DNA of 64,000 nt, taken from contig NZ_CP009831.1 of NCBI RefSeq assembly GCF_000959525.1, positions 1,302,001 through 1,366,000 on the forward strand, given 5' to 3'. Below the pieces are notes generated by a model. The model was not told the origin of the DNA. It saw only the letters and a list, made by a program, of their open reading frames with translations, and made no database searches. Source of the DNA: Burkholderia multivorans ATCC BAA-247. Lineage in GTDB: Bacteria; Pseudomonadota; Gammaproteobacteria; Burkholderiales; Burkholderiaceae. Positions 1 through 64,000 of the stretch are shown in pieces. The translations under genes were made by a program, and so were the position numbers. The first letter of the stretch is position 1. Each line of letters starts with the position of its first letter.

Positions 1-1078
1 ACCGCACATCCATCTCGATGCGGTGCTGACGGCTGGCGAGCCCGCATGGAACATGAGCGGCACGCTGTTCGAAGGCATCGAGCGCTGGGCCGAGCGCAAG
101 GCGACGATCACGCATGACGACACGAAGGCGCGAGCGCACGCGGCGATCGCGATGCTGCGCGATCACGGAATTCAGCACGTGCGCACGCACGTCGACGTGA
201 CCGATCCGTCGCTCGCCGCGCTGAAGGCGATGCGCGAAGTGAAGGACGAGGCGCGCGGCTGGATCGACCTGCAGATCGTCGCGTTTCCGCAGGAGGGGAT
301 CGAATCGTTCGAGGGCGGCCGCGCGTTGATGGAGCAGGCGGTCGAGATCGGCGCGGACGTCGTCGGCGGGATTCCCCATTTCGAGAACACGCGCGAGCAG
401 GGCGTCAGTTCGATCCGCTTTCTGATGGATCTCGCGGAGCGCACGGGCTGCCTCGTCGACGTGCATTGCGACGAAACCGACGATCCGCATTCGCGCTTTC
501 TCGAAGTGCTCGCCGAAGAAACGCGCGTGCGCGGGATGGGCGCGCGCGTGACGGCCAGCCACACCACCGCGATGGGCTCGTACGACAACGCGTATTGCTC
601 GAAGCTGTTTCGGCTGCTCGCGCGCGCGGGGCTCAACTTCGTCTCGTGCCCGACCGAGAGCATTCATCTGCAAGGGCGCTTCGATACGTTTCCGAAGCGG
701 CGCGGCGTCACGCGCGTCGCGGAGCTCGACCGGGCGGGGCTGAACGTCTGTTTCGGCCAGGACTCGATCCAGGATCCGTGGTATCCGCTCGGCAACGGCA
801 ACATCCTGCGTGTGCTCGATGCGGGCCTGCATATCTGTCACATGATGGGCTATCGCGATCTGCAGCGGTGCCTCGATTTCGTCACCGATCACAGCGCGAC
901 CGCGCTGCAGCTCGGCGAGGGATACGGGATCGCCGTCGGCCGGCCGGCGAATCTCGTCGTGCTCGACGCCGACAGCGATTACGAGGCCGTGCGCCGGCAA
1001 GCGAAGGCGACGCTGTCGATCCGGCACGGCAACGTGATCATGCGGCGCGAGCCGGAGCGGATCGCGTATCCGGGCTGA
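1..1078 (+). CDS. codA: Cytosine deaminase-type amidohydrolase, 5' truncated by window edge
   Basis: The frame is open from base 2, so the start lies upstream of the window. The product belongs to the metal-dependent amidohydrolases that deaminate cytosine to uracil in the cytoplasm (pyrimidine salvage). The visible part starts at the metal-binding PHIHLD segment and has the DVHCDE motif (about residue 146 after the Met at base 23), the ASHTTAM histidine motif and FGQDS, whose Asp aligns with the metal-ligand Asp of CodA. E. coli CodA has FGHDD there, so His-to-Gln and Asp-to-Ser changes beside the ligand leave room for a related substrate such as another oxo-amino heterocycle. The C-terminus is complete at TGA 1078. 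Confidence 0.85.
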   Translation, partial: PHIHLDAVLTAGEPAWNMSGTLFEGIERWAERKATITHDDTKARAHAAIAMLRDHGIQHVRTHVDVTDPSLAALKAMREVKDEARGWIDLQIVAFPQEGIESFEGGRALMEQAVEIGADVVGGIPHFENTREQGVSSIRFLMDLAERTGCLVDVHCDETDDPHSRFLEVLAEETRVRGMGARVTASHTTAMGSYDNAYCSKLFRLLARAGLNFVSCPTESIHLQGRFDTFPKRRGVTRVAELDRAGLNVCFGQDSIQDPWYPLGNGNILRVLDAGLHICHMMGYRDLQRCLDFVTDHSATALQLGEGYGIAVGRPANLVVLDADSDYEAVRRQAKATLSIRHGNVIMRREPERIAYPG

Positions 1079-1226
1079 GCGCCGGCATGGCGGCAGCGGT
1101 ATTCGTCGAGCGCATGAATCGATTCTAAAAATACGTTTGTCTCATGGTGGGCGCGCGCCTACGATTCGGTGCTGACGGCGGCGCGCGCGGTGCGCGCCGT
1201 GTCGATTTACTCCGGTCACCGAACTC

Positions 1227-2567
1227 ATGCGCGCCGATCTGCCGTCCGCTCCGTCCTCATCGTCCTCCGCTCCCACCGTGAGCCCGTTCACGCGGATCGC
1301 GGCCGTCACGATCGTCACCGGCATCGGCGCTGGGCTCGGCGGCATGCTGCTCGCGCTGCTGCTGCACGCGATCCAGCATCTCGCGTACGGCTATGGCGCC
1401 GCGCATCTGGTCGGCACCGAAAGCTTTCTCACCGGCGTGACCGACGCCGATCCGCTGCGTCGCGTCGCGGCGATGATCGTCTGCGGCATCGTCGCGGGCG
1501 GCGGCTGGTGGACGCTTTACCGCTACGGGCAGCCGCTCGTCGGCATTCGTCGCGCGGTGCAGGCCGGCGACCCGCGGATGCCGGTCGTCAGCACGACGAT
1601 GCATGCGCTGCTGCAGATCGTCACCGTCGCGCTCGGCTCGCCGCTCGGCCGCGAAGTCGCGCCGCGCGAGATCGGCGCACTGATCGCGGGCCGGCTCGCG
1701 CATCGCGCGGGGCTGACGCGCGACGATTGCCGCTTGATGGTCGCGTGCGGCGCGGGCGCCGGCCTTGCGGCCGTGTACAACGTGCCGCTCGGCGGCGCGG
1801 TGTTCGTGCTCGAGGTGCTGCTCGGCACGTTCGCCGTGCGCGCGGTGGCCGTCGCGCTCGTCACGTCGACGCTCGCCGCCGTCGTCGCATGGATCGGGCT
1901 CGGCAACGAACACCAGTACACGATCGCGCCGTTCGTGACGAGTGCGCCGCTCGTCGCGTGGTCGATCGTCTGCGGGCCGCTGTTCGGCTTCGCTGCCTAC
2001 GGCTTCGTGCGGCTCACGACGCGGGCGCGCGCCGATGCGCCCAAGGACGTACGGCTGCCGATCCTCTCGCTCGTCAATTTCGCGGTGATCGGCGTGCTCG
2101 CGATGCGCTTTCCGTCATTGCTCGGCAACGGCAAGGGGCCCGCATCGCTCGGCTTCGACGGCACGCTGACGATCGGCATCGCCGCGACGCTGCTCGTGCT
2201 GAAGGTCGCGATCGAAGCGGCCAGCCTGCGGGCCGGTGCCGAAGGCGGCCTGCTGACGCCGGGTCTCGCCAACGGCGCGCTGCTCGGCGTCGTGCTCGGC
2301 GGGCTGTGGAGCGCCGTCTGGCCCGGCGCGTCGCTGGGCGGCTGCGCGCTCGTCGGCGCGACCGCATTCCTGGCCGCGTCGATGCAGATGCCGATCACGG
2401 CCGTCGTGCTGCTGCTCGAGTTCACGCGCGCGAATCACGACAGCCTCGTGCCGATGCTGCTCGCGGTGGCCGGTTCGCTCGTCGCATACCGGTTTGCGCA
2501 GCAGCGCGCCGAACGGCGCGCGACGACACGCGCCACGCTGGTGACGCGCGCGACCGCCGCGCGCTGA
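1227..2567 (+). CDS. ClC-family chloride channel/transporter
   Basis: 446-residue polytopic membrane protein of the ClC family, which moves Cl- (often in exchange for H+) across the inner membrane. The gating-glutamate motif appears as GREVAP (about residue 140), a variant of GREGP that keeps the Glu. It is followed by the AAVYNVPLGG pore segment and GAEGGLLTPGLANG near residue 340, both typical of ClC selectivity-filter helices. The first filter motif (GSGIP) is not recognisable, the equivalent region reading AGDPRMP, so ion selectivity cannot be inferred. ATG at 1227 precedes a short hydrophilic N-terminus. It stands alone; no regulatory domain (CBS) follows. Confidence 0.85.
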   Translation: MRADLPSAPSSSSSAPTVSPFTRIAAVTIVTGIGAGLGGMLLALLLHAIQHLAYGYGAAHLVGTESFLTGVTDADPLRRVAAMIVCGIVAGGGWWTLYRYGQPLVGIRRAVQAGDPRMPVVSTTMHALLQIVTVALGSPLGREVAPREIGALIAGRLAHRAGLTRDDCRLMVACGAGAGLAAVYNVPLGGAVFVLEVLLGTFAVRAVAVALVTSTLAAVVAWIGLGNEHQYTIAPFVTSAPLVAWSIVCGPLFGFAAYGFVRLTTRARADAPKDVRLPILSLVNFAVIGVLAMRFPSLLGNGKGPASLGFDGTLTIGIAATLLVLKVAIEAASLRAGAEGGLLTPGLANGALLGVVLGGLWSAVWPGASLGGCALVGATAFLAASMQMPITAVVLLLEFTRANHDSLVPMLLAVAGSLVAYRFAQQRAERRATTRATLVTRATAAR

Positions 2568-2753
2568 TGCGCTGATGCGCTGACGCACGATCGCGGCGGC
2601 ACGCTCGGCCGCTTGGCGCCTGCCTCGTTTCCCGTCCACGCCGGTTCGCGCGTCGAAGCGCATCGCGCGGTTCTGTGCAAGAATCCGCGCGACCCGCGCT
2701 TTCCCATAACCACATGCGCGCGGACGTCCCTATCAGGAAACGAGGAGTACAAG

Positions 2754-4076
2754 TTGATTCAACGCATTGCCCGCTTCTTCACGCAGGTGGTTCACCGCGT
2801 GCTGCCCGACCCGTTGATTTTCGCGATCCTGCTGACGATCGTCACGTTCGCGCTTGCGTTCGGCCTCACGCCGAATTCGCCGGTGCAACTGACGACGATG
2901 TGGGGCTCGGGCTTCTGGAACCTGCTCGCCTTCTCGATGCAGATGGTGATGATTCTCGTCACGGGCCACGCGCTCGCGAGTTCGCCGCCCGTGAAGCGGC
3001 TGCTCGTCGCGCTCGCGAGCGCCGCGCGCACGCCCGCGCAGGGTGTGATGCTCGTTGCCTTCGTCGGCGCGCTCGCGTGCGCGATCAACTGGGGCTTCGG
3101 GCTCGTGCTCGGCGCGATGCTCGCGCGGGAAGTCGCGCGCCGCGTCGCCGGCAGCGACTATCGGCTGCTGGTCGCGTCGGCCTACATGGGCTTTCTGAGC
3201 TGGCACGGCGGCCTGTCGGGCTCGGTGCCGCTCGTCGCCGCGACGAAAGGCAATCCGATGGAAAAGACGATCGGCCTGATCCCCGTGTCGCAGACGATCT
3301 TCACCGGCTACAACGCGTTCATCACGATCGGGCTGATCGTGATGCTGCCGTTTCTCGCGCGGATGATGATGCCGAAACCGGGCGACGTCGTCAGCGTCGA
3401 TCCGGCACTGCTCGCCGAGCCGCCGAGCGTCGAGCGCACGCTCGGGCCCGACGCGACGCTCGCGGAGCGCCTCGAGGAGAGCCGCGCGCTGTCGGTGTTC
3501 GTCGCTGCGCTGTGCGCGGCGTTTCTCGTGCTGCGGTTCGTGCAGAAGGGCTTCGCGCTCGACATCGATACGGTGAACCTCGCGTTCCTCGCCGCCGGCA
3601 TCCTGCTGCACCGCACGCCGATGGCTTACGCGCGCGCGGTGGCCGGCGCCGCGCGCGGCGCCTCGGGGATCATGATCCAGTTCCCGTTCTACGCGGGCAT
3701 CCAGGCGCTGATGGACCATTCGGGCCTCGCGGGCGTGATCACGAAGTGGTTCGTCGACATCGCGAACGTGCACACGTTTCCGCTGCTCGCGTTCCTGAGT
3801 TCGGCGGTGATCAACTTCGCGGTGCCGTCGGGCGGCGGTCACTGGGTCGTGCAGGGGCCGTTCGTGATGCCGGCCGCGCAGGCGCTTGGCGCCGATCTCG
3901 GCAAGGCCGCGATGGCGATCGCGTACGGCGAGGCGTGGACCAACATGGCGCAGCCGTTCTGGGCCTTGCCCGCGCTCGCGATCGCGGGGCTCGGCGTGCG
4001 CGACATCATGGGCTACTGCGTGACGACGCTGCTGTTTTCGGGGGTCGTGTTCGTCGCGGGGATGTATCTGTTCTGA
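2754..4076 (+). CDS. atoE: Short-chain fatty acid transporter, AtoE family
   Basis: 440-residue inner-membrane transporter of the AtoE family, expected to take up short-chain fatty acids or their salts. The frame is open further upstream, but a TTG at 2754 sits six bases after GAGGAG (2742-2747) and gives the usual family N-terminus (IQRIARFF followed directly by the first membrane segment), so TTG is chosen. About ten to twelve hydrophobic segments run to the end. The usual atoDAB CoA-transferase partners are not in the window, so the true substrate is unproven. It converges on the MFS gene at 4147-5475 with only 70 bases between. Confidence 0.85.
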   Translation: MIQRIARFFTQVVHRVLPDPLIFAILLTIVTFALAFGLTPNSPVQLTTMWGSGFWNLLAFSMQMVMILVTGHALASSPPVKRLLVALASAARTPAQGVMLVAFVGALACAINWGFGLVLGAMLAREVARRVAGSDYRLLVASAYMGFLSWHGGLSGSVPLVAATKGNPMEKTIGLIPVSQTIFTGYNAFITIGLIVMLPFLARMMMPKPGDVVSVDPALLAEPPSVERTLGPDATLAERLEESRALSVFVAALCAAFLVLRFVQKGFALDIDTVNLAFLAAGILLHRTPMAYARAVAGAARGASGIMIQFPFYAGIQALMDHSGLAGVITKWFVDIANVHTFPLLAFLSSAVINFAVPSGGGHWVVQGPFVMPAAQALGADLGKAAMAIAYGEAWTNMAQPFWALPALAIAGLGVRDIMGYCVTTLLFSGVVFVAGMYLF

Positions 4077-4146
4077 GCGCGTTCGGAACGGCCGGTGCGC
4101 GCGGGCGAGCGTCGGTTCCCACGCGCGCCGGCCCGCGCCGCACCCG

Positions 4147-5475
4147 TCATGCGGCCGAACGCGCGCGCTGCCGTTCGTGTCCGTGACGCAGCGCCAGGCT
4201 CGCGAGCGCCGCGACGACGAGTGCGGCCGCCAGCAGCGTCAGGCCGTTCTTCGCATCGCCGGTCGCCTGTTCGATTGCGCCGACGACGGTCGGACCGACG
4301 AAGCCGCCGAGCAGGCCGCAGGTATTGACGAGGCCGAGGCCGCCGGCGAGCGCACTGCCGGCCAGCCGCGAGGCGGGAAACGTAAACACGATCGACTGGA
4401 CGACGAAGAACATCGACGCGGCGACGCACACGCAGAGCAGTCCCGCGAGCGGGGAGGCGTGCGCGGCGCCGACCATGCCGGCTGCCATCACGACGAGGCC
4501 CGCGCACAGCAGCGCGCGCGAATGCCGCGATTCGCGCGCGAAGCGCGGCAGCGTCGCGGCGCCGAGCGCGGCGGCCAGCCATGGCAGCGCCGTGAGCAGG
4601 CCGACCGCGATCGGCGACAGCCGGCCCGATGCGCCGATGATCGCCGGCAGAAAAAAGATCACCGTGTAGATCGTCAGCTGATGGCAGAAGTACACGAAGA
4701 TCGCGAGCCAGATCTGCGGGTCGCGCAGCGCGGCGCCGAATGCGTGGCCGCCGTGCGACCCGGCGCCGGCGTCCTGTTCCGCGGCGAGCGCGCGCTCGAG
4801 CGCACGACCCGTTTCCGGCGCGAGCCACGGCGCGGCGCTCGGACGGTCCGGCAGCCGTGTCCACACGACGAACGCGAGCAGGATCGCCGGAATCCCTTCG
4901 ACGACGAACAGCCATTGCCAGCCGTGAAAGCCCAGCGTGCCGTCGAGTTCGATCAGCGCGCCGGCCAGCGGGCCGCCGACCACGTTCGCGATGCACACGC
5001 CGAGAAGGAAATAGCCGGTCGCGCGGGCGCGCTGTTCGCGGCCGAACCAGTACGTCAGATACAGCATCACGCCGGGAAAGAGCCCGGCTTCGGCTGCGCC
5101 GAGCAGCAGCCGCATCACGTAGAACGATGTTTCGCCGCGCACGAACGCCATCGCAACCGACAGCGCGCCCCACGTGATCATGATCCGCGTGATCCAGAAG
5201 CGCGCGCCGACGCGGTGCATGATCAGGTTGCTCGGGATTTCGAATAGCGCGTAGGTCAGGAAGAACAGTCCGGCGCCGAGGCCGTAGGCGGCGGACGAGA
5301 TGCCGAGATCGACGCCCATCGAATGCTTCGCGAAGGCGATGTTGGTGCGATCGAGAAAGCTGATCACGTAGGCGGCGATCAGCAGCGGCATCAGTTTGCG
5401 GAACAGCAGCCGGTTCAGCGACGCGCTTGCGTCTTGCGCGGCGGACGGCAGGGCCTGAGCGTGATGAGTGGACAT
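4147..5475 (-). CDS. MFS transporter, anion:cation symporter type
   Basis: 442-residue major facilitator protein with twelve predicted membrane segments. The N-terminal FLDRTNIAFA stretch and the YWFGREQRARATG loop after helix 4 are characteristic of the anion:cation symporter group (phthalate, tartrate and hexuronate permeases), which import organic anions with protons. It is the last gene of a leftward set with the GntR regulator, SDR dehydrogenase and beta-keto acid cleavage enzyme, separated from the latter by 223 bases. The natural reading is that it imports the carboxylate those enzymes degrade. The substrate cannot be told from sequence. Confidence 0.85.
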   Translation of the reverse strand: MSTHHAQALPSAAQDASASLNRLLFRKLMPLLIAAYVISFLDRTNIAFAKHSMGVDLGISSAAYGLGAGLFFLTYALFEIPSNLIMHRVGARFWITRIMITWGALSVAMAFVRGETSFYVMRLLLGAAEAGLFPGVMLYLTYWFGREQRARATGYFLLGVCIANVVGGPLAGALIELDGTLGFHGWQWLFVVEGIPAILLAFVVWTRLPDRPSAAPWLAPETGRALERALAAEQDAGAGSHGGHAFGAALRDPQIWLAIFVYFCHQLTIYTVIFFLPAIIGASGRLSPIAVGLLTALPWLAAALGAATLPRFARESRHSRALLCAGLVVMAAGMVGAAHASPLAGLLCVCVAASMFFVVQSIVFTFPASRLAGSALAGGLGLVNTCGLLGGFVGPTVVGAIEQATGDAKNGLTLLAAALVVAALASLALRHGHERQRARSAA

Positions 5476-5698
5476 GCGGACGACTCCGTTAAGGGCGAAC
5501 CGGCGCGCACGGCAAGCACGACGTGCCGCGTTCGACAGAGGCCGCCGCGCGGGGCGCGGCGAACGAGCAGACGACGGAGCCGCGCGCCGGCGGCGCTCGA
5601 CGGGAGCGGGGCGATATCGGGCGTCCTGGCGCCGGTTCGGGCCGGCGCCGCGTCTCTGCGCTTGCGAGTCCTGCGTGAGTGGGCGTGCGAGCGCGCGA

Positions 5699-6631
5699 TC
5701 AGAAGTTCACTGCGTCGCCGCCCTTGAGCGCGAGCATCGCGCGCGCCTCGGCCGGCGTCGCGATCTCGAGCGACAGCCCTTCGAGCACCTGCCGGATCTT
5801 CAGCACCTGCTCGGCGCTCGATTCGGCCAGTTTGCCGGGCCCGATCCAGAGCGAATCCTCGAGCCCGACGCGCACGTTCGCGCCCTGCGCGGCGCCGATC
5901 GTCGCGAGCGGAATCTGGTTGCGGCCCGCGCCGAGGATCGACCATACATAGTCGCGGCCGAACAGGCGATCGGCGGTGCGGCGCATGTGCATCAGGTCCT
6001 CCGGATGCGCGCCGATGCCGCCGAGCAAACCGAATACGCTTTGCACGAAGAACGGCGGTTTCGCGAGCCCGCGGTCGACGAAGTGCGCGAGGTTGTACAG
6101 GTGCGAAATGTCGTAGCACTCGAATTCGAAACGCGTGCCGTTGGCGCCGCAGCGCGTGAGGATCGTCTCGATGTCGGCGAACGTGTTCTTGAACACGAGA
6201 TCGCGGCTTTTCTCGAGATGCTCGCGCTCCCATGGGTGCTTCAGTTCGCGAAAGCGCTCGAGCATCGGATACAGGCCGAAGTTCATCGAGCCCATGTTCA
6301 GCGAGGCGATTTCCGGCTGGAAATGCAGCGCGGGACGCAGCCGCTCCTCGACAGTCATGTGCGGACTGCCGCCCGACGTGAGGTTGATGACGGCATCGGT
6401 CTGCGCCTTGATCCGGGGCAGGAATTCCTCGAAGACGGCCGGATCCTGCGTCGGCTTGCCGTCGGACGGATTGCGCGCGTGCAGATGGAGGATCGCCGCG
6501 CCGGCGCGGGCGGCCGCAACCGCGGCCGTCTCGATCTCGTGCGGCGTGACGGGCAGATACGGCGACATCGACGGCGTATGGATCGCGCCGGTCGGCGCAC
6601 AGGTGATGATGACTTTGCGAGCGTTTGCCAC
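5699..6631 (-). CDS. Beta-keto acid cleavage enzyme (BKACE, DUF849)
   Basis: 310-residue TIM-barrel enzyme of the BKACE family (prototype: 3-keto-5-aminohexanoate cleavage enzyme), which condenses a beta-keto acid with acetyl-CoA and splits it to acetoacetate and a new CoA ester. Zinc ligands are visible as HLHAR (about residues 46-48) and the Glu in RVGLEDSLW near the C-terminus. Start is GTG 6631 with AAAGGA just upstream, giving the standard ANARKVIITCAPTGA N-terminus. It follows the SDR gene by 35 bases, so the pair is probably co-transcribed: the SDR would oxidise a beta-hydroxy acid and this enzyme would cleave the keto product. The exact substrate is unknown because BKACE specificity varies widely. 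Confidence 0.88.
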   Translation of the reverse strand: MANARKVIITCAPTGAIHTPSMSPYLPVTPHEIETAAVAAARAGAAILHLHARNPSDGKPTQDPAVFEEFLPRIKAQTDAVINLTSGGSPHMTVEERLRPALHFQPEIASLNMGSMNFGLYPMLERFRELKHPWEREHLEKSRDLVFKNTFADIETILTRCGANGTRFEFECYDISHLYNLAHFVDRGLAKPPFFVQSVFGLLGGIGAHPEDLMHMRRTADRLFGRDYVWSILGAGRNQIPLATIGAAQGANVRVGLEDSLWIGPGKLAESSAEQVLKIRQVLEGLSLEIATPAEARAMLALKGGDAVNF

Positions 6632-6666
6632 GGATCGGTTCCTTTCGTTGGACGGTGCAGGAGGGC

Positions 6667-7464
6667 TCAGAGCACTTCGACGTTGCCGCAGACGGAGATC
6701 GCCTGGCCGGTGATTCCGTGCCCGCCGGGCGAGCACAGGAACAGCGCGGTCGCCGCGATTTCGGCCGGCTCGGTCATCCGGCGCAGCGAGATCCGTTCGA
6801 GATAGCGCTGCTCCATCTCGTCGTAGCCGATCCCGAGCTGTTGCGCGCGCGCTTCGATCACGCGGCGGATGCGCGGGCCGCGCACGATGCCGGGCTGGAT
6901 CGCATTCACGCGAATGCCGAGCGGCCCCAGTTCGATCGCGAGGCTCTTCACGAGACCGACGACCGCCCATTTGGTGGCCGCGTAAGGCGTGCGGTACGCA
7001 TAGCCGAGCCGGCCCGCGACCGACGACAGCGCAATGATCGCGCCGCCGTGCTTCGACTCGCGCAGCAGCGGCACGGCGCGTCGCGCGAATTCGAATTGGG
7101 CGTTCAGATTGATGGCGACCGTCTGCTCCCACTGCGCGGGATCGATCTCGTCGATGCCGCCCGTCGGGCCCGCGATGCCCGCGTTGTTGACCAGTACGTC
7201 GAGGCCGCCGAGCGTGGCCGCGACGTCCGCGAACACGCGCTCGACCGCCGCGCGGTCCGATACGTCGGCAAGCGTTGCGCCGATCGCGGCACGCGACGGC
7301 CGGTCGGCGAGTGCCGCGATCGCGGCCTGCGACGCGTCGCAGACATGCACGCGCGCACCGCATTCGGCGAACGCATCGGCGATCGCGAGGCCGATGCCGG
7401 ATGCGCCGCCGGTCACGAGGACGCGAAGGCCGTCATAGGGTTTGAGCAGGTCGGAAGCGGTCAT
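6667..7464 (-). CDS. Short-chain dehydrogenase/reductase (SDR)
   Basis: 265-residue classical SDR, NAD(P)-dependent oxidoreductase. Visible motifs are the TGGASGIG cofactor-binding glycines (about residues 19-26), NNAG, the catalytic Ser in SSVAG and the YAATK Tyr-Lys pair. ATG at 7464 has GGAGAC upstream. It lies between the GntR regulator (gap 56 bases) and the beta-keto acid cleavage enzyme (gap 35 bases). I infer that it oxidises the 3-hydroxy acid that becomes the cleavage enzyme's substrate. Fatty-acid reductase (FabG-like) activity is less likely in this setting. Confidence 0.88.
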   Translation of the reverse strand: MTASDLLKPYDGLRVLVTGGASGIGLAIADAFAECGARVHVCDASQAAIAALADRPSRAAIGATLADVSDRAAVERVFADVAATLGGLDVLVNNAGIAGPTGGIDEIDPAQWEQTVAINLNAQFEFARRAVPLLRESKHGGAIIALSSVAGRLGYAYRTPYAATKWAVVGLVKSLAIELGPLGIRVNAIQPGIVRGPRIRRVIEARAQQLGIGYDEMEQRYLERISLRRMTEPAEIAATALFLCSPGGHGITGQAISVCGNVEVL

Positions 7465-7520
7465 GCGCGGTTGTCTCCATCGTTGATGTTGTCGGATGCG
7501 GCGCGCCGCTGCGCGCGGCG

Positions 7521-8231
7521 TTACGGCTTTGCGTTCGCGCGGCGCGGCGCCTGCTCGGCACGCAGCGTCGCGGCCAGATCGTGCGCGGCACCGCCGATGT
7601 CGAGCGCGATGCCGGCGCGCACGCCGGCGCCGTCTCGCCGCTCGAGCGCATCGACGACCGCGCGGTGCGCGTCCATCGAGCGCCGCATGTGCGGGATGTC
7701 GAGCGCGACCATGTTCAGGAACGGCCCGACGCGCATCCACAGGTTCTCGACGATCGCGAGCGTGCTGTCGCTCGCGCCGTGCGCATAGATCGCGCTGTGA
7801 AACGCGAAATTGCTTTGCAGATATGCGCGCGACCGGCCGGCTTCGGCGTGCGCCTGCATGGCCTCGCAGGTCTTGCGCAGGGCGGCGATCTGGGCGTCGG
7901 TCATGCGTGCGCACGCGCGTTCGGCGATGCAGCCTTCGAGCGCGATGCGCACGTCGCGCAGTTCGTCGAGCATCTCGAGCGTCATCGGCGGCACGACGAG
8001 CGCGCGGTTCGGGCCGTCGACGAGCGCGCGTTCCGCGTGCAGCCGCGTGAGGGCCGCGCGCACCGGCATCGTCGACGAGCCGACGGCCTCGGCCACGCTG
8101 CGCAGGCTCAGCGCCTGGCCCGGTGCGAAGCGGCCGCTCATCAGCGCTTCGCGCAATTGGCGATAGACCTTGTCGGCCATCGTTTCCTGTTCGATGGCCT
8201 TCAGTGCGGGCGGGACGATGCGAGGCGCCAA
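7521..8231 (-). CDS. GntR-family regulator with FCD effector domain
   Basis: About 236 residues: an N-terminal winged helix (ADKVYRQLREALMSGRFAPGQ onward) and a C-terminal all-helical FCD ligand domain containing the usual acidic/His metal-site residues. TTG at 8231 is favoured because AGGAG lies just upstream; an internal ATG (MADKVY) is a second possibility and would cut into the region before the first HTH helix. It heads the leftward catabolic set and presumably represses it until a pathway acid binds. A perfect palindrome at 8262-8271, 30 bases upstream of the start, is a candidate self-operator. Confidence 0.85.
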   Translation of the reverse strand: MAPRIVPPALKAIEQETMADKVYRQLREALMSGRFAPGQALSLRSVAEAVGSSTMPVRAALTRLHAERALVDGPNRALVVPPMTLEMLDELRDVRIALEGCIAERACARMTDAQIAALRKTCEAMQAHAEAGRSRAYLQSNFAFHSAIYAHGASDSTLAIVENLWMRVGPFLNMVALDIPHMRRSMDAHRAVVDALERRDGAGVRAGIALDIGGAAHDLAATLRAEQAPRRANAKP

Positions 8232-8620
8232 GGTACGGTTCTCCTGGTTTGATCTGCGATCTGTGATCACACTTGCGATGGAGGAAGTGTCGGCGATGAG
8301 GCGGGGGTAGTCAAGGCGAAAGGGATTGGGGAAAACGTGGGGGTGGGGAGGGATGGCCGTCATGCGGGACGCATGCGAGGCGGTCGGCGCGTCGTGCTAT
8401 CGGCAGGCGTCGCCGGATTCGCTGGCCAAGGTGGGCCTGGGCGCGGTGCCGCGAGCCGTCGCGTCGACGCGCGCCTGTGCTGCAGACGCAGAGCAAGCCG
8501 ATTCCAGCGTCCGGATCGAATTGCGGACGCCGCCTTTCCTGACACGCGCACGCCACCCGATCGCCAGCCGCCCATCGATCATGCAGAATCGAACCCTTCG
8601 TGTCCCCCGACAAGCACGCC
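8232..8620. other. 389-base intergenic region between divergent genes
   Basis: Holds the upstream regions of the GntR gene (leftward) and the methyltransferase (rightward). Apart from the TGTGATCACA palindrome near the GntR start I see no convincing promoter, RNA or gene. Confidence 0.6.
8262..8271. promoter_or_regulatory. Candidate GntR operator, perfect 10-bp palindrome
   Basis: TGTGATCACA is perfectly self-complementary and lies 30 bases upstream of the GntR start codon. FCD-type GntR proteins bind short palindromes of the form TnGTnnnACnA or similar, and this position would allow autoregulation of the operon. Evidence is symmetry and position only. Confidence 0.45.
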
Positions 8621-9352
8621 ATGACCGATCGGACCGATGCTCCCGGCCGCCGTGCGTACGCTGAATTTGCCCAGCGCTACGCCGACATCGCGCCGACCAA
8701 GCCGCACAACGCGCTTTACGAACGGCCGGCGACGCTTGCGCTGCTCGGCGACGTCGCCGGCCTGACGGTGCTCGACGCCGGCTGCGGACCCGGCATCTGC
8801 AGCGAGCTGCTCGCACGGCGCGGCGCGACCGTTCATGCCTTCGACGTGACGCCCGAAATGGTCGCGCTCGCCAGCGCGCGCTGCGCGGGGCTCGCCGTCG
8901 ATGTCGCGCACGGCGATCTCGCCGCGCCGCTCGACTGGCTGCCCGATGCGTCATTCGACAAGGTGCTGTGTTCGCTCGCCCTCGACTACGTGCGCGATCT
9001 CGCGCCGACGCTGCGCGAATTCGCGCGCGTCGCGCGTCCCGGCGCGACGCTCGTGTTCTCGATGGCACATCCGATGCGCGACTGGATCGACGAGCGCACG
9101 CGCGGCGATCGCCCGTACTTCGAAACGTCGCGCTTCGGCATGTACTGGTCCGGATTCGGCGAGCCGAAGCCCTATGTCGAGGCGTGGCGGCGGCCGCTTG
9201 CCGACATCCTGAACGCGGTCGCCGACGCCGGCTGGCGGCTCGACCGCTTCGTCGAGCCGCAGCCGCTGCCCGAGATGCAGGCCGTGGCGGAGCGGCTGTA
9301 CGCGGAGCTGTCGCTCGCGCCCGCGTTCCTGTGCGTGCGCGCGCGACGCTGA
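8621..9352 (+). CDS. Class I SAM-dependent methyltransferase
   Basis: About 243 residues with a Rossmann-type S-adenosylmethionine domain: motif I VLDAGCGPG near residue 47, acidic HAFDVTPEM after strand 2, and a C-terminal segment resembling UbiE/Methyltransf_11 enzymes. The acceptor substrate is not evident. The frame also has a GTG at 8600; neither start has a clear Shine-Dalgarno and I use the ATG. It stands alone, transcribed away from the GntR operon, and ends 32 bases before the convergent peroxidase gene. Confidence 0.8.
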   Translation: MTDRTDAPGRRAYAEFAQRYADIAPTKPHNALYERPATLALLGDVAGLTVLDAGCGPGICSELLARRGATVHAFDVTPEMVALASARCAGLAVDVAHGDLAAPLDWLPDASFDKVLCSLALDYVRDLAPTLREFARVARPGATLVFSMAHPMRDWIDERTRGDRPYFETSRFGMYWSGFGEPKPYVEAWRRPLADILNAVADAGWRLDRFVEPQPLPEMQAVAERLYAELSLAPAFLCVRARR

Positions 9353-9384
9353 TCACGCGCGTCGTACGACGCGCCCAGCTTCGC

Positions 9385-10803
9385 TCAGTGCCCCGGCTCG
9401 TCGGTCAGCGTGGCGAGGAACGCCTCGATGTCCTTGATGTCCTGCGCCGTCATCGCCGGCGTGTCGCCCGGCTTGCGATCGAATGGCGCGTCGGTCACGT
9501 CGACGTTCGCGCGGTACTTCGGCGGAATGTCGTCGTATTGGTCGACCTTGCCGTCCGCGAGGCGCGCATAGAACTTCTGCGGTGCGATGCTGCGTTCGTT
9601 GTAGAACGCCATCACCTGATCGAGCGTGTGGTACACGCCGTTGTGAAAGAACACGTGGCGTGTCGCCGCGTTGCGCAGCGTCGGCGTCAGGAACATCCCG
9701 CAATATTGCGTCTGGTCCTTCAGATCCTCGCGGAACGGTCCGCACACGCCGAGATCGTAGAACGACGGATCGCGGTTCTGCGCGAGCTGCCGGTTGCGCG
9801 GCACGGCGAGCGCTTCGTACTGGTAGTCGGTAAACATCGGCGGCAGCCCGTCGGCGCCGGGCTTCGACAGATGACAGCCCGCGCAGTTCGCCTTGTGCGG
9901 ATCGTTGAACAGCCGCAGGCCGCGCAGCTCCGCCTGCGTGAGGCGCGCGCGGCCCTCGAGCCAGCGGTCGTACTTGCTGTTGTACGGATGGAACGACGGA
10001 TCCTCGACCTGATAGCGCGCGATCGCGAACATCGCTTCGGACACCGCGAGTTGCGGACTGTCGAACACGCGCGGGCCGAACAACTGCAGGAACTGCGTCC
10101 GGTGCGACGACTGCGAAAGCTTGTGCGCGACCTCGTCGACGCTCGCATTCGCCATCTCGACGGGGTTCAGCAGCGGACCGAATGCCTGCTGCTGCAGCGT
10201 GTCCGCGCGGCCGTCCCAGAACATTCCGCCTTGCGGTACGAGCTGCGGTGCAGCCGAGGTGCCGGCCACCTTCTGCGCCTTCACGACGCCGGCCGCCGCG
10301 GCCGCCTGCTGCGCGACGCTCGGTGCGTCGTCGTTTTCGCCGGCATCGGGGCCGATGCTGAAGTTCGGCTGTCGATACAGGTACATCAGCGACGGCGGCG
10401 GCCGATAACCGTGCTGCGTCATCGCGAGGCCGCCCGGCTGCACGTCGAGCGCGTTCGGCGGCCCGTAGGCGTGATCGGGGTTGTGGCACGACGCACACGA
10501 CTGCTTGCCGGACGCCGACAGCGACGCATCGAAGAACAGCGCGCGGCCGAGCTGCGCGACCGCGGACAGCGGCTGCACGGGCGGCCGCTGCAGCACGATC
10601 GGATGCGGATTCGCGCCGGTCCAGTCCGCGACGATGTCGCCGATCGCGGCCGGCGTATGTGCGGGAAACGCGATCGCGAAGGCGCCGTAGCCGATGACGG
10701 CCGCGCCGAGCGCGAGCGCCGCGCGGCGTGCGAAGCGGAAAGGGGCGCGCGGCGCGGCGGCGCCGGGCGTGTCGGGAGACGGAAACGCGGAACGGACTGT
10801 CAT
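9385..10803 (-). CDS. Di-haem cytochrome c peroxidase (CCP/MauG family)
   Basis: 472 residues with an N-terminal hydrophobic segment (RRAALALGAAVIGYGAFAI) acting as signal or anchor, so the enzyme faces the periplasm. Two c-type haem sites are visible, CASCH in the N-terminal half and CAGCH in the C-terminal half, the classical layout for H2O2-reducing di-haem peroxidases and MauG-like relatives. The MFLTPTLRNAATRHVFFHNG block near the end is typical of the family. It lies downstream of the phosphoesterase on the same strand, but a terminator between them suggests separate transcription. Electron donor unknown. Longer than E. coli YhjA-like bacterial CCP cores, with an extra loop around residues 160-200. 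Confidence 0.88.
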   Translation of the reverse strand: MTVRSAFPSPDTPGAAAPRAPFRFARRAALALGAAVIGYGAFAIAFPAHTPAAIGDIVADWTGANPHPIVLQRPPVQPLSAVAQLGRALFFDASLSASGKQSCASCHNPDHAYGPPNALDVQPGGLAMTQHGYRPPPSLMYLYRQPNFSIGPDAGENDDAPSVAQQAAAAAGVVKAQKVAGTSAAPQLVPQGGMFWDGRADTLQQQAFGPLLNPVEMANASVDEVAHKLSQSSHRTQFLQLFGPRVFDSPQLAVSEAMFAIARYQVEDPSFHPYNSKYDRWLEGRARLTQAELRGLRLFNDPHKANCAGCHLSKPGADGLPPMFTDYQYEALAVPRNRQLAQNRDPSFYDLGVCGPFREDLKDQTQYCGMFLTPTLRNAATRHVFFHNGVYHTLDQVMAFYNERSIAPQKFYARLADGKVDQYDDIPPKYRANVDVTDAPFDRKPGDTPAMTAQDIKDIEAFLATLTDEPGH

Positions 10804-10844
10804 GCTGTCGCTCGGGAATCGAAGGCCGCACGAGGCGGCGCAAT

Positions 10845-10878
10845 AAAACGAAAACGGCCGGCGCACGCAGCGCCGGCC
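10845..10878 (-). terminator. Rho-independent terminator of the phosphoesterase gene
   Basis: Read leftward: an 8-bp perfect stem GGCCGGCG/CGCCGGCC with a 7-base loop, followed by GTTTTCGTTTT. It lies 20 bases past the stop of the phosphoesterase gene and before the peroxidase start. Confidence 0.75.
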
Positions 10879-10897
10879 TGCTGCGCGACGACGCCCG

Positions 10898-12568
10898 TCA
10901 GATCGACGGCGCGGCGCTCAGCGTGGTGCCTTGCGTCGGATCGAGATAGAGCGGCGCGGTATTCGGCTTCGATGCGAAGTCGAACAGCCCGCGCAGGTCG
11001 CCCGCCGATGCGTCGAACGAACCGCCGCCGATGCGCTGCCCGCCGAGCCAGTTGTCCTCGATGAAGCGCACGACGGACGCCTGGTCGATCATCGTGTGGT
11101 CGACGTAGTTCTGCTTCGCGTACGGCGAGATCACGACGAACGGAATGCGCACGCCGGGGCCGCAACGGCCGTTCACGGTGCCGCCGTTCACGCCGGTCGT
11201 GCCGCCGCTGCCGCACTGGCCGTTGCCGCTGACCTGGTCGACAGCGTCCGACGACGCGCGGGTGGGCGCCGTGTACGCATGGTCGTACCAGCCGTCCGAG
11301 TCGTCATAGGTGACGATCACCGCAGTGTTCTGCCAGTCGGGCTGCTGCTGCAGGAAGTTGACGACCTTCGTGACGAACGCCTGCTCGTCGAGCGGATCCG
11401 AGTAGCCGGCATGGCCGTCCTGCGCGGCCGGCGCCTTCAGGAAGCTGACCGACGGGAAGTTTCCGGCCTTCACGGCGGCGAAGAAGTCGTCGGTGTCGTA
11501 CTGGTGATTCGCCGGTTCGGGCGTCTTGCCGTCGGTTTCGACGCTCGAGCCGATCGCTGCGATCGAGCTCGGACGCGTGTGCTGCGGATTCGCGGTCGAC
11601 GCGTAGTACTGGAACCAGTTGTGATGCGGGATGTAGTCGGCGGTCGCGGCGTTCACGGCGGTCGCGACGGTGCTGCGGTTGCAGCCGGTCGTGCCGTTGC
11701 TGTTCGTCGTCGACAGGTTGAAGCCGCCCATGAAGCCGCCCCACGTGATGTGGGCCGCGTTCAGCAGGTCGCCGATGTTCTTGCCGGACATCATCGCCTG
11801 ATCGGTCGTGCTCGAGCAGACGTCGTAGCCGGGATCGACGTCGTTGATCATCGTGTAGCCGCCCTGGCCGTCGTTGATGTAGTACGAGCTCTTCGCGAGC
11901 GTCGACGGCTGCGCGGACGTCTTCACGATCTGCATGCCGTTCGTCTGGCCCGACACGACGTTCAGTGCACCGGGCGTCGACGGACCGTAGACCGTCGTGT
12001 ACGCGTTGTCGCTCATCGCGAAGCGCTGCGCATAGTTCCACAGCGCGGTCACCGTATTGCCGTCGAAGTAGCCCATCACCTGGCCCTTGGTGCCGAACGC
12101 GCCGGCGCCGCCGGACGAGCCCTTGCCCGTGTATTTCGGGAACAGGTCGGCAAGGCCGTTGTCCTCGGCCTGCTGTTCGGCCGTGTACGCGTGGTTCTGG
12201 TCGGCGGTCGCCGCTTGCGTGCGGTCGAGACGGAACGGGTTCGCGGCGTCGGTGCCGTTCGCCGTGTTCGTAAAGTTCGGGTTCGCCGTGAGCAGCGTGC
12301 CCGTCAGGCCGTTGACCGTCGGCGTGCCCGCCTTGGCCGTAAACGCCGGCTCGCCGGCCGGGTTCGTCGCGTTCGGATAGGTGCCGAAGTAGTGGTCGAA
12401 CGAGACGTTTTCGCCGTAGATCACGACGAGGTGCTTGATCGGCGTGGCGGTCTGCAAGGCGTCCTGCGACGAGACGGGCGTCGCAGTCGGATCGTCGCTG
12501 CCGCCGCAGGCGAACAGCGTCAGCGCTGCGCCTGCGCAGGCGGTAACGAGCAAGGCTTGACGGAACAT
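10898..12568 (-). CDS. Secreted phosphoesterase (acid phosphatase/phospholipase C superfamily), lipoprotein
   Basis: 556 residues of the alkaline-phosphatase-like phosphoesterase family that includes AcpA and non-haemolytic phospholipase C. The N-terminus has a short charged start, a hydrophobic core and LFAC, a probable lipobox, so the protein is likely lipidated and periplasmic or outer-membrane attached. The HLVVIYGENVSFDHYFGTYP block contains the metal-binding Glu-Asn; VTYDDSDGWYDH near residue 430 supplies further metal ligands. ATG 12568 has GGAG upstream. It probably releases phosphate from esters outside the cytoplasm; a Pho-box-like element lies about 260 bases upstream. Confidence 0.87.
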   Translation of the reverse strand: MFRQALLVTACAGAALTLFACGGSDDPTATPVSSQDALQTATPIKHLVVIYGENVSFDHYFGTYPNATNPAGEPAFTAKAGTPTVNGLTGTLLTANPNFTNTANGTDAANPFRLDRTQAATADQNHAYTAEQQAEDNGLADLFPKYTGKGSSGGAGAFGTKGQVMGYFDGNTVTALWNYAQRFAMSDNAYTTVYGPSTPGALNVVSGQTNGMQIVKTSAQPSTLAKSSYYINDGQGGYTMINDVDPGYDVCSSTTDQAMMSGKNIGDLLNAAHITWGGFMGGFNLSTTNSNGTTGCNRSTVATAVNAATADYIPHHNWFQYYASTANPQHTRPSSIAAIGSSVETDGKTPEPANHQYDTDDFFAAVKAGNFPSVSFLKAPAAQDGHAGYSDPLDEQAFVTKVVNFLQQQPDWQNTAVIVTYDDSDGWYDHAYTAPTRASSDAVDQVSGNGQCGSGGTTGVNGGTVNGRCGPGVRIPFVVISPYAKQNYVDHTMIDQASVVRFIEDNWLGGQRIGGGSFDASAGDLRGLFDFASKPNTAPLYLDPTQGTTLSAAPSI

Positions 12569-12906
12569 CGGGAAACTCCGGGTAGGTTTTCGACGGTGGA
12601 AGCGGCGCCGTCGCCGGGGCGTTGGACGCGGCGCGCGCGATAGAGCACCGGCATTGAAACAGCCTGACGTGAAGATATGGGGACGGATTGGTTTCGCCTG
12701 CATTGCGCTGCGGTATCGATTTCATTACTTCGTCGCGCGCGGCGAAAGACAACGGAAAGGGCGAACGGCGCGCGGGGCGCATGATGGGGAGCAGGCGTCG
12801 GCACCCGACATGAGCGAGAGGCGGTTTTTGACAACAGCGTGACAGCTTCATAGGATGAACACCCGCCGCGGCGACTTCGCCGTGCGCGTCATCCGGAGCC
12901 GTCAGC
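12569..12906. other. 338-base intergenic region between divergent genes
   Basis: Upstream region of the leftward phosphoesterase and the rightward DMT exporter. The only recognisable element is the Pho-box-like sequence at 12828-12845. No RNA or extra gene is apparent. Confidence 0.5.
12828..12845 (-). promoter_or_regulatory. Candidate Pho box
   Basis: On the minus strand CTGTCAC-GCTG-TTGTCAA follows the PhoB direct-repeat pattern (two 7-mers around CTGTCAT separated by four bases; 6/7 and 5/7 matches by eye). It precedes the secreted phosphoesterase, a gene type commonly under phosphate control. The distance (about 260 bases to the start codon) requires a long leader, which lowers confidence. 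Confidence 0.4.
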
Positions 12907-13764
12907 GTGCCGATCCCCGTCCTGTTTGCCGTTCTGTGTGCCGCCTTCCTGCACGCATCGTGGAATGCGCTGGTGCGCAGCCGCGGCGACCGGTTGCGCT
13001 CGGCCACCGTCCTGCAGATCGCGATCGGCGCGTTTGCGCTGCTGTTCCTGCCCGCGGCCGCGCCGATCGCGCCGGCGAGCTGGCTTTATGTGATTGCGTC
13101 GGCCGTGCTGCACGTCGTCTATACGCTGCTGCTCGTGCGCGCGTACGAGCACGGCGATCTCAGCGTCGCGTATCCCGTCGCGCGCGGCACGGCGCCGCTG
13201 CTCGTCACGCTCGGTGCGGCGGCATTCGCCGGCGAACATTTGAGCGCGGGTGCGCAGGCCGGGCTCGTGCTGATCTGCGCGGGCATCATGGCGATCGGAC
13301 TCGAGCGCGGCCGCGCCGCGACGCACGCGATGGCGCAGGTCCTGCCGACGGCATTCGCGACCGGCGTGTCGATTGCCGCATACAGCGTGGTCGACGGAAT
13401 CGGCGTGCGCGAAAGCGGCAGCACGGTCGGCTATACCGCATGGATGTTCGTGCTGACGGGTGCGCTGATGGCCGCGTACTATCGGCTGCGCGCGGGACCG
13501 CTGCGAGTTCTGCAGGATGGGGCGGAAACGGCGAAGGCGGCGTGCGGCGGCGTATTCGCGGCGCTCGCGTACGGCATCGTGATCTGGGCGATGGACCGCG
13601 CGCCGATGGGGCCCGTATCGGCGCTGCGCGAAACGAGCGTCGTGTTCGCTGCGCTGATCGCACGCGTATATCTCGGCGAGCGGCTGACGCCGCGTAGGGC
13701 AGCCGGATGCGCCGTGATCGCGGCCGGTGCGCTGTTGATCAGTACGTTCGCGGCCGTGCGCTGA
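12907..13764 (+). CDS. EamA/DMT-family transporter
   Basis: 285-residue inner-membrane protein with about ten hydrophobic segments arranged as two EamA repeats (roughly 1-135 and 145-280), the drug/metabolite transporter fold. GTG at 12907 has GGAG eight bases upstream. The second repeat carries the typical PMGPVSALRETSVVFAAL segment. These proteins usually export amino acids, sugars or drugs; the cargo is not predictable here. Single gene, converging on the Lrp regulator. Confidence 0.85.
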   Translation: MPIPVLFAVLCAAFLHASWNALVRSRGDRLRSATVLQIAIGAFALLFLPAAAPIAPASWLYVIASAVLHVVYTLLLVRAYEHGDLSVAYPVARGTAPLLVTLGAAAFAGEHLSAGAQAGLVLICAGIMAIGLERGRAATHAMAQVLPTAFATGVSIAAYSVVDGIGVRESGSTVGYTAWMFVLTGALMAAYYRLRAGPLRVLQDGAETAKAACGGVFAALAYGIVIWAMDRAPMGPVSALRETSVVFAALIARVYLGERLTPRRAAGCAVIAAGALLISTFAAVR

Positions 13765-13896
13765 GTCGCGCGGAATAGTGCGGAATGGCGCGGCGGGGTC
13801 GGCGGCCGATGCTCAAACGGAAAGACCGGGCGCCCCGCACATCGCGAGACGAAAGAGCACGACCGCCCGTGCCGCGGCAACGCGCACGATCGCCCG

Positions 13897-14370
13897 TCAC
13901 TCTTCGACCGGCATCGCGCTCGTGCACTTGATTTCGTCGAGACAGACGCTCGAATGCACGCCGCTGACACCGGGAATGCGCATCAGCGTCTCGAGCAGGA
14001 ACCTCGACAGCCCCTTCAGATCGTGGGCGACGACCTTCAGCACGTAGTCGATGTCGCCCGTCACCGAAAAGCACTCCTGGATCTGCGCGAGATCGGACAC
14101 GAGCTTCTGGAACTTCGACAGGTCGCGGATATGCCCGCGCTCCATCGTCACGTGCACGAACGCCGTGACGCCGAAGCCGAGCGTATCGGGGCACAGCCGC
14201 GTCTCGTAGCGGCGGATCGCGCCGATCTCCTCGAGCCGCCGGTGACGCCGCAACGTCTGCGCGGGCGACAGTCCGACCGCTTTGGCCAGTTCGAGATTCG
14301 ACGCACGGCCGTTCTCCTGCAGGATCGCGAGCAGGTGGCGATCGATGCGATCGAGAACCGGTTCAGGCAT
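13897..14370 (-). CDS. Lrp/AsnC-family regulator
   Basis: 157 residues: N-terminal AsnC-type helix-turn-helix (LDRIDRHLLAILQENGRASNLELAKAVGLS) and C-terminal RAM ligand-binding domain with the conserved GDIDYVLKV core (about residues 98-106). Transcribed away from the aromatic amino acid permease/aminotransferase unit, the common arrangement for an Lrp-type regulator and its target. An aromatic amino acid or tyrosine-like effector is a reasonable inference. ATG 14370 gives the standard N-terminal length. Confidence 0.9.
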   Translation of the reverse strand: MPEPVLDRIDRHLLAILQENGRASNLELAKAVGLSPAQTLRRHRRLEEIGAIRRYETRLCPDTLGFGVTAFVHVTMERGHIRDLSKFQKLVSDLAQIQECFSVTGDIDYVLKVVAHDLKGLSRFLLETLMRIPGVSGVHSSVCLDEIKCTSAMPVEE

Positions 14371-14683
14371 CTTTGTTTCCTCATCTGTCTCCTGGATGCA
14401 ATCTTATCTCATAATGTAGGGTTTGCATGAACGGGTTACGAAACCCGATTTCCCGACCGCGACGCTAAACTGACGCCGGATTTTCGTGTGCGCCCGCCTG
14501 CTGCAGCGGCGGGCGACGGCCCGGCGACCGTGCGCAGACACGGCGACGGGCATCGGGCACCGCCACGCGAAGATTGCAGTCCCCAACCCGGCGGCTCCAC
14601 GAACGGCCGCCGGCACAGCAAAACAGCGCCCGGCACCCCGAAGGCGCACCGCTTCCGGCGGAGGCGGACAGAGTGGAGAAGAC
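14371..14683. other. 313-base divergent promoter region, lrp-like / aroP-like genes
   Basis: Contains an AT-richer patch around 14400-14420 with CATAATGT, a plausible -10 for the rightward direction, and the inverted repeat at 14432-14447. The remainder up to the permease start looks like a long leader; no RNA structure or leader peptide with runs of Phe/Tyr/Trp codons is evident. Confidence 0.5.
14432..14447. promoter_or_regulatory. Inverted repeat CGGGTT-N4-AACCCG
   Basis: Perfect 6-bp arms with a 4-base spacer, just downstream of the CATAATGT box in the divergent region. A candidate operator for the adjacent Lrp-type regulator, by position only. Confidence 0.4.
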
Positions 14684-16069
14684 ATGGTTTCTGGAAACGA
14701 GAAGGACGGCCTGAAGCGTGGGCTGAAGAACCGGCACATCCAGCTGATTGCGCTGGGTGGCGCGCTGGGTACGGGGCTGTTCCTGGGCATTGCGCAGACG
14801 ATCAAGATGGCCGGCCCGTCCGTGCTGCTCGGCTATGCGGTGGCCGGCGTCGTCGCGTTTTTCATCATGCGTCAGCTCGGCGAGATGGTCGTCGACGAGC
14901 CCGTCGCCGGCTCGTTCAGCTATTTCGCAGACAAATACTGCGGGCACTTCACAGGTTTCCTCTCCGGCTGGAACTACTGGGTGCTCTACATCCTCGTCAG
15001 CATGGCCGAGCTGTCGGCCGTCGGCATCTACGTGCAGTACTGGTGGCCCGGCGTGCCGACGTGGGTCTCCGCGCTCGTGTTCTTCGTCGTCATCAACCTC
15101 GTCAACCTGACCAGCGTGAAGTCGTACGGCGAGACGGAATTCTGGTTCTCCATCATCAAGGTCGCCGCGATCGTCGGCATGATCGGCTTCGGCGGCTGGC
15201 TGCTCGCGAGCGGGCATGCGGGACCGGAAGCGAGCGTCGCGAACCTGTGGCAGCACGGCGGCTTCTTCCCGAACGGCGTGTCGGGCCTCGTGATGTCGAT
15301 GGCCGCGATCATGTTCTCGTTCGGCGGGCTCGAACTGGTCGGGATCACGGCGGCCGAAGCCGACGATCCGAAGCGCAGCATTCCGCGCGCGACGAACCAG
15401 GTCATCTACCGGATCCTGATTTTCTACATCGGCGCGCTCGGCGTGCTGCTGTCGCTGTATCCGTGGCAAAAGGTCGTGTCCGGCGGCAGCCCGTTCGTGC
15501 TGATCTTCCATGCGCTGAGCAGCGACGTGGTCGCGAACGTGCTGAACGTCGTCGTGCTGACGGCGGCGCTGTCGGTGTACAACAGCGGCGTCTACTGCAA
15601 CAGCCGGATGCTGTTCGGCCTCGCGAAGCAGGGCAATGCGCCGAAGGTGCTGTGCTCGGTCAACCGGCGCGGCATTCCGCTCGCCGCGCTCGGCGCGTCG
15701 GCACTCGCGACGGGCGTCTGCGTGCTGGTCAACTACTTCATGCCGGGCAAGGCGTTCGAAGTGCTGATGGGGCTCGTCGTGTCGGCGCTGATCATCAACT
15801 GGGCGATGATCACGCTGATCCATCTGAAGTTCCGTCAGGCCAAGCGGGCAGCCGGGGAGGAGACGTCCTTCCGCAGTCTGGGCTATCCTTTCACGAATTA
15901 CCTGTGCCTGGCGTTCATGGCCGGCATTCTCGTCGTGATGTACCTGACGCCGGATCTCCGCCTGTCGGTGTACCTGATTCCCGTGTGGCTCGCGGTTCTC
16001 GCGGTCGGGTATCGCTTCCGTCAGAAGAATGCCGGCTATGCGCTGCGTAACGGCGCATCCGCACGCTGA
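14684..16069 (+). CDS. aroP: Aromatic amino acid permease, AroP/PheP type
   Basis: 461-residue APC-superfamily amino acid:proton symporter with twelve membrane segments. It starts with the GLKNRHIQLIALGGALGTGLF signature of the AroP/PheP/LysP group, and the E. coli AroP length is about 457. ATG 14684 has GTGGAGAAG upstream and gives the standard N-terminus. It is followed after 45 bases by the aromatic aminotransferase, so import and first catabolic step are coupled. Phe/Tyr/Trp preference rests on that partner and overall similarity; other amino acids remain possible. Confidence 0.85.
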   Translation: MVSGNEKDGLKRGLKNRHIQLIALGGALGTGLFLGIAQTIKMAGPSVLLGYAVAGVVAFFIMRQLGEMVVDEPVAGSFSYFADKYCGHFTGFLSGWNYWVLYILVSMAELSAVGIYVQYWWPGVPTWVSALVFFVVINLVNLTSVKSYGETEFWFSIIKVAAIVGMIGFGGWLLASGHAGPEASVANLWQHGGFFPNGVSGLVMSMAAIMFSFGGLELVGITAAEADDPKRSIPRATNQVIYRILIFYIGALGVLLSLYPWQKVVSGGSPFVLIFHALSSDVVANVLNVVVLTAALSVYNSGVYCNSRMLFGLAKQGNAPKVLCSVNRRGIPLAALGASALATGVCVLVNYFMPGKAFEVLMGLVVSALIINWAMITLIHLKFRQAKRAAGEETSFRSLGYPFTNYLCLAFMAGILVVMYLTPDLRLSVYLIPVWLAVLAVGYRFRQKNAGYALRNGASAR

Positions 16070-16114
16070 CGCGCGCCGCGCCCGATCATTCCTCCAAACG
16101 AGACCGACATAGCC

Positions 16115-17317
16115 ATGTTCGAACATATCGAAGCGTATCCGGGCGATCCGATCCTCACGCTGAACGAGAACTTCCAGAAAGATCCGCGCGACCGCAAGGT
16201 CAACCTCAGCATCGGCATCTATTTCGATGCCGATGGGCGGATTCCGGTGATGGGCGCGGTACGCGAAGCCGAAACGGCGCTGCAGCGCGAGAGCGGCCCG
16301 AAGCCGTACCTGCCGATGGTCGGTCTGGCCGCGTATCGCGACGCGGTGCAGGCGCTCGTGTTCGGCGCCGATCATCCGGCGCGTGCGGCCGGTCGCATCG
16401 CGACCGTGCAGACGCTCGGCGGCTCGGGCGCGCTGAAGGTCGGCGCGGATTTCCTGAAGCGCTATTTCCCCGACGCGCAGGTATGGCTGAGCGATCCGAG
16501 CTGGGAAAACCACCGCTTCATCTTCGAGCGTGCGGGCTTCACGGTGAACACGTATCCGTACTACGACGAAGCGACGGGCGGTCTGAAGTTCGACGCGATG
16601 CTCGCGGCGATCGACGCGCTGCCGGCGCGCAGCGTCGTGCTGCTGCATGCGTGCTGCCATAACCCGACCGGCGTCGATCTCGACGAAGGTCAGTGGGAAA
16701 AGCTGATCGACGTGATCGAAGCGCGCGAACTGCTGCCGTTCGTCGACATGGCCTACCAGGGCTTCGGCGCGGGGCTCGACGCCGATGCGTTCGCGGTGCG
16801 CGAACTGGCGCGGCGCGGCGTGCCGGCGCTGGTCGCGAATTCGTTCTCGAAGAACTTCTCGCTGTATGGCGAACGCGTCGGCGGGCTCAGCGTCGTCTGC
16901 GAAGATGCGGCCGCCGCCGAGCGCGTGCTCGGCCAGCTTGCCGGCGCCGTGCGCTCGAACTACAGCAACCCGCAAACGTACGGCGCAAAGGTCGTGTCGG
17001 CCGTGCTCAATACGCCCGCACTGCGCAAGCAATGGGAAGAAGAACTCGCGGCGATGTGCCGCCGCATCGCGCGCATGCGTCAGGCGATCCACGACGGGCT
17101 GCGCGATCACGTCAGCGGCGAAGCGCTCACGCGCTACGTGAAGCAGCGCGGGATGTTCACGTATACGGGCCTGACCGAATCGCAGGTCGAAGCGCTGCGC
17201 GAAGTGCACGGCGTGTACATCCTGCGCTCGGGCCGCATGTGCGTGGCCGGGCTGAACGATTCGAACGTCGGCATCGTCGCGGATGCGATCGGCCAGGTGC
17301 TGAAGAGCGGCGTCTGA
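16115..17317 (+). CDS. tyrB: Aromatic amino acid aminotransferase, TyrB type
   Basis: 400-residue class I PLP aminotransferase matching the TyrB/AspC fold length. It opens with FEHIEAYPGDPILTLNENF, has HNPTGVD (substrate and cofactor contacts) and the PLP lysine in NSFSKNFSLYGERVGG near residue 250. It transfers the amino group of tyrosine or phenylalanine to 2-oxoglutarate, giving 4-hydroxyphenylpyruvate or phenylpyruvate. It is in the permease operon and ends at a strong terminator. Its product is the substrate of the dioxygenase encoded at 57267-58394 in the same window. Confidence 0.9.
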   Translation: MFEHIEAYPGDPILTLNENFQKDPRDRKVNLSIGIYFDADGRIPVMGAVREAETALQRESGPKPYLPMVGLAAYRDAVQALVFGADHPARAAGRIATVQTLGGSGALKVGADFLKRYFPDAQVWLSDPSWENHRFIFERAGFTVNTYPYYDEATGGLKFDAMLAAIDALPARSVVLLHACCHNPTGVDLDEGQWEKLIDVIEARELLPFVDMAYQGFGAGLDADAFAVRELARRGVPALVANSFSKNFSLYGERVGGLSVVCEDAAAAERVLGQLAGAVRSNYSNPQTYGAKVVSAVLNTPALRKQWEEELAAMCRRIARMRQAIHDGLRDHVSGEALTRYVKQRGMFTYTGLTESQVEALREVHGVYILRSGRMCVAGLNDSNVGIVADAIGQVLKSGV

Positions 17318-17337
17318 ACGCGGTTGCATGCGTCGCG

Positions 17338-17377
17338 AAAACCGGCTGTCTCCTCGACGGAGGCAGCCGGTTTTTTT
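17338..17377 (+). terminator. Strong rho-independent terminator of the aroP-tyrB unit
   Basis: AAAACCGGCTG pairs with CAGCCGGTTTT across a stem that continues inwards (TCC/GGA), and seven T residues follow at 17371-17377. It begins 20 bases after the aminotransferase stop. Confidence 0.9.
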
Positions 17378-17463
17378 ATGCTGCCGTCCGCCGCCGCCCC
17401 CCTGTCGCGGTCGCAGGCACAGCAGTACGATCACGGAATCGTACGCAGATCGACACGGAACGC

Positions 17464-17862
17464 ATGGGTATACGGATCGTACAGTTGGGATCGCCGCGCG
17501 CAGCGGGCGAAGGGGTGCGGATCGGCACGGTGCGGCGGCCGCCGCGCGGCGTGCCGAAAGCCGAATTCGCCTCGCGCGATTATTACGACGTGTGGCTGCC
17601 GACGCTGTCGCCGAGCGCCGAACTCGTCGCGCAGGCGCAGGCCGCCGAAAGCGACGCCGAATGGCGCGCGTTCAAGCGTCACTTCCGTGCCGAAATGGCG
17701 CATGGCGATGCGGCGAAGGTGCTCGATCTGCTCGCGGCGCTGTCGGCGACGACCGCGTTCTCGATCGGCTGCTATTGCGACGACGAAAACCGCTGCCACC
17801 GCAGCGTGCTGCGCGAACTGCTCGCCGAACGCGGCGCGACGATCGAACCGGCTGCACGATGA
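17464..17862 (+). CDS. DUF488 family protein
   Basis: 132-residue cytoplasmic protein of the DUF488 family. The family core is visible: RIGTVRRPPRGVPK near the start, YYDVWLPTLSPS, and the cysteine-rich GCYCDDENRCHRSVL near the C-terminus, with its conserved CHR element. Its biochemical role is not established. ATG 17464 has GGA upstream. It lies between the aminotransferase terminator and an FNR-type promoter, so it appears to be a one-gene unit. Confidence 0.8.
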   Translation: MGIRIVQLGSPRAAGEGVRIGTVRRPPRGVPKAEFASRDYYDVWLPTLSPSAELVAQAQAAESDAEWRAFKRHFRAEMAHGDAAKVLDLLAALSATTAFSIGCYCDDENRCHRSVLRELLAERGATIEPAAR

Positions 17863-17875
17863 CGGCGCCGCCCGC

Positions 17876-17916
17876 TTGACGCAGATCAAGCGTGCGGCGG
17901 CACGCGCCACTATGCT
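17876..17916 (+). promoter_or_regulatory. FNR/ANR-dependent promoter
   Basis: TTGAC-GCAG-ATCAA at 17876-17889 matches the FNR/ANR consensus TTGAT-N4-ATCAA at nine of ten positions. TATGCT at 17911-17916 sits 28.5 bases from the box centre, the spacing of a class II activated promoter with the box near -41. The next gene on this strand is the 79-residue protein at 18073. An FNR-type regulator with TTGAT-reading residues is encoded 60 bases beyond that gene. Confidence 0.75.
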
Positions 17917-18072
17917 CACGTGAACGGATGCGGGCGCCCGCCCGCGCAGGCGCGGCCGCCGATCGCGCCGCCGGGCACGGCGAATGCTCGACGAAACCGA
18001 CGGCCGGCCCATGCCGCAGCTTCAGGCGGCGCGGCCATCGCCGGTTCGACGGCCGACACCGCAGGAGGAGTC

Positions 18073-18312
18073 ATGACACTGCAGGGCAACATTCACGAGC
18101 GCGACTGGTCGGTCGAAGTCGAGACGCGCCCGTGCGAATCGGGCGAGTTCCGCTGCCGCGTATCGGTCGAGCACGGCACGGGTGCCGGGCGATTTCACCA
18201 TACGTTCGAGCACAGCCACGCGTATCCGACCGAGCACGAAGCGATGATCGAAGGTTTGCGCGCCGGGATGACGTGGATCGAACTGAAGATGTCGCAGGCG
18301 TTCAACGTCTGA
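18073..18312 (+). CDS. Small conserved-looking hypothetical protein, probably FNR-regulated
   Basis: 79 residues, soluble, acidic, with no membrane segment: a beta-rich N-terminal half (DWSVEVETRPCESGEFRCRVSV) followed by HTFEHSHAYPTEHEAM and a helical end. I do not recognise the family. AGGAGGAG immediately before the ATG gives one of the strongest ribosome binding sites in the window and rules out longer upstream starts. About 150 bases of leader separate it from the FNR promoter. It converges on the FNR-type regulator gene. A role under low oxygen is inferred from the promoter only. Confidence 0.75.
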   Translation: MTLQGNIHERDWSVEVETRPCESGEFRCRVSVEHGTGAGRFHHTFEHSHAYPTEHEAMIEGLRAGMTWIELKMSQAFNV

Positions 18313-18373
18313 GGTTCACAGGCGACCGCCGGCGGCTGGCGGGCCGCCGCAGCCGCGCGTCGGTTCGCGTGCG

Positions 18374-19153
18374 TCACACGCGGGAGAGCGCCTGCGCGTC
18401 GAGAATGCGCACGCGTTTGCCGCGCGTTTCCACGAGCGCGTCGCGATGGAAGCGCGAGAACATCCGGCTGACCGTTTCCAGCTTCATCCCGAGATAGCAG
18501 CCGATTTCCTCGCGCGTCATCCGCAGATTGAATTCCGAGGCCGAATAGCCGCGCGCCTGGAAGCGCGACGACAGATTCAGCAGAAAATGCGCGACGCGCT
18601 GCTCGGCCGACATCGTGCCGAGCAGCAGCATCTGGCTCGATTCGCGCACGATCTCGCTGCTGAGCAGCTGATAGAGGAAGTGCTGCATCGGCTTGATCTC
18701 GCGGCACGCCGCTTCGAGCGCGTCGAACGGGATGATGCACACGACGCTGTCCTCGAGCGCGATCGCGTCGCAGCAGTGCCGGCCGCTGCCGATGCCGTCG
18801 AGGCCGAGCGTTTCGCCGGCGATCTGGAAACCCGTCACGTGCTCGCGGCCGTCGCGATGCATCATCACCGTCTTGAACGAGCCGGCGCGTACCGCGTACA
18901 GACTGTGGAACGGATCGTCCGCGCGGAACAGCGCATCGCCCTGACGCACGTGGCGCGTCGCGCAGATGATCGCGTCGAGGCGGCTGTACTCGGCCGCGGT
19001 CAGGTGCGGCGGCAGGCACATCGCGCGCATCGCGCACGCGGAGCAGCGCGCGGCTGCCGGCTTGGCCGAATCGGCGCGCGCGATGGCCCGGAACGGGCTC
19101 GGTTGCGGGCCGATCACGGGCGCGTCGAGGACGCTGGCGGTAGCAGTGGACAT
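18374..19153 (-). CDS. CRP/FNR-family oxygen-responsive regulator
   Basis: 259 residues. Cys37, Cys40 and Cys46 (C-x2-C-x5-C) plus a Cys pair near residue 130 (GSGRHCCDA) reproduce the four-cysteine [4Fe-4S] ligand set of FNR. A cyclic-nucleotide-binding fold follows, then a Crp-type winged helix whose recognition helix reads ETVSR, identical in the key Glu, Ser and Arg that make FNR read TTGAT half sites. ATG 19153 has CCGGAG upstream. It is 17 bases behind an orphan receiver gene and almost surely co-transcribed. Expected to activate genes under low oxygen; candidate boxes lie at 17876, 35293 and 36433. Confidence 0.9.
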   Translation of the reverse strand: MSTATASVLDAPVIGPQPSPFRAIARADSAKPAAARCSACAMRAMCLPPHLTAAEYSRLDAIICATRHVRQGDALFRADDPFHSLYAVRAGSFKTVMMHRDGREHVTGFQIAGETLGLDGIGSGRHCCDAIALEDSVVCIIPFDALEAACREIKPMQHFLYQLLSSEIVRESSQMLLLGTMSAEQRVAHFLLNLSSRFQARGYSASEFNLRMTREEIGCYLGMKLETVSRMFSRFHRDALVETRGKRVRILDAQALSRV

Positions 19154-19170
19154 GAGACACTCCGGCACGG

Positions 19171-19575
19171 TCAGGGTCGGTGCGCGCGTGCGTGCACCAG
19201 CGATTCGATCAGGCGGCACGCGGCGTCGAATTCGACGGTCTTGTCGAAGAAATAATCGGCGCCGGCAGCCGCGCACGCCTGTCTGAATGCCGGCGCGGAA
19301 TGGTTCGTCAGCACGATCGTGACGATGCGCGGGACGGCCTTCGACAACATTCCGATCAGGTCGAGGCCGCTGCCGTCGGCCAGCCGCAGATCGACGATCA
19401 CGACGTCGGCCCGGCTGCGGTGAATCTGCGTCCACGCGCGCTGGCCGTCCTCCGCTTCGCCGACGACCGCGACGCCGCGGATCGCGCCGACGAGCAGCGC
19501 GATCCGGCGCCGCACGGGCACGGCATGGTCGACGAGGAATACCCGCAGCACAGCGGGCGACGGACCGGCATTCAT
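19171..19575 (-). CDS. Stand-alone response regulator receiver protein
   Basis: 134 residues consisting of one receiver domain with no output domain. The phospho-acceptor Asp is in VIVDLRLADGSG (about residue 62); the conserved Thr/Ser (VLTNH) and Lys (FFDKT) follow. The acidic pair at the end of strand 1 is reduced to VDH, so one of the usual Mg-binding acids is His, which may change phosphorylation. It lies directly upstream of the FNR-type gene, in the same operon. No partner kinase is adjacent. It might relay to another protein or modulate the FNR-type regulator. Confidence 0.85.
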   Translation of the reverse strand: MNAGPSPAVLRVFLVDHAVPVRRRIALLVGAIRGVAVVGEAEDGQRAWTQIHRSRADVVIVDLRLADGSGLDLIGMLSKAVPRIVTIVLTNHSAPAFRQACAAAGADYFFDKTVEFDAACRLIESLVHARAHRP

Positions 19576-19647
19576 CGAGCCAGTATCGTGCTGCGCCGCG
19601 GAAAAGGAAATCGGCGGAATTGGAAGTTGGCGTAGGCCGCTTCGTCG

Positions 19648-19671
19648 CGTTGTAGGGGTTTTCCTACAACG
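19648..19671. promoter_or_regulatory. Inverted repeat CGTTGTAGG-N6-CCTACAACG
   Basis: Perfect 9-bp arms with a 6-base spacer, about 73 bases upstream of the receiver-FNR operon and in the 177-base gap to the reductase gene. No T-run follows in either direction sufficient for a terminator, and the symmetry is typical of a dimeric regulator site. Binding protein unknown. Confidence 0.5.
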
Positions 19672-19752
19672 GATGCGGCGCGACGAACGCGTGCGCGCAG
19701 CGGTCACCGCATGCTGCGTGCCGCGGGCGCGGCTCGGCGCCGCGTCGGCAGC

Positions 19753-20700
19753 TCAGTGTTGCGGGACGTTCAGCGCTGCGCGCGCGGCGAGCGCATCGCG
19801 CGCGGTGCGGCATGCGGCGAGATCCCATGCCGCGCAGCCGACCGTCTTGAACAGCATTGGGCCGCCGCGCGCGAATGTGCCGTTCAGCACGTCGGCGAGC
19901 GAGGCGACCTGCTGCCAGTCGACGTTCGCGACGATCAGGTCGCCCGCTTCATGGCGTGCGCCGGCCGGATCGTCGACGACGAGCCGGCTGTGCCGCACGG
20001 TGTCGGCCGCGATTTCGGCCGCATCCGCCGTGAACGCGCCGACGCCGACCACGAGCCGGCCTTCGCGCGCCGCGTCGCGATAGACGGGCGTGCGGCTCGT
20101 CGTCAGCGTAACGACGACGTCGATCGCATCGGGAATCGCATCGCCATCGAGCGGCACGAGCTGGGGCGCGTGCGCGCGATGTGCCGCGCAGAATTCGGCC
20201 GCGCTCGCGGCCCGCGAACCGCGCACGTGCAGCCGCGCGTCGGGAAAGAGCGCCGTGAACGCCTCCGCGTGATTCGCGGCCTGCTTGCCCGTGCCGATCA
20301 GCAGGATGTCGCGCGGCGTGCCGTGCAGCGCCTGGACGCCGAGCGCGGTGACGGCTGCCGTGCGGCGACCGGTGACGGTCGGGCCGTCGAGCACGAAGCG
20401 CATCTCGCCGGTCGTCGCATCGCACGCGATCACCTGGCCGAGGATCGTCGGCAGCCCGCGCGCCGCATTGCCGGGACACACGTTGACGAGCTTGTGGATC
20501 GCGAGATCGTGCGCGCTGGACGGCATCGACAGCATCACGCCGCCGGCCTGCAGCGGCACGACGAGCCGCTCGGGGCTGACGATCTTTCCGGCCGCGTAGT
20601 CGGCGACGGTGCGGGCGAGCGTGGCGAGCAGCGCGTGGTAGTCGAGCAGCGCGGCCGTATCGGCAGCGTCGAAAACGGGAGTCCGGGAGAGAGCGGTCAT
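19753..20700 (-). CDS. lhpI: Delta1-pyrroline-2-carboxylate reductase (ornithine cyclodeaminase/mu-crystallin family)
   Basis: 315-residue NAD(P)-binding protein of the OCD/mu-crystallin family: substrate half (LVVPLQAGGVMLSMPSS, HKLVNVCPGN) and Rossmann motif ILLIGTGKQAANH near residue 134. In bacteria degrading trans-3-hydroxy-L-proline the family member LhpI reduces delta1-pyrroline-2-carboxylate to L-proline. The neighbouring Cys/Thr dehydratase at 22974-23981 makes exactly that imine, so I assign this function. It is divergent from the GntR regulator that probably controls both. Ornithine cyclodeaminase proper is the main alternative but fits the neighbourhood less well. Confidence 0.82.
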   Translation of the reverse strand: MTALSRTPVFDAADTAALLDYHALLATLARTVADYAAGKIVSPERLVVPLQAGGVMLSMPSSAHDLAIHKLVNVCPGNAARGLPTILGQVIACDATTGEMRFVLDGPTVTGRRTAAVTALGVQALHGTPRDILLIGTGKQAANHAEAFTALFPDARLHVRGSRAASAAEFCAAHRAHAPQLVPLDGDAIPDAIDVVVTLTTSRTPVYRDAAREGRLVVGVGAFTADAAEIAADTVRHSRLVVDDPAGARHEAGDLIVANVDWQQVASLADVLNGTFARGGPMLFKTVGCAAWDLAACRTARDALAARAALNVPQH

Positions 20701-20794
20701 CGTAGGCGTCGGTGAGCGTGGACGAGCGCGCGGTGCGCGCGACGGGCTGCCGGATACCGCGACAGGTGGCAGGCTGGATCGAATTTATACCAGT

Positions 20795-20811
20795 TTGCCG
20801 CGCGGCGGCAA
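20795..20811. promoter_or_regulatory. Inverted repeat TTGCCGC-GCG-GCGGCAA in divergent promoter region
   Basis: Perfect 7-bp arms, 3-base spacer, centred between the leftward reductase and the rightward GntR gene. A candidate operator for the GntR regulator; GC-rich symmetry is common in this genome, so weight is modest. Confidence 0.35.
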
Positions 20812-20933
20812 GTCCGGAAACCGAGCGTCCGGTCGAGTTTGGTTCTAATATCTGTCCACCGATCGCTGTCGCGCGCCGCGCGGGCGATCGATCCGTTTCG
20901 ATTCTCATCCGACCACGCAGGAGCCCCCAGACG

Positions 20934-21668
20934 ATGTCCGCGCGTCCCGAATCCCCCGAAGGCGGTTTCCGCCCGCTGCAAATCTACGAGCAGGTTGCGG
21001 AGAAGATCCGGGACGAGATTCGTGCCGGACGCTATGCGCCCGACACGCGGCTGCCGTCCGAGCGCGAGCTCGCGGCGCTGTTCCAGGTCGGGCGGCCCGC
21101 GGTGCGCGAAGCGATCGGCGCGTTGCAGAACGAGGGGCTCGTGTTCACGAAGCGCAATTCGGGCACCTACGTCGTGTCGTCGCCGCTCGACGTGCTCGCG
21201 CAGCGCGGCGACGCGCGCGATCCGTCCGAAGCCGACGTGAGCCCGACGTCGACGCTCGACGTGCGGTTGATCCTCGAACCCGCGATCGCACGGCTCGCCG
21301 CCGCGCACGGGCGCGCCGATCCGGTCGCCGAGCGCTATCTCGCGCAGATGGAAACGATCAGCGACATCGACGATCCGCGGCAGCGCGCGCTATGGAACGA
21401 GAGCGACCGGCTGTTCCATCGGCAACTCGCGCTGATGACCGGCGACGCATTGATCGTGAAGATCGCCGACGAAGTCGCGAAGACGATGGATCAGCCGTTG
21501 TGGAAGCGGCTCAAGGACGACGGCATCTACGACGCAGGCCGGATCCGGCTCTACGTGTCCGAACACCGGCTGATCTACGAAGCGATCGTGTCCGGCGATG
21601 CGGACGCGGCCGCGTTCTACGTCGAGCAGCACATCCGGCGCGTTCGACGCGACATCGCGCCGAAATAG
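20934..21668 (+). CDS. GntR-family (FadR subfamily) regulator of the hydroxyproline locus
   Basis: 244 residues: winged helix (IYEQVAEKIRDEIRAGRYAPDTRLPSERELA) and a C-terminal FCD domain. The DTRLPSERELA turn and GRPAVREAI recognition helix are typical of FadR-like regulators. ATG 20934 follows AGGAG. It sits between the reductase (divergent) and the binding protein plus dehydratase (downstream, same strand), so it is the likely pathway repressor with hydroxyproline or pyrroline-2-carboxylate as effector. Confidence 0.87.
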   Translation: MSARPESPEGGFRPLQIYEQVAEKIRDEIRAGRYAPDTRLPSERELAALFQVGRPAVREAIGALQNEGLVFTKRNSGTYVVSSPLDVLAQRGDARDPSEADVSPTSTLDVRLILEPAIARLAAAHGRADPVAERYLAQMETISDIDDPRQRALWNESDRLFHRQLALMTGDALIVKIADEVAKTMDQPLWKRLKDDGIYDAGRIRLYVSEHRLIYEAIVSGDADAAAFYVEQHIRRVRRDIAPK

Positions 21669-21754
21669 CGGCGCGCCGATCTGGTCGTCGCCGGAACCAG
21701 ATTGCTACCGATTATTTTGAAATTGCTTGCGGGCCGACCACGCGTCGTCTACAT

Positions 21755-21771
21755 TGGTTGCGATCCAACCA
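21755..21771. promoter_or_regulatory. Palindrome TGGTTG-N5-CAACCA before the binding-protein gene
   Basis: Perfect 6-bp arms, 5-base spacer, 14 bases before the start codon of the substrate-binding protein, where a bound repressor would block transcription or elongation. FadR-type GntR proteins favour TGGT/ACCA half sites, which suits the adjacent regulator. Confidence 0.5.
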
Positions 21772-21785
21772 GTCGGGAGCGCGTC

Positions 21786-22907
21786 ATGCGATACCTCGTT
21801 ACCGTGCTGTCGGTTGCCGTCGCGGCCGGCACGCTCGCGTCGGCTCATGCGCAGGAAGTCGTGACGATCGGCCACTCGGCGCCGCTCACGGGCCCGCAGG
21901 CCGCGAACGGCAAGGACAACGAAAACGGCGCGCGGCTCGCGGTCGACGAACTGAACCGGGCCGGCGTGAAGGTCGCGGGCAAGACGGTCACGTTCCGGCT
22001 GCTGTCGGAGGACGATCAGGCCGATCCGAAGGTCGGCGTGCAGGTCGCACAGAACCTCGTCGACAAGGGCGTCGTCGCGGTGCTCGGCCCGTACAACTCG
22101 GGCGTCGCGATTCCGGCGTCGCGCGTGTATGCGAACGCCGGCGTGCCGATCCTGCCGGTCGCGTCGAATCCGGCGCTCACGCGGCAGGGCTTCAAGAACA
22201 TCTTCCGGATCGGTGCGAGCGACGAGCAGCTCGGCGGCACGATGGCCGCGTTCGCCGCGACGACGCTGAACGCGAAGACGGCCGCGATCATCGACGATCG
22301 AACCGCATACGGGCAGGGGATCGCCGAGCAGTTCGCGAAGGTCGCGCAGGCCAACGGCATCCGGATCGTCGACCAGGAATACACGAATTCGTCGGCGACC
22401 GATTTCCTCGGAATCCTCACGAAGATCAAGGCCGGCAATCCGGACGTGATCTTCTTCGGCGGCTATGCGGCGCAAGGCGCGCCGATGGCCAGGCAGATGA
22501 AGCAGCGCGGGCTGCGCGCGAAGCTACTCGGCGGCGACGGCATCTGCTCGGCCGACATGGGCAAGGTGGCGGGCGAGGCGGCGTCGATCGTCTACTGCGC
22601 GCAAGGCGGCGTCGCGCTCGACAAGACGCCGGCCGGCCGCGCATTCCTGAAGAAGTATCACGACACCTATCACACCGACACGCAGGTGTACGCCGTGAAC
22701 TATTACGACGGCGTGAAGCTGCTCGCCGATGCGATGGCCAAGGCCGGCACGACCACCGACAAGGCGAAGCTGATCGCGCAGCTCGCGAAGTCGGACTACG
22801 CGGGCGTCGCGGGCACCTATTCGTTCGACGCGAACGGCGACCTGCAGGGCGCGCCGACGACCGTCTACGTGATCCGCAACGGCTTGCCCGAGCCCTACGC
22901 GCGATAG
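21786..22907 (+). CDS. Periplasmic branched-chain-type amino acid binding protein
   Basis: 373 residues of the LivJ/LivK-like type I periplasmic binding fold. A signal peptide is clear, with likely cleavage after SAHA before QEVVTIG. The IGHSAPLTGPQAANGKDNENGA opening is typical of Leu/Ile/Val and related amino acid receptors. ATG 21786 has GGGAG upstream. No permease or ATPase gene accompanies it, so it must use transporter subunits encoded elsewhere. In this locus the cargo is probably hydroxyproline or a related imino acid, an inference from neighbours. Confidence 0.85.
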   Translation: MRYLVTVLSVAVAAGTLASAHAQEVVTIGHSAPLTGPQAANGKDNENGARLAVDELNRAGVKVAGKTVTFRLLSEDDQADPKVGVQVAQNLVDKGVVAVLGPYNSGVAIPASRVYANAGVPILPVASNPALTRQGFKNIFRIGASDEQLGGTMAAFAATTLNAKTAAIIDDRTAYGQGIAEQFAKVAQANGIRIVDQEYTNSSATDFLGILTKIKAGNPDVIFFGGYAAQGAPMARQMKQRGLRAKLLGGDGICSADMGKVAGEAASIVYCAQGGVALDKTPAGRAFLKKYHDTYHTDTQVYAVNYYDGVKLLADAMAKAGTTTDKAKLIAQLAKSDYAGVAGTYSFDANGDLQGAPTTVYVIRNGLPEPYAR

Positions 22908-22973
22908 CCGTACGCCCGTCACCGGCGGCGCGCCGCGCCGCCGTCGTTTCGCGTTCACGTTCTCGAATCGATC

Positions 22974-23981
22974 ATGAAGATTTCCCGATCCCTGTCCACC
23001 GTCGAAGTCCATACGGGCGGCGAAGCGTTCCGCATCGTCACGAGCGGGCTGCCGCGTCTGCCGGGCGACACGATCGTGCGGCGCCGCGCATGGCTGAAAG
23101 AGCACGCCGACGAGATCCGCCGCGCGCTGATGTTCGAGCCGCGCGGCCACGCCGACATGTACGGCGGCTATCTGACCGAACCCGTGTCGCCGAACGCGGA
23201 TTTCGGCGTGATCTTCGTGCACAACGAAGGCTATAGCGACCATTGCGGGCACGGCGTGATCGCGCTGTCGACCGCGGCGGTCGAACTCGGCTGGGTGCAG
23301 CGCACGGTGCCGGAAACGCGCGTCGGCATCGATGCGCCGTGCGGCTTCATCGAGGCGTTCGTCCAGTGGGACGGCGAGCACGCGGGCCCCGTGCGTTTCG
23401 TCAACGTGCCGTCGTTCATCTGGCAGCGCGACGTGTCGGTCGACACGCCGTCGTTCGGCACCGTGACCGGCGACATCGCGTATGGCGGCGCGTTCTATTT
23501 CTACGTCGACGGCGCGCCGTTCGATCTGCCCGTGCGCGAATCGGCCGTCGAACGGCTGATCCGCTTCGGCGCGGAAGTGAAGGCCGCCGCGAACGCGAAG
23601 TATCCGGTCGTGCATCCGGAGATTCCGGAAATCAATCACATCTACGGGACGATCATCGCGAACGCACCGCGCGACCCACGCTCGACGCAGGCGAACTGCT
23701 GCGTATTCGCGGACCGCGAAGTCGATCGTTCGCCGACCGGTTCCGGCACCGGCGGCCGCGTCGCGCAGCTCTACCAGCGCGGCTTGCTCGCGGCCGGCGA
23801 CACGCTCGTCAACGAGTCGATCGTCGGCACCGTGTTCAAGGGGCGCGTGCTGCGCGAGACGACGGTCGGCGGGATGCCGGCCGTGATCCCGGAAGTGGAG
23901 GGCAGTGCGCACATCTGCGGTTTCGCGAACTGGATCGTCGACGAACGCGACCCGCTGACCTACGGTTTCCTCGTGCGCTGA
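22974..23981 (+). CDS. Trans-3-hydroxy-L-proline dehydratase (proline racemase superfamily)
   Basis: 335 residues of the proline racemase fold. The first catalytic Cys is present (Cys91 in HCGHGVIAL), but the second catalytic position is Thr255 in DRSPTGSGT, not Cys. Cys/Cys enzymes racemise or epimerise; Cys/Thr enzymes are trans-3-hydroxy-L-proline dehydratases that remove water to give delta1-pyrroline-2-carboxylate. The reductase encoded at 19753-20700 would then make L-proline. It follows the binding protein by 66 bases on the same strand. Automatic annotation may call this 4-hydroxyproline epimerase; the Thr argues against that. Confidence 0.88.
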   Translation: MKISRSLSTVEVHTGGEAFRIVTSGLPRLPGDTIVRRRAWLKEHADEIRRALMFEPRGHADMYGGYLTEPVSPNADFGVIFVHNEGYSDHCGHGVIALSTAAVELGWVQRTVPETRVGIDAPCGFIEAFVQWDGEHAGPVRFVNVPSFIWQRDVSVDTPSFGTVTGDIAYGGAFYFYVDGAPFDLPVRESAVERLIRFGAEVKAAANAKYPVVHPEIPEINHIYGTIIANAPRDPRSTQANCCVFADREVDRSPTGSGTGGRVAQLYQRGLLAAGDTLVNESIVGTVFKGRVLRETTVGGMPAVIPEVEGSAHICGFANWIVDERDPLTYGFLVR

Positions 23982-24093
23982 ACGCTTGCGCCGCCGGGCG
24001 TGCGCCGCGCGGCGGGGCGTCGCGCGAGTTTTGGTACGATGCTGCCTTTCCAGCAGATCCCCGACCCGCGTGAATCGCCGAAACGAGTCGTCC

Positions 24094-26652
24094 GTGCGCG
24101 ACCTTCTTGCCCAATGGGTTGCGCGCGCGCAACCGGCCGCGGCCGCCGCCGCCGTGCCCGTCAAGCGTATGCTGGCCGCCGGCTGGCACCATCTCCGTCA
24201 TCCGACGCGCCGCGGCGTGCTGCTTGCGGCCGCCGCCGTGCCTGCACTATTCGCGTTGTACGTCCTGGCGCTCGTCCCGTTCACGCCCGGCATCGGCGAC
24301 ATCCGCAAGGCGCGCGTCGATCAGCCGGCGCGCGTGCTGTCGGCGGACGGCAAGCTGCTCGCCGAGTTCAAGCCGTCGAACCGCGAATGGGTGCCGCTCG
24401 CGCAGATCTCGCCGCACGTGGTCGATGCGCTGATCGCGACCGAGGATCACCGGTTCTACCAGCATCACGGCCTCGACTGGCGACGCACCGCGTCGGCCGC
24501 ACTCCACACGTTCTCCGGCGACCGGCAGGGCGGCTCGACGATCACGCAGCAGCTCGCGCGCAACCTGTATCCGGACGAGATCGGCCGCGCGCCGACGCTC
24601 ACGCGCAAGCTGAAGGAGGCGATCACCGCGCTGAAGATCGAGGCCGTGTACAGCAAGGACCAGATCCTCGAGACCTACCTGAACACGGTGCCGTTCCTCT
24701 ACAACGCGTACGGCGTCGAGATGGCCGCGCGCACCTACTTCGACAAGTCGGCCGACGAACTCGACGTGCTCGACAGCGCGACGCTCGTCGGCATGCTGAA
24801 AGGCAACAGCTACTACAACCCGGTGCTGAACCCGGAACGCGCGCTGCAGCGGCGCAATACGGTGCTCGGCCAGATGGTGAAGTACGGGAAGCTGACGCCC
24901 GCGCAGTTCGCGCAACTGCAGCGCCGGCCGCTGCGGATCGACTTCGAGCGGCAGAAGGAGCCGCCGGGGCCGGCGCCGCACTTTGCGCAGCAGCTGCGCA
25001 AATGGCTGATCGCGTGGGCCGACCGCAACGACTACAACATCTATTCGGACGGGCTGATCGTCCGCACGACGATCGACGCGCGGCTGCAGCAGATGGCGAC
25101 GCAGGCGCTGATCCTGCAGACGAACGAACTGCAGCGCATCGCGAACAACGCCTGGAGCGGCCGCGACGGCTGCGGGACCGACAACGAAGTGTTCCGCACT
25201 TTCATGCGCGAATCGCCCGAATACAAGGCCGCGCAGGATGCCGGCAAGGACGACGCGGCCGCGATGAAGGCGCTCGCCGCGGATCGCGGCTTCATGCGTG
25301 CGCTGTGCAAGGCGAAGACCGACGTGCAGGCCGGCTTCGTCGCGATCGATCCGCGCGACGGGCAGATCCGCGCGTGGGTCGGCAGCCGCGACTTCGCGAG
25401 CGAGCCGTTCGACCATGTCGCGCAGGCGCGGCGGCAGCCGGGCTCGACGTTCAAGGCGTTCGTGTACGGCGCTGCGTTCGAGCGCGGCATGAAGCCCGAC
25501 GATACCTTCGTCGACCAGCCGGTGGAGATCCCGCTGAAAGGCGGCGAGGTATGGCGGCCGAACGACGACGTGCCGCCGACCGGCAAGCCGATGACGCTGC
25601 GCGATGCGCTTGCGCTGTCGCGCAACCGGATCACGGCGCAGGTGATGGAGAAGGTCGGCCCTGCGGCGGTCGCGCGGCTCGCGCGCGACATGGGTGTGCG
25701 CGAGAGTCCGCTCGAGCGCGTGCCGTCGCTCGCGCTCGGGACGAGCCCCGTGACGCTGAAGGAGATGGTCGCCTCGTACGCGACGATCGCGAACGACGGG
25801 CTGTACGTCGAGCCGCAGATGGTGACGCGGATCGAGAACCGCAACGGCGACGTGCTGGCCGAGTTCGCGCCGGCGCCGCCGGAACGCGCGCTCGATGCGG
25901 AAGCCGACAAGACGCTGCTCGACACGATGCGCAACGTCGTCACGCGCGGCACCGGCGCGAGCATCCGCACGCGCTTCGGCGTGCGCGGCGACGTGGCCGG
26001 CAAGACCGGTACGACGCAGGACAACGCGGACGGCTGGTTCATCCTGATGCAGCCCGCGCTCGTCGCCGGCGCGTGGGTCGGCTTCGACGACGGCCGCGTG
26101 ACGCTGCGCAGCGACTACTGGGGGCAGGGCGCGCACAGCGCGCTGCCGATCGTCGGCGATTTCTTCCAGCGTGCACAGCGTGCTCGGCTGATCGATCCGA
26201 AGGCGACTTTCGATACGGAGCCGTCGCCGGGCTGGTTCGCGTCGGTGCGCGAGCGCGTGACGGATCTGTTCGACACGTGGTTCAGACCCGAGCCGAACAA
26301 GGCAGCCGCGCCGGTCAAGGTTCAGCGGACGCCGCGCAAGCCCGAGCCGGCCGATGCCGGTGCGGCGTCGAGCGAAGCGGCCGCGTCGGCCGCCGGTGCC
26401 GCGTCGGACGGCATCGTCGAAGAATGGGTGCCGGCGTCCGAAGTGGCGGCGTCCGCTGCCGCGCTATCGGGCGCGGGTTCTGAGCCTTCGGTGCTGCAGC
26501 CGCCGCAGGTTCAGCCGCCTGCGTCGCCCGCGCCGGTCACCGCGACACCGGGCGGCGCGGGCGGCGGCAGCGCGGCGTCGCCGGTCGCGCCTGCGGCGCC
26601 GCTGCAGCCGTCGACGCCCGGTGCGCCGGACGCCGGCGACGGCGCACAGTAA
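24094..26652 (+). CDS. Class A penicillin-binding protein, PBP1A-like
   Basis: About 852 residues, bifunctional peptidoglycan synthase anchored in the inner membrane. Order: short cytoplasmic tail, membrane segment near 30-55, GT51 glycosyltransferase with EDHRFYQHHGLD and GGSTITQQLARNL, linker, then transpeptidase with GSTFK (catalytic Ser about 451), SRN, and KTGTT (about 637). The last 130 residues are a low-complexity Ala/Pro/Ser tail. Start is uncertain between GTG 24094 and GTG 24070; neither has a strong ribosome site. It is not near a pil or housekeeping cell-wall cluster, so it is probably an additional class A enzyme. Confidence 0.88.
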   Translation: MRDLLAQWVARAQPAAAAAAVPVKRMLAAGWHHLRHPTRRGVLLAAAAVPALFALYVLALVPFTPGIGDIRKARVDQPARVLSADGKLLAEFKPSNREWVPLAQISPHVVDALIATEDHRFYQHHGLDWRRTASAALHTFSGDRQGGSTITQQLARNLYPDEIGRAPTLTRKLKEAITALKIEAVYSKDQILETYLNTVPFLYNAYGVEMAARTYFDKSADELDVLDSATLVGMLKGNSYYNPVLNPERALQRRNTVLGQMVKYGKLTPAQFAQLQRRPLRIDFERQKEPPGPAPHFAQQLRKWLIAWADRNDYNIYSDGLIVRTTIDARLQQMATQALILQTNELQRIANNAWSGRDGCGTDNEVFRTFMRESPEYKAAQDAGKDDAAAMKALAADRGFMRALCKAKTDVQAGFVAIDPRDGQIRAWVGSRDFASEPFDHVAQARRQPGSTFKAFVYGAAFERGMKPDDTFVDQPVEIPLKGGEVWRPNDDVPPTGKPMTLRDALALSRNRITAQVMEKVGPAAVARLARDMGVRESPLERVPSLALGTSPVTLKEMVASYATIANDGLYVEPQMVTRIENRNGDVLAEFAPAPPERALDAEADKTLLDTMRNVVTRGTGASIRTRFGVRGDVAGKTGTTQDNADGWFILMQPALVAGAWVGFDDGRVTLRSDYWGQGAHSALPIVGDFFQRAQRARLIDPKATFDTEPSPGWFASVRERVTDLFDTWFRPEPNKAAAPVKVQRTPRKPEPADAGAASSEAAASAAGAASDGIVEEWVPASEVAASAAALSGAGSEPSVLQPPQVQPPASPAPVTATPGGAGGGSAASPVAPAAPLQPSTPGAPDAGDGAQ

Positions 26653-26711
26653 GGGCGGTCGCGACACCCAGGCGACCGGCGCGTCGAGTCGGTCGTCGCT
26701 TCGAAGATTCA

Positions 26712-26728
26712 TATCGTCCACGACGATA
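26712..26728. promoter_or_regulatory. Inverted repeat TATCGTC-CAC-GACGATA
   Basis: Perfect 7-bp arms with 3-base spacer inside an AT-richer stretch 166 bases upstream of the DUF4148 gene. A candidate operator; it is AT-containing enough to be notable in this GC-rich DNA. Confidence 0.4.
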
Positions 26729-26894
26729 ATTGTCAGAAGATTCGACTGCGCGATCGGCGATTGTATGTATCTCGTCAACAGTGAATTCGCGATTTAAGTA
26801 TTTACCCTGATTGCGTGCACTCCTAGAATTCCACACATGCGCAACGACGTTCGTGTCCGAAGCGCCCGACAAAACAATCTGGAGGTAACGCATC

Positions 26895-27209
26895 ATGAAA
26901 TCGCTGATCAAGGCAGTTGCACTGGCCGCATTGGTTGCCGCACCGGTCGTTTCGTTTGCACAGTCCAACCAGCAGCCGCTGACGCGTGCGCAAGTGCGCG
27001 CGGAGCTCGTGCAGCTCGAAAAGGCCGGCTACAACCCGAACGACTGGTTGAACTATCCGGAAAACATTCAGGCCGCGCAGGCGAAGATCGCTGCCGCGAA
27101 CGGCGATGCGACGGGCTACGGCGCGAACGCCGCAGCGGCATCGCAAGCGGGCCAGCGCGTTGCCGTGCCGGCCGCGGCCGACCGCTCGTCCGTCTACTTC
27201 GGTCACTGA
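26895..27209 (+). CDS. DUF4148 exported protein
   Basis: 104 residues with a clean signal peptide (KSLIKAVALAALVAAPVVSFA, cut before QSNQQ) and the DUF4148 core LTRAQVRAELVQLEKAGYNPNDWLNYPENIQAA. The family is small, periplasmic, abundant in Burkholderia and relatives, and of unknown function. ATG 26895 has GGAGG upstream. Its own promoter region is AT-richer than its surroundings and it ends at a strong terminator, so it is a single-gene transcript probably made at high level. Confidence 0.9.
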   Translation: MKSLIKAVALAALVAAPVVSFAQSNQQPLTRAQVRAELVQLEKAGYNPNDWLNYPENIQAAQAKIAAANGDATGYGANAAAASQAGQRVAVPAAADRSSVYFGH

Positions 27210-27253
27210 GCGTCGTACGGCGGCCGCTCGGCCGCCGAAGCTACCGGCCGAAC

Positions 27254-27293
27254 AAAGCCCGCACTCGATCCGGATCCGAGTGCGGGCTTTTTT
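27254..27293 (+). terminator. Rho-independent terminator of the DUF4148 gene
   Basis: A 14-bp perfect stem AAAGCCCGCACTCG/CGAGTGCGGGCTTT with a 9-base loop and a T-run to 27293, 45 bases after the stop. Confidence 0.92.
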
Positions 27294-27446
27294 GCGTCCA
27301 CCGCGCGCGCCGACGGGCCGTTGCACGACGACGCTGACATTCGCACGCGCGTGCGCTAGCATCCCGGACGGTGTCGCCGACGCGCGGCACGCGGCCTCCG
27401 TCCGTACCGGACTCCACGACGTCAACCAACAACAAGGAGCGATCCC

Positions 27447-27854
27447 ATGCGTGTCCCGACCGCCGTGCTGCTGTGCCCGCTGATGCTGGCGGCGAGCGTC
27501 GCCCATGCGCAGGCGAATTGCGCGAATGCGTCCGACCAGGCGACGCTGACCGCGTGCGCCGAGCATGCGTACAGGCAGTCCGACGCGGTGCTGAACCGCA
27601 CGTACCAGACCGTCACCGCGCGATTGCGCGACGCACGGCCGGTTGCCGACAAGCTGGTCGCCGCGCAGCGCGCCTGGATCGCATATCGCGATGCCGAATG
27701 CCAGTTCTCGAGCGCGAACGCCGACGGCGGCAGCGCCTATGCGATGGTGGTCGCGACCTGCCTCGACGATCTGACCAAGGAGCGCACCGAAACGCTCAAG
27801 GCGTATCTATCGTGCGAGGAGGGCGATCTCGCGTGCCCGGTGCCCGCGAAGTAG
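27447..27854 (+). CDS. LprI/DUF1311-family exported protein
   Basis: 135 residues: signal peptide ending AHA before QANC, then a Cys-containing helical domain with LNRTYQTVTARL, LVAAQRAWIAYRDAECQF and CLDDLTKERTETL, the DUF1311 pattern. LprI of mycobacteria in this family inhibits lysozyme; whether this one does is unknown. AAGGAG precedes the ATG. Four to five cysteines suggest disulfides in the periplasm. Converges on the response regulator gene 34 bases beyond. Confidence 0.87.
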   Translation: MRVPTAVLLCPLMLAASVAHAQANCANASDQATLTACAEHAYRQSDAVLNRTYQTVTARLRDARPVADKLVAAQRAWIAYRDAECQFSSANADGGSAYAMVVATCLDDLTKERTETLKAYLSCEEGDLACPVPAK

Positions 27855-27888
27855 CGATACGCGCGCTCGCGCGGTGGCGCGTCATGCG

Positions 27889-28536
27889 TCATATGTCGTC
27901 GGCCTCGTCGACGAGCTTGTGCCGCAGCGCGTAGCGCACGAGTGCCGCTTCGTGCGGCATCTGCATCTTTTCCAGAATCCGCGTCTTGTAGGTGCTGACC
28001 GTCTTCGCGCTCACGCATAGCGCCTGCGCGATGTCGGTCAGCGTCTGGCCGGCCGCGATGCGCCGGAACACGTCGAACTCGCGGTCGGACAGCCGCTGAT
28101 GCGGCAGCGTGTCGGCCGGCTCGTTGAGGCTTTGCGCGAACTGCTCGGCCATCGCGAGACTGACGTACACACCGCCGGACGCGACCTTCGTGACCGCGCC
28201 GACCAGCTCCGCACTGGCACTTTCCTTCGTCAGATAGCCCGACGCGCCCGCGCGGAACGCGCGCACCGCGTACTGCTGTTCGGCGTGCATCGTCAGCACG
28301 AGCACGCGCAGCGCGGGTTTCTCGTCCTTGATCTGCTTGATCAATTCGACGCCGTTGCGGCCCGGCATCGACAGGTCGAGCACGAGCACCTGCGCAGGCG
28401 TCGCGCGGACGAGCGCGATCGTCGACGGGCCGTCGCACGCTTCGCCGGCCACTTCGAAACCGGTCGCGTTCTGAAGGATGTGCCGCAGACCGTCGCGCAC
28501 GAGCGTATGGTCGTCGGCGATGAGCACCTTGATCAT
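27889..28536 (-). CDS. NarL/LuxR-family response regulator
   Basis: 215 residues: receiver domain with VLIADDHTLVRDGL and the phospho-acceptor Asp in VLVLDLSMPGRNG (about residue 54), and a C-terminal LuxR helix-turn-helix (LSDREFDVFRRIAAGQTLTDIAQALCVSAKTVSTYKTRI). Its start overlaps the sensor kinase stop by four bases (ATGA), showing translational coupling and a cognate pair. Targets are unknown; no obvious tandem operator is visible in the nearby upstream regions. Confidence 0.92.
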   Translation of the reverse strand: MIKVLIADDHTLVRDGLRHILQNATGFEVAGEACDGPSTIALVRATPAQVLVLDLSMPGRNGVELIKQIKDEKPALRVLVLTMHAEQQYAVRAFRAGASGYLTKESASAELVGAVTKVASGGVYVSLAMAEQFAQSLNEPADTLPHQRLSDREFDVFRRIAAGQTLTDIAQALCVSAKTVSTYKTRILEKMQMPHEAALVRYALRHKLVDEADDI

Positions 28537-30644
28537 GAGATGGGGTTGTCCTGTTCAACGTTGCCGAGCGGCAGGGCGACGGTGATCGAGAAGCCGCGCG
28601 CCGGCGCGGTATCGATCGTTACGGTGCCGCCGAGCATGTGCGCGCGCTCGCGAATGCCGATCAGCCCGAACGATTTGTCCTCGTGTGCGGGGCCGCCGGG
28701 CGGTGCGCCGTGGCCGTTGTCGGCGACGCGCAGCACGCAGAAGCCGTCTTCGACGTCGAGCCGCAGCGCGACGCGCGTCGCATCCGCATGGCGCGCGACA
28801 TTCGTCAGCGCTTCCTGGACGATGCGGAACAGCGTGGTCGCCCCCGCGTTCGTGAAGGCGATGCCGCCCGTTTCGACATGGCGTTCGACGTCGATGCCGT
28901 AGCGGTTCGTGAAATCGTTGGCGAGCCATTCGATCGCCGGCACGAGGCCGAGATCGTCGAGCATCACGGGCCGCAGATCGGCCGCGATGCGCCGCACCGA
29001 CGCGACCGTCGCGTCGATCAGCTTGCGCATGCCCTGCAGATGCGCGAGCACGGTCGCGTCGGGCGCCGCGTCGGCCGGCGTGCGCAGCCGCTGCTCGACA
29101 ACCGACAGATCCATCTTCAGCGCGGTGAGCTGCTGACCGAGATCGTCGTGCAGTTCGCGCGCGATGCGCGTCTTTTCCTCTTCGCGCACGTTCTGCAGAT
29201 TCGCGGAGAGCTCGCGCAGTTCTTCGCGCGACTGCCTCACCGCGTTCTCGGCGCGCAGCCGCTCGGTGATGTCGCGCAGCATCACCGTGTACAGCTTGCC
29301 GGAGCCGTCGCGGATCTGCGAGATCGACGCTTCGATCGGAAATTCCTCGCCGTTCGCGCGCAGGCCGAACAGCACGCGCTGGCGTCCCATTTGCCGCTCC
29401 GACACGCCCGTCACGCCGAACTGGTCGACGTGCTTCGCATGCGCCGCGCGAAACCGTTCGGGGATGAAGCGCGACAGCGGCGCGCCGATCGCTTCCATCG
29501 CCGAGACGCCGAACACCTGCTCGGCCATCGGATTGAAGATCACGACCGTCTGCTTCTCGTCGATCGTGATGATCGCCTCCATCGACGGGCGGATGATGCC
29601 CATCATTCGCGCTTCGTTCAGATGACGGCTGCCGGCGCCCGCGTCGCCCGCGGCGGCCGCGCGGCTACGCATCAGTGCATGGACGAGCCCCGCGAACGCG
29701 ATCGACGCGAGCAGCCCGGCCGCAAGCACGGTGGCGGCCGCGCGCTGCGCGCCCGTTGCGCTCGGCCGCCCGTCGGCCGAATACGCGAGCGTGAGCGCGG
29801 TGCCGCCGAAATTGAGGACCTCGGTGCGCCGCATCAGGTATGGCGACGTCGCGGCCTCGTCGGTCGTCGTCTCGGCGCTGACGATCGGGCGCGGATCGCT
29901 GCCCGCGCCGATCTTCAGGTCGATCCCGCGTTCCGCGTCGAGCGCGCGGTCGATCAGCCGCTGCGGGCTCAACGCGGCGAACAGGATGCCGTCCGGCTCG
30001 AGGTCGCTCGCGACGGACGGTGCGCCGGCAGCGCGCCGCGTAGCGGCAACCGGCACGAACAGCGTCAGCGTGCGTGCGTCGTAGGACAGATCGTCGTCGG
30101 CCGGATGCACGCCGAGCGCAACTTCGCCGGTACGCAGCGTGCGCGCGAGCGCCTGTGCATCCGGTGCGCCGAAGCGCACGACCGGCGCGACGGACGGCGG
30201 CGCGCTGAGCGTCGCGGTCGCGAGCGGGCCGGCCGGCATCGACGCGTGTCCGGCGAGTGCGGCGCGCGTCGCATCCGACAGCGGCGCGTAGCCGAGCTGC
30301 CGAACCGGCGAGCGGCTGGCGTCGAGATCGAGCGATTGGGCGTAGCGCGTCCATTGTTCGGGCGTCATCTGCGGGACGAGCGCAAGCGCGCCGCGCGCGC
30401 TGTCGAGTATCCCGACGCCGGCCAGCAGTTCGTGGCGCAGCATCGCGGTCACGCGCGCGGTACGGCGCTCGAAGCGCGCATGGACGGCGTCCTGCCACTC
30501 GTCGCGCACCAGCAGCGCGACGCCGAGCGACAGCGCCGCGCCGATCACGAGCGCCGCGGTGCCGGCCGCAAGCGGCTGGCGTAACATGGTCCGGAAGCGC
30601 GCGGGCTCTCGGGCGCCACGGGTTGGGGTTCCTCTGGCGGTCAT
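28533..30644 (-). CDS. CHASE-PAS sensor histidine kinase
   Basis: About 703 residues: membrane segment near 20-45, periplasmic CHASE-type domain (roughly 60-260, with RGALALVPQMTPEQWTRYAQSL), second membrane segment near 300, PAS domain (MMGIIRPSMEAIITIDEKQTVVIFNPMA), HisKA_3 with phospho-acceptor His in RIARELHDDLGQQL, and a HATPase_c with DNGHGAPPGG. It should phosphorylate the overlapping NarL-type regulator. The CHASE domain implies a small extracellular ligand. ATG 30644 is used; an ATG at 30587 would still keep the first membrane segment, and neither has a strong ribosome site. Confidence 0.87.
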   Translation of the reverse strand: MTARGTPTRGAREPARFRTMLRQPLAAGTAALVIGAALSLGVALLVRDEWQDAVHARFERRTARVTAMLRHELLAGVGILDSARGALALVPQMTPEQWTRYAQSLDLDASRSPVRQLGYAPLSDATRAALAGHASMPAGPLATATLSAPPSVAPVVRFGAPDAQALARTLRTGEVALGVHPADDDLSYDARTLTLFVPVAATRRAAGAPSVASDLEPDGILFAALSPQRLIDRALDAERGIDLKIGAGSDPRPIVSAETTTDEAATSPYLMRRTEVLNFGGTALTLAYSADGRPSATGAQRAAATVLAAGLLASIAFAGLVHALMRSRAAAAGDAGAGSRHLNEARMMGIIRPSMEAIITIDEKQTVVIFNPMAEQVFGVSAMEAIGAPLSRFIPERFRAAHAKHVDQFGVTGVSERQMGRQRVLFGLRANGEEFPIEASISQIRDGSGKLYTVMLRDITERLRAENAVRQSREELRELSANLQNVREEEKTRIARELHDDLGQQLTALKMDLSVVEQRLRTPADAAPDATVLAHLQGMRKLIDATVASVRRIAADLRPVMLDDLGLVPAIEWLANDFTNRYGIDVERHVETGGIAFTNAGATTLFRIVQEALTNVARHADATRVALRLDVEDGFCVLRVADNGHGAPPGGPAHEDKSFGLIGIRERAHMLGGTVTIDTAPARGFSITVALPLGNVEQDNPIS

Positions 30645-30849
30645 TGGCTGGCCATTCTGTTGTCCGCCACCCGGGCACTCGGGCGACGCGCGCTGCCCGG
30701 GCGAGAGCCGCGCCCGGCACAGTCGATGTGTTTTCAACGCGAAATTGTGCTTGCTTTGGGCGTTTTTTGTAATAGGGTCGGTTAAATGGGGCGCGGGCCG
30801 GCCGGTGCTCGCGTGCAGGATGCGCGTCGGCGCGATCGGAGGGACGGAC

Positions 30850-31329
30850 ATGTACAAGCGGATTTTCGTCGGGCTCGACGGCAGCCCGAGTGCGCGTCTC
30901 GCACTGAACGAGGCGATCCGGATCGCGGCCGCCTCCGGCGGCACGATCACGTGTGCGTACGTAGTCGAGCATCGGCCGCGGCTCGTCGACGTCGGCGCCG
31001 GTTTCCCCGAGACGCCGGACGACGACGCAGCGGCCGCCGGTGTCGCGACAGCCGTGCTCGACGAAGCAAAAGCAGTGCTCGCGCAGCGGCAGGTGCCGGG
31101 CACCGTGCGCGCGCTCGACGCATACGGCGAGGAGGTCGCGGCGGTGCTGATGCGCACCGCGGCCGAAGCCGATGCCGATCTGATCGTGATGGGCACGAGC
31201 GGCCGGCACGGGCTGCGTCGGCTGCTGCTCGGCAGCGTGGCCGAATCGCTGCTGCGCGCGGCCGATCGCCCCGTGCTGCTGGTCCGGCACGACGAGCCGG
31301 TGCCGGCGCCGGCGCCGACTCGCACGTAA
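30850..31329 (+). CDS. Universal stress protein, UspA family
   Basis: 159 residues, one Usp domain. It begins YKRIFVGLDGSPSA, and has the ATP-binding motif GTSGRHGLRRLLLGSVAESLLR (G-2x-G-9x-G-S pattern) and VLLVR at the end, so it belongs to the nucleotide-binding branch. GGAGGGAC precedes ATG 30850. It is divergent from the sensor kinase. A TAATAG-like -10 lies near 30770 but no FNR box is visible, in contrast to the second Usp gene at 35472. Confidence 0.9.
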   Translation: MYKRIFVGLDGSPSARLALNEAIRIAAASGGTITCAYVVEHRPRLVDVGAGFPETPDDDAAAAGVATAVLDEAKAVLAQRQVPGTVRALDAYGEEVAAVLMRTAAEADADLIVMGTSGRHGLRRLLLGSVAESLLRAADRPVLLVRHDEPVPAPAPTRT

Positions 31330-31576
31330 TCGCGCGTAATCGCGCTCGGCCGCGGTACGTGCCACGCAGCGGCGCCGGCGGTTGCATCGCGGCTATCACT
31401 TCTGGCAGGATCGGCCCAAGCCGCCGATCGTCGTCGCGTTGTCTGCGTCCGCGATGCGGGCCTCGCGCGCATGGCCGCGGCGCCCGATGCCGTGCCGCAT
31501 TCGTCGGCGTGCGGCCGGTCTCGCGACCGTCCGTTCGCCGGATGCGGATTCGCCCCACTTACCGTTCTTCGTCGCC

Positions 31577-32083
31577 ATGCCGATTTCCGCCGCGGACCTG
31601 ATCCGCCAGTTCGACCTGCAGCCGCATCCCGAAGGCGGCTATTTCCGCGAAACCTACCGCGCCGCCGACACGGTCGTGCGTCCGTCCGACGACGCGCGTC
31701 GCGCCGCCTCCACCGCGATCTACTACCTGTTGTGCGATGGCGCCTATTCGTCGTGGCACCGGATCCGCTCCGACGAGGTCTGGCACTTCTATGCCGGCGA
31801 TCCGCTCGAGGTATGGGTGCTCGACGAACGCGACGGGCTGACGATTCATCGGCTCGGCAATCCGCTCGTGCATCCGGGCACCGTGTTCCAGGCCGTCGTG
31901 CCGGCCGGACGCTGGTTCGGCGCGCGCTGCGCGTCGCCCGAGCAGGTCGCGTTCGTCGGCTGCACGGTGGCGCCGGGCTTCGAATTCGCGGAATTCGAGC
32001 TCGCCGACGCCGACGCGCTGGCCGAGGCGTTTCCCGAATATGCGCAGCACGTCGCCCAACTGGCGCCGCGCGCGCCCGGTTGA
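31577..32083 (+). CDS. Cupin-superfamily protein, DUF985
   Basis: 168 residues of the DUF985 cupin family. The opening LIRQFDLQPHPEGGYFRETYRA and the central SSWHRIRSDEVWHFYAGDPLEVWVL are its hallmarks; the His/Glu residues there form the cupin pocket. Function of the family is not settled (a metal-independent or metal-binding small-molecule pocket). ATG 31577 has no strong ribosome site. It stands alone between the Usp gene and the DedA-rhodanese gene. Confidence 0.88.
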   Translation: MPISAADLIRQFDLQPHPEGGYFRETYRAADTVVRPSDDARRAASTAIYYLLCDGAYSSWHRIRSDEVWHFYAGDPLEVWVLDERDGLTIHRLGNPLVHPGTVFQAVVPAGRWFGARCASPEQVAFVGCTVAPGFEFAEFELADADALAEAFPEYAQHVAQLAPRAPG

Positions 32084-32243
32084 AGCGGGGCAGGGCGCCG
32101 GCCGGCATGCGCGCGGCGCCGGCGAAACCCGTTTAGAATGCGCGTCATGTAGTGCCGGTGCGCCGAGGTGGGTGCCGGCATTGCACAGCCGTATCGACGG
32201 CCGCCGTCGTCGCCCGGTCCGCATGTCATCCAGGAGCGCCGTC

Positions 32244-33269
32244 GTGTGGCATTTCCCGATCGCAATTCCATCGTCGCTCGGCCCGTGGGCCGTGTTCGCG
32301 AGCGTGCTGATCACGCAGCTCGGCGTGCCGGTGCCGGCCGTGCCGATGCTGATTCTCGGCGGCACGATGGCGGCGATGGGACAGGCCTCGTGGGCCAGCA
32401 TGTTCGTCGCGGCCATCGGCGCGACGATGCTGGCCGATTCGCTGTGGTTCTTCATGGGCCGCACGCGCGGACGCCGGCTGCTGAATGCGCTCGTGCGCTT
32501 TTCGTTGTCGCTCGATACGACGTTGCGCTTCGCGCGTAACGTATTCGAAAGGTATGGCGCGCCGCTGCTCGTGCTGTCCAAATTTCTGCCGGGGCTCGGG
32601 CTCGTGTCGGCGCCGCTGCTCGGCACGACCGCCATCGGCGTCGGCGTGTTTCTGTTCTGGGATCTGGCGGGCGCGTCGCTGTGGGCGGCGTTCTGGTTGA
32701 TCGGCGGCGCCGCGGTTCACGACCAGATCGTCCAGTTCGTGCTGTGGGTGCGCGCGAGCGGCGGCACGATCCTCGACGCGTTTCTTGCGATCTTCATCAC
32801 GTTCGTGCTGTACCGCTGGGTGCGGCGGCTGCAGTTCCGCCGCTGGCTCGCGCAGGTGCGCATCTCCCCGCCGCAGCTCGTCGAGATGATGACGTCGAGC
32901 GAACCGCCGCTGATTTTCGACGCGCGGCCGCGTGCGATCCGCGAGCGCGAACCGTACCGGATCGCCGGCGCGGTGCCGCTGGATCTCGAGTCGCCCGATC
33001 TGCTCGACCCGGAAGTGCTGAAGCGGCCGATCGTCGTCTATTGCGTGTGCCCGAACGAGGCGACGGCCAAGCGCATCGTCGCGCAGCTGCAGCGCAAGAA
33101 GATGATCCACAACATCCGCGCGCTGAAGGGCGGCCTCGATGCGTGGGAGAAGCACGGCTATCCGGTCGAGCCGATTCCGGTCGATCTCGATACGTCGCGT
33201 TATTTCGTGCGGCCGGAGCATGCGGCGCTGGGCGGCGAATATACGGTGCGCGCGACGTTGAGCAAATGA
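32244..33269 (+). CDS. DedA-like membrane protein fused to a rhodanese domain
   Basis: 341 residues. The first 190 are a DedA/SNARE-associated-type membrane domain with several hydrophobic segments and the SKFLPGLGLVSAPLLGTT re-entrant motif. After a short basic linker comes a rhodanese domain (about 215-320) with IFDARPRAIRERE and an active-site loop VVYCVCPNEATAKR that keeps the catalytic Cys. GTG 32244 lies seven bases after AGGAG and is preferred to the ATG at 32223, which overlaps that site. DedA proteins support membrane homeostasis and lipid carrier transport; the rhodanese may handle sulfane sulfur at the membrane. Confidence 0.87.
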   Translation: MWHFPIAIPSSLGPWAVFASVLITQLGVPVPAVPMLILGGTMAAMGQASWASMFVAAIGATMLADSLWFFMGRTRGRRLLNALVRFSLSLDTTLRFARNVFERYGAPLLVLSKFLPGLGLVSAPLLGTTAIGVGVFLFWDLAGASLWAAFWLIGGAAVHDQIVQFVLWVRASGGTILDAFLAIFITFVLYRWVRRLQFRRWLAQVRISPPQLVEMMTSSEPPLIFDARPRAIREREPYRIAGAVPLDLESPDLLDPEVLKRPIVVYCVCPNEATAKRIVAQLQRKKMIHNIRALKGGLDAWEKHGYPVEPIPVDLDTSRYFVRPEHAALGGEYTVRATLSK

Positions 33270-33860
33270 CGATGCGGTTGCGGGTTGGCGTTGTTTTGGG
33301 CGTGGCTTGGGGCTGCTGGGGGCGGTGAGCACACGCGGTCGCGTCGGAGCCCTTTCTGCTTTCGTGTTAATCGGCGTGCAGCAAGTAATCGAGTTTTCTC
33401 TCCGATGCTTTGCTCATGCGCCGATTCGAATGCACCCGCCACCCAATCGAATTTCATCTCCATTTCCCGCACCCTCACGGCGAGAAAATCGGCTGGCGTA
33501 AAACCGCCGATCTTTCTTATAATCGCGCCTTCCTATTGGGTGCCGCCAATCGCGCACCCATCACGCGCGATTGTTCGCGCCGAAAGCGGTGGATTCCGTC
33601 GCCGCTCGCCGCCGCGCTCAGCCGCGCCGCGCGGGCCGCGCGCGGTTTCCGTGAAAGGCCCGACCGGTCATTCCGGATTGTTCCGGAAATCGCCGGTAAT
33701 TCGCGGCGATTCCCGAAGGATGGACGCACTATCCGTATCGCTTTCCAGTCGGAAAGCGGTCGCGCCGGTTTTTCGTTTTCGGCACCGATAACGGCATCGA
33801 CGCTCGCGCATCGACCTCGACACAATGACGCGGCCGCCGTGCGGCCGCGAGGAGACGGAC
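33270..33860. other. 591-base non-coding region upstream of the amino acid permease
   Basis: No frame here looks coding. It is AT-richer than the flanks around 33360-33540, has a perfect TATAAT at 33518-33523 on the plus strand without a good -35, and an inverted repeat at 33671-33688. The permease leader would be over 300 bases if that -10 is used, long enough for a regulatory RNA, but no known riboswitch is recognisable. Confidence 0.5.
33671..33688. promoter_or_regulatory. Inverted repeat TTCCGG-N6-CCGGAA
   Basis: Perfect 6-bp arms in the permease upstream region, 170 bases before its start, within a stretch where TTCCGGA also occurs as a near direct repeat. Candidate regulator site; partner unknown. 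Confidence 0.35.
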
Positions 33861-35240
33861 TTGAAACAGCAAGAAGACCAGCTTCGCCGCGGGCTGGAAG
33901 AACGGCACATCAACCTGATGGCGCTCGGCGCGACGATCGGCGTCGGCCTGTTCCTCGGCTCGGCCACCGCGATTCGCGCGGCCGGCCCCGCGATTCTGCT
34001 GACCTATCTGCTCGGCGGCATCGTGATCTTCCTGATCATGCGCGCGCTTGGCGAAATGGCGATTACCAATCCCGTCGCGGGCGCGTTCAGCCGCTATGCG
34101 CGCGACTATCTCGGCCCGCTCGCGGGCTATCTGACCGGCTGGACCTACTGGTTCGTCTGGATCGTGACCTGCATGGCCGAAATCACCGCAGTCGGCGTCT
34201 ACATGCACATGTGGTTCCCCGCCGTACCGAACTGGATCTGGGCGCTCGCCGCACTCAGCGCGATGGGTGCCGTGAACTTCATCGCGGTCAAGCTGTACGG
34301 CGAATTCGAATTCTGGTTCGCGCTGATCAAGATCGTCACGATCGTGCTGATGATCGTCGGCGGCGCGCTGATGATCGTGTTCGGCATCGGCAACGGCGGC
34401 GTCGCGACCGGGATATCGAACCTCTGGACGCATGGCGGCTTCATGCCGCACGGCATCGGCGGCGTGATCGATGCGCTGCCGATCGTGATGTTCGCGTATC
34501 TCGGCGTCGAAATGCTCGGCCTCACCGCGGGCGAAGCACGCAATCCGGAGAAGTCGCTGACGAAGGCCGTGAACTCGGTGTTCTGGCGCGTGCTGATTTT
34601 CTACATCGGCGCGCTGTCGGTGATCATGTCGATCTATCCGTGGGACCAGATCGGCACGCAGGGCAGCCCGTTCGTGATGACGTTCTCGCGGCTCGGCATT
34701 CCGGCCGCGGCCGGCATCATCAACTTCGTCGTGCTGACGGCGGCCCTGTCGTCGTGCAACAGCGGCCTGTTCAGCACCGCGCGGATGCTCTACAACCTCG
34801 CGCAGCAAGACCAGGCACCGCGCGTGCTCGGCCGCGTCAATGCGAGCGGCGTGCCCGTCTATGGCGTGATCGTCTCGGTCGCGCTGCTGCTGGTCGGGGT
34901 GCTGCTGAACTACCTCGCGCCGCAGCACGTGTTCGTGTGGCTCACGTCGGTGTCGACGTTCGGCGCGATCTGGACGTGGTGCGTGATCCTGACCGCGCAG
35001 ATGCGCTTCCGCCGCACGCTGTCGGCCGACCGCGTCGCGCGCCTGCCGATTCGCGTGCCGTTCTATCCGCTCGGCTCATACGCGGCGCTCGCGTTTCTCG
35101 CGTTCGTCGTCGTGCTGATGGCGTTCACGCCCGATACGCGCGTCGCACTCGTGATCGGCCCGCTGTGGATCGTGCTGCTCGGTATCGCGTACACGGTGTG
35201 CTACGCGAAGCGTCCGGCCGTATCGACGCCGAAGTCCTGA
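33861..35240 (+). CDS. APC-family amino acid permease (proline/histidine type)
   Basis: 459-residue amino acid:proton symporter with twelve membrane segments. It opens LRRGLEERHINLMALGATIGVGLFLGSA and contains ITNPVAGAFSRYARDYLGP and GEARNPEKSLTKAVNSVFWR, resembling ProY/HutT-like permeases. TTG 33861 with AGGAGA about six bases upstream is the best start; the in-frame ATG at 33825 has no ribosome site. Single gene behind a long non-coding leader. Substrate not certain. Confidence 0.83.
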   Translation: MKQQEDQLRRGLEERHINLMALGATIGVGLFLGSATAIRAAGPAILLTYLLGGIVIFLIMRALGEMAITNPVAGAFSRYARDYLGPLAGYLTGWTYWFVWIVTCMAEITAVGVYMHMWFPAVPNWIWALAALSAMGAVNFIAVKLYGEFEFWFALIKIVTIVLMIVGGALMIVFGIGNGGVATGISNLWTHGGFMPHGIGGVIDALPIVMFAYLGVEMLGLTAGEARNPEKSLTKAVNSVFWRVLIFYIGALSVIMSIYPWDQIGTQGSPFVMTFSRLGIPAAAGIINFVVLTAALSSCNSGLFSTARMLYNLAQQDQAPRVLGRVNASGVPVYGVIVSVALLLVGVLLNYLAPQHVFVWLTSVSTFGAIWTWCVILTAQMRFRRTLSADRVARLPIRVPFYPLGSYAALAFLAFVVVLMAFTPDTRVALVIGPLWIVLLGIAYTVCYAKRPAVSTPKS

Positions 35241-35292
35241 GCGGCCGGCGCCCGCGCGCGTCCTGCGTGCGCCATCCGGGCCCGCGCGTGCG

Positions 35293-35332
35293 CTGATCTC
35301 GATCATGCACGCACGGGCCGATACGCTTTATC
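35293..35332 (+). promoter_or_regulatory. FNR-type promoter of the tandem universal stress protein gene
   Basis: CTGAT-CTCG-ATCAT at 35293-35306 keeps the core TGAT-N4-ATCA of the FNR box, and a TTTATC -10 candidate at 35327-35332 lies 27.5 bases from its centre, close to class II geometry. The Usp gene starts 140 bases downstream. Universal stress proteins are frequent FNR/ANR targets. Confidence 0.55.
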
Positions 35333-35471
35333 CTGTCCCGATCGCTGGTCCGCGCTTCGCGTGGCCATCCGCCGATTCGTTCCGCGCCGGTCGTCCGTGG
35401 CCGCCGCGCGCGGCGCTGCGCGAAGCTCCCGTCGTCGTTGGCGACGACGCGTACGCACGGAGGCCTTCGCC

Positions 35472-36410
35472 ATGCAGCCTGCCCAGTCCGCCCGGTCCAT
35501 CGCGCGCGTCGCGCTCGCGATCGACCCGACACCCGAATCGCTGTCCGCCGCCCGCTATGTCCGCACCTTGCTGCGTCCCGGCATGCAACTGCGAATCGTT
35601 TGCGCGATCGACAACCCGCGCCTCGTGCTGCCCGACATTCCGCGCATCGATGCGTTGCTGACGTCGGCGCGCAAGGAAATGACGCACGACGCGCAGGCGA
35701 CGATCGAACGCACCCTTGCACTGTTCGCGGACAGCGACGTCGAGCTCGAACCCGCGATCGTCGATACGTCGATCACCGGCGGCTCGGTCGCCGACGCGCT
35801 CGCGAACGACACCTCGCAGTGGGGCGCCGACGTGCTCGTAGTCGGTGCGAATCCGCATCACGGGCTGCTGCGGCTCGTGGAAGGTGCGATGTCGGACACG
35901 CTCGCGACGCGGGCGCATTGCGCGCTGCTGCTCGTCCCTGCGTCGTATGCGCGCGAGTCGGACGGCCCGCTGCAGCGGCTGATGTTTGCCGTCGACGGCA
36001 GCGAGCCGTCGCTTCATGCGGTCGAGGTGGGGCTCGGCTTCGCGGCACCGCAGACGCTGCTCTACGCGGCCTACGTCGTGGACCGCGCCGTTCGGCTCAC
36101 CGACATCGTGCCGGTGCGCGCGCTCGAGAACGCCTATCGCGCCGAAGGCGAGGATGCGCTGGCGCGTGTCGCGCCGATGCTGCATGCGACCGGCAACCCG
36201 ACGCGGCGCGGCATCGTCGAGACGCGCCCGACGAGCGACGACGTCGCGCACGCGCTGATGCGCGATGCGGTGCACTGGCATGCGGAACTGCTCGTGGTCG
36301 GCACGCACGGCCGGCGCGGCATTGCGGCATGGCTGATCGGCAGCGTCGCGCGGCGTGTCGCGCATCTGGCCGAGGTGCCCGTGCTGCTCGTACGCGGACA
36401 AGGCCGCTGA
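35472..36410 (+). CDS. Tandem-domain universal stress protein
   Basis: 312 residues with two Usp domains (about 10-160 and 170-308), like E. coli UspE. The first ends in GANPHHGLLRLVEGAMSDTL, a partial ATP motif; the second begins RLMFAVDGSEPS and ends GTHGRRGIAAWLIGSVARRV, a complete G-2x-G-9x-G-S motif, so only the second half is likely to bind nucleotide well. GGAGG precedes ATG 35472. The FNR-type promoter upstream suggests low-oxygen induction. Confidence 0.9.
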   Translation: MQPAQSARSIARVALAIDPTPESLSAARYVRTLLRPGMQLRIVCAIDNPRLVLPDIPRIDALLTSARKEMTHDAQATIERTLALFADSDVELEPAIVDTSITGGSVADALANDTSQWGADVLVVGANPHHGLLRLVEGAMSDTLATRAHCALLLVPASYARESDGPLQRLMFAVDGSEPSLHAVEVGLGFAAPQTLLYAAYVVDRAVRLTDIVPVRALENAYRAEGEDALARVAPMLHATGNPTRRGIVETRPTSDDVAHALMRDAVHWHAELLVVGTHGRRGIAAWLIGSVARRVAHLAEVPVLLVRGQGR

Positions 36411-36432
36411 AGGCGCACGAAACGCGCAGCGC

Positions 36433-36446
36433 TTGATCTGCGTCAG
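36433..36446 (+). promoter_or_regulatory. FNR/ANR-like box
   Basis: TTGAT-CTGC-GTCAG matches the FNR consensus at eight of ten positions (perfect left half). It lies 23 bases after the Usp stop and is followed by non-coding DNA. A -10 at the expected distance is poor (GACAGT near 36469). Confidence 0.45.
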
Positions 36447-36479
36447 AAACGGCGCACGGCGCGCATGCGACAGTGGCAG

Positions 36480-36728
36480 GCCATTCGACGCAGCGCGCCG
36501 CACCGTGCATGCGCAGCGGCAACGATGCAGCGCGGCGCGCGCCGGGCATGCGGCACACCGCCGAATCGTCACCGCCGCATGCTGCGCCGCTTGCACGCAC
36601 GGACCGTCTTTTTCTGCGACCGGCCGCATCGCCCGCCACCGACGAATCGCGAACTCTCTGGCACGAGGGTAGGCTGCCGCAAGGCGGCCCTGGAAGAAGG
36701 GCGGGATGCCGCGCATCCCGCCCGCTTT
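36480..36728 (+). ncRNA. Speculative small RNA between FNR-like box and hairpin
   Basis: If the FNR-like box at 36433 acts as a class II site, transcription would start near 36480; a perfect 11-bp stem-loop ends at 36723. The interval is about 250 bases without a plausible gene. This is inference from flanking signals only; no known RNA family is recognised. Confidence 0.2.
36699..36728 (+). terminator. Terminator-like stem-loop
   Basis: GGGCGGGATGC and GCATCCCGCCC pair perfectly with a 3-base loop. Only GCTTTCC follows, so the T-run is weak and rho-independent function is uncertain; it could also simply stabilise the upstream Usp transcript. Confidence 0.45.
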
Positions 36729-36777
36729 CCGGCATCGCCGGCATCGTATGCGTGCGCGGTCCGGGCGATCGCGACCC

Positions 36778-36806
36778 TTGACGTCGCATTTCGGCGAGTC
36801 TAAGTT
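36778..36806 (+). promoter_or_regulatory. Possible sigma-70 promoter
   Basis: TTGACG and TAAGTT with a 17-base spacer. The -35 matches five of six positions; the -10 is weak. It would give the DUF3562 gene a leader of about 220 bases. Confidence 0.3.
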
Positions 36807-37033
36807 GCACGCTACGGCGACGCGCCGACATGCACGCGGTGCATGTCCACCCGCCGCGACGCGTCCGGGGTGGCGCGACATGTTCATCGATCCTGCGCGA
36901 ACGGCCTGCCTCGGCCGCCTTTCATTGATCGCGCGCAAGCAAGCCGCGGCGCACCGCACGCCGCACGGCTTCCGACTCGTTACGCTTTCCTTGCCGTTCC
37001 GTTTCCGTCACTTCGACCGTCAGGAGTCCGTCG

Positions 37034-37291
37034 ATGTCACAGGACGATTTACTCGATTCGCTGAAGGAAGCTGCCGCGCGACGTGCGATCGACGCGGAGC
37101 AATTGCACGCGATGCTCGATGCCGAGATACGCGCGCTGTCGTCCGGCGCGCGCGTGCACGACTACATCCGCGTGATCGCGATCCGCCATCTGCGCGAACG
37201 GATGCGCGAGAACGCGGATATCGTGCCGGATCCCCGTTCACGTGGTGCCGGCGACGATTCCCCCGGCGCCGACGCACGTTCGGGTCCCTGA
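37034..37291 (+). CDS. Small DUF3562-like protein
   Basis: 85 residues, soluble, helical: SQDDLLDSLKEAAARRAIDAEQLHAMLDAEI then ALSSGARVHDYIRVIAIRHLRERMRE and a disordered Pro/Ser/Gly tail. The ARVHDYIRVIAIRHLRE helix resembles DUF3562, a small family frequent in Burkholderia; the assignment is from memory of its pattern. CAGGAG precedes ATG 37034. Function unknown. Confidence 0.7.
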   Translation: MSQDDLLDSLKEAAARRAIDAEQLHAMLDAEIRALSSGARVHDYIRVIAIRHLRERMRENADIVPDPRSRGAGDDSPGADARSGP

Positions 37292-37471
37292 CGGTCCCGG
37301 CATGACGTGACGCGCGCCGAGGCTCGGCCCGAACGGACCGAGCACCGAGCGCGCGCGTTTCGTCAGACGTTTCATCGATTTGTCACGGACCGCTCAAGTC
37401 GGCGACGCACGTGCCGTTTACCCGGTGAATCCCTCCACCGGGCGTTTGTGCACCCTTACCGAGTCGTCGCC

Positions 37472-39271
37472 ATGTTTTCGTCCATCCGCACCCGCATCCT
37501 CGCCGCGTGCGTCGCCATCGTCGTGTTCGCGCTCGTCGCTACCACCCTCATCAACTATTTCATTGCGCGCGCGTACAACAACGATGCGATCGATCGCAAC
37601 CTGACGTCGGTTGCCAGCGGCCACGTAGTCGGGATCGCGGACTGGGTCGCGACGCGGCGCCGGATGGTCGAGTCGCTGCAGGACGCCGCGCTGTCCGCCG
37701 ATCCGCTGCCGGTGTTCAAGCAGATGGCGGCCGCGGGCGGCTTCACGAACGTCTATGCGGGCTATGCCGACAAATCGTTCCGGTTTTCCGATCCGACCGG
37801 CATTCCCGCCGACTACGATCCGACCGGCCGGCCGTGGTACCGGCAGGCGGCGCAGGCCGGCAAGCCGGTCGTGACGCCGCCGTATGTGGATGCGGGCACC
37901 GGCAACCTGGTCGTCACGTTCGCGGTGCCGATTCTGCGCGACGGCGCGCTGAAGGGCGTCGTCGCGGCCGACGTCGGCATGGACAGCGTGATCGCGAACG
38001 TGAAGTCGATTCATCCGACGCCTGCCAGCTTCGGCATGTTGATCGACAGCAGCGGCCACGTGGTGGCGCATCCCGACTCGAAGCTGACGCTGAAGCCGGT
38101 CGCCGACCTGTCGCCCGATCTCGGTGCGATTCCCGCGGCGTCGCTCGCGGGTGCGAGCGCGCCGGTCGAGGTGCACGTCGGCGACGACGCGAAGCTCGTG
38201 CGCGCGCAGCCGGTGCCGGGCACAGACTGGTACGCGCTCGTCGCGCTCGACAAGGCCGATGCGACGGGCGGCATGCGCTCGCTGCTGACCGCTTCGCTGA
38301 TCACGATGATCGTGATCGTCGCGGTCGCGTCGTTGATCGTCGGCGCAATCACGACGACCGCGTTTCGCCGCCTGTCGCAGGTGCGGCTCGCGATGGCCGA
38401 GATCGGCTCGGGCGGTGGCGATCTGACGCAGCGGCTGCCGGCCGAGGGCCGCGACGAAGTGGCCGACATCGCGCGCTCATTCAACCGCTTCGTCGACAAG
38501 CTGAGCGACGTGATCCGGCAGATTCGCGACGCGAGCGAATCGGTGCGCACGGCGGCGAACGAGATCGCGGCGGGCAATCGGGATCTGTCGTCGCGCACCG
38601 AATCGGCGGCGGCGAGCCTCGAGGAAACGGCCGCGTCGATGGAGCAGATCACCGCGACGGTCGGCCAGTCGGCAGCCGCAGCCGGTCAGGCGGACGAGCG
38701 CGCGGCCGCCGCGTCGCGGATCGCGTCGCACGGCGGCGCGGTCGTGTCGGACGTCGTCGCGACGATGGCGAAGATCGAGGAAGCGTCGGGCCGGATCGGC
38801 GACATCATCGGCGTGATCGACGGCATCGCGTTCCAGACCAACATCCTCGCGCTGAACGCGGCCGTCGAAGCGGCGCGCGCGGGCGAGCAGGGGCGTGGCT
38901 TCGCGGTGGTCGCGCAGGAAGTGCGCAGTCTCGCGCAACGCAGCGCGCAGGCCGCGCGCGAAGTGAAGGTGCTCGTCGAATCGACGGTCGACAGCGTGTC
39001 GGCCGGCTCCGGGCAGGTGCGGCAGGCTGGCGAGACGATGCGCGAAATCGTGTCGAACGTCGCCAACGTGACGACGATCATCTCCGAGATCACGCATGCG
39101 GCGAACGAACAGACGCGCGGTATCCAGGAAGTGAACCGCGCGGTCACGCAGCTCGACGAGATGGTTCAGCAGAACGCGGCGCTGGTCGAACAGTCGACCG
39201 CGGCGGCGTCGGCGCTGCAGACGCAGGCGAACGCGCTCGCGTCGACGGTCGGCCAGTTCAGGGTCGCGTAG
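37472..39271 (+). CDS. Methyl-accepting chemotaxis protein with dCACHE sensor
   Basis: 599 residues: membrane segment 8-30, periplasmic double-CACHE domain (about 35-265, with [22 protein letters not shown], the amino-acid/carboxylate-sensing type), second membrane segment near 280-300, HAMP (305-355) and the MCP signalling hairpin, whose tip [21 protein letters not shown] is near 455-480. No C-terminal CheR-docking pentapeptide is present. Its last 14 bases overlap the end of the convergent sigma-54 activator gene. Senses a small extracellular ligand and relays to CheA. Confidence 0.92.
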
Positions 39272-40316
39272 CGCGTTCGCCGGACGCCGGGCGCGCGGCG
39301 TCGTCGCCGGCCTCGCGCATCAGCGCGAGCCGGTTGTACAGCGTCTTCAGGCTGATGCCGAGCGCCTTCGCCGCGAGCGGCTTGTTGCCCTCGAAATGGC
39401 GCAGCGTCGCGGCGATGAAGCGTTGCTGCGCATGATGCAGCGTCGCCCCGAGCGGCAGCGAGATCGCGTCGTCGTGCATCAGGTCGGCCGGCACCGGTTG
39501 CTTCGGCAGCGTGACGTCGATTCCGTCGTCCGCCAGGATGTACGCGCGCTCGATCGTATTGCGCAGTTCGCGCACGTTGCCGGGCCACGAGTACGCACGC
39601 AGCGCGGCGATCGCCGCATCGGTCAGCCGCTTGTCGGACCGGTGCCGCGCATTGAGCGCCGCGACGAACTCCTGCGCGAGCACCTCGACGTCGCCCTCGC
39701 GCTGACGCAGCGGCGGCACGACGAGCGCGAATGCGGCGAGCCGGTAGAACAGGTCTTCGCGCAGGCGGCCGTCGCGCACGGCGTCGGCCGGATTGTGGCG
39801 CGTCGCGGATACGATCCGCACGTCGAGCGCGATCGCTTCCGTGCCGCCGACGCGCAGGATCGTGTTCGACTCCAGCGCGCGCAGCAGCTTCACCTGCAGC
39901 GCGGCGGGCATTTCGGCGATTTCGTCGAGCAGCAGTGTGCCGCCGCGTGCGGCTTCGAAGAAGCCGGTGTGCTGCGCGGTCGCGCCGGTGAAGCTGCCTT
40001 TTTCGTGGCCGAACAGCTGCGACTCCGCGATGTCGGGCGGAATCGCGCCACAGTTGACCGCGACGAACGGCCCGTTGCGCCGCGGGCTCAACTCGTGCAG
40101 CCGACGCGCGACGATGTCCTTGCCCACGCCGCTTTCACCCGCGATCATCACGCTCGCGCCGGTCGGCGCGACTTTCTCGATGCGCGCGAGCAGCGCACGC
40201 ATTGCGGCCGAGCGGCCGGACAGCCGGCGTTCGTCTGCGCGTTTCGCGCGGGACGACGTTTCCCGCGGCGGCTTCAGCATGTCGGTTGGCACTTCGATGT
40301 CACGCAATTCGTCCAT
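39258..40316 (-). CDS. Sigma-54-dependent transcriptional activator without receiver domain
   Basis: 352 residues: a short 40-residue N-terminus, AAA+ domain (about 45-285) with Walker A GESGVGKD, sigma-54 contact loop GSFTGA (a known variant of GAFTGA), Walker [10 protein letters not shown], arginine-finger region, and a Fis-type helix-turn-helix at the end ([20 protein letters not shown]). There is no receiver, GAF or PAS domain, so activity must be controlled by another protein or by expression. ATG 40316 is used; the frame is open further upstream without a better start. Confidence 0.9.
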
Positions 40317-40852
40317 TTGGAATACCGGGTATCGACAACGCGGGCGGCGCGAAGGTGCCGGCGCATAGAAATTTCCAATGCGCACGGCGCTGGCGATCGC
40401 TCGCGTGCCTTTTTTTGATCGACAGCCGCCTGGCATGCACGGTCGGGGGCAGGATTTCAAAACGATCCCATGCTTTTTTACAGAAAGCTAATGAAAAAAC
40501 GTGCGTCCTGGCGCGTGCTTTGCGGCGACCGAGGTATCGCAGCGGGATAGCGGGGCCCCATCCGCGACGAAACGCGCTGTCATCTTCGCATGGCGCGCGC
40601 CGCGACATGGCGCAGCGTTGCACATCGCGGCCCGGCAACGCGCGGTGCGCGCCGTCCCGCGCCCGTGCGTGCGCCGCGCCGTGCCGCTGCCGGCCGCCGC
40701 AGGCTGCGGCGCTCGGACCGTTGCGGTGGTGGCGTCGGCAGGTATGACGGTTGCTTGCCGCGTGTCGCTCGCCCGGCCCGTTCGACGGTATGCCGGACCG
40801 CCCGGGCGGCACGCCGCCGCGCGAAGGATGCCGGCGCGAATGCAGGAACGCA
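40317..40852. other. 536-base region between divergent regulator genes
   Basis: Holds the promoters of the sigma-54 activator (leftward) and the hybrid kinase (rightward). A short AT-rich patch with T- and A-runs lies at 40410-40500; the rest is very GC-rich. I find no sigma-54 promoter with correct spacing and no small gene. Confidence 0.5.
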
Positions 40853-42814
40853 ATGAGGACCGTTACCCGTGAACTATTCCGGCAGGGTGCATGGGTCGTG
40901 CTGGCCGTCGGCGTCGCGTGCGCGCTGCAGGCGGGCGCGATTCGCGTGGTCGGCGCGCATGCGCCGTTTGCGCCGTTGCCTTTTTATGCAGGCGTCGCCG
41001 CCGCCGCGTGGCTGACGTCGCTCGCCGGCGGCCTCGCCGCGATCGTCGCGAGCACCGTCGTGATCGCTGCGCTCTGGTGGCGCGACGCGCCGACGGCGAC
41101 ATGGCTGGCCGACGCCGGCACGTTCGTCGCGATCGGCGTGATCGAATGCGCGCTGATCGCAGCCGTCAGGCCGTTGTTCGCGCGCACGCGTGCGGTCGAC
41201 GACGCGCGCGACGCACGCCGGGAGCCGGCGGCTGCACCGCCTCCATCCGAGGACGTGCTGTTGCGCCGCGTGGTCGATGCGTCGCCCGACGCGATCGTCG
41301 GCGTCGACGGCGCGCGGCGGATCGTCAGCTGGAACCGCGCGGCGCAGCGCATCTTCGGCGCCGACGCGGCGACGATGATCGGCCGCGATGTAACGACGCT
41401 GTTCGCGCCGCGCTGGCTGCGGCGTCAGCCGGTGCCCGCGTCGATCGACGAGGTACACGCGCCGGTCGGGCCGATCGACGTGCTGTGCATGCGGCAAGAC
41501 GCACACTGCTTTCGCGCGACGTTTGCGGCATCGCCGATCGTCGATGCGAACGGGCATGTCGACGGCCTCTCGATGACGCTGCGCGAGGCGCGCGAGCGCC
41601 GTCGCGACGAGCGGCGTGATCGCCTGTCGCTGCGCGGCGCGCGCGACGCCCGTGTGCAGGCCGACACGGCGAACCGGCTGAAGGACGAACTGCTCGCGAC
41701 CGTGTCGCATGAATTGCGCACGCCGCTGAACGTGATCTACGGCTGGGTCGAGGTGCTGCGCAGCGTCGACGGGCAGGGCTTCGCGCAGCAGGCGGTCGAC
41801 GCGATCGATCGCAGCGCGCGTTCGCTCGCGCGGATGGTCGGCGATCTGCTCGACGCGTCGTCGCTTGCGACCGGCAAGCTGCGTCTGGAGCGTACGCCGG
41901 TCGACGTCGCGCGCGTCGTGCACGACGCGGCGCGCGAGTTCGGCGCGCCCGCGCATGCGAAGGGCATCACGCTCGTCACGGAAGGCGCGGGCACGGCGTG
42001 CGTGATCTCCGCCGACGCGGAGCGGCTGCATCAAGTGCTGTCGAACCTGCTGTCGAACGCGATCAAGTTCACGCCGAGCGGCGGACGCATCGTCGTGTCG
42101 CTCGCACGCGTCGACGCGCACGTCAGTCTGTCGGTGGCCGATACGGGGCAAGGGATGGCGCCCGAAGCGCTGCCGCATCTGTTCGATCCGTTCAACCGTC
42201 CGGCCAATGCGCCGGCATCGCCGCAGCGCGGCCTCGGGCTCGGCCTGTCGATCGTGCGCAACATCGCGGAGCTGCACGGCGGATCGGTGGAGGCGGCCAG
42301 CGAAGGGCCCGGTCGCGGCCTGACCGTCACGGTCACGCTGCCGGCCGGCTGGGAGGCGGACATGGCGGTCGTTCCGCTCGGCGCCGTGGACAGCGTGCCG
42401 GCGGCGGCACTCGAACACCAGCGCGTGCTCGTCGTCGACGACGAGCCGACGTCGCGCGCGAGCCTCTCGGCCGCACTGCGGACGCTCGGCGCGCAGGTGT
42501 CCACCGCGCAGTCGGGGCGCGACGCGCTCGCGAGCATCGAGCGCGATCCGCCGACCGTCGTGCTGTCGGACATCGCGATGCCCGACGGCGACGGATTCTG
42601 GCTGATCGAGCGCGTGCGGCGTCTGCCCGGGCGCCACGCGCGCATGCCGGTGGTCGCCGTGACCGCGCATGCGGGCGTCGCGGATCGGCAGCGGGTGATG
42701 GCCGCCGGCTTCGACGCGTATCTGTGCAAGCCGGTCGACGTGCCGACGCTCGCAAGCGCGATCGACGACGTGACGGCCCGTCGTACGCGTGAGAAGGACG
42801 GACCGGAACGGTAA
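40853..42814 (+). CDS. Hybrid sensor histidine kinase/response regulator
   Basis: 653 residues: N-terminal membrane domain with about four helices (1-110), PAS domain (about 135-250, DASPDAIVGVDGARRIVSWNRAAQ), HisKA with His near residue 287 in ATVSHELRTPLN, HATPase_c with NAIKFTPSGG and GLGLGLSIV, and a C-terminal receiver with VLVVDDEP and phospho-acceptor Asp in VVLSDIAMPDGDG. No DNA-binding output, so phosphate must pass to another protein. AGGAAC precedes ATG 40853. It heads the stress/envelope cluster that follows 56 bases downstream. Confidence 0.9.
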   Translation: MRTVTRELFRQGAWVVLAVGVACALQAGAIRVVGAHAPFAPLPFYAGVAAAAWLTSLAGGLAAIVASTVVIAALWWRDAPTATWLADAGTFVAIGVIECALIAAVRPLFARTRAVDDARDARREPAAAPPPSEDVLLRRVVDASPDAIVGVDGARRIVSWNRAAQRIFGADAATMIGRDVTTLFAPRWLRRQPVPASIDEVHAPVGPIDVLCMRQDAHCFRATFAASPIVDANGHVDGLSMTLREARERRRDERRDRLSLRGARDARVQADTANRLKDELLATVSHELRTPLNVIYGWVEVLRSVDGQGFAQQAVDAIDRSARSLARMVGDLLDASSLATGKLRLERTPVDVARVVHDAAREFGAPAHAKGITLVTEGAGTACVISADAERLHQVLSNLLSNAIKFTPSGGRIVVSLARVDAHVSLSVADTGQGMAPEALPHLFDPFNRPANAPASPQRGLGLGLSIVRNIAELHGGSVEAASEGPGRGLTVTVTLPAGWEADMAVVPLGAVDSVPAAALEHQRVLVVDDEPTSRASLSAALRTLGAQVSTAQSGRDALASIERDPPTVVLSDIAMPDGDGFWLIERVRRLPGRHARMPVVAVTAHAGVADRQRVMAAGFDAYLCKPVDVPTLASAIDDVTARRTREKDGPER

Positions 42815-42870
42815 TGACGGCAAGCGCGGCCGGGCGGTCGCGCGCCGACAGCGGAGGACGGGAGGACGAC

Positions 42871-43281
42871 ATGAACGAAACGAAACACGCGCCGCGCGCG
42901 AATGCGCAGCCGGCGCCGCCGCGCGTCGAGCGTCGGCCGCCGGTTGCCGCAATCGCGCGCATACTGGTGTTGTCGTGTGCATGGATCGCGGTGCCTCGTC
43001 CGGCGGCGGCCGAGCAGGGCGTCGGCGCGAAGCTCGCGAGCCAGGCGTCGGCCGTCGGCAGCCAGCTGCGCGACGCGACGATCGCGTCCCGCGTCAGGGC
43101 CGCGCTCGTCGCGGAGCGCGGGCTCGCGTCCGGCGACATCGACGTGCAGGTACGCGATCACGTGGCCGAGCTGACGGGCACCGTGCCCGACGATCGGCAA
43201 CGCGCGACCGCGCTCCGCGTCGTACGCGACGTGGACGGCGTACGCGGCGTGCGCGACAAGCTGCAGATACGCCCGAAGTAA
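42871..43281 (+). CDS. BON-domain exported protein
   Basis: 136 residues: an N-terminal hydrophobic signal segment (AIARILVLSCAWIAVPRPAAA) and one BON domain (about 65-135; RVRAALVAERGLASGDIDVQVRDHVAELTGTV). BON domains bind phospholipid membranes; OsmY-like proteins protect the envelope under stress. GGGAGGACGAC before ATG 42871 fixes the start. Probably in the same transcript as the hybrid kinase. Confidence 0.87.
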   Translation: MNETKHAPRANAQPAPPRVERRPPVAAIARILVLSCAWIAVPRPAAAEQGVGAKLASQASAVGSQLRDATIASRVRAALVAERGLASGDIDVQVRDHVAELTGTVPDDRQRATALRVVRDVDGVRGVRDKLQIRPK

Positions 43282-43362
43282 CGTGATGCGCGGGCAAGCG
43301 CCGGGCCGATCGGGCGTCGCGCGCCTTGCGGCCCGGCGCGGCACCGTGCAGGAGGGTTCGAC

Positions 43363-43908
43363 ATGGACACCATCATCGCGGGCCGTTTCTCGACGCTCGA
43401 GCAGGCGGAACGCTGCGCGCAGCAGCTGCGCGGCCACGCCATGCATCGGGACGACGTGAAGGTCTTCTTTCTCAATCCGCCGGGCCAGCATGCGCTGTTC
43501 TGGCTCGGCGGCGACGTCTATGCGGATTCCGCCGCCCGGCCGGGCGGGCTGGGCGCGCTCGAAGGCGTCGCGATCGGTGCTGTCGTCGGCGCGGCCGGCG
43601 CGGCGGTGCTGTCGATCGGCGGCCTGCATTCGTCGTTCGTATGGCTCGGCGTGCCGCTCGTCGGCGCGTATATCGGCGCGCTGTGCGGGGCGCTCGGCCG
43701 GATGCGCGGCGATGCGCCCGAAGGCCGCGGCGCGCTGCGCGAGTGCGAACACGGCGTCGTGCTGGCCGCGCACGTGACGCGGCGTACGGCCACGTTCGCG
43801 CAACGCACGCTCGTGGCGAACGGCGCGCTGTCGGTGGAGCGCGTCGACGGCGCATGGGATCACGGCGCGTGGACCGACTTCTTCACGTCGGGGCATCGGC
43901 CGGCATGA
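43363..43908 (+). CDS. Glycine-rich membrane protein, hypothetical
   Basis: 181 residues with a soluble start (TIIAGRFSTLEQAERCAQQLRG, resembling the small alpha/beta fold of general-stress YflT-like domains) and a Gly/Ala-rich segment (about 65-115) able to form two membrane passes (GVAIGAVVGAAGAAVLSIGG and VWLGVPLVGAYIGALCGALG). CAGGAGG precedes ATG 43363. The stop overlaps the start of the DUF4142 gene, so both are translated together. Function unknown; envelope stress is suggested by its neighbours. Confidence 0.75.
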   Translation: MDTIIAGRFSTLEQAERCAQQLRGHAMHRDDVKVFFLNPPGQHALFWLGGDVYADSAARPGGLGALEGVAIGAVVGAAGAAVLSIGGLHSSFVWLGVPLVGAYIGALCGALGRMRGDAPEGRGALRECEHGVVLAAHVTRRTATFAQRTLVANGALSVERVDGAWDHGAWTDFFTSGHRPA

Positions 43909-44582
43909 CGGGCACCGGCGCCGGCCGCAACACCGCTCGCCGCGCAGCCGCGCTGCGTTGGGCGCGGCCGCGCGTCCGGCGGCGTGCGCGATATGCGGCG
44001 TGTGCGGTGGGGCTAGCGGCGGCGGGCTTGCTGACGGCGGCCACGGCGGAGGCAGAGGCTTCGCCTGTGTCGTCGGCGCACGTCGCGCCCGGCGTCGTGA
44101 GCCCCGCGCCGACCGGCGACGAGGCCGACATGGCGCGCCGGCCGTCCGGCATCGATGCGGAGTTCGTCGACAAGGCCGCGATGCTCGGCAAGACCGAACT
44201 GCTCGCGAGCGAGCTCGCGGCCGAGCGTTCGTCGAACGCAGAGGTCAAGGCGTTCGCGCGAAGGATGATCGACGAACACGAACGGATCGCGCGCGAACTG
44301 CGCCGGCTCGGCGCGGACAAGGGCGTACCGGTCCAGACGCGAATGCTCGTCGATCCGGCGCTGAACACGTTGCGCACGCTGAGCGGCCCTGCGTTCGACC
44401 GCGCGTACGTGCAACTCGCGGGGCCCGCTGCACACGAAGAGGCGATCCGGGCGTATGAAGCAGAGGCGCGCGACGGACACGACGCACAACTGCGTGCGTT
44501 CGCCGCGCGCACGTTGCCGATGCTCAAAAATCATCTTGCCGCGGCACGCGCGCTCGCGAACGCCGTTGCGGGCGCGCGCTGA
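43905..44582 (+). CDS. DUF4142 ferritin-like exported protein
   Basis: 225 residues: long basic N-terminus and hydrophobic signal (YAACAVGLAAAGLLTAATAEA), then the DUF4142 four-helix domain (EFVDKAAMLGKTELLASELAAERSSNAEVKAFARRMIDEHERI and HDAQLRAFAARTLPMLKNHLA). Glu/His residues in the first and last helices resemble ferritin-like proteins, though metal binding is not established. ATGA overlap with the upstream gene. Periplasmic, function unknown, linked by neighbours to stress. Confidence 0.87.
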   Translation: MTGTGAGRNTARRAAALRWARPRVRRRARYAACAVGLAAAGLLTAATAEAEASPVSSAHVAPGVVSPAPTGDEADMARRPSGIDAEFVDKAAMLGKTELLASELAAERSSNAEVKAFARRMIDEHERIARELRRLGADKGVPVQTRMLVDPALNTLRTLSGPAFDRAYVQLAGPAAHEEAIRAYEAEARDGHDAQLRAFAARTLPMLKNHLAAARALANAVAGAR

Positions 44583-44627
44583 TGGCGGCCATGCGCGAGT
44601 GCCGGCACGCGCCGGCGCGCCCATTCG

Positions 44628-45128
44628 CTAGCGACGCCGCGCTTCGTCTTCCGGGCCGCCCGGCGATGCTTCGTACGGCGGCGAATCGATCGCCGTTTCG
44701 CCTTCCTCGATGACCCAGTACGGCGTGCTGCCGTAATACGCGTGGACGGTCTCGGCCCAGGTCGCATCGGCCATCGCCGGCCAGTGGTCCTTGTCGAAGC
44801 CGGGCGCATCGCGCACGCGCTCCGCGGTGACCGGCAGCACGAAACAGCGGCGCTCGGCGTCGAGCGTGAGCCGGTTCCACGGCACCGCGAGCAGCTTGTC
44901 GCCGATCCCGAGCAGGCCGCCCGACGATACGACCGCGTACGCGATATGGCCGGATCGGACATCGAGCATGATGTCGGCGATCTTGCCGATGTCGTCGCCG
45001 TCCGTCGTCACGACGCGGTCGCCTTGCAGCGTACCGGCGGCCATCACGTCGGGCCCCGGTCCGTTCGAGCGCCGGCCGGCGCGACCGACGATGCGGGCAC
45101 CTTCGGCGGGTTGTCTGTCGGCTGTCAT
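44628..45128 (-). CDS. PRC-barrel domain protein
   Basis: 166 residues: a PRC-barrel (about 30-110; TLQGDRVVTTDGDDIGKIADIMLDVRSGHIAYAVVSSGG) and a C-terminal stretch with WAETVHAYYGSTPYW. Soluble PRC-barrel proteins of this size are common stress-induced genes in Proteobacteria. AGGAGG before ATG 45128 sets the start. Leftward, behind the CBS gene by 116 bases; possibly the same transcript. Confidence 0.87.
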   Translation of the reverse strand: MTADRQPAEGARIVGRAGRRSNGPGPDVMAAGTLQGDRVVTTDGDDIGKIADIMLDVRSGHIAYAVVSSGGLLGIGDKLLAVPWNRLTLDAERRCFVLPVTAERVRDAPGFDKDHWPAMADATWAETVHAYYGSTPYWVIEEGETAIDSPPYEASPGGPEDEARRR

Positions 45129-45244
45129 CGCGTACCTCCTGTTCGAAGTGCGAAGTTCGAAGCGAACGGCATCGGCCGCGGCGCGCGTGGCGGGCCACCT
45201 CGTCGGCTGTGGTCGACGCGCCGCTGGCAGCGGCGATCGCCGGC

Positions 45245-45676
45245 TCAATGGCGACGCGGCAGCGACACGTCCTCGAGCGTGTTGACGAGTTCGTCTCGCG
45301 CCGGGCCGCCGGCGCGCGTCGCGATGTCGCCGAGCGACACGATGCCGACCACGCGGCGGTGCCGGTCGAGCACCGGCATCCGGTGCAGCTGCACGTCGGC
45401 CATGCGCTGCTGCACGTCGCCGACGCCTTCGTCTTCCGTACACCATTGCACGGGCTCGGACGCGACCGCGCGCACCGGCGTGTCGGGCGAGCGGCCGTGC
45501 GCGAGCGCGCGTACCGCGATGTCGCGGTCCGTCACGATCGCGACCAGCTCGCCGTGATCGCAGACGGGCAGCACGCCGATGTCGAACCGCTGCATCAGTT
45601 CGGCCGCGTGGCGAATGGTGTCGGTCGGTGCGACGCACACCACGTCGCGCGACATGATCTCGTTGACGCGATACAT
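45245..45676 (-). CDS. Two-CBS-domain protein
   Basis: 143 residues made of a tandem CBS (Bateman) pair: MSRDVVCVAPTDTIRHAAELMQRFDIGVLPVCDHGELVAIVTDRDIAVRAL and a second copy ending HRRVVGIVSLGDIATRAG. Such stand-alone modules bind adenine nucleotides and are typical of stress and low-oxygen clusters. AAGGAGG precedes ATG 45676; an earlier in-frame ATG at 45739 lacks a site. Confidence 0.9.
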   Translation of the reverse strand: MYRVNEIMSRDVVCVAPTDTIRHAAELMQRFDIGVLPVCDHGELVAIVTDRDIAVRALAHGRSPDTPVRAVASEPVQWCTEDEGVGDVQQRMADVQLHRMPVLDRHRRVVGIVSLGDIATRAGGPARDELVNTLEDVSLPRRH

Positions 45677-45835
45677 GAACGCCTCCTTCGGGTCCGGGCG
45701 GCTGAACGGGCAAACGAGCACGGTGCGTGCCGGCTGCATGCGGCGCGCATGGCACCGCGCCCGTCACGGGACGGAGAAATTTGCCAGCCTGCTTGTACAT
45801 CTTCCACGGCCGGCCGCGCGGCAGCGCGGCGGACC

Positions 45836-45955
45836 TCAGTGGCCGACGCCGGTGATCGCGACGATCGCGAACACCACTGCGCTTTCGATTGCGGCCAGTG
45901 CGGCGACGCCGGCTGCGCCGCTGATTTCATGCCACCTGCGTTCAATGCGTTTCAT
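45836..45955 (-). CDS. 39-residue single-pass membrane peptide
   Basis: Basic start (KRIERRWHE) then one hydrophobic helix (AAGVAALAAIESAVVFAIVAI) and TGVGH. CGGAGC precedes the ATG at a good distance. Short and below usual annotation cut-offs, but the combination of ribosome site, positive-inside charge and one clean membrane segment supports a real small protein. Function unknown; its neighbours are stress genes. Confidence 0.6.
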   Translation of the reverse strand: MKRIERRWHEISGAAGVAALAAIESAVVFAIVAITGVGH

Positions 45956-46017
45956 CGATCTGCTCCGGATTGCCGGCCCGACGACACGCTGCCGCGCATG
46001 CGGGCCGGGTGCCGCCG

Positions 46018-46269
46018 TCAGCCGTGATCGCGGGGCGGGGACGGGACATCCGGCGTGCGACGCGCGCGTTCGCCGGACGGTTTCGCGGGGTCGACGCGCG
46101 TGCCGCCGCCGACGGCGGGCGGATCGCTGGCCGGAAACGTCTCCTCGAGTCCCTCGTCGATGCGTTCTTCCGTCTTGTCGTCGGACGGCTTGCGCGACGC
46201 GGCGAGAGCGCGGAGCGGGCCGGCGGCCGGTGACACGGCGTCGCGGCTGCCGGTGGCGTGAACGGTCAT
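46018..46269 (-). CDS. Small acidic protein with EETFPASDPP motif
   Basis: 83 residues, hydrophilic and probably disordered. The KTEERIDEGLEETFPASDPPAV segment is a recurrent motif of small proteins in Proteobacteria of unknown function. AAAGGAGG before ATG 46269 is very strong. Leftward in the stress cluster. Confidence 0.8.
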   Translation of the reverse strand: MTVHATGSRDAVSPAAGPLRALAASRKPSDDKTEERIDEGLEETFPASDPPAVGGGTRVDPAKPSGERARRTPDVPSPPRDHG

Positions 46270-46409
46270 GGTCGAACCTCCTTTTCGTGACGAAAGCCGC
46301 AACGGGCGTGCCTGCGCGCCGGCGACGGCATGGCCCTTGCGGGCCGCTGCGGCCGGCAGCGCGCGGGCGTAATGCGCGCCGCGGCCGGCGTGGACGAGAG
46401 GACAACGCG

Positions 46410-46709
46410 ATGAATGCACCCACGGAAAGAATACGTTACGAGGCCAACGTCTGCGGCGGCGATTTCAGCCACGTGCGCGAACGCTTCGCGACCTGGAAGC
46501 GCGAATCGCTGATCTACCGGCCCGAGCGCCGGATGTTCGACGGCAAGGACGAAGTCCGCCAGCTCGACGACACGATCTACGACGGCCCCGAGAGCGCGCA
46601 GCGCGCACTCGCTGCATGCTGCCGGCCGTCGGACCGCTACGCGCTCGCCGTGCAGCTCGCGGCGGAAGGGCGCACCATGTGGCTCGTGATGGCGGCATAC
46701 GCCGACTGA
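46410..46709 (+). CDS. Small hypothetical protein
   Basis: 99 residues, soluble, mixed alpha/beta, with two cysteines in ACCRPSD. I do not recognise the family. GAGAGGAC precedes ATG 46410. It is divergent from the EETFPASDPP gene with 140 bases between the two starts, so they may share a control region. Confidence 0.65.
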   Translation: MNAPTERIRYEANVCGGDFSHVRERFATWKRESLIYRPERRMFDGKDEVRQLDDTIYDGPESAQRALAACCRPSDRYALAVQLAAEGRTMWLVMAAYAD

Positions 46710-46814
46710 GCGGCTGGATGCGCGGCCCGGCAAACACGGGCAGCCGCGTCCGGGCACGCTGCTTGCGTAAGTCGCCGCGCCATTGACACGCGCGAGCCGT
46801 CGCGCAGGAGAGTC

Positions 46815-47279
46815 ATGAAGACGCCATCCATGCTGCACCGTCCCGAACCGACGCCCGACGACTACCCGGAGCCCCCGACGCCCGGACACGACGATCCGGT
46901 CGATCCGCCCGTTCCCACGGGCCCGCCGCAGGGCGATCCGCCGTCGCAGCCGCCGCCGATGCGGATGCCGGGCGGAGGCGGTGCGCCGCAGCCGGCCGCG
47001 CGATCGCTGAAAGGAGGACCCTCATGGACATTCACGTGCAATCGCCCGACAAGCGCGCGATCGCCCAGGTGCTGGGCCGCTATTTCGAATCGCGCTCGCT
47101 GCGTTATCAGATCGAGGAACTACCGGGCGGCGTGCTGCACATCGGTTTTCATGCGAGCGGACGGCCGGCTGCGGTCACCGTCTCGTTCGACGATGCCGCG
47201 TACGACGCCTTCACGCATTGGGATGCCAGTCAGAAGCAGCTCGCGCTCGGCCGTCTCGGCGACAGCTTTTCGCAGATGA
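46815..47279 (+). CDS. Proline-rich ORF overlapping the next gene (possibly ends early in vivo)
   Basis: AGGAGAG stands before ATG 46815 and the first 65 residues are strikingly Pro-rich and acidic (EPTPDDYPEPPTPGHDDP and further PPxP repeats), unlike a chance frame. The frame then runs 256 bases into the next gene in another frame, where it becomes Arg/Ser-rich shadow sequence. Either the real protein has this odd tail, or a frameshift or sequencing error hides a stop near 47020. Treat the first 65-70 residues as the credible part. Confidence 0.4.
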   Translation: MKTPSMLHRPEPTPDDYPEPPTPGHDDPVDPPVPTGPPQGDPPSQPPPMRMPGGGGAPQPAARSLKGGPSWTFTCNRPTSARSPRCWAAISNRARCVIRSRNYRAACCTSVFMRADGRLRSPSRSTMPRTTPSRIGMPVRSSSRSAVSATAFRR

Positions 47280-47335
47280 TGGCGCAGCGCAACCCCGCCG
47301 CGCCCGGCGCCGACTATCACGTCGAGCGCTTCTGA
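47024..47335 (+). CDS. Small hypothetical protein
   Basis: 103 residues, soluble: DIHVQSPDKRAIAQVLGRYFESRSLRYQIEELPGGVLHIGFHASG and a helical C-terminus. AAAGGAGG before ATG 47024 is among the strongest ribosome sites here. Family not recognised. It overlaps the tail of the proline-rich frame. Last gene of the small-protein cluster. Confidence 0.75.
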   Translation: MDIHVQSPDKRAIAQVLGRYFESRSLRYQIEELPGGVLHIGFHASGRPAAVTVSFDDAAYDAFTHWDASQKQLALGRLGDSFSQMMAQRNPAAPGADYHVERF

Positions 47336-47524
47336 GTACCGCGCGCCGCATGGACGCAAGGCAAGGTGCCCGCACTCGACGGGCGCTTTGCGGCCGTGCG
47401 CCGCGCGGGTAGGATGTTCGTTAATTCAGCGGACGCTACGTTCGCATGGCTGCTGCCCGCAGGCAGCGGCCGGCGCACGCTGCGTCCTTCATCAGGCATT
47501 CCTTTGCGAACCGACGGAGACTTC

Positions 47525-48403
47525 ATGGCCCCTGTGCGCCCGTTGCTGTCACCCGGCTCACGCCGATTCGTGTTTGGCCTGTCCGCCTGCGCGGCGCTCG
47601 CGATCGCGGGCGCACGCGACGCGTCGGCCCAGACGCCTTCGCCGCTCGGCGAGTGGCAATACTCGGCGGGCGTCCCGCTTCAGAAACTGTACGAGCCGAC
47701 CATGCCGACGTGGCAGGTCAGTGTCGGCGCCGCGATGACGCTGCAGCCGCGCTATGCGGGCTCCGACCGCTATCACGTGATGGGCGGCCCGAACCTCGAC
47801 GTGCGCTATCGCGACCTGTTCTTCCTGTCGACGGGCGAGGGGCTCGGCGCGAACGTGCTGCGCGGCCCGAACTGGCGCGTGAGCCTGTCGGTCGGATACG
47901 ACCTCGGGCGTCGTTCGGCCGACGATCTCGGGCATCTGAACGGGCTCGACAACATCAACGCGGCCCCCGTGATGAAGCTGTCGGCCGACTACGTGGTGTC
48001 GAAGGACTTCCCGCTCGTGCTGCGCGCGGACGTGCGACGCAGCATCGGCGGCTCGAACGGCTGGGTCGGCGACTTCTCCGCGTACATGCCGATGCCCGGC
48101 AGCAACGAACACTTCTTCTGGTTCGCCGGGCCGACCGTCTCGTTCGCCGACTCGCGCTACATGAACAGCTGGTTCGGCGTGAACCAGGGCGCGTCCGCGC
48201 GTTCGGGGCTGCCGGTGTATTCGTCGCGCGCCGGAATCAAGTCGGTCGGCGCCGGCGTGACGATGGTCTGGTTCGTGAACAAGCACTGGTTCGTGACGAT
48301 GGACGGTGCGATCGAGCAGCTGGTCGGCCGTGCGGCCCGCAGCCCGATCACGCAGCAATCGACGAACGGCGTGTTCGACATGTCGGTCAACTACCGCTTC
48401 TAG
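47525..48403 (+). CDS. MipA/OmpV-family outer-membrane protein
   Basis: 292 residues: signal peptide ending DASAQ, then alternating amphipathic strands and a terminal Phe (SVNYRF), as expected of an outer-membrane beta-barrel. The PTWQVSVGAAMTLQPRYAGSDRYHVMGGP region is typical of MipA/OmpV proteins, some of which scaffold murein synthases and hydrolases. ACGGAGAC precedes ATG 47525. Transcribed alone; ends 57 bases before the SOS promoter. Confidence 0.87.
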   Translation: MAPVRPLLSPGSRRFVFGLSACAALAIAGARDASAQTPSPLGEWQYSAGVPLQKLYEPTMPTWQVSVGAAMTLQPRYAGSDRYHVMGGPNLDVRYRDLFFLSTGEGLGANVLRGPNWRVSLSVGYDLGRRSADDLGHLNGLDNINAAPVMKLSADYVVSKDFPLVLRADVRRSIGGSNGWVGDFSAYMPMPGSNEHFFWFAGPTVSFADSRYMNSWFGVNQGASARSGLPVYSSRAGIKSVGAGVTMVWFVNKHWFVTMDGAIEQLVGRAARSPITQQSTNGVFDMSVNYRF

Positions 48404-48447
48404 CCGCGCCGGTGGGTCCGCGCGTGCGGCGCGGCCGTCACATTTGC

Positions 48448-48475
48448 TATGATTCGGACCTGTACAAACGTACAG
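48448..48475 (+). promoter_or_regulatory. SOS box and extended -10 promoter of the FAN1-helicase operon
   Basis: CTGTACAAACGTACAG (48460-48475) is a perfect LexA-type palindrome (CTGT-N8-ACAG). TGC-TATGAT at 48445-48453 is an extended -10, putting the start of transcription inside or at the edge of the palindrome, so bound LexA would block initiation. The operon start codon follows 12 bases after the box. Confidence 0.75.
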
Positions 48476-48487
48476 TGATCGAACCCC

Positions 48488-50191
48488 GTGACGCCATCCT
48501 CGCCGCAGCCGCCGGCCTTTTACTACCTGACGAACTTCGAACGCGCGCTCGCCTGGCTCGGCGAGCGCTACGACGACCTGCTCGACGCGGCCGAGCACGC
48601 GTTTCTTCGGCATTTCGCGACGCTGCCGCGGGCGTCGCGCGCGTTGCTCGTGCGGATGCTGATGCGCAACGGGGCCGATTTCCGCGCGAGCAAGCTGGTC
48701 TACGACGAGATCGGCTGCCCGCTCGATGCCGCGGCGCCGCTCGTCGAATGCGGGTGGGTCGATCCGGCGCCGGCACTGACGCTCGACACGCTGTTCGCGC
48801 TGTCGACGAAGGCCGAACTGCTGCAGACGTTTCCGTCGCTCGCCGCGCATGCGGCCGAACGCAAGGCGGACTGGCTCGAGCGCTTGCGGCCCGCACACGA
48901 TATCGCGCAGACGCTCGACGCGTGGTGCCCGACGAGCGGCGATCGCGTGCTGCGCGTGACGGTCGGCGCGCTCTGCGACCGGTTGCGGCTGATGTTCTTC
49001 GGCAATCTCCATCAGGACTGGAGCGAGTTCGTGCTCGCCGATCTCGGCGTGTTCCAGTACGAAACCGTACCGTTCGGGCCGTCGTCGCGTGCGTTCCGGC
49101 AACGCGGCGACGTCGACGCGTATCTCGCGCTGCACGCGTGCCGCGAGGCGCTCGACGCATGGCCCGACGATCGCTCGTTCGACGCGCTGCTCGCTGCGAT
49201 CGACGCGATCGACTGCGCGGAGCAGCCGTGGCTCGCGACGCGCCGCGCGAAGCTGCTGTTCGCGCTCGGGCAGACCTGCGAACGCCGCGCGGACTGGGAC
49301 GGCGCGCTCGACGCCTATGCCCGCAGCGCGTGGCCCGGCAGCCGACATCGCCGCATTCGCGTGCTCGAACGCGGCGGACGCGACGCCGATGCGTTCGCGC
49401 TCGCGCTCGAGGCACGCGGCGCGTACGAAAGCGACGAGGAGCGTCAGCGCGTCGAACGCATGCTGCCGCGTCTGCAGCGGCGGCTCGGCCGGCCGGTCGA
49501 GCGCGCGGCCGCGGCGCCTGCGGTGCCGCGCGAAACGCTCGTACTCGTGCGGCCCGACGTGCCCGCCAGCGTCGAGTACGTCGTGCGCGATCACCTCGCG
49601 CAGCCTGAAGCACCGGTCCACTACGTCGAAAACACGCTGATCAATTCGCTGTTCGGGCTGCTGTGCTGGGAGCCCGTGTTCGCGGCCGTACCCGGCGCGT
49701 TTTTCCACCCGTTCCAGCGCGGCCCCGCCGATCTCCACGCACCCGATTTCGCCGCGCGCCGCGCCGACGCGTTTGCCGCGTGCTTCGCGCAACTCGAATC
49801 GGGCGCGTATCGCGACACGATCCGCCGCCATTACGCGACGAAAGCGGGATTGCAGTCGCCGTTCGTGTTCTGGGGCGTGCTGACCGACGAACTGCTCGAG
49901 CAGGCGCTCGCGTGTCTGCCGCCCGATCATCTGCGGCTCTGGTTCGTCCGCCTGCTCGCCGACATTCGCGGCAATCGGTCGGGGCTGCCCGATCTCGTGC
50001 GCTTCTGGCCCGACGAGCGCCGCTACGAACTGATCGAAGTGAAAGGCCCGGGCGACCGCCTGCAGGACAACCAGACGCGCTGGCTCGCCTATTGCGTTGC
50101 GCACGGGATGCCGGTGCGCGTCGTCGACGTCGAATGGGCCGACGCGCGCGTCGCGCACGCGGGGGCCGCCGCGATGGAGTGGTCCGCGTGA
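48488..50191 (+). CDS. FAN1-type VRR-NUC structure-specific nuclease
   Basis: 567 residues, matching bacterial FAN1 length (about 560). An N-terminal helical DNA-binding region is followed by a TPR-like middle and a C-terminal VRR-NUC PD-(D/E)XK domain with Asp502 (LPDLVRFW), Glu517 and Lys519 (IEVKGPGD) and a following Gln helix (LQDNQTRW). FAN1 cuts 5' flaps and unhooks interstrand crosslinks. GTG 48488 is the start; no strong ribosome site because the leader is short. Its stop overlaps the helicase start (GTGA). Confidence 0.9.
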   Translation: MTPSSPQPPAFYYLTNFERALAWLGERYDDLLDAAEHAFLRHFATLPRASRALLVRMLMRNGADFRASKLVYDEIGCPLDAAAPLVECGWVDPAPALTLDTLFALSTKAELLQTFPSLAAHAAERKADWLERLRPAHDIAQTLDAWCPTSGDRVLRVTVGALCDRLRLMFFGNLHQDWSEFVLADLGVFQYETVPFGPSSRAFRQRGDVDAYLALHACREALDAWPDDRSFDALLAAIDAIDCAEQPWLATRRAKLLFALGQTCERRADWDGALDAYARSAWPGSRHRRIRVLERGGRDADAFALALEARGAYESDEERQRVERMLPRLQRRLGRPVERAAAAPAVPRETLVLVRPDVPASVEYVVRDHLAQPEAPVHYVENTLINSLFGLLCWEPVFAAVPGAFFHPFQRGPADLHAPDFAARRADAFAACFAQLESGAYRDTIRRHYATKAGLQSPFVFWGVLTDELLEQALACLPPDHLRLWFVRLLADIRGNRSGLPDLVRFWPDERRYELIEVKGPGDRLQDNQTRWLAYCVAHGMPVRVVDVEWADARVAHAGAAAMEWSA

Positions 50192-52488
50192 GCTACGTCG
50201 TCGCGGTGCGGGCGATGTGCGAGTTCACCGCGCGGCGCGGCGATCTCGACCTGCGTTTCACGCCCGCGCCGACCGCGCTCGAAGGCATCGCCGGCCACGG
50301 CGCGGTCACGTCGAAGCGCGGCGCGGGCTACGAAACCGAGATCGCGCTGAGCGGCACGTGGGGCGTGCTGACCGTGCGCGGCCGGGCGGACGGCTACGAT
50401 CCGGTGTCGAACCGGATCGAGGAAATCAAGACCTATCGCGGCAGCCTCGACGCGATGCCCGCGAACCATCGCACGCTGCACTGGGCGCAGGCGAAGGTGT
50501 ACGGGCATCTGATGTGCGCGGCGCGCGGCCTCGCGCAGATCGACGTCGCGCTCGTCTATTTCGACATCGTCTCCGAGCGCGAGACCGTGCTGACCGAAAC
50601 GCTGAGCGCGGACGCGCTCGCTGCGTTTTTCGCCGAGCAATGCGCGTGCTTCGTCGGCTGGGCCGAGCGCGAGACCGCGCATCGCAGCGCGCGCGATGCG
50701 GCGCTGCGTGCGCTCGCGTTTCCGCATGCGCAGTTTCGCAGCGGGCAGCGTGAGCTTGCCGTGGCCGTCTATCGCGCCGCGCGCGACGAACGCTGCCTGA
50801 TCGCGCAAGCGCCGACCGGCATCGGCAAGACGCTCGGCACCGTGTTTCCGCTGCTGAAGGCGTGCGGCGAAGGCGAAATCGACCATGTGTTCTTCCTGAC
50901 CGCGAAAACGCCCGGACGCGCGCTCGCGCTCGAGGCCGCGACGACGCTCGGCGCCGGCACGCCCGCGCTGCCGCTGCGCGTGCTCGAACTGGTCGCACGC
51001 GACAAGGCGTGCGAGCATCCCGACCTCGCGTGCCACGGCGACGCGTGTCCGCTCGCGCGCGGCTTCTACGACCGATTGCCGGCCGCGCGCGACGCGGCGA
51101 TCGACGCGGGGCTGCTCGATCGCGATACGGTGCGCGCGGCCGCGCTCGCGCACGACGTGTGTCCGTACTACCTCGCGCAGGAGCTCGCGCGCTGGTCCGA
51201 CATGGTGATCGGCGACTACAACTACTACTACGACGGCAGCGCGATGTTGTACACGCTCGCGCAGCAGAACCAGTGGCGCGTCGGCGTGCTCGTCGACGAG
51301 GCGCACAACCTGCTCGATCGCGCGCGCAAGATGTACAGCGCGTCGCTCGATCCGTTTGCGTTCGCCGCCGCGCGCGATGCGGCTCCGGCGCCGCTGCGCA
51401 AGGCGTTCGACCGGCTGGCGCGCGCGTGGGGCACGCTCAATCGCGCGCAGACCGCGCGTTATGCCGCGTATCCGCAGATTCCGGGGCCGATCGTGTCGGC
51501 CGTGCAGAATCTCGTCGCCGCGGTCGGCGAGTATCTGGCGGACGCGCCGCGCGCGAACGGCGACGCATTGCTGCGCTTTCATTTCGACGCGATCCAGTTC
51601 GGCGTGCTCGCCGACGCGTTCGACAGTGCGTCGATCTTCGACGCGACGCTGCACGGCGAACCGGTCCCGCGTCAGCCGGCGCTCGACGGCGTCGTGCCGG
51701 CCGGCCGCCGGCGCCGCGTGCAATCGACGCTGTGCGTGCGCAACGTGATCCCCGCCGGCTTCCTCGCACCGCGCTACGACGCCGCGCGTGCGACCGTGCT
51801 GTTCTCGGGCACGCTCAGTCCGTTCCACTTCTATCGCGACACGCTCGGGCTGCCGGCCGATACCGGGTGGCTCGACGTCGACGGGCCGTTCCGCGCGGAG
51901 CAACTGACCGTGCGCGTCGCGAGCCACGTGTCGACACGCTGGCGCGACCGCGACCGGTCGCTCGAGCCGATCGCCGACCTGATCGCCGCGCAGTATGCGG
52001 CGCGTCCCGGCAACTATCTCGGCTTTCTGAGCAGCTTCGACTATCTGCAGCGCGTGGTCGCGCTGATGCAGGCGCGGCATCCGGACGTGCCCGTGTGGGC
52101 GCAGGCGCCCGGCATGGCCGAGAGCGAACGCGACGCGTTTCTGGCGCGCTTCGATGCCGGCGGCCGCGGCGTCGGTTTCGCGGTGCTCGGCGGCGCGTTT
52201 TCGGAAGGCGTGGATCTCGTCGGCGAACGGCTGATCGGCGCGTTCATTGCGACGCTCGGACTGCCGCAGGTCAACGACGTCAACGAGCAGATGCGGCGTG
52301 CGATGGACGCCCGTTTCGGCAACGGCTACGACTACATGTATCTGTATCCGGGGCTGCAGAAGGTCGTGCAGGCGGCAGGGCGCGTGATTCGCACCGAGCA
52401 GGACGAAGGCGTCGTGCATCTGATCGACGACCGCTATCGACGACGCGAGGTGCGCAACCTGCTGCCGCGCTGGTGGCGGATCGGCTGA
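50188..52488 (+). CDS. RecB-like nuclease fused to Rad3/XPD-type DNA helicase
   Basis: 766 residues. The first 180 form a PD-(D/E)XK nuclease of Cas4/RecB type: Asp68, Glu79 and Lys81 (IEEIKTY) and HWAQAKVYGHL with the RecB-family Gln/Tyr. Then a superfamily 2 helicase: Walker A APTGIGKT (Lys about 214), four cysteines 275, 282, 287 and 325 spaced like the XPD/DinG iron-sulfur cluster, DEAH box at 370-373, and C-terminal motifs including QAAGRVIRTEQDEGVV. 5'-3' unwinding and cutting during crosslink or flap repair is inferred. Starts with GTG overlapping the FAN1 stop, so both are made together. Confidence 0.9.
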   Translation: MSYVVAVRAMCEFTARRGDLDLRFTPAPTALEGIAGHGAVTSKRGAGYETEIALSGTWGVLTVRGRADGYDPVSNRIEEIKTYRGSLDAMPANHRTLHWAQAKVYGHLMCAARGLAQIDVALVYFDIVSERETVLTETLSADALAAFFAEQCACFVGWAERETAHRSARDAALRALAFPHAQFRSGQRELAVAVYRAARDERCLIAQAPTGIGKTLGTVFPLLKACGEGEIDHVFFLTAKTPGRALALEAATTLGAGTPALPLRVLELVARDKACEHPDLACHGDACPLARGFYDRLPAARDAAIDAGLLDRDTVRAAALAHDVCPYYLAQELARWSDMVIGDYNYYYDGSAMLYTLAQQNQWRVGVLVDEAHNLLDRARKMYSASLDPFAFAAARDAAPAPLRKAFDRLARAWGTLNRAQTARYAAYPQIPGPIVSAVQNLVAAVGEYLADAPRANGDALLRFHFDAIQFGVLADAFDSASIFDATLHGEPVPRQPALDGVVPAGRRRRVQSTLCVRNVIPAGFLAPRYDAARATVLFSGTLSPFHFYRDTLGLPADTGWLDVDGPFRAEQLTVRVASHVSTRWRDRDRSLEPIADLIAAQYAARPGNYLGFLSSFDYLQRVVALMQARHPDVPVWAQAPGMAESERDAFLARFDAGGRGVGFAVLGGAFSEGVDLVGERLIGAFIATLGLPQVNDVNEQMRRAMDARFGNGYDYMYLYPGLQKVVQAAGRVIRTEQDEGVVHLIDDRYRRREVRNLLPRWWRIG

Positions 52489-52526
52489 CGCGCTCGACGC
52501 GGCAGCATCGCCGCATCGGGCGCGCG

Positions 52527-53297
52527 TTACAGCACGTTCAACATCGCGAGCGCGGTTTCCTGCAGAAACGGCAGCACGCGCCGCACGGCCGCTTCGGTCG
52601 TTTCCGCACCGATCGGCATGTTCGTGCTCAGCGCCGCGACGACTTCGCCGTGACGGTTCTTCAGCGGCACGGCGATCCCGCGCACGCCGACCTGCAACTG
52701 CTGCTCGATCACCGCAAAGCCGGCGTCGCGCGCGCGATCGACCTGTTCGAGTAGACGCGCCTTGTTCGTGATCGTATGCGGCGTGAACGGCGGCAGTTCG
52801 GTGCGGTCGAGCCAGGCGCGCACGGCTTCGCGGTCCGGATGATGGGCGAGCAGCACGACGCCCGGCGACGTCAACGGCGCCGGCACGCGTGCGCCGAGCA
52901 CGAAGCCCGTCGTCATCACGCGCGACACGCCGTTGCGCGCGATGAACACCAGCTCCCATTCGTCGAGCACGCTGACGTAGGCCGATTCGTTCAGCGACGC
53001 GCTCAGTTGCTGCAGATACGGCTGCACGGTGCGCGGCAGCCGCGCGGAATCGAAATACGACCAGCCGACGCGCAGCACGCGCGGCGTCAGACCGTAGAGC
53101 TTGCCGTCGGTATAGACGTAGCCGAGCGATTCGAGCGTCAGCAGATAGCGCCGCGCGGCCGTGCGCGTCAGGCCCGTGCGCGCGGCGGCCTGGGTCGGCG
53201 TCATGCGCGCATGCTGGCTGTCGAACGCTTCGAGGATCGCCAGCCCTTTTTCGAGGCCGGCAATCCAGTCGCGTCGGTCGAGTTCGGGCTTTTTCAT
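52527..53297 (-). CDS. IclR-family transcriptional regulator (PcaR/PobR-like)
   Basis: 256 residues: winged helix (WIAGLEKGLAILEAFDSQHARMTPTQAAARTGLTRTAARRYLLTLESLGYV) and IclR effector domain ending LPFLQETALAMLNVL. Similar in layout to PcaR/PcaU/PobR, which control aromatic acid catabolism. ATG 53297. It converges on the helicase and is divergent from parDE. The nearest aromatic gene, 4-hydroxyphenylpyruvate dioxygenase with its transporter, is 4 kb away, and a 10-mer is shared by the two promoter regions. Confidence 0.9.
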   Translation of the reverse strand: MKKPELDRRDWIAGLEKGLAILEAFDSQHARMTPTQAAARTGLTRTAARRYLLTLESLGYVYTDGKLYGLTPRVLRVGWSYFDSARLPRTVQPYLQQLSASLNESAYVSVLDEWELVFIARNGVSRVMTTGFVLGARVPAPLTSPGVVLLAHHPDREAVRAWLDRTELPPFTPHTITNKARLLEQVDRARDAGFAVIEQQLQVGVRGIAVPLKNRHGEVVAALSTNMPIGAETTEAAVRRVLPFLQETALAMLNVL

Positions 53298-53387
53298 CGT
53301 CGGAAGGCGGTGAGGGGGTGCGCGGTGATCGCGCGGAATTGGGCGATTATCGCGCAGATTTGGCGCAGGATGCGAACCGGTCGGTGG

Positions 53388-53404
53388 ATACCAAAAATTG
53401 GTAT
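53388..53404. promoter_or_regulatory. parDE operator, palindrome ATACCAA-AAA-TTGGTAT
   Basis: Perfect 7-bp arms with 3-base spacer, overlapping a TATATC -10 candidate and 33 bases before the antitoxin start. ParD-type ribbon-helix-helix proteins repress their own operon through such palindromes. Confidence 0.65.
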
Positions 53405-53436
53405 ATCATGGAACGGTGATGACGAGGAGGTATGTG

Positions 53437-53682
53437 ATGGCACGAAATACATCGATCTCGCTGGGCGATCATCTGACCGAATTTGTCGACATGCAGGTCG
53501 CGTCCGGCCGCTACGGCTCGGCTAGCGATGTCGTGCGCGCGGGCCTGCGCCTGCTCGAGACACAGGAAACCGAGCTGCGGGCGCTGCAGGAAGCGTTGAA
53601 GGCGGGCGAGGCATCGGGCACACCGGCTCCGTTCGACAGCCAGGCGTTCCTGGCCCGGATGCGGGCCAAGCATGCCGGTTAA
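53437..53682 (+). CDS. parD: ParD-family antitoxin
   Basis: 81 residues: ribbon-helix-helix start (ARNTSISLGDHLTEFVDMQVASGRYGSASDVVRAGLRLLE) typical of the ParD/CC2985 group and a disordered toxin-binding tail. GAGGAGG six bases before ATG 53437 sets the start; the earlier in-frame codons lack this. It overlaps the toxin by 11 bases. Should neutralise ParE and repress the operon via the palindrome upstream. Confidence 0.9.
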   Translation: MARNTSISLGDHLTEFVDMQVASGRYGSASDVVRAGLRLLETQETELRALQEALKAGEASGTPAPFDSQAFLARMRAKHAG

Positions 53683-53971
53683 GGCGCGCACGGTACGCCT
53701 GACGCCGCTGGCGGAGGCCGACCTCGAGGCCATCTGGTCTTACACGTACAAGCGCTGGTCGCTCGACCAGGCTGAGCGCTATATCGGCGAGCTGAGCGCG
53801 GCGTTCGAGCGGCTGGCGCGCCGGGAGTCGGTAGGGTGGCCGAGCCGCGCGGGCGGCAACTATTCGCGGTACCTGGTCGGTTCGCACGTGGTGTTCTATC
53901 GGGAAACGACCGAAACCCTTGACGTCATTCGCGTGCTGCACCAGCGGATGGATGTCGACCGACATCTGTAA
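53672..53971 (+). CDS. parE: ParE-family toxin
   Basis: 99 residues of the RelE/ParE fold: VRLTPLAEADLEAIWSYTYKRWSLDQAERYIGELSAAFERLA and the C-terminal VGSHVVFYRETTETLDVIRVLHQRMD, with the family's Arg/His end. ParE toxins poison DNA gyrase; RelE-like mRNA cleavage is less likely without the RelE catalytic set. Starts inside parD, so translation is coupled. Confidence 0.9.
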   Translation: MPVKARTVRLTPLAEADLEAIWSYTYKRWSLDQAERYIGELSAAFERLARRESVGWPSRAGGNYSRYLVGSHVVFYRETTETLDVIRVLHQRMDVDRHL

Positions 53972-54079
53972 GCCAGATCGACCCGCCATCGCAGGCATGA
54001 AGCGCCACGTCACCGCCGCCGATCGAACGTGACAACCGGATGCGGCACGAACCTCATGCGCGCCGCATCCTGCACTGCA

Positions 54080-55381
54080 TTACTCGCTGCTCGTCCACTC
54101 CACATTCGCGCCGACCGAGCGCAGGTTCTCGACGAAACGCGGATGCGCGCGCCGGATCGGCAGCGCGTTCATGATTTCGGAGCGGCCTTCGATGCTCGCG
54201 GCGACCATCAGCAGCGCAATCGCGACGCGGATGATGTACGGGCTCTCGACACGCGCCGGCGTCAGTTGCAGCCCGCCGAACGTGATCAGCCGGTGCGGAT
54301 CCGACAGCAGCACGTGCGCGCCGAACTTCGACAACTCGCCGGACCAGCCGAGCGCGCCGTCGTAGACCTTGTTCCAGAACATCGCGCTGCCTTCGGCGCG
54401 TACGCCGAGCGCGATGAAGATCGGCAGCAGATCGACCGGCAGGTACGGCCATGGCGCGGCCTCGACCTTGGTCAGGATGTTCTGCGTGAACGGCCGGCGC
54501 ACGCGCAGCGGGCCGTCGCGCTCGGCGCGCGACCAGCCGTCGCGGTGCGTGACCTGAACGCCGAACTTCGCGAACGTGCGGTCGATCAGCGGAAAGTGCT
54601 CGGGCGACGAGTTACGCACGGTGATGTCGCCGCCGGTGATCGCGCCGAGCGCGAGGAACGTTGCGATCTCGTGGAAATCCTCGGCGAAGCGGAATTCGCC
54701 GCCGCCGAGCTTGCTGCCGCCCGTGACGCAGAGCCGCGACGTGCCGATGCCCTCGACCGCGACGCCGATCATCGCGAGGAACTGGCAGAACTCCTGCACG
54801 TGCGGCTCGGACGCCGCGTTCATCAGCGTCGACGTGCCGTTTGCCGCCGTCGCGCACAGCGCGAAGTTTTCGGTGGTCGTCACGGACGCATAGTCGAGCC
54901 AGTGATCGTTGGCCGTCAGCGGGCCGTCGGCACGTACGATCAGCGAATCGGACGTGCGCTCGATGTGCGCGCCGAAGCGCTCGAACACCTCGACGTGCGG
55001 ATCGATTTCGCGCACGCCGAGCGTGCAGCCTTTCACGTCGTTCTCGAGCCGCGCGACGCCGAAGCGCGCGAGCAGCGGCGGAATCAGCATGATCGACGAG
55101 CGCATCGCCTCGGGCAGGCGATGGACGGCCGGGTCGAACGTCGTGTTGCGGTGATGGAGTTCGAGCAGGCCGGTCGTGAAATCGACCGACACGTCGCTGC
55201 CGAGCGTGCGGAAGATATCGAGGATCTTGCGCACGTCGGTGATGTCCGGCACGCCGATCAGCCGCAGCGGCTGGTCGGTCAGCAGGGTCGCACAGAGGAT
55301 CGGCAGGACGGCGTTCTTGTTCGCGGACGGCTTGATGTCCCCGCGCAGCGGGGTGCCGCCGTGGACGATGAGATTCGACAT
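54080..55381 (-). CDS. MurA-like enolpyruvyl transferase paralogue
   Basis: 433 residues of the EPT (MurA/AroA) fold. UDP-GlcNAc 1-carboxyvinyltransferase features are present: SANKNAVLPIL (equivalent to AKNAALP, with Lys22), GCTLGVREIDPH containing the Cys115 equivalent, and VDLLP for the Asp305 region. However, several blocks highly conserved in MurA (the ENRF loop and the C-terminal RGYE region) are replaced by NKVYDGALGW and RRAHPRF. It is likely a second, divergent paralogue, not the housekeeping murA. Fosfomycin sensitivity is possible as the Cys is kept. Isolated gene. Confidence 0.8.
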   Translation of the reverse strand: MSNLIVHGGTPLRGDIKPSANKNAVLPILCATLLTDQPLRLIGVPDITDVRKILDIFRTLGSDVSVDFTTGLLELHHRNTTFDPAVHRLPEAMRSSIMLIPPLLARFGVARLENDVKGCTLGVREIDPHVEVFERFGAHIERTSDSLIVRADGPLTANDHWLDYASVTTTENFALCATAANGTSTLMNAASEPHVQEFCQFLAMIGVAVEGIGTSRLCVTGGSKLGGGEFRFAEDFHEIATFLALGAITGGDITVRNSSPEHFPLIDRTFAKFGVQVTHRDGWSRAERDGPLRVRRPFTQNILTKVEAAPWPYLPVDLLPIFIALGVRAEGSAMFWNKVYDGALGWSGELSKFGAHVLLSDPHRLITFGGLQLTPARVESPYIIRVAIALLMVAASIEGRSEIMNALPIRRAHPRFVENLRSVGANVEWTSSE

Positions 55382-55549
55382 GATATGGGGGCGTATCGGT
55401 GGCTGACGTAGGCCCATATGATGCCATTGGTCGGCGCAGGGCGTGGAGGGTTCGGACGGGAAAAGCGGCTATCTGCCTGCGGGTTGACAGTGTTTGACTG
55501 CTGCATTGCACGTTGCGCCGCACTTGCGAGGCGCGCGCCGCCGGCGAGC

Positions 55550-55585
55550 AAAAAAGCAGCGGCCGGCCACGATCAGGGCCGGCCG
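55550..55585 (-). terminator. Rho-independent terminator of the MHS transporter gene
   Basis: Read leftward: CGGCCGGCC and GGCCGGCCG form a 9-bp stem with an 8-base loop, then CTGC and six T residues. It lies 20 bases past the transporter stop. Confidence 0.85.
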
Positions 55586-55604
55586 TCGCGTTATCGCAAA
55601 GCGA

Positions 55605-56912
55605 TCACTGCGCAGCCCGCATCCGCGCTGCCACCACGAGCGAAATCAGGCAGCCGGCCGCTAGATAACCGGCGACGAGGTGCCACGAGCCGCCGGCCAG
55701 GCTGACGAGGCCGACCGCGATGAACGGCGTGAACCCGCCGCCGACGACGCTCGCGAACTGGTAGCCGACGCCCGCGCCGCTGTAGCGATACTCGGCGCCG
55801 AACAGTTCGGTGAACAGCGGCTGCTGGACGCTGACGACCATGTCGTGCGCCGCGTTCGCGAGCAGGATCGAGAACAGCACGATCCATACGATCGACCGCG
55901 ACTCGAGCGCGACGAAGAACGGCACCGCCGATGCAAGGCCGATCAGCGCGCCGATCAGATAGATGCGGCGCAGCCCGAAGCGATCGGCGAGCCACGCGAA
56001 GCACGGAATCGTCACGCAGCTCACCGCGCCGACCAGCAGCCCGATGTTCAGGAACAGATCGCGCGACATGCCGAGGTTCGACGTCGAATAGCTGAGCGCG
56101 AACGCGGTGACGATGTACATCGTGAACAGCTCCGCGAGCCGCAGCGCGACGATCAGCAGAAACGCCTTCGGATGACGCGTCAACGCTTCCAGTACGGGCA
56201 GCCGCAGCTTGCGGTGGCCGTGCTCGACCTTCTCGACGAACTCCTGCGACTCGTCCATGCTCTTGCGCACCCACAGCCCGATCAACACCAGCACGATGCT
56301 GAACACGAACGGCAGGCGCCAGCCCCAGGTCTTGAACGCGGCGTCGCCGAGCGTGTGGCTCAGGATCGACACGATGCCGGTGGCGAGCACGAGCCCGACG
56401 CCGTAGCCGACCTGGACGCCGCTGCTGTAGAACGCCTTCTTCTGCTTCGGCGCACTTTCGACGGCCATCAGCGCCGCGCCACCCCATTCGCCGCCGACCG
56501 CGAAGCCCTGGATCGCACGCATCGCGACCAGCAGCACGGGCGCCCACCAGCCGATCGTCGCGAACGTGGGTAGCAGCCCGATCGCGACCGTCGACAGCCC
56601 CATCAGCATCACGGTCAGCACGAGCATTCGCTTGCGGCCGAGCCGGTCGCCGTAATGGCCGAACACGACGCCGCCGAGCGGACGGAACAGGAAGCCGACG
56701 CCGAACGTCGCGAACGCCGCGAGCGTCCCCATCGTCGGACTTACTTTCGGAAAGAACTCGGCGTTGAATACGAGCGCGGCCACAATCCCGTACAGCAGGA
56801 AGTCGTACCAGTCGACGACGGCGCCGACGAAGCTGCCGATCGCGGCCTTGCGGGCCTGGGTGCGTGCCCGGGCGCCGGCAGCGGCGTCGAGGGTGTCGAA
56901 GGTCGGGGTCAT
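55605..56912 (-). CDS. MFS metabolite:H+ symporter (MHS family)
   Basis: 435 residues with twelve membrane segments. AAIGSFVGAVVDWYDFLLYGI, FLFRPLGGVVFGHYGDRLGRKRMLV and GFAVGGEWGGAALMAVE are signatures of MHS carriers (ShiA, KgtP, ProP relatives), which import organic acids with protons. AGGAG precedes ATG 56912. Divergent from 4-hydroxyphenylpyruvate dioxygenase, suggesting uptake of an aromatic or keto acid feeding that enzyme. Confidence 0.88.
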   Translation of the reverse strand: MTPTFDTLDAAAGARARTQARKAAIGSFVGAVVDWYDFLLYGIVAALVFNAEFFPKVSPTMGTLAAFATFGVGFLFRPLGGVVFGHYGDRLGRKRMLVLTVMLMGLSTVAIGLLPTFATIGWWAPVLLVAMRAIQGFAVGGEWGGAALMAVESAPKQKKAFYSSGVQVGYGVGLVLATGIVSILSHTLGDAAFKTWGWRLPFVFSIVLVLIGLWVRKSMDESQEFVEKVEHGHRKLRLPVLEALTRHPKAFLLIVALRLAELFTMYIVTAFALSYSTSNLGMSRDLFLNIGLLVGAVSCVTIPCFAWLADRFGLRRIYLIGALIGLASAVPFFVALESRSIVWIVLFSILLANAAHDMVVSVQQPLFTELFGAEYRYSGAGVGYQFASVVGGGFTPFIAVGLVSLAGGSWHLVAGYLAAGCLISLVVAARMRAAQ

Positions 56913-57266
56913 GTTGATGTCTCCTGGCACGGGCGCATCAGGCTCGCGGGCCGGTGCCGCGCCGATGCTGCATTGAGTCGATGAGTGAACGGAGAATAGG
57001 GCGCGCGCCGCACGCCGGCAATTGGCCGATCGGTCGAGTTGCGCGATTATCGTTCAATTGCGTGCGTTTATCGAACGCTTTTGGGGTTTGCACTGAGCGG
57101 CCCCGGCAGTTGGCCGTTCGGCCAGGGTGTGCCGCCGTGAACGATCTGGTTAAAATCTGCACCATCGAAAGTTCGCCCGGCGCCGGCGGATGTCGGCCGT
57201 CTCGGCGGCCCGACATGCGGTTGCGCCGGGCCTCGTCCCCATAGAATGCATCCCTCGGAGACTGGA
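56913..57266. other. 354-base divergent promoter region, MHS transporter / dioxygenase
   Basis: Contains GCGATTATCG at 57043-57052 followed within 20 bases by a related TTTATCGAACG. The same 10-mer occurs at 53343-53352 before the IclR gene, where it is part of the palindrome GCGAT-T-ATCGC. Otherwise GC-rich with no gene. Confidence 0.45.
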
Positions 57267-58394
57267 ATGTCCGGCAATCCCCATCCACTGTCCAGCGATA
57301 CGCCGCCCGTCGACGATCCGGCCGCCAATCCGCTCGGGATGGCGGGGCTCGAGTTCGTCGAGTTCGCGGCGCCGGTGCCGGACGCGCTCGCGCAGCGTTT
57401 CGAACAGCTCGGCTTCAAGGCGATCGCGCGGCACGTCAGCAAGGCCGTGACGCTGTATCGGCAGGGGCAGATGCATTTCCTGATCAACGCGGAACCGGAC
57501 TCGTTCGCCGCGCGCTACGCCGAGGAATACGGGATGGGCGTCTGCGCGATCGGCATCCGCGTCGCGAATGCGCGGCGGTCGTTCGAACGCGCGATCGAAC
57601 TGGGCGCGTGGGCGTTCGAGGGCGAGCGCGTCGGCGTCGGGGAGCTGAAGATTCCGGCGATCCAGGGCATCGGCGATTCGCATCTGTACTTCGTCGATCG
57701 CTGGCGCGGGCGCAACGGCCAGCGCGGCGGCGTGGGCGACATCTCGATCTTCGACATCGATTTCCGGCCGATCGACATCGCCACCGCGCACACCGATCTC
57801 GATTTCGCGGGCACCGGGCTGCAGCAGGTCGACCATTTCACGCAGACGGTCGGCGCCGGGCGCATGCAGGAGTGGCTCGACTTCTATCACGATCTGCTGC
57901 ACTTCCGCGAGATTCACGAAATCGATGCGCACTGGCACGTGTCCGAGGAGTCGCGCGTGATGGTGTCGCCATGCGGCGCGCTGCGGATTCCGGTGTACGA
58001 GGAAGGCACGCGCCGCACCGAGCTGATGCACGCGTATCTGCCCGACCATCCGGGCGAGGGCGTGCAGCACATCGCGCTCGCGACGGACGACATCGTTGCG
58101 TCGGTCGACGCGTTGCGGGCGAACGGCGTCGAGTTCATCGAGCCGCCCGCGCGCTACTACGACGAGGTGGACCGGCGGTTGCCGGGGCACGGCGTCGATC
58201 TGGACGCGCTACGCCGCCGCGCGGTATTGATCGACGGCGAGATCGGGGAAGACGGCGTGCCGCGGCTGTTCTTCCAGACGTTCGTCAAGCGCCGGCCCGG
58301 CGAAATCTTCTTCGAGATCGTGCAGCGCAAGGGGCATCACGGTTTCGGCGAAGGCAATCTCGCGGCGCTCGCGCGCGCCCGCGACGCAAGCTGA
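57267..58394 (+). CDS. hpd: 4-hydroxyphenylpyruvate dioxygenase
   Basis: 375 residues, two vicinal-oxygen-chelate modules. Iron ligands are visible: first His in QQVDHFTQ (about residue 193), second His in GVQHIALATDDI (about 270), and Glu in GEIFFEIVQRKG (about 353). Converts 4-hydroxyphenylpyruvate to homogentisate in tyrosine degradation. ATG 57267 has GGAG upstream; an earlier in-frame ATG exists without a site. The later steps (homogentisate dioxygenase and others) are not in the window. TyrB at 16115 makes its substrate. Confidence 0.92.
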   Translation: MSGNPHPLSSDTPPVDDPAANPLGMAGLEFVEFAAPVPDALAQRFEQLGFKAIARHVSKAVTLYRQGQMHFLINAEPDSFAARYAEEYGMGVCAIGIRVANARRSFERAIELGAWAFEGERVGVGELKIPAIQGIGDSHLYFVDRWRGRNGQRGGVGDISIFDIDFRPIDIATAHTDLDFAGTGLQQVDHFTQTVGAGRMQEWLDFYHDLLHFREIHEIDAHWHVSEESRVMVSPCGALRIPVYEEGTRRTELMHAYLPDHPGEGVQHIALATDDIVASVDALRANGVEFIEPPARYYDEVDRRLPGHGVDLDALRRRAVLIDGEIGEDGVPRLFFQTFVKRRPGEIFFEIVQRKGHHGFGEGNLAALARARDAS

Positions 58395-58493
58395 ACGCAG
58401 GCGCCGCCTGCTGCGCCCGGCCGGTCGGTCCGGCCTTCCGCGCTTTGCCGATGCGTGTGCGGGCGTGCGGGGAGGCTGCCGCGCCGCGCCGCG

Positions 58494-59828
58494 CTACGCG
58501 GCGATCAGCTTGCGGCTCTGGCGTCGCATGCCGTCGAAGATCGCATCGGCGACATCGGCCGGAAAATCGGCCGGCAGGCGTGCGCCGACTTCGGCAATCA
58601 CCGGTTCCGTGCGCGCCGCGACGGCGGCGAGCGCGGTACGTACGTCGTCGTCGGACAGGCCGACGCGCCGTCCCTGCGCGATCCAGTGGCGCGGCTGGAT
58701 GTCGGCGATCGCGTAGTGACGATTCTTGCCGCTGACGGCCATCGCGAGTCGCGCGCGACGCGGTGCCAGCTGGTTGCGGCGCGTGCCGATGATCGGATGC
58801 GCGGACAGCACGTCGTACAGCGGCGTGCTGCGATACGTGTTGCCGGGCAGAAGCGCGATGCTGAAATTCTTGGCGTGGCCGTCGATCGCCGCGAGTACCC
58901 AGAACACGAGCTGCGCGACGAAGAAGTTCATCCGGTCGCGCGCGGCATCGACCGAATTCGCGAGGATGCCCATGATCGTGTCGATGCCGGGGCCGCCGTC
59001 CGATTCGTATTTCGCGGCCGGCGGCGTGCCGGTCGCCTGGCACATGTCTTCCTGCGGCAGCCGCAGGATCCACGTGCCGTCGCGCGACAGCCGGCGATCG
59101 AAGCGCTCGACGATCAGCACCTTCTGATCGTCGAACTGGCCGATGTCGCAACGCGCGACCGGCAGGCCATAAGCGGCGACGATCTTCGAGCACAGCCACT
59201 CGTTTTCGACGGACGTGCGCATGTCGGCCTGCATGTTGCCGACGCGCCCGAGCGGCAGCTTGAAGATGTGCGTCGTCGGCGTGCTGCCGGACGGCACGAG
59301 CCAGCGGTTGCCGTGACGCAGCAGCGCCGTCTTTTCCTGCGCGCCGGCGATCGACAGCCGCAGGTCGGCCTCGTGTTCCGCATGACCGGGCAACGGCGCG
59401 GCGGTCGACTGGCGCAGCACATCGGCGACCGCCGCGTCGTCGAGCACGGTGCCTTCGATCGTGTCGAGGTCGACCGGCGTTTCGTCGGGCGGCAGCAGTT
59501 GCAGGGCGCCGACGCAGTCGCGGCCGATCGACGCAAGCAGCTCGAACGGCGAGGTCGAGCCGAGCCGGTAGCGTTGCGCGATGCGGCGTCGAATCGGCTG
59601 ACTGTCCGGCAGCAGGTTGTCGAAGTAGCCGGCGACGACCGCGCCGTGATGCGGCTGGTTGCCCGGCGTGAACGGCAAAGACAACGACAGCGGTCGCCCT
59701 TGCGGATCGTCGATCCATGTCGGCAGATAGACGAGGCGCTCGACGCCGCGCCAGACTTCCCAGTAGCCGACCGGGATGCCGTTCATCCATAGATCGAGGC
59801 GATCGTGGCGGGTGGTGCGGACGACCAT
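58494..59828 (-). CDS. hipA: HipA-family serine/threonine kinase toxin
   Basis: 444 residues: N-terminal subdomain with LPFTPGNQPHHGAVVAGYFDNLLPDS, the phosphorylated-loop motif SIAGAQEKTALL, and the C-terminal kinase core with Asp316 and Asn321 (AIDGHAKNFS) and Asp339 (LYDVLS). All catalytic residues are kept, so the kinase should be active. E. coli HipA phosphorylates glutamyl-tRNA synthetase; targets vary in other HipA proteins. Two bases separate it from hipB and GGGAGGAC lies at the end of hipB. Confidence 0.9.
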   Translation of the reverse strand: MVVRTTRHDRLDLWMNGIPVGYWEVWRGVERLVYLPTWIDDPQGRPLSLSLPFTPGNQPHHGAVVAGYFDNLLPDSQPIRRRIAQRYRLGSTSPFELLASIGRDCVGALQLLPPDETPVDLDTIEGTVLDDAAVADVLRQSTAAPLPGHAEHEADLRLSIAGAQEKTALLRHGNRWLVPSGSTPTTHIFKLPLGRVGNMQADMRTSVENEWLCSKIVAAYGLPVARCDIGQFDDQKVLIVERFDRRLSRDGTWILRLPQEDMCQATGTPPAAKYESDGGPGIDTIMGILANSVDAARDRMNFFVAQLVFWVLAAIDGHAKNFSIALLPGNTYRSTPLYDVLSAHPIIGTRRNQLAPRRARLAMAVSGKNRHYAIADIQPRHWIAQGRRVGLSDDDVRTALAAVAARTEPVIAEVGARLPADFPADVADAIFDGMRRQSRKLIAA

Positions 59829-59830
59829 CG

Positions 59831-60316
59831 TTACCAGTCCTCCCGCTTTGCGACGCGGCGTTTGCGCGGCGTGGCGGGCGTCCGTTTGCCGGCGGCGCCG
59901 ACGGGCGTTTTCGCTGCGGGTGCGGTTGCAGCCGTGCCGGCAGCGGCCGGTGCGGACGACGAACGCCGGCGCGCCGGCCGTTTGTTCGGTGCAACCGGTG
60001 CATCGGGGAGGGGCGCGGTGTCGGCCGGTGTCGAGTCGCGTCGGCTATTCGCGCGCGTCCGAGCGTTGGCGGTAGCGGCGGTTTGCGCGACACCGGCCGA
60101 AGCGGCCGGATCGAGCGACAGACGCACGCCGAGCACGTTCAGCACTTTGAAGAGCCGTTCGATGCTGACTGCAGACGGATTCGCTTCGAGCTGCGCGTAC
60201 GTTTGCTGCGTGACGCCGAGGCGGGCCGCGAGTTGCGCCTGCGTGAGCCCGGCCGATTTGCGGAAGCCGACGAGGATCGGGCGCAATTGGGCCAACGTCT
60301 GAACGGGGAAGGACAT
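59831..60316 (-). CDS. hipB: HipB-family antitoxin with long basic C-terminal tail
   Basis: 161 residues: Xre-type helix-turn-helix at about 12-66 (KSAGLTQAQLAARLGVTQQTYAQLEANPSAVSIERLFKVL) and then roughly 80 residues of Ala/Pro/Thr with many Lys/Arg (KRPARRRSSS, KRTPATPRKRRVAKRE). E. coli HipB has only about 88 residues, so the tail is an unusual addition that may bind DNA or the toxin. CGGAG precedes ATG 60316. The four-site repeat upstream is its likely operator. Confidence 0.87.
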   Translation of the reverse strand: MSFPVQTLAQLRPILVGFRKSAGLTQAQLAARLGVTQQTYAQLEANPSAVSIERLFKVLNVLGVRLSLDPAASAGVAQTAATANARTRANSRRDSTPADTAPLPDAPVAPNKRPARRRSSSAPAAAGTAATAPAAKTPVGAAGKRTPATPRKRRVAKREDW

Positions 60317-60330
60317 GGGCGCTCCGGCGA

Positions 60331-60438
60331 AATACAGGCGATCGTTTGTCATCGAAGAATACAGTCTATGGTGTGTATCGGCAAAATACAAACTACAACC
60401 TGTATTCGACAAAAACAAACGATAGCCTGTCAGATCGA
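60331..60438. repeat. Four tandem hipBA operator sites at 27-bp period
   Basis: Half sites occur at 60332/60347 (ATACA, TGTCA), 60359/60374 (ATACA, TGTAT), 60386/60401 (ATACA, TGTAT) and 60413/60428 (AAACA, TGTCA). Each is ACA-N10-TGT and each starts exactly 27 bases after the previous one. The array lies immediately upstream of the hipB ribosome site, so it covers the promoter. E. coli hipBA also has four operators, but with a different sequence. Confidence 0.8.
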
Positions 60439-60779
60439 AGCGCGTGATACGACGAGACGAAACGCCGCGCAACGGTTCGCGGCTGTCCGAGCGACCGTCG
60501 TGGCGTCAGCGAGCCATGGCAACGTCATCGTCGAGTGACGCCTTGCCGGCACCCTCGGCTGCCCAAGCGGACTACGCAAACTGTTGCCGCAGCCGCAGGA
60601 AGTGCCGCTGTTTCGGCGGTATCAAATGAAGAAAAGGAGGGCGGCGACCGGTGCCTTGCTCCGGCTGTCGACAATCGATGCCGTCACCGCCGTGCGATGA
60701 CGGCAGGCGCCGCGCTCGATCCACCGCACCGCCTCGACAGAACGATTCCGCCCGCTCGCCGTCCGTATCGACGTCACGA
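60439..60779. other. 341-base intergenic region
   Basis: Between the hipBA operator array and the end of the CDF gene. I see no gene, terminator or RNA in it. Confidence 0.5.
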
Positions 60780-61439
60780 TCACCGGATCGAACGGCTCGC
60801 CCACGCCGCCAGACCCGGCCAATACGCGCAGGCCCGCCGAACGAAACCCGCGCCGGTCCGGATCACGATCGCGCCGATCGCCAGCGCGGCGAGATCGTCG
60901 ATGCGGCCGAGTCCCACCCACGCCGCACTCATCGCGACCGTCGCGAGCAATGCCGACAACGCGTCGGCGCGCACATGCCAGCCGTTTGCTTCGAGGAGCG
61001 CCGAACCCGTTTCCCGCGCCCTGGCGAGCAGCCACCGCGACAGCGCGACCTTGCCGACGAGCGTCACGACTACCAGTGCCAGCGGCACCGCGCCGGGCGC
61101 TACGCGCGGCGGCGTGTCGAAGTGCGTCGCCGCCTGCCAGATCATTTGCAACCCCATCGCGACGAGCAACGTGCCAAGCCCGGCAAGGGCGATCGGCTCG
61201 AACGTCGGTCGGCGCTCCGGCGGCAGCCGTGCGTCCATGCGGCAGGCGACGAGAAGCAGCGCGTCCGCGGCGAGATCCACCGCGGCGTGAAGCGTGTCGG
61301 CGAGCAGGCCGGATGAGTGCGCCGCCCATCCGGCTATGAGTTCGGTCGCGAGCAACAAGGCGTTGATCGCGAGACCGATGGCGAGGGCGCGGGAAGTGGC
61401 GGTGTGGAGATGAGGCGTGACGCGTGTCGGACGCTGCAT
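60780..61439 (-). CDS. Short cation diffusion facilitator (CDF) transporter lacking the cytoplasmic domain
   Basis: 219 residues, about six membrane segments. Metal-site motifs are intact: LLADTLHAAVDLAAD in helix 2 and GWHVRADALSAL (His-x3-Asp) in helix 5. CDF exporters (zinc, cobalt, iron) are normally near 300 residues with a C-terminal metal-sensing domain that is absent here; the protein ends soon after helix 6. ATG 61439. Truncated CDFs exist and can still transport, so this is probably a real short form. Confidence 0.82.
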   Translation of the reverse strand: MQRPTRVTPHLHTATSRALAIGLAINALLLATELIAGWAAHSSGLLADTLHAAVDLAADALLLVACRMDARLPPERRPTFEPIALAGLGTLLVAMGLQMIWQAATHFDTPPRVAPGAVPLALVVVTLVGKVALSRWLLARARETGSALLEANGWHVRADALSALLATVAMSAAWVGLGRIDDLAALAIGAIVIRTGAGFVRRACAYWPGLAAWASRSIR

Positions 61440-61605
61440 GGCGAATTCGTCTGTCGAATCGGGAGCAGCCTCGAACGCTACCGGCCGATGGTGGCACGCG
61501 CATGACGGAGCGCAGCGAACGACCTGGAACCGGCGCGAAAGGAAGGAGGTGCCATGGCGACGCCGATGCAGACTCGCCACCGCGCGAAGCGGCATAGCGA
61601 ATTTC

Positions 61606-61625
61606 GACATTATAGAAGTAATGTC
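61606..61625. promoter_or_regulatory. Inverted repeat GACATTA-N6-TAATGTC before the KfrA-like gene
   Basis: Perfect 7-bp arms in an AT-rich patch (about 61600-61690) that stands out from the surrounding GC-rich DNA and is probably the promoter. KfrA proteins repress their own genes, so this is the likely operator. An ATG at 61621 lies inside it and is therefore unlikely to be the start codon. Confidence 0.6.
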
Positions 61626-61701
61626 AAATACTGCGCCCGAAATAATTGAAAATCCAACGGATTACGTTATATTATTCACGAAAATCCTCCGCGCACCCGC
61701 C

Positions 61702-62715
61702 ATGTCCGACCTGACTGCCGACGAATCCCGCCTCATCGCCGAAATCGACCGCCTGAAGGCCGCCTTCCCGAAAACCCGCGAGCTTTACCGCGAGGTCTGC
61801 GCGCTGCTGTTCTTCCGTTTCGGCATCACGCCGACTGCGAACCGTCTGTATCAACTCGTCCGCAAAGGCAGCATGAGCACGCCGACGGCCGTACTCGGCG
61901 AGTTCTGGGCCGAATTGAGGGAAAAGAGCCGCGTGCGCATCGAACACCCGGACCTGCCGGCCGACTTGCAGGCCGCCGCCGGAGAATTGGTCGCGACGTT
62001 GTGGAGCCGATCGTCGGCCGATGCGGCCGCCGCGCTCGACGCACTGCGCGCCGAAGTCGAAGCCGAACGGGCAGCGGCCAAGGCCGACGTCGCCGCCTTG
62101 CAGTCGGAGCTGGCCCGCACCGAAACCGCGCTCGAGCAGCGCACGGCCGCGTTGCTCGCGGCACAGGTGAGGATTCAGGAGCTGGAGCAGGCGAGGGCGG
62201 CCGACGACGCCACGCGCCGCGCCCAGCAAGCCGAAATCGAACGCCTGAAGGCCGATAACGCGGAAGGCGATCGCGCGCTCGCCCAGGCGCGCGCCGACTT
62301 CACCGCACAGCTCGATCGGCTGCGCGACGATGCGAGCCGGGCGGAAGAGCGTCTGCGCGCGTCGGAGCGGCGTGCGCTGCAGGAAATCGATCGCGAGCGG
62401 CAGGCGGCCGCACGACTGCAAAAGGAACTCGACGCGACGAACGCGCGCGCCGACGAGCGCGACGCACACCTTCGCCGCGAAATCGGCGCGCTGCAGGCGC
62501 AGCTTGCCGACAGCCAGCATCGCTGCGGCGTACTGGAAGGGCAGCTCGACGGTGCACGCGCTGCACAGGCGGCAAGCGCCGCCGAGCTCGACGCGCTGCG
62601 TGCCGAGCGGGCGTCGGCATCGCGCGTGACGGCGCGTCGCGGCCCGATCCGGCCGATGTCGGCCGTACGCCCCACAAAACCGATCGCGCGGCGCCGCGTG
62701 CCCAAACCGGCATGA
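61702..62715 (+). CDS. KfrA-like DNA-binding coiled-coil protein
   Basis: 337 residues. The N-terminal 100 residues match the KfrA N-terminal DNA-binding domain (SRLIAEIDRLKAAFPKTRELYREVCALLFFRFGITPTANRLYQLVRKGSMSTPTAVLGEFWAELREKSR). Residues 120-310 are an almost continuous Ala/Glu/Arg/Leu coiled coil, and the last 25 are basic and Pro-rich. KfrA is a plasmid-encoded repressor that polymerises along DNA and aids stable inheritance; chromosomal relatives are poorly studied. ATG 61702 is chosen because the upstream AT-rich segment looks like promoter, not coding. Confidence 0.83.
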   Translation: MSDLTADESRLIAEIDRLKAAFPKTRELYREVCALLFFRFGITPTANRLYQLVRKGSMSTPTAVLGEFWAELREKSRVRIEHPDLPADLQAAAGELVATLWSRSSADAAAALDALRAEVEAERAAAKADVAALQSELARTETALEQRTAALLAAQVRIQELEQARAADDATRRAQQAEIERLKADNAEGDRALAQARADFTAQLDRLRDDASRAEERLRASERRALQEIDRERQAAARLQKELDATNARADERDAHLRREIGALQAQLADSQHRCGVLEGQLDGARAAQAASAAELDALRAERASASRVTARRGPIRPMSAVRPTKPIARRRVPKPA

Positions 62716-62801
62716 GGCAAAACAAACCGGAAGCAGGCCAACGTTCACGGCGACCCACAAGGCGACCAAACTGCAACGCGCGAGACGTCGCGCCAACGGC
62801 G

Positions 62802-62818
62802 TTAGACGACCGGTCTAA
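62802..62818. promoter_or_regulatory. TetR operator copy 1, TTAGAC-GACCG-GTCTAA
   Basis: Perfect 6-bp arms, ending 21 bases before the TetR start codon. The same TAGAC-N5-GTCTA core stands at 63501 before the oxidoreductase gene. Resembles the E. coli NemR operator (TAGACC-N4-GGTCTA). Confidence 0.75.
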
Positions 62819-62839
62819 TCGCTGCTACCATACGCCATC

Positions 62840-63460
62840 ATGAATGCATCCTCGGGCGCGGAAGTCCGCCAGCACATCCTCAATATCGCGAAGCCGATCA
62901 TGCTCCACAAGGGGTTTTCGGCGGTCGGGCTGAACGAGATTCTCGCTGCGGCGGGCATCCCGAAGGGGTCGTTCTACCATTACTTCGGCTCGAAGGAGGC
63001 GTTCGGCGAAGCGCTGCTCGAGTCGTATTTCGAAGGCTACCTGGAGCATCTCGACAACCTGTTCGAGCGCCAGCCCGGCACGGGCGCCGAGCGGATGATG
63101 ACGTACTGGAGCAATTGGCTGCACACGCAGTGCGCGGACGATCCCGAGGGCAAGTGCCTCGCGGTGAAGCTGGGCGCGGAAGTGTCCGACCTGTCCGAGG
63201 CGATGCGCGCGGTACTGCGACGCGGCACGAGCCACATCGTCGAACGGCTGGCGGCATGCATCGAGGCCGGCCTCGCGGACGGTTCGCTGCGCGGCATCGA
63301 GGATCCGCCGCACACCGCCGCGCTGCTGTATGAGCTGTGGCTCGGCGCGACGCTGCTGGAGAAGATCCACCGCAACCGCAAGCCGCTCGAAACCGCGATG
63401 GCCGCGACGCGGCAGCTGCTGAACCTGCCGCCGTCCGCGCCCGACGAGGTGCGGACATAA
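62840..63460 (+). CDS. TetR-family regulator, NemR/AcuR-like
   Basis: 206 residues: TetR helix-turn-helix (ILNIAKPIMLHKGFSAVGLNEILAAAGIPKGSFYHYFGSKEAFG) and a C-terminal domain with KCLAVKLGAEVSDLSEAMR, the pattern of NemR/AcuR-type regulators. Cysteines in TQCADDPEGKC could sense electrophiles, as in NemR. Identical palindromes flank it and precede the oxidoreductase, indicating control of itself and of that gene. ATG 62840. Confidence 0.9.
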   Translation: MNASSGAEVRQHILNIAKPIMLHKGFSAVGLNEILAAAGIPKGSFYHYFGSKEAFGEALLESYFEGYLEHLDNLFERQPGTGAERMMTYWSNWLHTQCADDPEGKCLAVKLGAEVSDLSEAMRAVLRRGTSHIVERLAACIEAGLADGSLRGIEDPPHTAALLYELWLGATLLEKIHRNRKPLETAMAATRQLLNLPPSAPDEVRT

Positions 63461-63463
63461 GCG

Positions 63464-63489
63464 GGCGCGCTACGGCGCGCCTTGTTTTT
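63464..63489 (+). terminator. Rho-independent terminator of the TetR gene
   Basis: GGCGCGC-TACG-GCGCGCC followed by TTGTTTTT, starting just after the stop codon. Confidence 0.8.
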
Positions 63490-63500
63490 ACCTATCACAC

Positions 63501-63515
63501 TAGACGACTGGTCTA
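63501..63515. promoter_or_regulatory. TetR operator copy 2, TAGAC-GACTG-GTCTA
   Basis: Same 5-bp arms and spacing as the site at 62802, differing only in one base of the spacer. It lies between the TetR terminator and the oxidoreductase gene, about 165 bases before its start. Confidence 0.75.
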
Positions 63516-63678
63516 CTCATGGCGATCGCGATTCCTCCCCCGTTTTTGCCCTCGCAGCATTCGCGCCCGCAAGGGCAGCGGGGCGATCGCAGCGCATCGT
63601 GGATCGCGCGTAGTCCGCTCGTCCTTTCCTGATTCGATCGCGTGCGTGCACACGCATCCTTGTTGACGGAGGCTCACA

Positions 63679-64000
63679 TGTCGCAAAGCAAGACCGCAAA
63701 CCGCCGTATCGTCCTCAATTCGCGCCCGGTCGGCGCGCCCACCGCCAACGACTTCCGCCTCGAAACCGGCGACGTGCCGACGCCCGGCGCCGGGCAGGTG
63801 CTGCTGCGCACGGTATGGCTGTCGCTCGATCCGTACATGCGCGGCCGGATGAGCGACGCGCCGTCGTATGCGCCGCCCGTGCAACTTGGCGACGTGATGG
63901 TCGGCGGCACGATCAGCCGTGTCGTATCGTCGAACCTGCCGGCGTTCCGCGAGGGCGACCTCGTCGTCGCGGCGGGCGGCTGGCAGGACTATGCGCTGTC
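63679..64000 (+). CDS. NADP-dependent oxidoreductase (CurA/leukotriene B4 dehydrogenase-like MDR), 3' truncated by window edge
   Basis: First 107 residues visible. The N-terminal GroES-like domain of zinc-free medium-chain reductases is recognisable: NRRIVLNSRPVGAPTANDFRLE, QVLLRTVWLSLDPYMRGRMSD and VVAAGGWQDYAL. Relatives (curcumin reductase CurA, 2-alkenal reductase) reduce reactive alpha,beta-unsaturated carbonyls with NADPH. GGAGG precedes ATG 63679. The upstream operator links it to the NemR-like regulator, so induction by electrophiles is likely. Confidence 0.88.

Follow-up and report, generated by a model that had tools for sequence, protein, structure and literature searches.

Which protein reads the four evenly spaced ACA-N10-TGT repeats that precede a hipBA operon in the window (the whole stretch of 64,000 nucleotides analysed), and what holds them at one spacing? 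The question has a general side, as hipBA was the first-known persistence locus and the geometry of its repressor is known mainly from E. coli. According to a review (PMC3920265), E. coli has four operators, HipB binds them cooperatively and bends the operator by 70 degrees, and HipA acts as co-repressor.

The hipBA operon and its product proteins

The genes hipB (ATG at 60316) and hipA (ATG at 59828) form an operon on the minus strand, in which hipB, encoding a protein with a helix-turn-helix (HTH), lies directly before hipA (Table 1). The window HipA matched E. coli HipA structures at 1.1e-99, and both HipA domains (PF07804 and PF13657) scored above cut-off, indicating a full-length kinase. 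Positions S150, D309 and D332, which we take to be the kinase residues of E. coli HipA, were the same in the window HipA and in each of 101 rows. A single 444-aa HipA protein carries both domains, in place of separate products of hipS and hipT, and the locus is therefore not of the HipBST type. The window HipB matched HipB structures weakly (1.6e-5). It scored 38.8 bits with NF007271 (NCBIfam cut-off 79) and 42.5 bits with TIGR03070 (cut-off 71.65), below the threshold of both HipB models; as these two models are narrow, we hold its equivalence to E. coli HipB less firmly but leave the assignment to HipBA-type architecture unchanged. Its C-terminal residue is Trp, as in 87 of the 114 HipB proteins from the loci described below (Phe in 19, Tyr in 3, other residues in 5) and in 79 of 79 from the titled-collection loci; the terminal Trp is described as universally conserved in PMC3376134. 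The HipB tail is long, rich in Ala, Pro, Arg and Lys and of varying length in the genus, the 161-aa protein being nearly twice as long as E. coli HipB (88).

Between 55605 and 63460 the neighbouring genes encode an MFS transporter, an HPPD-like dioxygenase, a cation efflux protein and a TetR-family regulator, and at 61702-62715 on the plus strand a KfrA_N protein (plasmid replication region DNA-binding N-term, 1e-18) with a coiled-coil-like tail is encoded on this chromosome-sized contig.

Table 1. Coordinates of the hipBA genes, candidate operators and putative promoter in the window
Feature	Position	Strand	Description
hipA	58494..59828	-	444-aa HipA-type Ser/Thr kinase toxin; HipA_C 4.4e-49, Couple_hipA 8.9e-21
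hipB	59831..60316	-	161-aa HTH antitoxin/repressor; HTH_3 3.7e-15; start set by orthologues
Candidate operator O1, nearest hipB	60333..60350	-	18-bp frame; ACA-N10-TGT at 60334-60349; kept in genus
Candidate operator O2	60360..60377	-	18-bp frame; between -35-like and -10-like hexamers of a putative promoter
Candidate operator O3	60387..60404	-	18-bp frame
Candidate operator O4	60414..60431	-	18-bp frame; almost reverse complement of O1
Whole array	60334..60430		Large imperfect palindrome: 45-nt arms, 76% complementary, 7 nt apart
Putative hipBA promoter	60356..60384	-	-35-like TTGCCG 60379-60384; 17-bp spacer with most of O2; -10-like TATTCT 60356-60361

The array upstream of hipB

A pattern search of the window placed the four ACA-N10-TGT repeats at 60334, 60361, 60388 and 60415, every step being exactly 27 bp; the preliminary description had recorded the same repeats and the same step, at coordinates that proved to be 2 bases too low. 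The edge of the array lies 16 bp upstream of the hipB ATG. Read in frame, the site is TACAG-N8-CTGTA, 18 bp wide, and the outer TA of this palindrome is present in the window sites, O1 and O4 each being without one outer A or T. A looser consensus, itself built from the four sites, matched all four. The whole window held six ACA-N10-TGT matches, four of them in the array; because the mean in the shuffled window was 3.7 and at least six matches arose in 17 of 100 shuffles, the raw count is unremarkable, and it is the clustering and the exact step that are remarkable. In the 6,322,746-bp genome the tandem pattern ACA-N10-TGT-N11-ACA-N10-TGT occurred in the array only, as three overlapping pairs, and the backwards-read version of this pattern gave 0 matches there. 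A chance origin of the array was ruled out by the genome-unique tandem pair together with the clustering and exact step relative to the shuffles.

The putative promoter that overlaps the array is weak, each hexamer scoring 4/6; the genus consensus at the -35-like place is TTGACG. A scan for sigma-70 consensus promoters found none in the array region. Among hipBA loci, a TTGACA-like hexamer lay 7-9 bp before an operator in 43 of the 85 loci that have such a hexamer, a count confounded by hexamers made of operator letters, the window's own pick among them; in E. coli K-12 the hexamer TTGACT lies directly before an operator. We infer that repression would act through covering of the promoter.

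Conservation of the array within the genus

By HipA, the closest named record was that of Burkholderia pseudomultivorans, at 91%, and the window was accordingly assigned to Burkholderia. The genus set comprised 65 genomes, 45 of which had a HipB match at 1e-10 or below, and the region upstream of hipB was read in all 45. Four ACA-N10-TGT sites were found in 42 of these loci and three in the other 3, all at steps of 27 bp. The persistence of the 27-bp period in orthologues, on which the preliminary description had staked its reading beforehand, thus held in 45 of 45 genus loci. The length of the spacing did not change across them despite differing flanks, and in the five loci that are more distant paralogues (HipB about 51-56% identity) the inner site letters differed and the 27-bp step was kept. 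Mirror symmetry marked the array of the 40 orthologues that have four sites: over the ten inner bases O1 scored 0.83 against the reverse complement of O4 and 0.53 against O4 itself, and O2 scored 0.58 against the reverse complement of O3 and 0.28 against O3 itself. The array palindrome has its centre between O2 and O3 and is retained in 40 genus loci.

Covariation of the half-site with the HipB recognition helix

When the sites of many hipBA loci were aligned in a common frame, picked for the alignment, the covariation and the triplet counts with a bonus for an outer TA, nearly all sites started with TA and had a width of 18 bp (17 bp for the group with a 26-bp period). Different recognition helices went with different half-sites: KQ[AS]T mostly with TATCC, RQAT with TATACG, RQET with TATG, SQER with TATTC, SQRV[FYI]ARN with TAGA, and TQQ[TS]YA, the form found in the window, with TACA. 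With the rest of HipB held constant, the partial rank correlation between helix identity and half-site similarity was 0.48 over 111 loci (a set that omits 10 of 121 rows), and 0 of 500 permutations were as high; conversely, controlling for the helix left the remainder of HipB with a value of -0.01 over the same 111 loci. At the level of single positions, HipB residue 40 shared 1.00 bit with half-site position 3. That the half-site covaries with the recognition helix and not with the rest of HipB argues that HipB reads the repeats, and among the comparisons made here it is the best evidence for such reading. On account of the position before hipB, the 45/45 conservation in the genus and the covariation over 111 loci, the four repeats very probably serve as operators for HipB, as had been proposed.

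Spacing of operators in hipBA loci beyond the genus

Genomes with a HipA match numbered 34 of 369 in the class sample, 47 of 398 in the phylum sample and 45 of 300 in the order sample. From these, 117 loci were gathered beside that of the window, 114 of them with a HipB-like open reading frame before hipA (L080, L128 and L137 were without one); six partial or stop-containing HipA matches (G216, G328, G258, G620, G609 and G874) were left out. When direct-repeat lags were scored, 91 of the 114 loci reached a level attained by at most 2 of 100 shuffles, with best lags of 27 (50 loci), 28 (13), 54 (12) and 26 (8) and eight others once each. A period-free dyad search put 218 of 251 successive spacings at 26-28 bp, whereas the commonest spacing in the shuffles accounted for 16 of 624. 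At least one step of 26-28 bp was present in 106 of the 114 loci, at least three sites in a row in 79, and at least four in 25. A regular three-site fit, with the period free from 15 to 60, settled at 26-28 bp in 105/114 loci (27 in 75, 28 in 18, 26 in 12), compared with 5 at 26 and 4 at 27 in a control of one shuffle per locus. Repetition on the titled-collection loci, of which 79 of 80 were used (L261 was left out) and whose species overlap with the 114-locus set, gave 74/79 at 26-28 bp, 70 of these at 27; the fit fell outside 26-28 bp in 9 of 114 and 5 of 79 loci, respectively. By these two counts the regular step is the usual hipBA layout and no peculiarity of this locus, and E. coli too has 28-bp pairs.

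In every locus counted the array lay directly upstream of hipB. Two-pair, E. coli-like layouts were rare (6/114 loci: L125, L119, L085, L152, L053 and L159). In one distant hipBA locus, L091, roughly 11-12 units resembling operators repeat every 27 bp exactly, from about -318 to -4 before hipB. Site width and period varied in step with each other: the gap, that is, the period minus the site width, was 9 bp in 76/93 cases, 10 bp in 16/93 and 8 bp in 1/93. A quickly built tree of 94 HipA rows (18 of 117, each shorter than 380 aa, were left out) required 7 changes of the label combining period and width against a shuffled mean of 25.8, with 0 of 200 shuffles as low, and the 26-bp-period group with its 17-bp sites formed one clade. 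Counted on one HipA tree of 92 rows, the half-site triplet changed 40 times and the period 5 times.

A second HipA group with a longer period

At narrow site widths, distant HipA homologues (below 80 bits) yielded no clear array; a wider search then gave 49-50 bp for L002 (contig C1 269697-273140), a further HipA-like locus of the genome that contains the window. Upstream of its HTH gene, this locus has three palindromes of 24 bp, the first step being 50 bp and the second 49 bp. In a second HipA group, 8 of 9 loci fell at 48-50 bp at narrow site widths, a count made without shuffles. When wider sites were allowed and every locus was compared with five shuffles, a period of 49-50 bp stood above all shuffles in 10 of the 17 distinct loci, L002 among them, two of the ten exceeding the shuffles by just 1-2 letters and four or five being near copies, and the other 7 of the 17 did not exceed all five shuffles. 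These 17 loci comprise L002 (144 bits) and those with a score of 190 bits or more to the HipA of L186, all with an upstream region. The L186-like loci resemble the window in having an HTH gene and a HipA kinase with a periodic array of palindromes; they differ from it in the period of 49-50 bp and in a HipB without the terminal Trp, and the sites of L186 and its near kin are TTCCCG-N2-CGGGAA. The second group thus tends to 49-50 bp, and with 26-28 bp in one group and about 50 bp in the other, the period differs between HipA/HipB groups.

Comparison with known systems

E. coli K-12, whose HipA is 42% identical to that of the window, likewise has four 18-bp palindromes with an outer TA before hipB, an HTH HipB and a HipA kinase. 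Its operators, however, lie at -134, -106, -67 and -39, giving a layout of 28-39-28 in two pairs, whereas the window has a single even array of 27. The core triplet is TCC in E. coli (TATCC-N8-GGATA) and CAG in the window, which is thus not an E. coli operator sequence; the consensus had been called unfamiliar, and although its letters do differ from those of E. coli, it is not of a foreign kind, since it shares the 18-bp frame of the E. coli site and departs from it in the core triplet. Neighbouring HipB dimers had also been placed on roughly opposite faces of the DNA: 27 bp does correspond to about 2.57 turns at 10.5 bp/turn on straight DNA, but because HipB is reported to bend its operator by 70 degrees (PMC3920265), arguments about helical faces drawn from straight DNA are weak.

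For Caulobacter crescentus, PMC8545095 describes three operator sites each for hipBA1 and hipBA2 and none for hipBA3; we counted the hipBA1 and hipBA2 promoters as alike by published description, PMC7029023 using the higher-order complexes of E. coli as comparison. The Legionella hipBST locus, as described in PMC10653801, is like the window in having three evenly spaced sites upstream of a hipB-like gene and unlike it in its 53-bp gaps between 18-nt sites, its split HipA (HipS and HipT) and its other repeats. A literature search, with most subscription papers outside it, found no statement of a family-wide operator spacing or of a HipB recognition code. The kind of hipBA operator is thus known, whereas an evenly spaced array with a CAG core, a step common to the family and a recognition code are, as far as these searches show, not described in the literature covered.

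Discussion

We propose, with a probability of roughly 0.8, that the repeats are the autoregulatory array of a chromosomal hipBA toxin-antitoxin operon, on which a HipB/HipA repressor would assemble cooperatively at a fixed, group-specific spacing. By analogy with E. coli, a HipB dimer would use its recognition helix to bind each of the 18-bp palindromes (TACAG-N8-CTGTA), DNA-bound HipB would recruit HipA as co-repressor, and HipB/HipA units 27 bp apart would aid each other's binding through contacts between neighbours. The assembled units would cover the promoter, so that transcription would return only when HipB falls. Structurally, the complex would have one constant spacing per HipA/HipB group (26-28 bp for that of the window), because the face-to-face distance of neighbouring half-sites would have to fit the contact.

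As to which protein makes that contact, the period within 26-28 bp tracked HipB (partial 0.20, 0 of 300 permutations) and did not track HipA (0.025, 99 of 300 permutations); contrary to our first expectation, this counts against HipA contacts alone setting the step. Positions G22, P86 and D88, which we presume to be the interface positions of E. coli HipA altered in high-persistence mutants, were not strictly kept (67, 37 and 50 of 101 rows, respectively), the window having G, P and E. HipA dimers reportedly link neighbouring units in the E. coli structures that Schumacher is said to have described in 2015. Given these links, a second group at about 50 bp and a period that follows HipB within 26-28 bp, we are more confident that neighbouring units contact each other at a fixed distance than we are about which protein makes the contact.

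It is a tentative but serious alternative that HipB alone sets the step, its dimers bending the DNA and touching, or favouring a fixed distance, with HipA merely stabilising the complex. The period that follows HipB similarity with HipA held constant, and not the reverse, speaks for this, as does the association of the 26-bp period with 17-bp operators; the reported HipA links in E. coli speak against it, and as HipA and HipB are co-inherited, the period test separates the two proteins weakly. Less probable, and in our view doubtful, is the continuous HipA-HipB chain, or filament, across all four sites that the preliminary description put forward: the 79/114 loci with at least three sites in a row at 26-28 bp, the 25 with at least four and the 11-12 units of L091 would suit such a chain, but in E. 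coli two pairs 39 bp apart suffice, and two-pair layouts recur in 6/114 loci.

Two further readings fare worse. The step could be merely inherited, the array having arisen from a single tandem duplication with too little time to drift; periods do cluster on the HipA tree, and L091 resembles a tandem expansion, but 40 triplet changes against 5 period changes on the same tree, and 45 genus loci with no change of length though the flanking sequence varies, make this very unlikely. Least probable of all, and by a long way implausible, is that the sites belong to another regulator and that HipB is uninvolved. The sites were identified from sequence alone, which leaves this reading some room; we rejected another owner on the helix/half-site covariation over 111 loci, and the place of the array directly before hipB in every counted locus and its one copy in the genome weigh against it as well.

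A wider interpretation of the cooperative assembly at fixed spacing is possible, though we consider it somewhat unlikely in its entirety: that hipBA spacing is a group-specific constant (26-28 bp in the classical group, about 50 bp in the second), that the common isospaced array serves a polymerising HipB/HipA chain of which E. coli has an atypical two-pair version, and that a readable helix/half-site code lets sister systems change address on a fixed scaffold. If one spacing holds phylum-wide while the 92-row tree requires 40 or more changes in the letters of the operator, the complex would need the spacing, and, if this is true, the two-pair promoter of E. coli may be the exception. The code between helix and half-site would allow prediction of which hipBA modules within one cell have operators in common, and the 27-bp and 50-bp groups would provide a natural experiment on the assembly of DNA-bound toxin-antitoxin complexes.
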